32,505 bases of DNA from Ignavibacteria bacterium. Lineage in GTDB: Bacteria > Bacteroidota > Ignavibacteria > UBA10030 > SZUA-254. Where the stretch lies: assembly GCA_003235555.1 (NCBI GenBank), contig QJVY01000132.1:1-32505 (forward strand), given 5' to 3'. Below are positions 1 to 32,505 of the stretch, piece after piece. A program made the translations under genes and the position numbers. The notes under the pieces are model-generated. The model worked only from the letters and a program-made list of their open reading frames with translations, was not told the origin of the DNA and ran no database searches. Within the stretch, counting starts at the first letter, position 1. Every line of letters begins with the position of its first letter.

Positions 1-654
1 TGTCCGCTCGACGAGGCCATGAGGAGCCACTACTCCCCGGTCGCCGACCGTCAGGGGTCGGCGCCCGCCGACGGGCCCACCCGCTCGGACGACGGCCCCG
101 GGGAGGGTACCACGGCCTGGACCGGTTCCACGGACGACCATGCGACAGTGACGATCATTGGAGACGGACTCCTCAGGGTGTCAATTGAAGCCACCGCGGC
201 GGGGGTCCTGCCACCGGTCAAATCGGTGGTCCTGCCGGTGCCGGGAAGGAAGATCACCGGGGGCAGTCCCTGCTGCTGGATGATCTTCGAGGGTGGCACA
301 CTCCCGATGAGGATCCCCTTCTCCGGAACGGTCGAGGGAGTCAACGGGGAACTGGCCGAACATCCCCACCTGGCGGTGGAAACACCCGGCGGGAAGGGGT
401 GGCTCTTCGACGTGCGGCCCCTGGATCGCACGGGGGCGCTGCGTTCGCTCCTCACCCCCGAAGAGGCCGAGTCCTGCAACTTCAGGGACGGAGAAATCTT
501 CCACAGGCTGATCGGGGAATGCGTACGGCCCCCGGGTTCGGTCGGCGGGCCAACGATGCAGGACGGCGGTCATCCCCTGGCCGATCTTCCCGCTGTCATC
601 GGTCCCGTAAAATATCTCGAAATCGTGCGGCGCGCATTCTGGGGCAAACGGTGA
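1..654 (+). CDS. GcvH-like (glycine cleavage H-type fold) protein without lipoyl lysine, 5' end outside window
   Basis: The frame is open from base 1, so the true start lies upstream; the first internal ATG is at base 19. The C-terminal half resembles the lipoyl-carrier H protein of the glycine cleavage system: a PFSGTVEGVNGEL segment matches the H-protein APVSGEIVAVNDAL strand, and GKGWLFDVRP matches its GGWIFKIK segment. Lining up these segments without gaps puts glycine (in FEGGTLP) where E. coli GcvH has the lipoylated lysine of ESVKA, so it probably does not carry lipoate. The visible N-terminus reads CPLDEAM, which resembles the end of a cysteine-rich motif I recall in H-like paralogues of anaerobes, followed by a low-complexity acidic linker. 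It lies 109 bases before a heme-sensor kinase/sigma-54 activator pair, suggesting a role in that signalling or redox pathway rather than in glycine catabolism. The family resemblance is fairly clear; the function is unknown. Confidence 0.75.
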   Translation, partial: CPLDEAMRSHYSPVADRQGSAPADGPTRSDDGPGEGTTAWTGSTDDHATVTIIGDGLLRVSIEATAAGVLPPVKSVVLPVPGRKITGGSPCCWMIFEGGTLPMRIPFSGTVEGVNGELAEHPHLAVETPGGKGWLFDVRPLDRTGALRSLLTPEEAESCNFRDGEIFHRLIGECVRPPGSVGGPTMQDGGHPLADLPAVIGPVKYLEIVRRAFWGKR

Positions 655-678
655 CCGTTTCTCAGATTTAAGAACCGT

Positions 679-691
679 CGGGGAGTTCCCG
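679..691. promoter_or_regulatory. candidate upstream activator dyad for the sigma-54 promoter
   Basis: CGGGGAGTTCCCG is a short dyad (CGGG...CCCG with a matching inner A...T pair) centred about 86 bases upstream of the predicted transcription start. Enhancer-type activators usually bind at about this distance. That the activator encoded at 2407-3753 binds here is inference only. Confidence 0.25.
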
Positions 692-744
692 CCCTGCAGA
701 AGGGGCGATAGGAGACGTCAGGGTGGGGCTCCCGCGGTTCCGGG

Positions 745-760
745 TGGCACGAGACTTGCA
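745..760 (+). promoter_or_regulatory. sigma-54 (-24/-12) promoter
   Basis: TGGCACG-AGAC-TTGCA matches the sigma-54 consensus TGGCACG-N4-TTGCW at every fixed base. GG (746-747) and GC (758-759) have the required 12-base phase. The predicted start site is near 771, after the first candidate ATG (764) and two bases before the second (773). The operon downstream encodes a sigma-54-dependent activator, so autoregulation is likely. Confidence 0.75.
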
Positions 761-763
761 AAT

Positions 764-2410
764 ATGTGTGTTATGGCCATTCTGCACAGCCTGCGGTTCA
801 GGGTCCTCCTTGGATCAATCCTCCTCCTGGTCTTGTTGTTCGGCATTTTTTCCTTCATCCCCGTGCGGTATTCCACCGACCGGATGACCCAGCAGGTCAT
901 GCTGAGCGCCGACCGGATGAGCGACGTCATCCGGCAGTCCACCCGCTACGGCATGCTCCTGAACCGGCGGGAGGACGTCCACCAGATCATCTCCATGATC
1001 GCCACGGAACCGGGGGTCGACGGCATCCGGATCTACAACAAGCGCGGTGAAATCATGTTCTCGACGGACAAACGCGAGGAGGGGGCCGCCGTCGATCTGC
1101 AGGCCGAGGCCTGCACCGGGTGCCACGGAAAAGAAACGCCGATCGCCTCCCTTTCGGCCGGAAACAGGACCCGGATCTATACATCGTCCATGGGCCACAG
1201 GGTGGTCGGGGTGATCAACCCCATCAGGAATTCCCCCTCCTGTTCGGACGCCTCCTGTCACGCCCATCCGGCGGAGAGGACGGTCCTCGGGGTTCTCGAT
1301 GTCCGGGTGTCGCTGCAGCAGATGGATGCCTCGATCTCCGAGGCAAAACTCACGATGATCCTCTTCGCCGCGGGTATGATCCTGCTTGCGGCCCTGATCT
1401 CCCGCTGGTATTTCACCTCGACGGTCATCAAACCGGTGAAAATCCTCATGAACGGGGCCCGGGAGGTGTCAGGAGGCAACCTCGACCACAGGATCCACGT
1501 GAGGTCGAGGGACGAACTCGGTATGCTGGCCGATGCGTTCAACGTGATGACCGGATCTCTCCGGCACGAGCAGGAACAGAACAGGGTGTGGGCCGAGACC
1601 CTGGAGGAAAAAATCGCCGAGAAAACCGAGGAACTGACGCAGGTGCACAAACAGATTTTACACGTCGAAAAAATGGCATCGCTCGGAAAACTCGCGGCGA
1701 CGGTCGCGCATGAGCTGAACAACCCGCTGGAGGCGATCCTGACATACGCCCGGGTGATCGGCCGCCGCCTCCGGAAGGCCGAGATTTCACCCTCCGACAC
1801 CGCGTCGACCGCGGAGGACGTGGACCTCATTGCAAACGAGTCGAGGCGGTGCGGAACGATTGTGAAAAACCTGCTCCTCTTCTCGAGGAAACAGGTGAAC
1901 GAATTCGGACTGGTCGACGTCGGGCAGATCGTCGCGCGGGCCGGTGAGATCGTCAGGCACCACTGTGAAATCTCCTCCGTAAAACTCCGGATACCGCCGG
2001 CCGGAGACGACGCAACCATCATGTGCGACGAAGGCCAGATCCAGCAGGCCCTGGTCGCACTCTTCGTGAACTCGGTGGAGGCGATGCCCGGAGGCGGCAC
2101 GATCACGGTCACGACCGCTCCCGGACCCGGCGACGACGAGCTGACCATCTCGGTCGGGGACACCGGCGTGGGGATCTCCCCCGACGACCTGCCCCACCTC
2201 TTCGAGCCTTTCTTCACGACAAAAAAAGACGGTCGCGGGGTGGGACTCGGCCTGTCGGTGGTCTACGGGATCGTGGAGAGGCACGGCGGAAGGATCTCGG
2301 TGGATTCCGATCCCGGCAAGGGTACGAAATTCGAGATCATCCTTCCGAGGGTCCCGCGCGCATCGGGGAACCATTCACAATCCGAACATGAGAGGACAAT
2401 GAAACAATGA
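764..2410 (+). CDS. membrane sensor histidine kinase with two periplasmic heme c motifs, HAMP
   Basis: Two transmembrane segments (about residues 11-32 and 197-214) flank a periplasmic sensor. This contains a CxxCH heme motif (C117-H121) and a second cysteine pair with four intervening residues and a following histidine (C160, C165, H166), the arrangement I recall in c-type-heme sensor kinases of anaerobes. A HAMP linker, a coiled coil and a HisKA domain with phosphoacceptor H316 in VAHELNNP follow. The ATPase domain shows an N box, GDTGVGIS, EPFFTTK and GVGLGLSVV. It probably senses redox state, or a ligand such as NO or O2, and phosphorylates the NtrC-type regulator with which it overlaps by 4 bases (ATGA). 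The start is uncertain: ATG 764 gives 548 residues, while ATG 773 (545 residues) fits better with the sigma-54 start site near 771. Neither has a clear ribosome binding site. Confidence 0.93.
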   Translation: MCVMAILHSLRFRVLLGSILLLVLLFGIFSFIPVRYSTDRMTQQVMLSADRMSDVIRQSTRYGMLLNRREDVHQIISMIATEPGVDGIRIYNKRGEIMFSTDKREEGAAVDLQAEACTGCHGKETPIASLSAGNRTRIYTSSMGHRVVGVINPIRNSPSCSDASCHAHPAERTVLGVLDVRVSLQQMDASISEAKLTMILFAAGMILLAALISRWYFTSTVIKPVKILMNGAREVSGGNLDHRIHVRSRDELGMLADAFNVMTGSLRHEQEQNRVWAETLEEKIAEKTEELTQVHKQILHVEKMASLGKLAATVAHELNNPLEAILTYARVIGRRLRKAEISPSDTASTAEDVDLIANESRRCGTIVKNLLLFSRKQVNEFGLVDVGQIVARAGEIVRHHCEISSVKLRIPPAGDDATIMCDEGQIQQALVALFVNSVEAMPGGGTITVTTAPGPGDDELTISVGDTGVGISPDDLPHLFEPFFTTKKDGRGVGLGLSVVYGIVERHGGRISVDSDPGKGTKFEIILPRVPRASGNHSQSEHERTMKQ

Positions 2411-3753
2411 ACACCACGAATTCAATTCTCATTGTCGACGACGAAAACCTGGTCCGTGACTCCCTCTCAAAATGGTTCAGAGAGGACGGGTACGAGATCG
2501 GCGTCGCCGAAAACGCCGCCTGCGCGTTGAAACAACTCCAGCAACGAAGGTGGGACGTCATCCTGCTGGACATCAAGATGCCCGGGATGGACGGCATGGA
2601 ACTCCAGCTGCGCATCCGGGAGATCGACACCGACGCCGCGGTCATTTTCATCACCGCGCACGCCTCGGTCGACACCGCGGTGCAGGCCCTGAAATCAGGC
2701 GCATTCGACTACATCACCAAACCGGTGGACCCGGACCATCTCTCGCACCTGGTGCAGAACGCCCTGAAACAGAAGGCCCTGAGCGGTGAGAACATAAAAC
2801 TCAGGGAGCATATCACCGAGTTCTTCAAGGTCGACGATTTCATCGGTGAATCGCCGGTCATGAAAAAAGTCTTCGATCTCATCGGGACGGTCGCCCCCAC
2901 CGACACCACCGTCATGATCCGCGGCGAGAGCGGGACGGGCAAGGAGCTGATCGCGCGCGCGATACACGGAAACAGCCGGAGGAAATACTTCCCGATCGTG
3001 ACCGTGAACTGCGGCGCGCTGCCTGAAGGGATCCTGGAGAGCGAACTCTTCGGTCACGAACGGGGGGCGTTCACCGGCGCACAGTACCAGCGGAAGGGCA
3101 AACTGGAACTCGCGGACGGGGGGACGCTATTTCTCGACGAGGTGGGCAACATCGACGTCAAAACCCAGATGGACCTCCTGCGGGTCATCGAGACGAAGCA
3201 GTTTTCCAGGGTCGGGGGAAATCAGCTCATCAATGTGGATTTCCGGATCATCTGCGCCACCAACAAGAACCTCGAAAAGGCCGTCAGCGAGGGATCGTTC
3301 CGGGAGGACCTCTATTACCGACTGAACGTCTTTACGATCCTCGTACCCCCGCTCCGGGAGAGAAAGTCGGACATTCCGGCGATCGCAGATTATTTTGTCA
3401 GGAAATGCGCGCGGGCCATGGGAAAGGAAATACACTCGATATCTCCGGATGCAATGGACCTCCTGATCAGCTACGACTGGCCGGGCAACGTCCGGGAGCT
3501 GGAGAACGCCATCGAACGGGCGATGGTCGTGGGGAAAACCTCATCCATCCACCCCGAGGAGCTCCCCATCCACCTGAAAGACCGGACGCGGTCCCCCGCC
3601 GGCGGATCCCTGGCGGCGCTCGAGAACGAATATATCAGGCAGGTCCTGGAGGAAAACAAGTGGAACATCAGCCGGTCGGCGGATGTCCTGCGGATCGACC
3701 GTGCCACACTGTACAACAAAATCGAAAAGTATGGCATACCCAGGCCCACGTGA
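2407..3753 (+). CDS. sigma-54-dependent response regulator, NtrC family
   Basis: The 448-residue protein has the full three-domain layout. The receiver (about 5-120) has acidic residues D11/D12, phosphoacceptor D55 in ILLDIKMPG, and conserved K105. The AAA+ domain (about 145-375) has Walker A GESGTGKE at 173-180, the sigma-54-contacting GAFTGA loop at 220-225 and Walker B LFLDEV at 241-246. A Fis-type helix-turn-helix occupies about 417-443. The intact GAFTGA loop predicts a working activator of RNA polymerase holding sigma-54. The start codon overlaps the kinase stop by four bases, so the two are translationally coupled and almost certainly form a cognate pair. Targets probably include the sigma-54 promoter at 745-760. 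The stop overlaps the GTG start of the next gene. Confidence 0.96.
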
Positions 3754-4304
3754 GCGCGTCGATCAATATCCTGAACGGATCCTCCCTCGTCCGTCCGTCC
3801 GAGCTCGAGCGGATAGCGGAGAACATCGGCGGCATCTACGGCCTTCCCGTGCGCTGCGTTCATGCCGAATTCGACCTTCCGAAGGCGTTCGATTCCTCCC
3901 GCGGCCAGTACAATTCGACCCTCCTCCTCTCCGGTCTTCCCGGGATCGGCGGAACCCCCGGCCCGGTCGGACCGAAACAGATCGGCCTCGTCGACGTCGA
4001 TCTCTTCATCCCGGTGCTCACCTTCGTCTTCGGCGAAGCGCAGCTCGACGGGGAAGCGGCCGTCGTCTCCACCCACCGGCTCTCCAACCAGTATTACGGG
4101 TTGCCCCGGAGCCATGAACTGCTCCTCGTCAGGCTCGAGAAGGAACTCATCCACGAACTCGGTCATACCTTCGGGATGTACCATTGCCGGCAGTTCGAAT
4201 GCGTGATGCGTTCGTCAACCTACGTTGAGGAAATAGACATGAAGAAGGCCATCCCCTGCTCAGGCTGTACGGCCCGCCTCCTCGAACTCCTCTCCCGCCA
4301 TTGA
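3750..4304 (+). CDS. amzA: archaemetzincin-type zinc metallopeptidase
   Basis: The 184-residue product carries the archaemetzincin zinc signature. H135-E-x-x-H139-x-x-G-x-x-H145-C146 is followed by C151, M153 and a CxxC pair at C170/C173, so the catalytic zinc ligands, the Met-turn candidate and the structural zinc cysteines are all present. Size matches the family. No signal peptide is visible, so it is probably cytoplasmic. I chose GTG at 3750 because its last base pair overlaps the TGA of the response regulator (GTGA), mirroring the other coupled pairs here; extending further upstream would run through the regulator gene in another frame. Archaemetzincins are best known from archaea and vertebrates and are sporadic in bacteria; substrates are poorly known. 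Coupling to a sigma-54 regulator suggests a proteolytic step in the response, which is inference. Confidence 0.9.
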   Translation: MSASINILNGSSLVRPSELERIAENIGGIYGLPVRCVHAEFDLPKAFDSSRGQYNSTLLLSGLPGIGGTPGPVGPKQIGLVDVDLFIPVLTFVFGEAQLDGEAAVVSTHRLSNQYYGLPRSHELLLVRLEKELIHELGHTFGMYHCRQFECVMRSSTYVEEIDMKKAIPCSGCTARLLELLSRH

Positions 4305-4314
4305 TCTTCCCTTT

Positions 4315-4343
4315 TTCACGGTTTCCCGGGGAATCACTATATT
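4315..4343 (+). promoter_or_regulatory. putative sigma-70-type promoter of the oxidoreductase gene
   Basis: TTCACG (4315-4320), 17 bases, TATATT (4338-4343), about 20 bases before ATG 4363. The spacing and the TAnnTT form of the -10 box match other promoters in this window. Confidence 0.45.
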
Positions 4344-4362
4344 TACCGGCTATGGTGAACGG

Positions 4363-5826
4363 ATGAACATTCTCGTCCTGGGTGGTACGGGGTACATCGG
4401 GGGCCGGCTGGTGCCACGGCTTCTCGCGGCGGGTCACTCCGTCCGGGTCATGGTGCGGAACCGGGCGAAGGCGAGCGCGCGGAACTGGAAGGGGGCGGAA
4501 ATCGTGCACGGCGACGTTCTGTATCGGCCGGACCTCGCCGCAGCATGCCGGGAGACGGACGTCATCTACTACCTTGTCCACTCCATGGTCGCGGACAGCG
4601 GCGATTTCGAGGAGGTGGACAGGGTCGCGGCCGAAAACGTCGCATCCGCCGCCGCAACTGCGGGTGTGAAGAGGATCATCTACCTCGGGGGGTTGGGAAA
4701 ACGCGATGCGGTGACATCCGCGCACCTGCGCAGCCGGCACGAGGTGGGGGACGTCCTCCGTTCCGGTGCCACCCCGGTCACGGAATTCCGTGCGGCGATC
4801 ATCATCGGGTCGGGGAGCGCATCGTTCGAAATGATCCACCACCTGGTGAACCGGCTCCCTGCGATGATCTGCCCGAGATGGGTGCTCGTCAGGACGCAAC
4901 CAATCTCGATCAAGGACGTCATCCGCTATCTCATCGAATGCCTGCACATCCCGGCGACGGCGGGACGCGTGATCGACATCGGCGGACCGGACGTCCTCAC
5001 CTACCGGGACATGATGCTGGTGACCGCACGGGCCCTCGGCCTGCGCAGGTACATCTTCACCGTCCCCGTCCTCACGCCGGGGCTGTCGTCGTACTGGGTG
5101 AACCTGATCTCCCCCATCCCCTTTTCCCTGGCCCGTGTCCTCATCGAAAGCCTTCGGCACGAGACCGTCTGCGAGGACGCGTCAGGGATGGAGTTGTTCG
5201 ACTTCCGACCGATGGATTTCCGCCTGGCGGTGGACCGCGCCCTGGAAAACGTCAGGTCCTTCAAAGTGGAAACGACCTGGGCTGAATCGGGGAATTACAC
5301 CCCGCAGGTCCTCGATTCACTCGACCCTTCACACCTCAGGGTTGACCGGAACGTCATCGAGACGACGGTGGGCCGGGAGGCGCTCTTCCGCATCATCTCT
5401 TCCATCGGGGGGAACCGTGGGTGGTACTACGCCGACTGGATGTGGCGGATCAGGGGGTTCATCGACAAGCAACTGGGGGGTGTCGGCCTGCGACGTGGGC
5501 GGAGACACCCCGTGCACGTGACTGTGGGCGAAGCCCTTGATTTCTGGAGGGTCGAAGCGCTGGTACCGGGGGAACGGCTGCTGCTCCGAGCCGAAATGAT
5601 CGTGTGGGGACACGCCTGGCTCGAATTCAGGCTGGAGGATGGCCCGGCGGGAACGAACAGACTCGTCCAGAACGCGCTCTACTATCCCCACGGCGTGGGG
5701 GGCCTCATCTACTGGTACTGCATGATCCCCTTTCACCTGATCGTCTTCCGCGGCCTGCTCCGGACCATCGTCGATCTCGCCCGCAGAGAGGAACGGATCT
5801 CGGGGCGAAACTTCAGACCGGTCTGA
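4363..5826 (+). CDS. atypical SDR NAD(P)-binding oxidoreductase fused to DUF2867 domain
   Basis: The 487-residue protein begins with a Rossmann fold: GGTGYIG at residues 7-13 sits right after the first strand, and RNRAKA near residue 27-32 fits a dinucleotide-ribose contact. The first 300 residues resemble the NmrA/complex-I NDUFA9-like atypical short-chain dehydrogenases; I see no canonical YxxxK site. From about residue 335 it resembles DUF2867 (GWYYADWMWRIRG and, near the C-terminus, YWYCMIPFHLIVFRG, a probable membrane-associated helix). This fusion is common in bacteria, but its substrate is not established. The gene has its own likely promoter, a short leader, and ends 17 bases from the convergent DUF2339 gene. 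Confidence 0.9.
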   Translation: MNILVLGGTGYIGGRLVPRLLAAGHSVRVMVRNRAKASARNWKGAEIVHGDVLYRPDLAAACRETDVIYYLVHSMVADSGDFEEVDRVAAENVASAAATAGVKRIIYLGGLGKRDAVTSAHLRSRHEVGDVLRSGATPVTEFRAAIIIGSGSASFEMIHHLVNRLPAMICPRWVLVRTQPISIKDVIRYLIECLHIPATAGRVIDIGGPDVLTYRDMMLVTARALGLRRYIFTVPVLTPGLSSYWVNLISPIPFSLARVLIESLRHETVCEDASGMELFDFRPMDFRLAVDRALENVRSFKVETTWAESGNYTPQVLDSLDPSHLRVDRNVIETTVGREALFRIISSIGGNRGWYYADWMWRIRGFIDKQLGGVGLRRGRRHPVHVTVGEALDFWRVEALVPGERLLLRAEMIVWGHAWLEFRLEDGPAGTNRLVQNALYYPHGVGGLIYWYCMIPFHLIVFRGLLRTIVDLARREERISGRNFRPV

Positions 5827-5843
5827 AACCGGAGATACCCACC

Positions 5844-7526
5844 TCAGGCCCCGCCGGGATCCTTTTCCCCCCCGGAGCCGCCCTCTCCCGCCTCCCCCTC
5901 CGCTTCCCCCCTTTTCCGCCGCGCCCGTATCCTGGTAAAAATGAGTGACCCGACGAGAAGGACCGTGCCCAGAGCGAGGAACGAGATGATCCTGTAGGTC
6001 GGCTCGAGCCGCGCGATGCCGACGAAAAGCACGTAAAATACCGTCAACAGGATGGTCAAATGGCCCATCCACCGGTACTTCTGTGAACGGATGATCATGT
6101 TCATCAGGTAATAGAAACCGGCGATACCGAGCCAGGCGATGCTGACATACTGCCCGTGAACGAGGTGCGAGGCGGCGTAGGGAAACACGGCGAAAGCCGA
6201 GAGCAGGTACGCATTCCGCATCATTTCGGTCTTCAGCTCCAGCCGGTCCTTCTGCCAGTTCAGGATCCGCGCACTGGCCAGCGCCACGATTCCGAAACCC
6301 ACGCTGATCCCGGTCTCCTCCCCTCCGACGACGAGGTACGCTATCACGATCGAGAGGTAGATGACGAAATTCGCGACGATGATGAACCGCGAACGGAACC
6401 AGATCGCCGTCGCCACGACGATAATGCTCTGCGCGGAGAGCCACACAAAGAGATCGGGGACGGCAAATGCCCTGACGATCGCGACGCTCAGCGCCATGTA
6501 ACCCAGCATGACGTACGCGAACGTGGAGAAGCGGCTGCGGACGCGGAGCCAGAAAACTATCGCCAGCGTCAGGTACACCGCGAAGGCGAGCAGGTGGAGG
6601 CCGATCAGCGACGATGGAAAGGTGGTCGCCGAATGAAGCAGGTAGAGGGCATAACTCCCTCCGCCGTTCAGGAACGAGGCCACGATGATCCCGATCTCCT
6701 CCCTGTCCTTGTCCTTCCTGGCCAGGGCGCCCACCGAGAAAACGGCGGCGTAGACAAGGAGAAGGATCAGGCTCGCCTCCGGCCCTGTTACGAAGGCCAG
6801 GTCGTTCCCGAGGAAGGGGTTGTTGACGGCCCAGATGAGGTGGGTGAGGTATGCAAGCGCGGTCGCGTAGACGAGGACGGTCGTCCACCCGTTCCGCAGG
6901 GAAACTGCCACGCTGAGCGTCCCCAGGACGACGATCATCGGGAGCATGAACCACCCTGAACCCACGGCGATCGCGGTGGCGAAACCGGTGGAGAGGGCGA
7001 TGTTGAAGAGATACGGAGACTTGCGATGAAGCGAGATCCAGACATTTACGGCCAGGACGGAGACCAGCAGGATGATCCCGGCCGGGGAACCTGCCCGGAT
7101 GACCGGCTCGGTTCCGAAGTAGAACAACCTCATCGTCGCGAAGAATAAAAGCACCATCCCGGCGCCGCGGTTGTACCGCGATACGAGATCGAATGATTTC
7201 CGCAGGATCCGCGCCATGATAAAAAGGCCGCCGGCGAGAAAGAGTCCGAAGAGTCCGGGGACCGCGGGGGGAAGGTCTTCGTAGGGCAGGGTCAGAAGGA
7301 AAACGATTCCGAGCGCCAGGACCACGATTCCAATTTTGGCGAACCAGTTCTGACCCAGTTCGAACTCCCTCTCATCGCCGTCGACCGTTTTCGGCGGCGG
7401 CTGTTCGGGGGCGGAACCTTCCTGCAGGGCATCCGGACGGGCGTGTGGAATGGCAAGGTGTTCCTCTATCCTCGCGACACGTTCTTCGATGAGTCGTAAC
7501 TGCTCGGTGAGGTGGTCTGTATCCAT
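5844..7526 (-). CDS. DUF2339-type multi-pass membrane protein
   Basis: This 560-residue protein starts with a short coiled coil (LRLIEERVARIEEHL), then a charged linker, then a long run of hydrophobic segments from about residue 80 to 535; I count well over ten likely membrane spans. The N-terminal coiled coil, the GQNWFAKIGI entry into the first span and the alternating short loops are typical of DUF2339. The C-terminus is an Arg/Gly/Glu-rich tail. The family has no established function, though an envelope role has been suggested for relatives. ATG 7526 follows a well-formed promoter at 7562-7590. The gene is convergent with the oxidoreductase and probably monocistronic. Confidence 0.88.
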   Translation of the reverse strand: MDTDHLTEQLRLIEERVARIEEHLAIPHARPDALQEGSAPEQPPPKTVDGDEREFELGQNWFAKIGIVVLALGIVFLLTLPYEDLPPAVPGLFGLFLAGGLFIMARILRKSFDLVSRYNRGAGMVLLFFATMRLFYFGTEPVIRAGSPAGIILLVSVLAVNVWISLHRKSPYLFNIALSTGFATAIAVGSGWFMLPMIVVLGTLSVAVSLRNGWTTVLVYATALAYLTHLIWAVNNPFLGNDLAFVTGPEASLILLLVYAAVFSVGALARKDKDREEIGIIVASFLNGGGSYALYLLHSATTFPSSLIGLHLLAFAVYLTLAIVFWLRVRSRFSTFAYVMLGYMALSVAIVRAFAVPDLFVWLSAQSIIVVATAIWFRSRFIIVANFVIYLSIVIAYLVVGGEETGISVGFGIVALASARILNWQKDRLELKTEMMRNAYLLSAFAVFPYAASHLVHGQYVSIAWLGIAGFYYLMNMIIRSQKYRWMGHLTILLTVFYVLFVGIARLEPTYRIISFLALGTVLLVGSLIFTRIRARRKRGEAEGEAGEGGSGGEKDPGGA

Positions 7527-7561
7527 CAGTCCGGTTCCGGGAATGCGTTGATCAATCAGCG

Positions 7562-7590
7562 AAAGTACAGAAATCGGTTGAGAGTGTCAA
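7562..7590 (-). promoter_or_regulatory. sigma-70-type promoter of the DUF2339 gene
   Basis: On the minus strand TTGACA (7590-7585), 17 bases, TACTTT (7567-7562), followed by CG. This is a perfect -35 box with a TAnnTT -10 box. Predicted start is about 30 bases before ATG 7526. Confidence 0.6.
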
Positions 7591-7612
7591 TGCCCGGTGC
7601 CGGACAACATCC

Positions 7613-7642
7613 GCGCGGTGCGCTGCAGGGGGCGCACCGCGC
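7613..7642 (-). terminator. strong GC hairpin after the 5'-nucleotidase gene
   Basis: GCGCGGTGCGC (7613-7623) and GCGCACCGCGC (7632-7642) form a perfect 11-bp stem with an 8-base loop, starting 15 bases past the stop of the minus-strand gene. There is no U-tract on either side, so this may be a Rho-associated or 3'-protecting hairpin rather than a classic intrinsic terminator. Confidence 0.45.
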
Positions 7643-7657
7643 AGAGGAACCGTTGTT

Positions 7658-9532
7658 TTATTTCACGAGGAGGATCTTGACCGTTTTCTGGAGATCCGTC
7701 CCCAAAACCCGGCAGAAATACATCCCCGCCGGCATGTGCTGCGCATCCCACCTGAACTCGTGCGACCCCGCCCCGTACACTCCGTCCGCGAGGACGGCGG
7801 CTGTTTCCCCGAGAATGTTGCATACGGTGACCGAAAGGTGGCCGGTCGATGGAAGGACGACGGAAATGGTCGTCGCGGGGTTGAACGGGTTCGGGTATGC
7901 GGCGACGGCCGCAACCGCGTTTCCCCCCGCACCCTTCGGGGTCGGCGCACCCCCCGACGCATGCTCCCGTATCCGTCCCTGGGAGTTGACCGCGAGGGCG
8001 GGCATGGAACCGATGTACTCCCGGACAACGTCATATTCCAGCTCGTCGTGTAAAACCAGGTTGTCCACGGACACTCCCAGCGAGCCGAGGAGCATGGCGA
8101 TCCCGGTGTTCACGCAGACCGAATACGTTGCAGAGGGAGACCATTTTTTCCCGTTCACCCGGATCGAAGCCAGGTCCACCCTCTCGCCTACGGGGTTTGT
8201 CGGATCATAGGTGAAACGAAGCCCGGAATACTGCAGGAAGAAATCGTCCCCAACCTCGAGCTGGGACAGGCCGATCTCCATGCCCTTCACCAGTTCGATC
8301 CCGGAGATGTCGAAGGTGGCCATCTTGAAGCCGAACCCCGTTTCTTCGTCGAATCCGTAACTCAGACAACGAAAGAGGTCTGCCCCGAGAACCGGGCCCT
8401 TCGAAATTTTTTCCGAAATGAGGCCCAGCGCCGTGATCCCGAGGTCGCTCCCCGAGTAGTTCCGGTAGGCATCCGTCACGAGGTTCCCCATCGGGGCATC
8501 CCTCAGCGGCAGATGTTCGTCGAACCTCTTCTCCACATCCGAAGGCGCGTTGGCGATCACCTCGTGGAAGAGCGGGCCGAATTGCGCCTCGATCCCGGCC
8601 TTCAGCTCTTCGACCGATGCCTGCACTTCGGGCACTCCGGGGACCGACGCATCCACGTCGATGACCGTGTACTCATCGATCGAGATCTCCCCGGCGTCCA
8701 CGGTGAATGTCAGTTTCCCGACGTACTTGTAATGCTCACCCGCCTGGAAAATTCTGACGATCGCGCCGTCGGGGTTCATGACTTCCTCCGGCTCACGGAG
8801 GAGGTAATGGTCGTGACCACCCACGATGAGATCTATCCCGGTCACGCCGGACGCCACGATCCTGTCGAAGTAGATGCCGAGGTGGGAGAGCAGGATGACG
8901 ACATCGGCACCTGCACCTCTCAGGCTGTCGGCGGTGGCCTGTGCAATCGTGAGGAGATCATCGCTGATGACCACCGGGTCCGGCATGTTCGTCGGATTAT
9001 TCGGGACGGTCATCCCGAACACCGCGACTTTCACTGACCCGAACGATTTGTCCATGGCCGGCTCGATGTACGGCTGAAGCGGTGGAAAAGCGCCCAGGTC
9101 GAGATTCGCCGAAATCAGCGGAAACGATCCGCCGGCGAACGCTGTTGCGAGCGCGTCGCTCAGGACGCCCGGCCCGAAGTCGAATTCATGGTTTCCGACC
9201 GTCATCGCGTCAAACCCCATTTCTTTCATGAACATGAACTCAGGGACACCGAAATAGGCATTGAAGAACACATCGCCCTGGAATACATCCCCGGCATGGA
9301 GCAGCAACACGTTGGGTTCGGTGGCTTTTACCGTACCGATCACCGTCGCCGCACGCGCGATCCCCCCCAGGGTACCGGCGAGGTCGCTGTTTCTCGGGCT
9401 TACGGCATCGAGGTGTGAATGGGTGTCGTTGACATGGAGGAGTGTGATGGTGGTTCCCTGTCCGAGCGCCACACCCTGCTGGAGGATGATCGCCAGGAGG
9501 AAACGAGAGAGCAAACCCAGATATCGTTTCAT
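7658..9532 (-). CDS. secreted 5'-nucleotidase/UshA-family phosphoesterase with T9SS type A sorting domain
   Basis: A signal peptide (about residues 1-25) leads into a calcineurin-like metallophosphoesterase domain with metal ligands D36 and H38 (NDTHSH), D82 (GDVFQGD), N114/H115 (GNHEFD) and the GGHDHYL motif. The C-terminal 5'-nucleotidase domain follows (MGNLVTDAYRNY about residue 350). Family members hydrolyse nucleotides or related phosphate esters outside the cytoplasm. From about residue 547 it has a sorting domain: a YPNPFNPATTI linker, a beta-rich tail with MPAGMYFCRV, and an end in Leu-Val-Lys. This predicts export through Sec and then the type IX system to the cell surface or medium, for phosphate or nucleoside scavenging. 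AAGGAG sits 8 bases before the ATG, fixing the start. Confidence 0.93.
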   Translation of the reverse strand: MKRYLGLLSRFLLAIILQQGVALGQGTTITLLHVNDTHSHLDAVSPRNSDLAGTLGGIARAATVIGTVKATEPNVLLLHAGDVFQGDVFFNAYFGVPEFMFMKEMGFDAMTVGNHEFDFGPGVLSDALATAFAGGSFPLISANLDLGAFPPLQPYIEPAMDKSFGSVKVAVFGMTVPNNPTNMPDPVVISDDLLTIAQATADSLRGAGADVVILLSHLGIYFDRIVASGVTGIDLIVGGHDHYLLREPEEVMNPDGAIVRIFQAGEHYKYVGKLTFTVDAGEISIDEYTVIDVDASVPGVPEVQASVEELKAGIEAQFGPLFHEVIANAPSDVEKRFDEHLPLRDAPMGNLVTDAYRNYSGSDLGITALGLISEKISKGPVLGADLFRCLSYGFDEETGFGFKMATFDISGIELVKGMEIGLSQLEVGDDFFLQYSGLRFTYDPTNPVGERVDLASIRVNGKKWSPSATYSVCVNTGIAMLLGSLGVSVDNLVLHDELEYDVVREYIGSMPALAVNSQGRIREHASGGAPTPKGAGGNAVAAVAAYPNPFNPATTISVVLPSTGHLSVTVCNILGETAAVLADGVYGAGSHEFRWDAQHMPAGMYFCRVLGTDLQKTVKILLVK

Positions 9533-9633
9533 TGCAGAAACTCCTTGTTTTGTTATTGGATGTTAAGCAAGAACAGGAAACCGACTCACCCCTGCATGAT
9601 TCGAACCCGATGATATGCCATGATGATGTTTTT

Positions 9634-9662
9634 CCGGTATTGATGTGTCATGGAATTGTCAA
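9634..9662 (-). promoter_or_regulatory. possible promoter of the 5'-nucleotidase gene
   Basis: Minus strand TTGACA (9662-9657), 17 bases, TACCGG (9639-9634). The -35 box is perfect but the -10 box is poor. It lies about 100 bases before ATG 9532, and the region between shows no other structure. Confidence 0.3.
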
Positions 9663-9704
9663 AATTGAATCGTAAACGGGAAAAACGAGCAGCAGATTTC
9701 TTGA

Positions 9705-10118
9705 CCTCCGTATAACAATTTCCTGACACCGGCAGGCCCTGGCCTTTCCCATTACGAAGGGGATCACCTGGTCTTCCGCCACCCCTGTTTCACCCCGGGG
9801 GAAATCCACGAGGTCAATGAAAGGGTTAACCGCAAATTTTTCTCGGCCAGAAACATCCTTGGAAGGTGGTGGAGGTTCATGCTCCAACAAGTGAGAAGCG
9901 AACCGGTGACATCCTTTTTGCTTCGGCTGGCGGTCTCAACGGGGATCTACTTTCAGCTGTCGGTCTTCCAGAGCCACCATGCGCAGGTGAGGGTCCTCCG
10001 GAAACGCCCTTCGGAGGGGCGGGCGGGCGTACCGTCACCGGTCCCCCGACAACATGGGCCGCTACCGTCCGCCGGCCGCCCGGCATGCGAGGCGGCCCCC
10101 CTGCGGATCATTTCGTGA
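9705..10118 (+). pseudogene. C-terminal remnant of a B12-binding radical SAM-type protein
   Basis: In the frame opening right after a TGA at 9702, the translation contains EGDHLVFRHPCFTPGEIHEV, then NRKFFSARNILGRWWRF, then YFQLSVFQSHHAQVRV. This order (H-V-F-x-P, a 'T/S-P-E-E/I' helix, F(F/Y)S..NI..R, and a final YF..S.FQ..HA.) is what I recall from the C-terminal tail of B12-binding-domain radical SAM enzymes. Only about 95 residues survive. There is no cobalamin domain, no CxxxCxxC, and no start codon or ribosome binding site in a sensible place. The recognisable part ends near 9999; the frame runs on to 10118, slightly into the end of the convergent regulator gene. It is probably a decayed gene end. 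The assignment rests on memory of the family, not a search. Confidence 0.5.
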
Positions 10119-10788
10119 ACTTGTAGCCCGCCGTGTGAATGGTGACGAGGTGTTCCGGATGCGCCGGATCCCTCTCGATTTTTTTCCGGATCGTGAGGAT
10201 GTAGTTGTCCACCGTGCGTGTCGTCGGGAAGGTATCGTATCCCCAGACCTCGTCGAGCAGTGCGTCCCGGGTGACCACCTCCCCCTCCCTCTGGATGAAA
10301 TACTTCAGGACGTCCAGTTCCCGGGCGGACAATTTGACGGAGGCCGATCCCCGGATGACCTCGTGCTTCCGGAAATCGATGTGGACGTCGCCGAAGGAGT
10401 ATTCCTCCAGGTCACGTCGAATCTCCGTGGTCCGCCTCAGGCGGGCCCTCACCCGGGCCTTCAGTTCCCGCAGGCTGAAGGGTTTGGTCATGTAATCGTC
10501 GGCGCCCAGTTCGAGTCCGAGGACCCGGTCGACCTCCTCCTTCCTGCTCGTCAGAAAGAGAATCGGCACGTCGATACCCGCCCCCCGCAGTTCACGACAG
10601 ATTTCGAAACCGTCCTTTCCCGGGAGCATGACGTCGAGGATGACGAGGTCCGTGTTCTCTTTTTTCGCCAGTGCCAGTCCCTTCTCGCCATCCGCCGCCG
10701 TCAGAACCCGGTAGTGGTCTTCACCGAGGGTTTCCTCCAGTCCCTTCAGAATGGCCGGGTCGTCTTCTATGATGAGTATGTTTTTCAT
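10108..10788 (-). CDS. OmpR/PhoB-family response regulator
   Basis: The 226-residue protein has a receiver domain with acidic residues D9/D10, phosphoacceptor D52 in VILDVMLPG and the conserved lysine in YMTKPFS. A C-terminal winged helix follows (LSARELDVLKYFI, then VDNYILTIRKKIE and a HTAGYKF hairpin), typical of OmpR/PhoB transcription factors. ATG 10788 overlaps the stop of the upstream kinase (ATGA), so kinase and regulator are translated as a coupled pair. Regulated genes cannot be identified from this window. Confidence 0.95.
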   Translation of the reverse strand: MKNILIIEDDPAILKGLEETLGEDHYRVLTAADGEKGLALAKKENTDLVILDVMLPGKDGFEICRELRGAGIDVPILFLTSRKEEVDRVLGLELGADDYMTKPFSLRELKARVRARLRRTTEIRRDLEEYSFGDVHIDFRKHEVIRGSASVKLSARELDVLKYFIQREGEVVTRDALLDEVWGYDTFPTTRTVDNYILTIRKKIERDPAHPEHLVTIHTAGYKFTK

Positions 10789-13235
10789 GACCGCTCCTCC
10801 CTGTTCTCTGATGATGGCTCGACCGGCAGGGTCACTGTAAACGTGCTCCCCCGTCCAGGTTCGCTGTTGACGGTGATCGTCCCGCGGTGGGCGTCGACCA
10901 CATGTTTCACCACGGAGAGGCCGAGCCCGGCTCCTCCCTGTGACCCGGCCCGGGCATCCTTCGACCGGTGGAAGGGCCGGAAGATCTCCTCCACCTCCGC
11001 CGGGTCGATGCCGAAACCGTTGTCTCCCACCGACACAGCCACATTTCCGCCGTCAGCGCGTGTCGTGATGCTGATGCGTTTTGGCTCGCCCGAATATTTC
11101 AGGGCGTTACCCGCGAGGTTCAGGAGGACTTCCAGAATGGCGTCGGGATCGGCGGCCAGAATCAGGGGGTCATCGGCAAGGTCGTAGACCGTTTCACATT
11201 TCTTTATCCTGAACTGGTACTCCATGATCTCCCCCAGCCTGGTGACGATGTCGTTGAGGGATGTTTCCCGGAAATGGTATTCCTTGACACCGCGTTCGAT
11301 TTTCGCGAAATCGAGGACGTTGTTGATCAGCCGGGTCAGCCGTTCGCTTTCCCCCTCGATGATGGTCAGGTACCTGGAAACGGTTTCGTCGGGAATATCC
11401 TTCTTCGAACGCAGGAGCTGTGCGAACATGCTGATGGACGTCAGCGGAGTCTTCAGCTCGTGGGAAACACTCGACACGAAATACGATTTGAGCCTGTTGA
11501 GTTCCTCGAGACGTTCGGCCTCGGCTTTTTCCATCTCAAGGAACCGTTGAAGGTCGATTCGTTCCTTCTCTCCGGCGGCCTCGCCCGCGACAACGGTCAG
11601 CAGATCGACGTCTTCCTCGGTGAACATCAGCCCGGAGGTTTTCCTGCCGAGCACGAGGAACCCCAGGATCGCACCCCCCTTCGACTTCATCGGTATCGCA
11701 AGCGAGATGCCCCACCGACCGAACACCTCCGTGTCCGCGTTTTCGTGGGGGACGTTCTTCTCGATGTGCTCATCCACCGCGACCGGCAGTTCGAGGCCGG
11801 ATTTCAGTCGTTCCGCCTCGAAATGGACGCCGTGCGTGCTCAGGTGGGGGAAGTTTCTTTCCCCCAGCGTGCGGAGGCGGTTGCCCGGTTGGACGAGCGA
11901 AAACAGACCGATTCGTTCGACGGGCAGGAGCTTCCCGACTCCCCCGATGAGTTTTTCGGTCATCTCCTCCATGCCCGCTGATTTTTTCAGGTCCTCCAGG
12001 ACCTCTTTGAGCGATCCGCGGAAGTCGTAGCTGAGCCTGAAGAGCGAACGGTCCACGAGGCGTTCGGCACGTCTCCGGATCCAGTCGTACGTCACGACCG
12101 ATACGACCGCTGCCGCGGCCGAGAGCAGGATGGATCTCTCCACCGTCCATCCCGACACCAATCCGGCGGTCACGCCGAAGAGAAGCGCGTAGAGGACGAG
12201 CAGCGTCCCGATCACGATTGCGTGTACGGCGCTCCGGCTGATCAGCGTGGTAATGTCCACGAGCCTGTACTGCAGGATCGCGATAGCGAAAGAGACCGGG
12301 ATCGCGAGGAGAAAAACCTTGAACACGATCTCCGGGATAACCGGATCGGCGTTGAAGACCTGGGGCAGCGCCCAGAAGAGGGCGAACGGAAGGGTGCCCA
12401 CGGTCAAGCCGTAGAGGATCCATGCCGTTTTTTTCCTTTCGGAGAGGGTGCCCGCCCGGCGGTACGACCCCACCAGCAGGACCAGGCCGGTGAGGATCCC
12501 CGCGACCACGAATCCGTTCATCCAGACTGAGGCCGACGCCGCATCGCGAAAGCGGAGGATCGAATGTGTACCCGCCGCGTCCAGGTACAACCGCGCCTGC
12601 CATGCGGCCATCAGCAGGGCTCCGGGGTAGAGGACCCATGTGAGGACCCGCGGCCAGGGCATCCTTCGGACCGGGAAAACCGACGTAAAATGGAGAAAGA
12701 AAACGGAAATGGTGGTGTAGGCACCGAAGAAGAGGACACAGAGGGACATGCCGAGCCATGCCGGCTGCCGGACGTAGATCGTCTTGGTTCCGAGCAGTGC
12801 GGCTCCCAGGACGAGCGTCGCGCCCATAAATACCCGCGCGACACCACGGTCGGTGTGAAAGCGCATCACAATGACGCCCACACCGAGGATCATGATCGCG
12901 ATCACGGCGTCAAACGATATAGACCAGGGCCGATAGTACCGACCCAGTGTCATCACGACCGGGCCGGACCCGGGTGTCTCCCGGTCTATGGTGACCTCGT
13001 CCCCGATACGGTAGCCGCTCACGATAAATTCCAGTTCGTCACCCGTGCGCACCTCAACCCCGTCGAGGCGGAAGGGGTATGTGATGTCCGTGCCGGAACC
13101 CACCCCGGGGGCAAGACCCGGCTTTTCCAGGAGGTGTCCGACGGCAAAAATGGAGTAGAGCAGGAACACCATAACGGTGAAAACGAATGTTTTCCCGATG
13201 GGAACCCGGGCAGGATGGAGAGTCGCGATTCTCAT
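10785..13235 (-). CDS. multi-pass sensor histidine kinase with PDZ-like and GAF-like regions
   Basis: I take the start as ATG 13235: it is preceded by GGGAG and begins MRIATLHPARV, just before the first membrane span. A longer frame to 13439 exists but reads through the promoter and looks non-coding. The 816-residue product has one span, then an extracytoplasmic stretch whose GVEVRTGDELEFIVSGYRIGD looks like a PDZ-type domain, then about eight hydrophobic segments. A GAF-like region (about 470-560) follows, then HisKA with H592 in VSSVSHELKTPL and an ATPase domain with GDNGFGIDP and GGAGLGLSVVK. It is the cognate kinase of the overlapping OmpR-type regulator. Membrane-embedded sensing of a lipid or small hydrophobic signal is plausible but inferred. 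Confidence 0.92.
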   Translation of the reverse strand: MRIATLHPARVPIGKTFVFTVMVFLLYSIFAVGHLLEKPGLAPGVGSGTDITYPFRLDGVEVRTGDELEFIVSGYRIGDEVTIDRETPGSGPVVMTLGRYYRPWSISFDAVIAIMILGVGVIVMRFHTDRGVARVFMGATLVLGAALLGTKTIYVRQPAWLGMSLCVLFFGAYTTISVFFLHFTSVFPVRRMPWPRVLTWVLYPGALLMAAWQARLYLDAAGTHSILRFRDAASASVWMNGFVVAGILTGLVLLVGSYRRAGTLSERKKTAWILYGLTVGTLPFALFWALPQVFNADPVIPEIVFKVFLLAIPVSFAIAILQYRLVDITTLISRSAVHAIVIGTLLVLYALLFGVTAGLVSGWTVERSILLSAAAAVVSVVTYDWIRRRAERLVDRSLFRLSYDFRGSLKEVLEDLKKSAGMEEMTEKLIGGVGKLLPVERIGLFSLVQPGNRLRTLGERNFPHLSTHGVHFEAERLKSGLELPVAVDEHIEKNVPHENADTEVFGRWGISLAIPMKSKGGAILGFLVLGRKTSGLMFTEEDVDLLTVVAGEAAGEKERIDLQRFLEMEKAEAERLEELNRLKSYFVSSVSHELKTPLTSISMFAQLLRSKKDIPDETVSRYLTIIEGESERLTRLINNVLDFAKIERGVKEYHFRETSLNDIVTRLGEIMEYQFRIKKCETVYDLADDPLILAADPDAILEVLLNLAGNALKYSGEPKRISITTRADGGNVAVSVGDNGFGIDPAEVEEIFRPFHRSKDARAGSQGGAGLGLSVVKHVVDAHRGTITVNSEPGRGSTFTVTLPVEPSSENREERS

Positions 13236-13263
13236 CTGAGGGTGTCTCCCGACAGAACATTGG

Positions 13264-13292
13264 ATGGTAATGAAATGAGACTGTACATTCAA
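13264..13292 (-). promoter_or_regulatory. promoter of the kinase/OmpR-regulator operon
   Basis: Minus strand TTGAAT (13292-13287), 17 bases, TACCAT (13269-13264). The predicted start is about 20 bases before ATG 13235, which independently supports the shorter kinase start. Confidence 0.5.
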
Positions 13293-13407
13293 GTCACATA
13301 CGCGCGGACGACCGGGAGTCTGACCGCCCCGCCGCTCCCCGTACACGCAGGATTGCTCTTTTGATGCGATATTCGTATATTGTGGAGTTATCCTCACTCC
13401 ACCATCA

Positions 13408-13436
13408 TTCCTCCGCGTTCTTCCCGACGGTATAAT
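13408..13436 (+). promoter_or_regulatory. promoter of the thioredoxin-fold gene
   Basis: TTCCTC (13408-13413), 17 bases, a perfect TATAAT (13431-13436). The predicted start is about 23 bases before ATG 13466, leaving room for the GGAGG ribosome binding site. Confidence 0.45.
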
Positions 13437-13465
13437 CATTAACGGTTCTCATGACGGAGGTTCCG

Positions 13466-14629
13466 ATGAAACGATTCACCTTCCTGGTACTCATCACCTT
13501 CTTTTCCATCCCCGCGCTCTCCGGCGAAATAGCCTTCATCAAAAACGACTGGCAGAAGGCCCGCGAGATGGCCGCCGTGCAGGACAAGATGCTCCTGGTG
13601 GATTTCTACACCGACTGGTGCAAGTGGTGCCGCGTGATGGATACAACGACATTCCGGGATCCCGCGGTTGTCGCATACGTGAACGAACATTTCATCCCGT
13701 TGTCGATCGACGCCGAGAGGGATTTCGGAATCACCGTGGCGATGAAATACCGCGTGAACGCCTACCCCACCTACGGATACTTCACACCGGACGGAAGACT
13801 CGTACTCAAATCGCTCGGATATCAGCCCGCCGATGAGTATATCGACGTACTGCGGAACGCCGTCACCCGCAGCGACTCCGGTCTGGTCTACGAGGGTGTC
13901 ACGCCGGAGACAGACCTCGAGTACCCGGAATTCTTCAGGCTCGCGTCGGGGACGAGGAAGGCGAGGAAAAACCCCGAACAGGGTATCGTTGACGCATGGC
14001 TCGCCGGTCAGGAGGACCTTTTCGCGGAGGTTCCCTTCTCGGTGATCTGCCGGTTTTCAACACCGGAGACGATATCCGACTTCGTGATCGGAAACAGTGA
14101 AAAGTACGAAAAGCTCTATGGAACCGATGACGTGGAGATGAAAATTTCCTCCATCATCTCCGACAGGCTCCGCTCCGCCATCAGGGAAAACGATGCGAAA
14201 ATGTTCGAAGGGGTGCTGAACCTGAGCGATACATATGAGAAGGGCGACCGGGATGCGAGGCACCAACGCTACCGAATGAGGTTTTACAGCGGTACGGGGG
14301 ACTGGAAAAAGTACGCCGAGATGGTGTCTGGCGCCATCGACGCCGGCACGATGAGTGACGGAGCAATCAATTCTGCGGCCTGGACCATATACGAAAATTG
14401 TGAAGACGCGGCAATCGTGAAACAGGCGGTCGTATGGATGGCGAAGATCATCACCGACGCATCACCCTATGCGTATCTCGACACCTACGCCGCGGTGCTG
14501 TTCAAAGGCGGGGAGAGAGAGAAAGCCGAAACGTATGCCCTGAAGGCGATCGAAAAGGGAAGATCGGAAGAGGAAGATGTCGCGTCGACGGAGGAACTGC
14601 TGACAAAGATCCGCGGCCAGATCCAGTAA
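13466..14629 (+). CDS. secreted thioredoxin-fold protein (CKWC) with helical C-terminal domain
   Basis: Start ATG 13466 is preceded by GGAGG with a 5-base spacer; an ATG at 13451 lies just upstream of that ribosome binding site. A signal peptide (residues 1-20, ending ALSG) precedes a thioredoxin fold with active site W51-C52-K-W-C55 in DFYTDWCKWCRVM and the cis-proline loop NAYPTYGYF. This is the DUF255/thioredoxin-7 style used in periplasmic disulfide reduction. Residues about 150-387 have no recognised motif but look helical and repeat-like (TPR-type spacing), perhaps for partner binding. It could be a periplasmic thiol-disulfide reductase. It is transcribed divergently from the kinase operon. 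Confidence 0.9.
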   Translation: MKRFTFLVLITFFSIPALSGEIAFIKNDWQKAREMAAVQDKMLLVDFYTDWCKWCRVMDTTTFRDPAVVAYVNEHFIPLSIDAERDFGITVAMKYRVNAYPTYGYFTPDGRLVLKSLGYQPADEYIDVLRNAVTRSDSGLVYEGVTPETDLEYPEFFRLASGTRKARKNPEQGIVDAWLAGQEDLFAEVPFSVICRFSTPETISDFVIGNSEKYEKLYGTDDVEMKISSIISDRLRSAIRENDAKMFEGVLNLSDTYEKGDRDARHQRYRMRFYSGTGDWKKYAEMVSGAIDAGTMSDGAINSAAWTIYENCEDAAIVKQAVVWMAKIITDASPYAYLDTYAAVLFKGGEREKAETYALKAIEKGRSEEEDVASTEELLTKIRGQIQ

Positions 14630-14694
14630 AACCGGCATCGACGGGATCCGCGTCTCCGGCAAACGCGGGAGAGTGACCGGCGGACGATTTAGCA

Positions 14695-15036
14695 TCAGGA
14701 GGGCGAACCGAGCATGGCCTCGGAGACCCCGGGGTAAATCCGGAAGACCCTGTCGAGGTGGGTCAACTCGAGAAGCGTGCCGACGTCACGGTTGATCCCC
14801 GCAATCCGGACGTCCCCGCCGAGCTTCTTCATCATCACCATCGCGCAGATCAACGACCCCAGGCCGCAACTGTTGAGGTGCTTCACCTCGCCGAGGTTCA
14901 CCACGATGTGCCTGGCCCCGCCGTCGGCCAGCGTCTTGATACGGTCCCTGAACTCTTTCTGTTCCGGTTCGGTCAGGAAATCACCCCGGAGGGTGACGAC
15001 GTCGAAACCCCGGGTCCTGCTTGTTGAGATGTTCAT
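14695..15036 (-). CDS. STAS-domain anti-sigma-factor-antagonist-like protein with Cys at phosphosite
   Basis: The 113-residue protein is a single STAS domain of the SpoIIAA/RsbV type. The first strands match (FDVVTLRGDF), the HIVVNLGEVKHLNSCGLGSL segment matches the phosphorylation loop, and GGDVRIAGIN matches the next strand. In SpoIIAA the loop is DSSGLG with the second serine phosphorylated; here the loop reads NSCGLG, so cysteine (C57) sits in the phosphoserine position. GGAGG lies 4 bases before ATG 15036. It may bind a partner-switching kinase or serve as a scaffold; no such kinase is encoded nearby. Confidence 0.9.
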   Translation of the reverse strand: MNISTSRTRGFDVVTLRGDFLTEPEQKEFRDRIKTLADGGARHIVVNLGEVKHLNSCGLGSLICAMVMMKKLGGDVRIAGINRDVGTLLELTHLDRVFRIYPGVSEAMLGSPS

Positions 15037-15089
15037 TCTGCCTCCGTCCCCGACGCCGGGAAGAGATACGGCCGTCCGGCGTCTCCTGA

Positions 15090-15118
15090 AAGGTAGCCAG
15101 ATCCGGCGGTAGTGTCAA
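15090..15118 (-). promoter_or_regulatory. promoter of the STAS gene
   Basis: Minus strand TTGACA (15118-15113), 17 bases, TACCTT (15095-15090). Both boxes are identical to those of the promoter at 32054-32082. The leader is about 47 bases. Confidence 0.6.
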
Positions 15119-15142
15119 CCCCCGAATCGGGTCGGCATCGGG

Positions 15143-16414
15143 TCATTCGGTCCAGCGAAAGGCCCTGACCCCAAGGGAAAAGGCCAGAATCCCCACCCCC
15201 AGCAGGATCCCGCAGGGAAGCATCATTTCGACCAGGCTGAAATTACGCCAGAGCGCACCCTCGAGAGCGATGATAGACCATTTCACGGGACTGAAGTCGC
15301 TCACCGTCTGCATCCACCCGGGCATGATGAACAGCGGCACCATCCCTCCCCCGATCATCGACATCACCAGCAGGGCCGCCCATCCTATTCCCCCCGCCGA
15401 GCGTTCCGTTTTACCGAGGACAGAGAGGAGCATCATGATCCCGACGAACGCCACCGAAATGGACAACACCGCGGCGGCCAGTTTTCCGACTGATCCCGGG
15501 ATCACGCCGAACAGCAGCCATGCCACGAGCAGAAGGGCCACGGAGATCAACACCGTGACCACGAAACAGGCGAGCGCCTTGCCTGCGAGGATCTGGGACC
15601 TGGAAAGGGGCGCGATGCGGAGACGTACCAGAGTCCCGCGGGTCCTCTCCATGACGAGGGAGATCCCGAACGCCGCGGCGCAGCCGATCATCCCCCAGAC
15701 GATCCCCTGGGGGAAACTCACCTCGTAGGCGTTCCGCGGCCCTGTCTCCTCACGGATGACGGCCGCCTTCTCCACCCTGAGCGGCGTCAGGCCGGGGAAC
15801 CCGCCCGAATCGGCGGAGCGGACCCCCGTGTCCGACGCGAACAATTTCAGTTCTCCGAGGAAACGGGTGATTTTCTGCTTCTCCGGAAAATCGGCCGTAC
15901 CAGGAGCAGTGAGGGAGTCGAGTGCCCCTGAAAGCGACTGCCGCATCAGTGCAGGGTTGCTGAACAGTTCCTGCATCCGTTCGCCGCCGTACTGCATCAG
16001 GATCCCCTCGAGCATCCCCGCTTCAGCACTGCGCGACGGGTCCACTCCCAGCTCGACCGTCGGGGTCCCCCCCATGAACATGTTCGCGCTAGCCTCCCCG
16101 AACCCCTTCCTTACCGCCACGTACGCAACCCGTTTGCCGAGGCGGACCATTTCGGCCGCATCCTCCCTCCCGCTCCGTTCCACTTTCAGCGCCTCGGACC
16201 CCCCGAGTTTTTCCGTGAATTTCACCGAGGCCTCAGTCGAATCCTCATCCACCACGAGGATGGACATGCGCCGGGAACCGTCCCCTCCGCCCGAGAAGAT
16301 CGTTCCGAAGAAGACCGCCATCATCAGGGGAAAGAAGAAGGTGAAAAAGAACCCGGCCTTGTCCCGCAGCAGGAGGAGGAGATCCTTCCGGGCGAGTGTG
16401 ATGATTTCGCGCAT
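15143..16414 (-). CDS. ABC-2 type transporter permease
   Basis: The 423-residue protein starts MREIITLARKDLLLLLRDKAG, the conserved cytoplasmic N-terminus of ABC-2 permeases, followed by one span (about 22-40). A large extracytoplasmic loop follows (about 45-220), then five further spans (GIVWGMIGCAAAFGISLVME onward). This NatB/YhaP-like plan is typical of exporters for drugs, ions or lipids. ATG 16414 lies two bases after the stop of the ATPase gene; a TTG at 16420 that overlaps that stop is an alternative start. With the ATPase it forms a complete half-transporter pair. Confidence 0.93.
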   Translation of the reverse strand: MREIITLARKDLLLLLRDKAGFFFTFFFPLMMAVFFGTIFSGGGDGSRRMSILVVDEDSTEASVKFTEKLGGSEALKVERSGREDAAEMVRLGKRVAYVAVRKGFGEASANMFMGGTPTVELGVDPSRSAEAGMLEGILMQYGGERMQELFSNPALMRQSLSGALDSLTAPGTADFPEKQKITRFLGELKLFASDTGVRSADSGGFPGLTPLRVEKAAVIREETGPRNAYEVSFPQGIVWGMIGCAAAFGISLVMERTRGTLVRLRIAPLSRSQILAGKALACFVVTVLISVALLLVAWLLFGVIPGSVGKLAAAVLSISVAFVGIMMLLSVLGKTERSAGGIGWAALLVMSMIGGGMVPLFIMPGWMQTVSDFSPVKWSIIALEGALWRNFSLVEMMLPCGILLGVGILAFSLGVRAFRWTE

Positions 16415-16416
16415 GA

Positions 16417-17262
16417 TCAATCCCGGAGATGGCGCCCGGTGAGGTTCAGGAAGACTGACTCGAGTGTCGGACTCTCCAGCCTCAGACCCCGGACCCGCCG
16501 TTCCTGTTTCAACCTGATCATTTCCGCGACAGGGTCGTCGGTCGGGATCCGGGTTTCCCGTCCCCCTGTCTGCACGACAACCGCACTCCTGCCCCCGTAC
16601 TCACCGACGAGGTCTTCAACCGTTCCCAGGGCGAGTAATTTTCCGTGGTCGATGATGCCGACACGGTCGCAGAGTCTCTCGGCCTCCTCCATGTAGTGCG
16701 TGGTGTAGACGATCGTCCGGCCCCCGCGGTGAAGTTTTTCAATGCTGTCGAATATTGCGTTGCGCGATTGGGGGTCGACCCCGACGGTGGGTTCGTCCAG
16801 GAGGATGGTCTCCGGATCGTGGATGAGTGCGACCGCGAGATTGAGCCGCCGTTTCATTCCGCCGGAGAACGTTTTTACCCTGTCTTTCCTGCGGTCCGCG
16901 AGGCCGGCAAAATCGAGCGTCCAGTCCACCCTTCCGGAGAGGTCCCTCCCCGCTAGATGGTACAGCCCCCCGAAAAACCGGAGGTTTTCCTCGGCGGTCA
17001 GCTCATCGTAGAGGGCGAGGGCCTGGGGGGCGACACCCAGCATGCTCCTCGATCCCCCTCCCGGGCCGGCGGGGTTTCCCCCGATGCTGACCTCGCCTTC
17101 GTCGGGTGAGAGCAGGCCGGCGGTAAGGTTGATGAGCGTCGACTTGCCCGCGCCGTTCGGTCCGAGCAATCCGAAAATCTCGCCGGTACGGACTTCGAGG
17201 TTCAGCCCGTTGAGAGCGCGCGTTGCCCCGAACGACCTGACGAGGTTTGTGTATCGGATCAC
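16417..17262 (-). CDS. ABC transporter ATP-binding protein
   Basis: The 281-residue ATPase has Walker A GPNGAGKS (34-41), a Q-loop in GVAPQALALYD, signature FSGGMKRR, Walker B ILLDEPTVGVD and an H-loop in YTTHYMEEAERLCD. This is the CcmA/DrrA-type exporter subfamily, including a C-terminal extension beyond the nucleotide-binding core. GTG is the start: it overlaps the stop of the MscS gene as GTGA. It powers the adjacent ABC-2 permease. Substrate is not predictable from sequence. Confidence 0.95.
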   Translation of the reverse strand: MIRYTNLVRSFGATRALNGLNLEVRTGEIFGLLGPNGAGKSTLINLTAGLLSPDEGEVSIGGNPAGPGGGSRSMLGVAPQALALYDELTAEENLRFFGGLYHLAGRDLSGRVDWTLDFAGLADRRKDRVKTFSGGMKRRLNLAVALIHDPETILLDEPTVGVDPQSRNAIFDSIEKLHRGGRTIVYTTHYMEEAERLCDRVGIIDHGKLLALGTVEDLVGEYGGRSAVVVQTGGRETRIPTDDPVAEMIRLKQERRVRGLRLESPTLESVFLNLTGRHLRD

Positions 17263-18137
17263 CCGGATTTTACGTGGAGTGTCCCGCTCTTGATGTGGAG
17301 ATCGCGCTGTGGGAAGGGGATCTCGATCCCGTGTTCACGGAATTTTTTCTGGATGGCGAAGTTCAGGTTGCTCCGGAGGGCGATGGGCCTGGTGATGAAC
17401 TCCCGGGTCCAGACGAGGAGGTTGAAATTCAGGGAACTGTCCCCGTATTCCTCGAAGAGCACCTCCGGTTGGGGCTCCCTGAGCACCCCCGGCTGCTCGG
17501 CGGCCACCGACAGGAGGATCTCCTGCACCTTCACCGCGTCGGAGGAATAGGCGACCCCGACCGGGGCGCTGATGCGGATATCCCTGTCGGAATACGTCCA
17601 GTTGGTGACGCGCGAGTCGATGAACTCGGAGTTGGGTATCAGTATCGAAATATTGTCGTTGGTCCGTATGGTGGTCGCCCGGAGGGAGATGTTGGTCACG
17701 TCCCCGGTCACACCGCCGACATCGATGCGGTCACCCACCTTGATCGGCCGTTCGAACAGGATGATCAGGCCGCTGGTGAAATTACTGATGACGTTCTGCA
17801 GGCCGAAGCCGATTCCGATTCCAAGCCCCCCCGCCACGACCAGCAGCGCGCTGAGGTCGATACCGGCGGTCTGGAGGATGACGAAACTCCCCAGAACGAC
17901 GGTGAAGTACCGGACGATTGTCGCCACAGCCTGCCGCACACCGATATCGGCGTCACTCCCGGCGAGGAACCTCCTCAGGAACAACTTTTTGATCCGTCCG
18001 GTGATGAAGATCAGGAGCCAGAAGAGGAGCGTGATGTAGACGAGCAACCCGAAGGTCACCTCCACGCCCCCAAAGTGCATCAGGGGAAACCCGAGGACCT
18101 CCGAGAGGAAGTCCCGGATCTCTTTCAGTTTCTCCAT
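17259..18137 (-). CDS. MscS-family mechanosensitive channel
   Basis: The 292-residue protein has membrane segments at about 28-50, 72-92 and 93-115, the last being the glycine/alanine-rich pore helix (VVAGGLGIGIGFGLQNVISNF). A beta domain (PIKVGDRIDVGGVTGDV) and a C-terminal domain ending in the family hallmark EIPFPQRDLHIKS follow. Small MscS channels open under membrane tension and release osmolytes. A purine-rich AGGCGG lies just before ATG 18137. It follows the secreted HEAT-like gene by 17 bases and overlaps the ATPase gene by four, so the four genes look like one operon. Confidence 0.95.
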   Translation of the reverse strand: MEKLKEIRDFLSEVLGFPLMHFGGVEVTFGLLVYITLLFWLLIFITGRIKKLFLRRFLAGSDADIGVRQAVATIVRYFTVVLGSFVILQTAGIDLSALLVVAGGLGIGIGFGLQNVISNFTSGLIILFERPIKVGDRIDVGGVTGDVTNISLRATTIRTNDNISILIPNSEFIDSRVTNWTYSDRDIRISAPVGVAYSSDAVKVQEILLSVAAEQPGVLREPQPEVLFEEYGDSSLNFNLLVWTREFITRPIALRSNLNFAIQKKFREHGIEIPFPQRDLHIKSGTLHVKSG

Positions 18138-18154
18138 GCCGCCTGGTTACCGGT

Positions 18155-18628
18155 TCACTTCTTTTTTTCCGCCTCCCGGGTCCTCGCGAGGTTCGCGCAG
18201 AACGATCTGAAGATCTCGTCTTTCGACATTTCACCCTCGCGGCTGATCGCGAAATTTCCCCTCTCGGAGTTCAGGTCATGCAGCGCCAGCGCTGCAAGGA
18301 TACGCGCCGCCCTGTCCGCGTCCTCGTTCTTAACGATGCGCATCAGGGGAATGATGATCTTGGAATAATCGTAATCGGGGACATGTTGTTTCATCTCCCG
18401 GACTGTCTGCGCTCCACCGATGCTGACCCCGATGTTGGGGCTCTCCAGGTCTGCCACGAGATTTTCCTCGATCATCGAGAGTTTTTCATCGGTCCATTTG
18501 TTTTCCTCTCCGCCCTTTCCGGCCGCCGTATCTGTCTGCGCGAGGGCGACGAAATTCCATGCGAAAATCAGGCAGAGGAGCAGGATGAATGGGTGCCTGG
18601 ATATGGTGATTCGTGAGCTGCTGGTCAT
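18155..18628 (-). CDS. secreted HEAT-like repeat protein of unknown function
   Basis: This 157-residue protein has a signal peptide (hydrophobic core LLLCLIFAWNFVALAQ, likely cut near residue 31). The mature part is helical with spacing like HEAT repeats: ENLVADLESPNIGVSIGGAQ followed by IIPLMRIVKNEDADRAARILAALALHDL. A basic KKK tail ends it. I do not recognise a named family. It is the first gene of the run leading into the MscS channel and the ABC transporter, with its own promoter at 18720-18748. Confidence 0.8.
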   Translation of the reverse strand: MTSSSRITISRHPFILLLCLIFAWNFVALAQTDTAAGKGGEENKWTDEKLSMIEENLVADLESPNIGVSIGGAQTVREMKQHVPDYDYSKIIIPLMRIVKNEDADRAARILAALALHDLNSERGNFAISREGEMSKDEIFRSFCANLARTREAEKKK

Positions 18629-18719
18629 GGGATCCTCCAGTAAGGTTAGTGCGTGAGAGACACCGGGTGCGGCGTCCCGGGGAAAAGTCGGGTCCGGTCA
18701 TTCCCGAACCTAGGTGTTA

Positions 18720-18748
18720 AACATAGCACTTCCGCTCTGAATTGTCAA
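18720..18748 (-). promoter_or_regulatory. promoter of the HEAT-like/MscS/ABC operon
   Basis: Minus strand TTGACA (18748-18743), 17 bases, TATGTT (18725-18720) followed by TA. Predicted leader is about 85 bases. It diverges from the M1 peptidase promoter 41 bases away. Confidence 0.6.
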
Positions 18749-18788
18749 GGAGGTGGATGGAATTAGTCGCTCCCCGCCCCGGAAAAAC

Positions 18789-18817
18789 TTGACAACAGCC
18801 GGGAATCGTCATACATT
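18789..18817 (+). promoter_or_regulatory. promoter of the M1-type peptidase gene
   Basis: TTGACA (18789-18794), 17 bases, TACATT (18812-18817). The predicted start near 18824 leaves only about 9 bases before ATG 18833 but a normal leader before ATG 18863. Confidence 0.6.
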
Positions 18818-18832
18818 CCCCGAAGTCGGAAA

Positions 18833-21178
18833 ATGGGAGAAAACAACCGCCATTTGCTAGGCATGCGCTGGGCACTCACTCTCTTCAGCATCCTTGTCTT
18901 CTGCATACCTGTCGATGAGGGGAAGGCTGCAGGCATCGCCGTCCCCGGAGATTCCCGGCTCGGGGCACTATATGATTCACTCTCCAACCCCCTGCCGGAC
19001 GAGGACAAAGCCGCCGATCTCAGCGATATTCTTCTCATCAGGGGCGGGCAGGAAATACTCCTTTCGAAGGGACGGCTGCGTTTGTTCAAACCCGTCGATG
19101 GAAAAATTTTCGGCGCGGTCTTTGTGGGAGAGGGGCAGTTCACCCTGTTCATCCCGACCCGGTCGGAGCAGGAGGAGTTCAACCGTCAGACGAAGTTCAC
19201 CCTTACCGAAAAACGGTATCAATGGAATTTTTCCCGCGCCGTTTTCTGGTTCCAGGACACTCTGCTTGCGGAGCTCGGTCACGGGCTGACGTTCACGAGA
19301 ATTCCCATCACGCGGGATGAGGAGGAAATCGTGAAGCGAAGCGGCTCGTACGCCACCGACAAAGCCAACGAAAACCTTGTCTACGATCTGCTGACGGAAC
19401 TCAGGGAGGAGAATCCACAGCCGTTGTTCGTCGGCCATTTTTTCATGCCCGACAAGAAGGAGATCTTCTTCAAATTCAATCCGCGGTCCAATGAGGAGGT
19501 TTCCATCTACCGACCGCCGTACGAAAGCATCTCCGGAAGTGTCTGGTGGCTCGAACTGGTCAATTCCTTCCACCTGCTCGACGAATATTCCGCCCGCGGA
19601 GAGTATGAACTTTCCGGCGAGGATAAAAAGCGGTTCGATTGGGAGGCCAACACCCTCAGTGTCGGGATCGAGAAAAACGGCGACATCACCGGCCGTGCAG
19701 AGGTGTCGTTCACCGAACTCGGATCCCGGAAAAGGATTTTCCGTTTTAACCTTGACCCCAAACTCCATCTGGATTCCGTCCGGCTCCCCTCGGGGGAACC
19801 CCTGGAATTCCACAGAAACGACGACTCGTGGGAGGGGATCATCCTGCTTCCCGAATCGGGCGGTCCGCACCGGCAGGTCCTGTTTTCGTACCATGGGGAG
19901 TATCTCTGGCTCTATCAGGGGAACCGGAGGCTGTCAGGGATGTTCTACATGCCGAGGAGCGGCAGCGCGACCGGTTGGTACCCCTCCACGACGGATCTGG
20001 ACCGCATGATTTTCGATGTCACGTACACCTATCCTTCCGATCTGACACTCGTCGCGTCGGGTCATCCATCTTCGGATACCGTCAGGGGAGCGACGAGGAC
20101 CAGCAGATTCAGCGCCGAGGAACCCTTCCTCATCTCGTCATTCACCCTCGGTTATTTCGAACATGAACAATTCCAGCTGAGCGATACCGAGGCGGTCGTT
20201 ACAGTTTACGACGTAGGCGACGACGAGATGGAACGGATCGGAAAGGATTGCGCCAACAGCTTTCGCCTCTTCACATACCTCTTCGGCCCCCCCCCGTTCA
20301 AAGAAATCCGGGTGACCGGCGGCCCGTTGACGCATGGGCAGGCTTTCGAGGAATTTATTCACCTCCCCTGGTTCGACGAGTACATCGGAGACAAGAACAA
20401 ATCGATCGCGATCGGAAGGGCGCACGAGGTCGCTCACATGTGGTGGGGACACAGCGTCGGCTGGGCCAGTTACCACGACCAGTGGATTTCCGAGGCGTTC
20501 GCCGAATATTCGGCGCTCCTCTACGCCCCGTTCGTCCTGAAGAAGGACGAGGATTTTTTTAAGACTCTCAGGGACTGGAAGGAGAGGATCAACGGCGCCA
20601 GAAAATATTCACTCGGCTCGGGGGCCCAGCTGGGCTCGATCTGGCTCGGGTACCGGACCTCCACCTCCCAGACCCGGGGGGATTATTCACTCTCGACCTA
20701 CCGGAAAGGCGCCTGGGTGCTCCACATGCTCCGGATGATGATGCTGGATCTCACCACGCGGAACGAAGACGCCTTCAAAGCGATGATGCGGGAATTCTAC
20801 GTCGGAAACATCGGTAAAGATCCCACCACCGGGGATTTCATCAGAATCACGACGAAGTACTTCGGTTTCGACATGACACCGTTTTTCGACCAGTGGGTCT
20901 ACGGGACGGAGATCCCCACACTCCGGTGCAGCCACACGGTCACACCCTCCCCGGACGGGAAGTACGCGCTGAAAATCACGGTCGACCAGGAGGATGTCAG
21001 CAACCCGTTCCTGCTCTTCCTTCCGTTCGAGCTCCGCTACCGGAACGGCGCCGTGGCACGCGCCCGGCTCAAGATCGATCAGCAACACCAGACATTCGAA
21101 TACATGCTCGACGGTGAACCCTCGGACGTGAAGTTCAACATCCTCGAATCACTTCTCTGCCCCGTGGAGGAATCGTAA
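18833..21178 (+). CDS. secreted M1-family (gluzincin) metallopeptidase
   Basis: The 781-residue protein has the zinc site H531-E-x-x-H535 with the third ligand E554 in WISEAFAEY, the HExxH-x18-E pattern of M1 aminopeptidases. The N-terminal 430 residues form a beta-rich domain. I find no clear GxMEN motif: the equivalent stretch reads about THGQAFEEFIHLPWF, so exopeptidase specificity is uncertain. A hydrophobic N-terminus (LTLFSILVFCIPV) indicates export. ATG 18863 (MRWALTLF), which gives a better signal peptide and leader length, is the likelier start; 18833 gives the longest frame. No T9SS sorting domain is seen, so it may stay in the periplasm or be released another way. Confidence 0.9.
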   Translation: MGENNRHLLGMRWALTLFSILVFCIPVDEGKAAGIAVPGDSRLGALYDSLSNPLPDEDKAADLSDILLIRGGQEILLSKGRLRLFKPVDGKIFGAVFVGEGQFTLFIPTRSEQEEFNRQTKFTLTEKRYQWNFSRAVFWFQDTLLAELGHGLTFTRIPITRDEEEIVKRSGSYATDKANENLVYDLLTELREENPQPLFVGHFFMPDKKEIFFKFNPRSNEEVSIYRPPYESISGSVWWLELVNSFHLLDEYSARGEYELSGEDKKRFDWEANTLSVGIEKNGDITGRAEVSFTELGSRKRIFRFNLDPKLHLDSVRLPSGEPLEFHRNDDSWEGIILLPESGGPHRQVLFSYHGEYLWLYQGNRRLSGMFYMPRSGSATGWYPSTTDLDRMIFDVTYTYPSDLTLVASGHPSSDTVRGATRTSRFSAEEPFLISSFTLGYFEHEQFQLSDTEAVVTVYDVGDDEMERIGKDCANSFRLFTYLFGPPPFKEIRVTGGPLTHGQAFEEFIHLPWFDEYIGDKNKSIAIGRAHEVAHMWWGHSVGWASYHDQWISEAFAEYSALLYAPFVLKKDEDFFKTLRDWKERINGARKYSLGSGAQLGSIWLGYRTSTSQTRGDYSLSTYRKGAWVLHMLRMMMLDLTTRNEDAFKAMMREFYVGNIGKDPTTGDFIRITTKYFGFDMTPFFDQWVYGTEIPTLRCSHTVTPSPDGKYALKITVDQEDVSNPFLLFLPFELRYRNGAVARARLKIDQQHQTFEYMLDGEPSDVKFNILESLLCPVEES

Positions 21179-21260
21179 CGGAACTCCCCCCGGCGAGTCG
21201 AATTTGACCTCAAGCCGGCGACGCCCTGCCGTCCGCCGAACCCGGCCCACCGCAGACCGA

Positions 21261-21289
21261 TTGATCCCCTTTCCTTCCTTTCTTATATA
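21261..21289 (+). promoter_or_regulatory. promoter of the subtilase gene
   Basis: TTGATC (21261-21266), 17 bases, TATATA (21284-21289). The predicted start near 21297 lies directly before a stable hairpin. Confidence 0.5.
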
Positions 21290-21300
21290 GAGTCAGGCAC

Positions 21301-21326
21301 CGGTTTAACCGGTTCCCGGTAAACCG
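21301..21326 (+). promoter_or_regulatory. 5' leader hairpin of the subtilase mRNA
   Basis: CGGTTTA pairs with TAAACCG, and an inner CCGG pairs with CCGG around a TTC loop, giving 11 base pairs with one bulged A. It lies within a few bases of the predicted transcript 5' end and 30 bases before ATG 21357. It could protect the mRNA, or as DNA (the core is palindromic) be an operator. Confidence 0.4.
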
Positions 21327-21356
21327 TTGAGTCCAGATTTCGTTCAGGGAACAACC

Positions 21357-23579
21357 ATGAACCCTTTTTTTCGCCGGTTGAGCGTCATCATCACCCTCCT
21401 CAATGTGTCAGCTCTCCCACCGCAGACTGCCAGCGCCGGGACCATTTCTGACAGGCTCGCATCGAAATTGGAAACCCTCAGCGGGGACCGGACAGTCCCC
21501 ATCATCGTCTCTTTTACGCGGACGGTGGACCCGCTGGAGGTGCGGCGGGCAGTCTCCTCCACCGGCCGGATGATCCGTTCGATGAAGGATTCCATCCGGG
21601 TGAGAGCCGGGAGGCTCCTCCCGATGTCAGGGACGGATCATCCATCAGGTCCCGTCCGGCTCTTCTGGATCAACCAAACAATTGCAATGACGGCCACCCG
21701 CAACATGATAGAACAACTCGAACTCGATCCGGAAGTCGGGATGATCGAATGGGATGCGGACGCCTTTTCCTACGACGACGTCCCGCCTCCCGAAGATGTG
21801 ACGGTATCACCGTTGATCCTGAGCTGGAACCTCAGGATTACCGGCGTGGACTCAGTCTGGAAAACATACGGTCTGGACGGTAGCGGAATCGTCATCGGAT
21901 CCCTCGACACCGGCATCGACACCACGCACCCCGCCCTCGCCGGAAAACTGCGCAGGTGGGACGCCTGGAAGGATTTCATTTTCGGTCAGCCGGTCCCGTA
22001 CGACAACCTGGGACACGGAACCTTCGGTTCCGGGATCATCGTCGGGGGGAGCGGGACGGCGAGCTCCGGTCCCGGGATCGCATACGGTTCCCGGCTCGTT
22101 GTCGGGAAGATGATCGACGCGGGCGCCTCCCCGATCTCCACTGTCACCAGCTCGATGCAATGGATGCTCGATCCTGACGGGATCCCCGAAACGGACGATT
22201 TCCCCCGCATCGTGAATAACAGCTGGTATTCCGGGACGAGGGGATCAACGTACGCGTACGCCGCGGCCAGCGCCTGGCGGGCGGCCGGGATCATCCCCGT
22301 GTTCTGCGCAGGGAATTCCGGACCGTCGGGGGGGAGCACACGGTCGCCGGGTGATTACAAAAACTGCATCAGCGTCGGCGGGACGAATTCCAACGACGAC
22401 CGCTACGCGAGCACGTCTGTGGGGCCCTCTCCTGCGGACACAAATTACTTTCCCGCGGACGGCCGAAAACCCGATTTCTCCGCGCCGGGCGAGGAGGTGT
22501 ACTCGAGCGTCCCGGGGGGTGGTTACGGGTACAGCAGCGGCACATCCTGGTCAGCGCCGCATGTTTCGGGTATCATCGCCCTGATGCTCCAGGCGAACCC
22601 GGCCCTTGGGTATGACGATGTCTGTTCGATCCTGAAGCGAACCTCTTTCGACGCGGGGACGGAGGGCTACGATTACGTGTTCGGGTACGGGAGGGTGAGC
22701 GCGATGGGCGCCGTACGGGAGGCCCTCAAAGCCCGGATCGGCGTTCAGTCGGATTCGCTCCTCCACACGTCGGAATCCGGCGACACGGCGTACATCGACA
22801 TCAGACTGAACGTGTGGCCCCGGGACACGGTCTGGATCACCCTCACCTCCAGCGATACAACCGAAGGTACGGTCAGCCCTGACCTCATCACCTTCACATT
22901 CGCGGATTGGGAAATCCCCAAACGCGTTGTCGTGACCGGCAGGGACGACGAGTTGTGGGACGAAGAGATCGGCTACTCCGTCAGCATGTCCACCGCGAGC
23001 AATGACCCGCTCTACGACGGGCTCGTACCGGACCCGGTCAGCGTCGTAAACTCCGACGACGAGGTGTTGACGGGAACAGGGGTCACGCTTCGCTCAGGAT
23101 GGAATATCGTGTCTCTGCCCACCGTTTTGGGTAATACCAGCCGAGCGGTCGTTTTCCCGGGATCCGTGTCGGCAGCATACCTCTACGAATCGGGATATTA
23201 TGCCGAGGACCCCTTGCGGAGGGGTGTAGGCTACTGGCTGAAGTTCGATTCCGACCAGTTTATCGATTTTCCCGGGGACACTACGACGGCGGAGACCGTA
23301 ATCGTGCGCCGGGGATGGAACCTCGTGGGATCGCTGACCGTACCCATTGCGCCCTCCGACATCGTCACCATCCCCCCCGGACTGGTCACGTCGTTTTTCT
23401 ACGGATACAACGGGGCCTACTACGCGGCGGACGCAATCCGGCCGGGCATCGGGTACTGGGTCAAGGTCTCGGGGGACGGCGTCCTGATCCTCCGCACCGG
23501 GACGGGGGCGGGTGCCGCCGGTTCGACGAAGATCATCGGTGGCGATGAGCGGCACCCTCCCCGCAGGGGGATTGAATGA
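21357..23579 (+). CDS. secreted subtilisin-family (S8) serine peptidase, apparently missing its sorting domain
   Basis: I use ATG 21357 (GGGA just upstream) rather than the TTG at 21327. The 740-residue protein has a signal peptide ending near TASAG, a propeptide (VPIIVSFTRTVDPLEV) and an S8 domain with D184 (SLDTGID), H220 (NLGHGT), the oxyanion asparagine in FCAGNSG and nucleophile S397 (SSGTSWSAPH). C-terminal to it are a Calx-beta-like segment and two 'GWN(I/L)V' modules with GVGYWLKF and GIGYWVKV endings. Relatives normally continue from such modules through a proline-rich linker into an NPFNP sorting domain; here the frame stops right after HPPRRGIE. It is convergent with the next gene, 3 bases apart. 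Probably an exported protease whose anchoring signal was lost. Confidence 0.92.
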   Translation: MNPFFRRLSVIITLLNVSALPPQTASAGTISDRLASKLETLSGDRTVPIIVSFTRTVDPLEVRRAVSSTGRMIRSMKDSIRVRAGRLLPMSGTDHPSGPVRLFWINQTIAMTATRNMIEQLELDPEVGMIEWDADAFSYDDVPPPEDVTVSPLILSWNLRITGVDSVWKTYGLDGSGIVIGSLDTGIDTTHPALAGKLRRWDAWKDFIFGQPVPYDNLGHGTFGSGIIVGGSGTASSGPGIAYGSRLVVGKMIDAGASPISTVTSSMQWMLDPDGIPETDDFPRIVNNSWYSGTRGSTYAYAAASAWRAAGIIPVFCAGNSGPSGGSTRSPGDYKNCISVGGTNSNDDRYASTSVGPSPADTNYFPADGRKPDFSAPGEEVYSSVPGGGYGYSSGTSWSAPHVSGIIALMLQANPALGYDDVCSILKRTSFDAGTEGYDYVFGYGRVSAMGAVREALKARIGVQSDSLLHTSESGDTAYIDIRLNVWPRDTVWITLTSSDTTEGTVSPDLITFTFADWEIPKRVVVTGRDDELWDEEIGYSVSMSTASNDPLYDGLVPDPVSVVNSDDEVLTGTGVTLRSGWNIVSLPTVLGNTSRAVVFPGSVSAAYLYESGYYAEDPLRRGVGYWLKFDSDQFIDFPGDTTTAETVIVRRGWNLVGSLTVPIAPSDIVTIPPGLVTSFFYGYNGAYYAADAIRPGIGYWVKVSGDGVLILRTGTGAGAAGSTKIIGGDERHPPRRGIE

Positions 23580-23582
23580 TCC

Positions 23583-26500
23583 CTATTTCAGCAGTACCAT
23601 TTTCCCCGTCCGGATGAACGTCTTCCCGCTCCCCTCGATGCTCCGGGCGTCGATCCGGTAGAGGTAGACCCCGGACGCCAGGTGCGCGGCATCGAACTCG
23701 AAGTCGTACTCGCCGACATCGAGTTCTTCATTGTCCGCGAGGACCGCCACCCGCTGTCCGAGCATGTTGAAGACCGACAGCGTCACCTGCGATTCCTCGG
23801 GGATTTCGAAGGAGATCGTCGTCGCCGGGTTGAAGGGGTTCGGATAGTTCTGGTACAACACGTATTCCTCGGGCACTTCCTCGAAGGGCGAACCCACCGG
23901 CGTGATGAGAAACGGCACGACCGTCGGATTGGGCTTCAGGTAGGCCACCTCTCCCAGTTCCCTCGTGCCCTCCGCCACCAGCTCCGACGCGAAGGAGATG
24001 GTATCCATCGGTCCCTCGAATGCCTCGTTGATCTTCCGAACCGTCGAGTCCAGGTTCAGGAAAACGGCCGGGGGCGCAAAATTGTGATAGCCGGGTTCAT
24101 ACGACCCCATCATCAGGGAGTCTCCGAGTGCTGAAATGTCCCTGATCATCATTCCGTTCAGCGGGTTGGCGGATTCATCGTCATAGATCAGCTCCCCGAA
24201 ACCGACCGGGGTCTTCCCCATCGCGCTGGCGACGATGCCCATTTTCAGCGTGACGAGGTTCGCAAGGAGCCTGTTGTTCTGCTTCGTCGGGAGGATTTTC
24301 TTCTGTCTCCGGGTGATCGCCCGGCCGTTCACGTAATAGTCCAGCCCCCGCGGGGTCCCCGTGTGCTGGATATTCCTGTAGTTCAAGGTCTTGAAGACGT
24401 ACTTGTACGTGGGGGCGAGCAGCCAGCCGTAGGATCTGGAGCTGTCGGAACGGTCCTTCCCGATCAGGAGTCCGCGGTCGGCCTCGAACCCTCCCTGGGC
24501 GAACACCTCGGAGAGGATGTTGAGCCTGTTCGGCATCGGCAGCAGCAGAGCATTCCGCTCGGCGATCGATCCGGGCGCGCCGATGGGCGATCCGGGGATG
24601 TCCGACAGCAGGAACCGGTGCCAGGATATTGCCTGGTATCTGCCCTTGGTTCCGAACCCGTACACCCGTATGGTGTCCGTAAAGGAAAGTGGGGGAGAAA
24701 AAATGAAGGCCCACCTGTTCGATCTCGTGTTGAGCGGGACGGGCGTCGATGGCGGGATGGTTCCGAACGGCCTGGTGACGTCGATGGGTGACCTCAGATA
24801 GACGATCAGCCGGTCAACATACGCATACGGATTCAGGATATACACCTGGAAATCGACGCCGGTTGGTTTCCGTTTTACGATCCTTCCGAGCCTCCCCCGT
24901 TCACCGGTTTCAACCGCGACGCTCTCCGGCATGAAGGAGCGGTACATCGCGGCCAGGACCGGGATCCTCACGAACACCGCGGTGATGCTCGTATTCGCGG
25001 TCATCGGGAACACCAGGGGGTTCGAGGACCCGCCTGCATCTCCGCTCCAATGCGAAAAGAGCCACGTGCTGTCCGCAGGGGTCGCCGTGAGCGTCACTCC
25101 CACGCCGTAGAGATATGTGGCCTGAACCGGGACCGTCAGGACGCTCCCCTGTCCCGAGGTCGATACGGTGAGCGTATACTCTGATTGCTCAAAATAGGCT
25201 TCGATCGTGTGGTTTCCCGTGACGTTCAGGAATGTATATGACGCCGTACTCCCGACAGAGACGCTGTCGACCGTCACGTCACTCACGAAATACCCCGGGT
25301 CGGGCGTGATCGTGAACGCCAGCGAATCCCCGTAATCCACCGGGGAGACGCCGGAAGGAGAAATCGTCCCGTTCGGACCCGCCACCGACGTGATGGTGAA
25401 CATCTGAACGCCGAGGCCATACACCCACGCCGCCCCCGTGCCGCCGTCGTCCCCGCTCCCTCCCACGATTGAAGTGTTGCCGTCGCCGGCCGTCATCACC
25501 GAGGCGCCCTGTCCCGCCGGACCGGCCGATCCGGATCCGGTGAGTTTGCCGCCCTCCTGGTTCCAGGCCGTGCCGCTCCGCGTAAACACCCAGATCGCAC
25601 CGTTGCCGCCGTCGTCCTCCTTTCCCCCGATGACCGCCTTGTTCCCGTCGGCCGAGAGGGAGACTGAAATTCCCTGCTGGGCCGCCCCGAGGGCACCGGT
25701 ACCGACCAGTTTGCTCCCCTGCTGCGACCAGATGCCGGCCGTGCGCGTGAACACCCAGGCCGCGCCGAGGTTGGTGTCGTCGGCATTGCCCCCGATGAGG
25801 GCCGTATTGCCGTCGGCCGAGAGCGAGACCGACTGTCCCATGCGCGCATTTCCCGCCGCGTCAGACCCGAAGAGCTTACTCCCCTGTTGCGACCAGACCC
25901 CCGCGGTCCTGGTGAAGACCCACGCGGCGCCGAGGTAACCCTTGTCGGTATATCCGCCGACGATGGCCGTGTTTCCATCCGACGACAACGAAACCGAACG
26001 GCCCTGCCCGCCTAAATTCACCGCCCCCGTTCCCACGAGCTTCGAACCCTGCTGGCTCCACGTCGAACCGCTCCGGGTGAAGACCCACACCGCACCGATT
26101 CCCCCGTCATCGAGGAACCCGCCGAGGATGACCGTGTTGCCGTCTCCGGAGACCGCAACGGCGTACCCCTGCCGCGAGGTCCCCACGGCACCGGTCCCCG
26201 TGAGCTTGGGTCCCTGCTGCGTCCAGACGCCCGAGGTGCGGACGAAGATCCACGCAGCACCCACGCCCGTGTTATCCTCGAAGCCACCGACGACGGCCGT
26301 GTTGCCGTCGGCCGAGAGCGAAACCGACTGTCCCTGTGCCGCGGCGCCCGCTGCGCCCGTCCCCACGAGTTTGCCTCCCTGCTGCGACCAGACCTCGTTG
26401 CACCGCGTATACATCCATGCGGCTCCGGTTCCGCCGTTGTCCGCGGGACCTCCGACGATGGCGGTGCTTCCATCCGCGGAAATCGCCACCGAAGTCCCCT

Positions 26501-27353
26501 GCGAGGCAACCCCGACGGACCCCGTCCCGACGATTTTCCCCCCCTGGGGAACGAACTGACCGACCACCCGCGCGAAAACCGCAGTGATGGTTTTATTCCC
26601 GTTCATGGAGATCGTCAGGGGGTTGGCGGAACCGGATGTATCGCACTCCCAGTGGGAGAAATACCAGTTCGCGTCCGCGGGTGCCGCCGTCAACTGGACG
26701 TTCACCCCCGGTTGGTAGGACGCCTGGTCGGGATTTTTCATCACCGTGCCGCCGCCCACCACAGAAATATCGAGGGTATATTCGGGTGCGAACGAGGCCT
26801 CGATCGTGTGGTCGGATGTGACTGTGGTGAAGGAGTAGTTCCCGACCGAACCGACGGAAACGGTGTCGACGAGGACGTCACTGATGAAATACCCCGGATC
26901 GGGCGTGATCGTGTAGTCGACGGAATTTCCGTACCCGACAATCGAGTCGCCGGCCGGTGTGATGGAACCGTTCGGACCTGCCGAAGCACTGACGGTGAAT
27001 GTCTGGAGACCGAAAAAGGCCTCGATGGAATGATCGGCCAGGACGGTGAAAAAGGTGTAGGAACCGACCGCCCCGACAGAGACGGTGTCGACGTGCACAT
27101 CGGCTACGTAGTACCCGACATTGGGAGTTATCGTGAATGCCTGGTCTGCACCGTCGGCCACCAGGACGGCCCCGCCCGGCGCGATGCCTCCGCCGGCACC
27201 TGCGGTGGCCGTGATCGTATGGTCGACAAGGACGGATTCGACGCCCCGCGCGTCGGTCACCTGTCGGGCGGGTTGAGCCCCGGCGGTGAGTGAAAACAGC
27301 AGGACGAAGAGTCCGGGGGCTGTGAATCTGCTGAAGGCTCTTCGCGCGTTCAT
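23583..27353 (-). CDS. large T9SS-exported protein: bacterial-repeat domains and seven-repeat propeller
   Basis: The 1256-residue protein has a signal peptide (1-26, ending AGAQ). Three InlB/'bacterial repeat'-like modules follow (about 45-262; signatures DPGYFISDV and SHTIEA-like strands, and YFSHWECD). Next come seven 55-residue repeats (about 268-652) with the pattern SQQGSKLVGTG...SVSLSADGNTA...GAAWVFTR, resembling FG-GAP or kelch-like blades and expected to close a propeller. Two more bacterial-repeat modules follow (652-800), then about 350 residues with no recognised motif. The last part is a T9SS type A sorting domain from about 1170 (NYPNPFNPATTI). GAGGAG lies 7 bases before the ATG. 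It is likely a surface adhesin or sugar-binding protein; the role is not shown by sequence. Confidence 0.9.
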   Translation of the reverse strand: MNARRAFSRFTAPGLFVLLFSLTAGAQPARQVTDARGVESVLVDHTITATAGAGGGIAPGGAVLVADGADQAFTITPNVGYYVADVHVDTVSVGAVGSYTFFTVLADHSIEAFFGLQTFTVSASAGPNGSITPAGDSIVGYGNSVDYTITPDPGYFISDVLVDTVSVGSVGNYSFTTVTSDHTIEASFAPEYTLDISVVGGGTVMKNPDQASYQPGVNVQLTAAPADANWYFSHWECDTSGSANPLTISMNGNKTITAVFARVVGQFVPQGGKIVGTGSVGVASQGTSVAISADGSTAIVGGPADNGGTGAAWMYTRCNEVWSQQGGKLVGTGAAGAAAQGQSVSLSADGNTAVVGGFEDNTGVGAAWIFVRTSGVWTQQGPKLTGTGAVGTSRQGYAVAVSGDGNTVILGGFLDDGGIGAVWVFTRSGSTWSQQGSKLVGTGAVNLGGQGRSVSLSSDGNTAIVGGYTDKGYLGAAWVFTRTAGVWSQQGSKLFGSDAAGNARMGQSVSLSADGNTALIGGNADDTNLGAAWVFTRTAGIWSQQGSKLVGTGALGAAQQGISVSLSADGNKAVIGGKEDDGGNGAIWVFTRSGTAWNQEGGKLTGSGSAGPAGQGASVMTAGDGNTSIVGGSGDDGGTGAAWVYGLGVQMFTITSVAGPNGTISPSGVSPVDYGDSLAFTITPDPGYFVSDVTVDSVSVGSTASYTFLNVTGNHTIEAYFEQSEYTLTVSTSGQGSVLTVPVQATYLYGVGVTLTATPADSTWLFSHWSGDAGGSSNPLVFPMTANTSITAVFVRIPVLAAMYRSFMPESVAVETGERGRLGRIVKRKPTGVDFQVYILNPYAYVDRLIVYLRSPIDVTRPFGTIPPSTPVPLNTRSNRWAFIFSPPLSFTDTIRVYGFGTKGRYQAISWHRFLLSDIPGSPIGAPGSIAERNALLLPMPNRLNILSEVFAQGGFEADRGLLIGKDRSDSSRSYGWLLAPTYKYVFKTLNYRNIQHTGTPRGLDYYVNGRAITRRQKKILPTKQNNRLLANLVTLKMGIVASAMGKTPVGFGELIYDDESANPLNGMMIRDISALGDSLMMGSYEPGYHNFAPPAVFLNLDSTVRKINEAFEGPMDTISFASELVAEGTRELGEVAYLKPNPTVVPFLITPVGSPFEEVPEEYVLYQNYPNPFNPATTISFEIPEESQVTLSVFNMLGQRVAVLADNEELDVGEYDFEFDAAHLASGVYLYRIDARSIEGSGKTFIRTGKMVLLK
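25398..26552 (-). repeat. seven tandem coding repeats of exactly 165 bp
   Basis: The marker lysine of the (G/S/P)K(L/I) motif recurs at residues 273, 328, 383, 438, 493, 548 and 603, a period of 55 codons with no insertions or deletions. Units are similar but not identical at DNA level. Confidence 0.9.
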
Positions 27354-27488
27354 GATAAATCTCCTCTTCGGGGATGGACGTCCGGGCTGATCCCCTTGGG
27401 TGACGACCCACCCACGTCAGATTGTCGATGCTCAAAAACCGGCAATTCGACCGGATCTATGAAGAAAATGGAAGGGGTTACCTGATGC

Positions 27489-27517
27489 AACTTATAATAC
27501 AATTCAGTGAATATCAA
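27489..27517 (-). promoter_or_regulatory. promoter of the large T9SS protein gene
   Basis: Minus strand TTGATA (27517-27512), 17 bases, TAAGTT (27494-27489). The leader would be about 130 bases and includes a small TGGGTG/CACCCA hairpin near 27396-27413. Confidence 0.4.
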
Positions 27518-27591
27518 GGCCAGGCCCACCGTTGTCGGGAGAGACTTCGGGTGTGAGGTTCTAACCCTGCAACCGGGGCCGGTTTTCCCGA

Positions 27592-29253
27592 TTACACGGT
27601 GTGCAGATAGCGCATAACGGAGTAGATCGCGGCGGATCCCTCCCCGACGGCGGCGGCGACACGCCTGTTCGCGCCTGAGCGGACGTCCCCGGCCGCGAAG
27701 ACACCAGGCACGTTGGTTTCGAACATGTAGGGATCGCGGTCCAGGTTCCACCCCCGTATACCGCGAACGGTCCTCGGGATGTCCGGGCCCGTCAGGATGA
27801 ACCCCTTCTCGTCGAGCTCCAGCGTACCGTCGACCATGCCCGAATGGGGCGCGGTACCGATAAAGATGAACATCGCCGCCGCGTCGAACCGGGTTTCCTC
27901 CCCGCTGCCCAACGTTCTGACAACCACACTCTCCAGCCTGCCGCTTCCCGTCACCGAGGAGACCTCCACCCCGTTCACAACCTCGATATTCGCCGTTGCG
28001 TCGATCCGGTCGACGAGGTACCGCGACATCGCCGGGCTCAACGACGGTGCCCTCACGAGCATCCTCACCAGGCTGGCATACCTGCTGAAAAACAGGGCGC
28101 CCTGGCCCGCCGAGTTGGCGCCCCCGACGATGCAGATCTCCTGGCCGCGGTAGGTCACCCCCTCCGTCATCGCGGCGCCGTAGTACACGCCGATGCCCAG
28201 GAGCGGGTCGATGCCCGGCACCTCGAGTTTCCGTACGCTCATGCCCGTCGCGAACACCGCCGCGTAACAGGAGATCTCGGAACCGTTTGCCAGCCTGATA
28301 ATCCTGTACGGATCCTCGCGACGGATCCCGACCACTTCGCTGGCCGTCAGGATCTCCCCCCCGAAACGCCTGACCTGCGTCGTGGCGCGTTGGGCGAGGT
28401 CCGCGCCGCTGATTCCGGTGGGGAACCCGAGGTAATTTTCAATCCTCGAGCTCGTGCCCGCCTGGCCTCCCGGCGCATTTTGTTCGAGCAGCACCGTTTT
28501 CAACCCCTCCGAGGCTCCGTAAAGGGCGTTGGCAAGGCCGGCGGGACCGCCCCCGATTACCACGAGGTCGTAAAACGGAAGCTTCGCGCGCGTCTGCAAC
28601 CCCACGCTGTCCGCGAGCTCGGGGATCGGCGGGTTCACGAGGCGGGACCCGTCCGGAAGGAAGATCACCGGTAGACTTCCGATTCCGGATGGCAGGGCCG
28701 AAAGGGTCTCTCGCATCGGCGCGTCCTGGTCGATATCGATCCACTGGTAAGGGACCTGATTCCGTGAAAGAAACTCCTTGGCCGCGTAGCTCTCGGGGGA
28801 CCAACGCGTGCCCGCGACCCGGATGCCGTCGTAGGGAAGCCTCACCCGGGCCGACCAGTCCATCAGGAGGTCGTCCAGCACGGGGTAGAGTTTATCCTCA
28901 GGCGGATCCCAGGGTTTCATCAGGTAATGGTCGAGGCCGATCTCGTTGATGCTCGTGATCGCCGCCTCCGTGTCGGCGTATGCGGTAAGAAGGACTTTCT
29001 TGGAATCAGGATGGATCTTCTGCACTTCGGTGAGGACCTCCGTTCCGGTCATCACGGGCATGCGCTGATCGACGATGAACATCGCAATCGGCGTGCCCCG
29101 TTCCTTCAGGCGCCGCGCCGTGTTGACGGCGTCGTCCCCGGTGGACACCTTCAGCACACGGTACCGCCCTCCATAGTGGGCGCGGAGATCGCGATCGATC
29201 GCACCGAGTACTTCGGGATCGTCATCGACGGTCATGATTACTGGTTTTGCCAC
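27592..29253 (-). CDS. response regulator fused to glutaredoxin-like and thioredoxin-reductase-like domains
   Basis: The 553-residue protein starts at GTG 29253 behind a perfect AAGGAG with a 7-base spacer. Domain order: receiver (about 3-125) with phosphoacceptor D62 (FIVDQRMP) and K113; a glutaredoxin-like segment (about 140-222) in which the CxxC position reads WSPE; then an FAD/NADPH two-domain flavoprotein like thioredoxin reductase (about 227-553) with GGGPAGL (234-240), GGQAGTSSRIENYLGFP, GGANSAG (377-383) and FAAGDV. Where thioredoxin reductase has its redox CxxC, this protein reads YYGAAMT (358-364). It therefore cannot do disulfide relay by the usual route and more likely senses or alters the flavin/NAD(P)H state as a phosphorylation-controlled module. 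It is the last gene of an operon with a cysteine hydrolase and a PAS kinase. This fusion is known from annotation, but its function is unclear. Confidence 0.94.
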   Translation of the reverse strand: MAKPVIMTVDDDPEVLGAIDRDLRAHYGGRYRVLKVSTGDDAVNTARRLKERGTPIAMFIVDQRMPVMTGTEVLTEVQKIHPDSKKVLLTAYADTEAAITSINEIGLDHYLMKPWDPPEDKLYPVLDDLLMDWSARVRLPYDGIRVAGTRWSPESYAAKEFLSRNQVPYQWIDIDQDAPMRETLSALPSGIGSLPVIFLPDGSRLVNPPIPELADSVGLQTRAKLPFYDLVVIGGGPAGLANALYGASEGLKTVLLEQNAPGGQAGTSSRIENYLGFPTGISGADLAQRATTQVRRFGGEILTASEVVGIRREDPYRIIRLANGSEISCYAAVFATGMSVRKLEVPGIDPLLGIGVYYGAAMTEGVTYRGQEICIVGGANSAGQGALFFSRYASLVRMLVRAPSLSPAMSRYLVDRIDATANIEVVNGVEVSSVTGSGRLESVVVRTLGSGEETRFDAAAMFIFIGTAPHSGMVDGTLELDEKGFILTGPDIPRTVRGIRGWNLDRDPYMFETNVPGVFAAGDVRSGANRRVAAAVGEGSAAIYSVMRYLHTV

Positions 29254-29323
29254 GACAGAACTCCTTCTCTGGGATGGTTGTTTTTACTTCACCGGGGACG
29301 ATGAGCCGGGCCCGTTGCGCTCT

Positions 29324-31003
29324 TCAGGGGGGCGTCGAGCCGGGATCGGTCAGCGGGAGCCATACCGTGAACCGGGTGCGGCCCGGCCGGGAATCGACTG
29401 AAATTCCCCCGCCGTGTTTTTCGGTGATGATGCTGTATGTCGTCGAAAGTCCCAGGCCTGTCCCCCGACCGGGCTCCTTCGTCGTGAAGAAGGGGTCGAA
29501 GATGCGCGACTGCACCGCCTCTGGTATACCGGGACCGGAATCCTCGATCTCCACCACTGCCCGGTGTTCTCCGAGTCTCGTCCTGATACGCAGCTCCCCT
29601 TTTCCGTTCATGGCATCGACCGCGTTGTCGATCAGGTTCGTCCAGGCCTGATTGAGCTCGGAGCCAAAAGCCTCCAGGGGGGGGACGTCCGGGCTGTACT
29701 CCCTGATGATCTTGACACCCTTGTTCAGCTTAAACCGCATAATCACGAGCGTTTCTTCGAGTCCGTCCTGGAGCCTGATTCTCTGCACCGGCGCCTGTCC
29801 GAGGTAGGAATAATGCTTGAGCGCCCCGACAATTTCAGAAATCCTCGCGGATCCCTTTCCGATGTCCGACAGGAGGATGTAGACCGGAAAGACCACCGCA
29901 GTCCATTCCAGGACGGATGACAGGGCATCACCCGGTATGATGCCGGCCATCCGGTCCAGGTCCGACGGCGAAATCTCGGTCGCGGCCAACGGGGATGCGA
30001 GGTTCCAGGGATCCGGGATGTCGTGCCCGCTCAGCCACTCCTCGATTTCCGCTTCGGCATCGGCCCGCGACAACGGATCAAGGGGGTCCAGCCTGACGGA
30101 TGATTTCCTCGCCCTTTCCTCGAGTTCGTCGATAAGATCTCGTGCAGCCGCGGAGAGGTTCACGGATGAAAGTTTGATGTGCGCCTTTTCCAGCCGGACG
30201 ATCGCGTCCCGGAGGTGCCCGGTGGTCCGGACCACGGCCGCCGCCGGATTGTTGAGTTCATGCGCCACGCCCGCGGCGAGCGTGCCCAGTGTCGCCATTT
30301 TCTCCGACTGGCGCAACGCCTTCTCGGTCCGCTTCTGGACTGTGACATCCGCGCCGAACACGAAAACGAAAGGCCCCCCCCCGTCCCGCCTGTGGGCGAA
30401 AATGAAATCCCTGCCGAGGACGCACGCCTCGACCGGCACGGGTTCCGGGGAGGCGAGAATCAGGCTCCACGTCCTGTCATCAAAATCCGGAAGGATATTT
30501 TTCCAGCACCGCCCCACGACGTCCTCGCCGAACAGCTGCCTGGCGGCCGCGTTTCCCATGATCACGTTGCCGCCGAGGTCCGTTCTGATCACAGGACCGG
30601 GGTTCATTTCGGGGAATCGGGCAAGCTCGGCGAGCAGGACCTTTTGTCTCGCCAGTTCCTCCTCCGCCCGTTTCCGTGTCGTGATGTCAGCACCGAACAC
30701 GTAGACGTCACCGCCGGTCGCCGGGAGGATGAACGTGAGGGAGACACACATGTTTCCAATTTCCACCTCACACTGAGTTGGACCCTCTCCGCTCCAGATC
30801 CTCCCCCATTCCTCCCTGCTTATGTCGGGACAGATGTCGACCCACGTTTTCCCGACCAGCCCCTCGTCGCCGAACATCGTCCGCGCCGCCCTGTTTGCCA
30901 GGACGATCGTTCCCTTCCGGTCGATGCGAAACACCGGACCCGGATTGATATCCGGGAGACTTGCCATCTCCCGGAGTTTCCGTTTACGGCCACCCAGGAT
31001 CAC
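29324..31003 (-). CDS. PAS-PAS sensor histidine kinase with insertion in the dimerisation domain
   Basis: The 559-residue soluble kinase has two PAS domains (about 14-112 and 128-225), each beginning with a NPGPV(F/I)R(I/T)D strand and followed by a short coiled coil. HisKA has phosphoacceptor H248 in GVAHELNNPAAAV. About 110 residues separate this helix from the second dimerisation helix (KGSARISEIVGALKHYSYLG), far more than usual. The ATPase domain has NLIDNAVDAM, EDSGPGIP, DPFFTTK and GTGLGLSTTYSII. GTG 31003 is used as start: AAGGA of the preceding gene's final codons lies 11 bases upstream. It follows the hydrolase gene by 8 bases and precedes the receiver-flavoprotein gene by 70, its probable phosphotransfer partner. 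Confidence 0.92.
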   Translation of the reverse strand: MILGGRKRKLREMASLPDINPGPVFRIDRKGTIVLANRAARTMFGDEGLVGKTWVDICPDISREEWGRIWSGEGPTQCEVEIGNMCVSLTFILPATGGDVYVFGADITTRKRAEEELARQKVLLAELARFPEMNPGPVIRTDLGGNVIMGNAAARQLFGEDVVGRCWKNILPDFDDRTWSLILASPEPVPVEACVLGRDFIFAHRRDGGGPFVFVFGADVTVQKRTEKALRQSEKMATLGTLAAGVAHELNNPAAAVVRTTGHLRDAIVRLEKAHIKLSSVNLSAAARDLIDELEERARKSSVRLDPLDPLSRADAEAEIEEWLSGHDIPDPWNLASPLAATEISPSDLDRMAGIIPGDALSSVLEWTAVVFPVYILLSDIGKGSARISEIVGALKHYSYLGQAPVQRIRLQDGLEETLVIMRFKLNKGVKIIREYSPDVPPLEAFGSELNQAWTNLIDNAVDAMNGKGELRIRTRLGEHRAVVEIEDSGPGIPEAVQSRIFDPFFTTKEPGRGTGLGLSTTYSIITEKHGGGISVDSRPGRTRFTVWLPLTDPGSTPP

Positions 31004-31011
31004 CGGGACGA

Positions 31012-31662
31012 TTATCCTTTCATGGCCCTGATGACTTCATCCGTCGTCATGACGGCGTTGGCGATGAATCCGAAGTTGACGAGTGCCGCCTGGTATCCGT
31101 CACCGAGCTCGGGGTGCCGGGCGCCCGCGGTGGCGTCCTTCACCACGGTGACCTCAAAACCCTGCTCGAGCAGTTCACGCATATGTGCCTCGACACAGAG
31201 GTTGGCGGACATCCCGGCGAGGATGATCCTGCTGATGTTCCTCTTGCGCAGCTGCAGTGCGAGGTCGTTGTTTTCCGGTCCGTAGACCTTGTGCGGGTTG
31301 ACGATCACGGTCTTTTGATCTTCGATGTACGGTTTGAACCGTTCCAGCCAGTCGGCCCCCGATCCGTCGAATCCATCGAGGGACAGGGCCCCGCGCCTGT
31401 CGAACATTTTGATCTGGTGCATCATCAGTTCGACCGTACCGCCGAACTTCCATCCGTGGTCTGTCGGGTAGTAGTAGTGCGGGGATATGAACACCTCGTA
31501 ACCTGATTTTTTGGCGGTTTCGAACAACCGCTCGATGTTCTCGACGGTTTTGTTCTCTTTGACACTGTCCCCCACAAGTCCCCAGGTGACCCCCTTTTCA
31601 CTGAGAAAATCGTTCTGCGGGTCGGTGACCAGCACTGCCGTATTTGTGTTGTTGATTTCCAT
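31012..31662 (-). CDS. isochorismatase-family cysteine hydrolase
   Basis: I set the start at ATG 31662, preceded by GGAGGG, rather than the longer frame to 31725. The 216-residue product has the isochorismatase-like triad: D14 in VTDPQNDFL, K125 in NPHKVYG and C156 in GMSANLCVEAH, with the cis-peptide region before the cysteine intact. Family members hydrolyse amides, esters or vinyl ethers of small molecules (isochorismate, nicotinamide, carbamates); the substrate cannot be told. No signal peptide is present. First in the operon hydrolase-kinase-receiver/flavoprotein. If it acted on nicotinamide-type compounds it would fit the NAD(P)H-binding partner, but that is a guess. Confidence 0.92.
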   Translation of the reverse strand: MEINNTNTAVLVTDPQNDFLSEKGVTWGLVGDSVKENKTVENIERLFETAKKSGYEVFISPHYYYPTDHGWKFGGTVELMMHQIKMFDRRGALSLDGFDGSGADWLERFKPYIEDQKTVIVNPHKVYGPENNDLALQLRKRNISRIILAGMSANLCVEAHMRELLEQGFEVTVVKDATAGARHPELGDGYQAALVNFGFIANAVMTTDEVIRAMKG

Positions 31663-31929
31663 GAAACCCTCCGTGATTGATTGACTGCATTGATTGATGT
31701 TCGTGTTCTGCGGTTGACGGATCACTCTGCGTGGAAATGCACCTTCTCCATCGGATATCTCCCGGTCTGGTTGATCAACGGACGAAGGAGGTGATGGTGG
31801 TGGGGGAGGCCGGCGACCCGGGAGGACCGGCGGGCATCACGGCCGGCCGGGGCGAACAGGGCATCCCGCCCAACTCGGTCCCGGCCAGAGACGTTCTGAG
31901 GTATTGGAGAATCATGAACCATGGTCTCA

Positions 31930-31977
31930 AAAAACGTTTGCCTCCTTCCCTGGCGACCGGGAGAGGAGGCGGTAAAC
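31930..31977 (-). terminator. intrinsic terminator inside the leader of the hydrolase operon (candidate attenuator)
   Basis: Read on the minus strand, GTTT-ACC-GCCTCCT-C-TCCC pairs with GGGA-AGGAGGC-AAAC around an 8-base loop. This gives 15 base pairs with two bulges, followed by G and six T. It lies about 70-115 bases after the predicted transcription start and about 270 bases before ATG 31662, so it would stop transcription before the operon unless relieved. Confidence 0.65.
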
Positions 31978-31997
31978 CTGATGGGTGACAGTCTCGC

Positions 31998-32029
31998 ACG
32001 TTTTTCCATTGTATGTCGGAAAACGTCCG
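31998..32029 (-). promoter_or_regulatory. alternative hairpins upstream of the leader terminator
   Basis: Two mutually exclusive stems share bases here: 31998-32007 with 32018-32026 (ACGTTTTCC against GGAAAAACGT, one bulge), or TCGGA (32015-32019) with TCCGA (32025-32029). A switch between them would fit an attenuator; no known riboswitch class is recognised. Confidence 0.3.
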
Positions 32030-32053
32030 ATCGCGCGTTGATTTGCGTCTACA

Positions 32054-32082
32054 AAGGTAGAGATTCAACAAGGTAATGTCAA
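32054..32082 (-). promoter_or_regulatory. promoter of the hydrolase/kinase/receiver-flavoprotein operon
   Basis: Minus strand TTGACA (32082-32077), 17 bases, TACCTT (32059-32054), continuing as TACCTTTG, a full match to the Bacteroidota TAnnTTTG box. The predicted start near 32046 gives a leader of about 385 bases. Confidence 0.6.
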
Positions 32083-32140
32083 GAGAGGTGGGGAACTCTA
32101 GAATTACTCCAATGGCGGGTTTTTTTTGAATTCTCCGCGC

Positions 32141-32169
32141 TTTGATACAAAGGGGGAAAATCCTAATTT
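32141..32169 (+). promoter_or_regulatory. possible promoter of the cyclic-nucleotide-binding gene
   Basis: TTTGAT (32141-32146), 17 bases, TAATTT (32164-32169). A small GAAA-tetraloop hairpin (CTCCC/GGGAG, 32182-32195) follows in the leader before ATG 32226. It diverges from the hydrolase operon promoter. Confidence 0.35.
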
Positions 32170-32225
32170 ATGCGATCAATCCTCCCGAAAGGGAGATGGT
32201 CCTCCACCACTGAAAAACATTCCAA

Positions 32226-32505
32226 ATGGCAGATAAGCCCCTGATTGACCGTCTGGCCGAGCTCCCTCAACTCTCAGCCATTCCCCGCAAGGAACTGGAA
32301 TGGCTCACCGACCACGGCCACCTTGTCACCCGCGAGGCGGGATATGTCGTGGCCCCCATGGGAAAGCGGATCGAAACCCTCTGGCTCCTTGTCAGCGGGC
32401 GGATCGCCATCCACGTGGACCGGGGTGCGGGACCCCGCCTCGTCATGGAATGGCGCACAGGGGACGTCGGGGGAATGCTCCCCTATTCCCGCACGAAGGG
32501 TCCCC
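32226..32505 (+). CDS. cyclic-nucleotide-binding-domain protein, 3' end outside window
   Basis: ATG 32226 opens a frame of 93 codons that runs off the window without a stop. The translation begins MADKPLIDRLAELPQLSAIP, then KELEWLTDHGHLVTREAGYV, LWLLVSGRIAIHVD and WRTGDVGGMLPYS. This is the order of a Crp-type cyclic-nucleotide-binding beta roll (the 'G.L.I.....G....GD..G' core). The Arg/Glu of the cNMP-binding cassette cannot be checked because the sequence ends. In related loci I recall this domain fronting a histidine kinase next to receiver/thioredoxin-reductase fusions, so the missing part may be a kinase. No strong ribosome binding site is seen. Confidence 0.8.
   Translation, partial: MADKPLIDRLAELPQLSAIPRKELEWLTDHGHLVTREAGYVVAPMGKRIETLWLLVSGRIAIHVDRGAGPRLVMEWRTGDVGGMLPYSRTKGP

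Follow-up and report, generated by a model that had tools for sequence, protein, structure and literature searches.

A receiver–glutaredoxin–thioredoxin reductase-like fusion lacking the redox cysteine pairs, and its associated histidine kinase, in an Ignavibacteria genome: a putative phosphorylation-gated flavoenzyme

The 32,505-nucleotide stretch of an Ignavibacteria bacterium contig analyzed here (hereafter the window) encodes a fusion of a receiver (REC), a glutaredoxin (Grx)-like domain and a thioredoxin reductase (TrxR)-like module in which both of the usual redox cysteine pairs are replaced. The gene is a real and ordinary member of a widespread family that is probably misnamed in the databases. 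The reading that we favor, with a probability of roughly 0.55, is that of a dedicated two-component system whose output would be a flavin-dependent NAD(P)H oxidoreductase, gated by phosphorylation and acting on an acceptor other than a thiol. Directly legible in the sequences are the domains, the phosphoacceptor site, the loss of both cysteine pairs, the FAD loop, a retained acid and the association with a kinase (Table 1).

Table 1. Features of the fusion gene and its neighbors in the window
Feature	Coordinates	Strand	Description or support
REC + Grx-like + TrxR-like fusion ORF	27592-29253	-	553 aa, GTG start
REC, residues 5-117	28900..29238	-	Pfam Response_reg, E 5.4e-13
Glutaredoxin/mycoredoxin-like domain, residues 143-214	28609..28824	-	NCBIfam TIGR02200, 1.6e-8
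Grx CxxC position, here S151-P-E-S154	28789..28800	-	family alignment
TrxR-like FAD/pyridine-nucleotide module, residues 226-550	27601..28575	-	Pfam Pyr_redox_2 (227-538), 2.3e-31
FAD-binding loop, GGQAGTSSRIENYLGFP	28420..28470	-	near invariant in family alignment
TrxR CxxC position, here G358-A-A-M-T362	28165..28179	-	family alignment
Glu363, in place of the catalytic Asp after the TrxR CxxC	28162..28164	-	E 81/82, D 1/82
Family-specific insert, ~20 aa, with W501, R505, P507	27721..27795	-	alignments
Partner histidine kinase, PAS-PAS + extended DHp + HATPase_c	29324..31003	-	559 aa; 70 bp upstream, same strand
Extended DHp of partner kinase, residues 236-450	29654..30298	-	H-box His248; N-box Asn ~209 residues on
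Isochorismatase-family hydrolase	31012..31725	-	upstream of kinase; Pfam Isochorismatase 2.2e-28

An AAGGAG-type ribosome-binding site precedes the open reading frame, and the homologues align with the same start methionine; residues are numbered here from the alanine that follows the GTG-encoded methionine. The first-pass annotation had described the gene as a receiver/glutaredoxin/thioredoxin-reductase fusion with the redox CxxC motifs gone, and the open frame, the Pfam and NCBIfam matches and the alignment all bear this out. A sequencing error or a decayed gene can be dismissed given that the frame and the motifs agree with homologues across many phyla. In the receiver, the acidic pair D9/D10, the phosphoacceptor D61, T89 and K112 are intact, and the last three are conserved in 81, 81 and 82, respectively, of the 82 rows of the family alignment. 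The Grx-like domain is recognized by the NCBIfam mycoredoxin model over residues 143-214 and by Pfam Glutaredoxin over residues 152-198 (E 2.2e-6); its thioredoxin fold is assigned from these matches, from the invariant cis-proline P194 (82/82 rows) and from the helix-strand order of the whole-protein model. Searched against PDB sequences, the fusion protein matches TrxRs at E 2e-48, and its score with the TrxR model TIGR01292 (226.9) lies under the cut-off of that model (343.45). An AlphaFold2 model built from 42 sequences has a mean pLDDT of 85.5 and a pTM of 0.67, the FAD loop (about residues 259-279) being its least confident region, with a pLDDT of about 50. When this model was compared with the PDB using Foldseek, TrxRs ranked first (best E 4.1e-31; TM-score by target 0.90 for 5mh4) and AhpF was also retrieved; a profile search of PDB sequences likewise points to TrxR. 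The model and the fold search thus agree on a predicted TrxR fold for the TrxR-like module.

To delineate the family, bacterial and archaeal genomes were scanned and 80 loci retained; the resulting alignment has 82 rows, with the window entered twice and its own paralogue once, and covers about ten phyla, among them Cyanobacteriota, Chloroflexota, Gemmatimonadota, Acidobacteriota, Bacteroidota, Ignavibacteriota and Actinomycetota. Aligned with the W-C-x-x-C motif of mycoredoxins and glutaredoxins, the window protein reads W150-S151-P-E-S154, that is, a Ser/Ser pair, with S151 found in 78 of the 82 rows and S154 in 71 (five rows have a cysteine at position 154). At the second site, the Y-C-A-T-C-D of TrxR corresponds to Y357-G358-A-A-M-T362-E363, with one residue inserted, and positions 358-362 are occupied by G, A, A, M and T in 81, 80, 80, 74 and 74 rows, respectively. 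The first-pass annotation had given the two sites as WSPE and AAMT, which is right in substance but about one residue off in each case, the tryptophan preceding the former pair and a glycine opening the latter site. Accordingly, neither the redox-active CxxC of thioredoxin-disulfide reductase (EC 1.8.1.9) nor the active-site cysteines of glutaredoxin or mycoredoxin are present, and the earlier claim that electrons cannot pass through the usual cysteine pairs stands, both pairs being replaced; the canonical TrxR of the same genome (G000 contig C16) retains CATC. The window protein has only two cysteines, the widely separated C328 and C373, and the 82 rows share no other pair of cysteines. An additional CxxC at positions 425-428 is confined to a cyanobacterial subset, so an alternative pair can be rejected as a family trait. 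Judging from this alignment, the loss of both pairs is family-wide, as is also seen in every inspected member of the wider clade of modules, and chance replacement is unlikely given that the 82 rows from about ten phyla have identical replacements. The alignment that had been proposed as a check on the generality of the loss thus gives a positive answer, and the conserved alternative pair that had been named as counter-evidence is not found in it.

The first-pass annotation also held that the FAD and NAD(P)H motifs are kept. The FAD motif and the Rossmann glycine motif GGANSA are indeed retained, but the HRRxxxR box, with which TrxRs hold the NADPH 2'-phosphate, is missing in all 82 rows, so that NADPH use should not be assumed and even reduction of the protein by NADPH is uncertain. 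In the family-specific insert, which is missing from canonical TrxR and from cysteine-active Grx-TrxR fusions, W501, R505 and P507 are conserved in 80, 81 and 81 of the 82 rows. The window protein thus displays all the family hallmarks, namely the domain order, the FAD loop, the signature YYGAA[ML][TS]E and the W-x3-R-x-P insert. Together, the near-invariant FAD loop, the retained acid Glu363 and the insert with W501, R505 and P507 suggest an active site under selection. Of the options raised in the first-pass annotation (flavin sensor, oxidase, output by binding), these features would favor a functional enzyme rather than a protein that serves only as a binding scaffold; against an active enzyme it has to be counted that such strict conservation could equally serve ligand sensing.

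The module also occurs in other architectures. A tblastn search of plasmids revealed proteins in which the Grx-like plus TrxR-like module (43-45% identity) follows a cNMP-binding domain, as well as a shorter module protein encoded beside a gene for a zf-UBP zinc-finger protein. On Rhodococcus and Streptomyces plasmids (L094/L097), the cNMP-type module shares a stress island with dnaJ, cbpM, clpB, trxA and a zf-UBP gene. Two distant Grx-TrxR fusions (about 31% identity) are found in the phylum of the window genome; these double-glutaredoxin-TrxR proteins (L167, 3184-4641; L171, 3397-4809), with WCPDC twice and CATC, have all three CxxC motifs intact, lack the insert and can be regarded as a thiol-active equivalent. 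A tree was built from 51 modules; a branch with 100/100 support divides the cysteine-less modules from these fusions, and the REC and cNMP forms are clustered, which neither shows nor excludes single origins. The window protein groups with rows from Spirochaetota, Gemmatimonadota and Acidobacteriota, and only one (G018, 63%) of the 39 relatives from the family and order of the window genome has the fusion; this distribution fits a patchy, possibly transferred gene, and errors in MAG binning are possible as well. The genome itself encodes a second fusion (L166, G000 contig C204, 2549-4258; 40% identity) on a short contig that carries no kinase. This paralogue has drifted, with valine in place of the receiver Thr89 and IVPSD at the CxxC site, which implies that the chemistry is dispensable in some copies and counts against the enzymatic reading.

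The kinase gene immediately upstream encodes a protein with an unusually long DHp region: the spacing between the H-box histidine and the N-box asparagine is 205-210 residues in 51 kinases, and in typical kinases this distance is about half of the ~209 residues seen here. A kinase of this extended-DHp class is encoded within three genes of the fusion at 57 of the 77 loci, the genes often overlapping or nearly abutting. Of 44 such kinases, 34 carry a cNMP-binding domain and about six carry PAS domains. Co-occurrence was assessed in 297 genomes of the phylum, with DHp residues 236-450 (E <= 1e-10) and module residues 142-552 (E <= 1e-50) as queries. The extended DHp was found in 41 genomes, every one of which is among the 47 that encode the module, and the 250 genomes lacking the module all lack the kinase as well (Fisher p = 3e-44, a value overstated by relatedness, many genomes coming from one family; by genus, the kinase is present in 26 of 141 and the module in 32 of 141). 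By the listed coordinates, the two genes are adjacent in most of the 41 genomes, with clear exceptions in G165, where they are on separate contigs, and G301, where about 30 kb separate them. The prediction, made in advance, that modules of genomes without the kinase carry no REC held for all six such genomes (G079, G136, G154, G170, G186, G213), of which two have cNMP-fused modules, two bare modules and two cysteine-active Grx-TrxR proteins. Conversely, REC is present on all 30 inspected module proteins from kinase genomes and also on that of G301, which was inspected separately. Gene order and genome-wide co-occurrence thus point to a dedicated kinase, cognate to the fusion response regulator. 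The same genome has a second extended-DHp kinase (L165, G000 contig C104, 6241-7713), the N-terminus of which resembles a cNMP-binding domain, with no Pfam match.

The isochorismatase-family gene is perhaps co-transcribed with the kinase; as a component of the system it was rejected, there being no such recurring cluster among the neighbors, which were clustered but not all named. Directly downstream of the fusion, on the same strand, lies a gene (23583-27353, minus) the product of which is large and secreted; it has FG-GAP repeats and domains resembling InlB B-repeats, together with a sorting tail for type IX secretion. Elsewhere in the window, an NmrA-type NAD(P)-binding domain is joined to DUF2867 (4363-5823, plus), and a GAF histidine kinase (minus) is divergent from a thioredoxin-like (DsbH/Thioredoxin_7) protein (plus; both within 10788-14626).

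Under the favored scenario, the extended-DHp kinase would sense a signal, by its PAS domains in the present case and more commonly, at other loci, by a cNMP-binding domain, and would phosphorylate REC at Asp61. REC, via the cysteine-less Grx-like domain, would then gate the TrxR-like flavoenzyme, in which NADH or NADPH is predicted to donate hydride to FAD, and the reduced FAD would hand it on to an acceptor other than a disulfide, such as O2, a quinone, a small electrophile or some protein, with Glu363 as the putative proton donor. The phosphorylation gating proposed in the first-pass annotation is plausible, as REC retains its phosphoacceptor residues and is accompanied by a dedicated kinase. 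The suggestion that the output is not by DNA is probably correct as well, since a Pfam search of the fusion protein found no DNA-binding domain. The cNMP-driven one-component form of the same module fits an output module with exchangeable inputs, and the standalone and cNMP-driven forms together speak for an output intrinsic to the module. A point against this scenario is that we found no cysteine-less relative whose structure has been solved or whose activity is known.

The chief rival, less probable but to be taken seriously, is a pseudo-reductase scaffold in which FAD and NAD(P)H binding merely reports the redox or nicotinamide state and the signal is passed on by partner binding, which corresponds to the output by binding suggested in the first-pass annotation. 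The joint loss of both cysteine pairs with retention of the fold, the exchangeability of the signaling domains and the missing HRRxxxR box are all consistent with such a scaffold, but the near-invariant acid at the proton-donor position, the conserved family-specific insert, the existence of standalone modules without any signaling domain and the lack of a constant downstream partner among the neighbor genes argue against it. An unlikely alternative is reverse flow, whereby the redox state of the flavin sets phosphorylation or dephosphorylation of REC and the protein is a redox input feeding back on the kinase; the tight pairing of one kinase class with the module and the lack of a DNA-binding or other output domain would fit, but the one-component and standalone forms, which lack kinase and REC, show that the module does not require a kinase to function. 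Very improbable is a thiol reductase that employs non-canonical or partner cysteines, for instance those of a nearby zf-UBP protein. Genes for such proteins are neighbors at 7 of 81 loci and on several actinobacterial plasmids, some beside trxA, clpB or dnaJ, and the cyanobacterial CxxC at 425-428 could be cited in the same vein; against this, the family has no conserved pair, the two cysteines of the window protein are far apart, and no zf-UBP gene was found in its own genome (a draft assembly), so that the zinc finger can be rejected as an obligate partner. An equally remote proposal makes the fusion protein a TrxR-like ferredoxin/flavodoxin reductase (FNR), a group also devoid of CxxC (PMC10294844). 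The fusion protein is nearer in sequence to TrxR (PDB E 2e-48) than to FNR (about 3e-13). FNRs carry a C-terminal FAD-stacking extension, but in the alignment the fusion protein stops where TrxR stops, and membership in this group is unsupported.

Returning to the phosphorylation-gated oxidoreductase, if it is real, bacteria of many phyla would control a non-thiol flavoenzyme through phosphorylation or through direct action of a cNMP-type ligand, and two-component signaling would have a post-translational redox output, served by a kinase class never found without the module in the genomes sampled. More tentatively, and with a good deal of doubt, one may envisage a widespread, misnamed redox signaling class that performs phosphorylation- or ligand-gated non-thiol flavin chemistry and has a kinase class solely for its control; this chemistry may be, for example, signal-controlled turnover of H2O2 or quinones. 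The points worth following are the exclusivity of the kinase and the family-wide loss of cysteines. Annotation pipelines label close relatives thioredoxin-disulfide reductase despite the absence of the catalytic cysteines throughout, and this name probably misstates what the family does.

Enzymes linked to REC domains are well known in general. A search of the open-access literature found no paper characterizing a cysteine-less REC-Grx-TrxR protein, which is weak evidence of absence. In an archaeal two-component survey, REC-TrxR fusions are recorded as a 'Mycobacterium-like combination' (PMC5847659); by description, these are alike in combining REC with a TrxR-type module, and they are known from genome surveys, the passages concerned being silent on cysteines, a Grx-like domain and the class of kinase. 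Low-Mr thioredoxin reductase (TrxB) shares the fold, the FAD motifs and about 30% identity with the fusion protein, which differs in having GAAMT for CxxC, no HRRxxxR, the W-x3-R-x-P insert and the N-terminal REC and Grx-like domains. The TrxR-like ferredoxin/flavodoxin reductases are more distant in sequence. The (Grx)2-TrxR fusions L167 and L171, as well as AhpF, are alike in having one or more thioredoxin-fold domains N-terminal to the TrxR core, but in L167 and L171 every CxxC is retained and there is no insert. The RefSeq 'Cyclic nucleotide-binding domain-containing thioredoxin-disulfide reductase' resembles the family in its identity over the module (43-45%) and in the lack of CxxC pairs, and differs in that a cNMP-binding domain replaces REC and a kinase is not needed.
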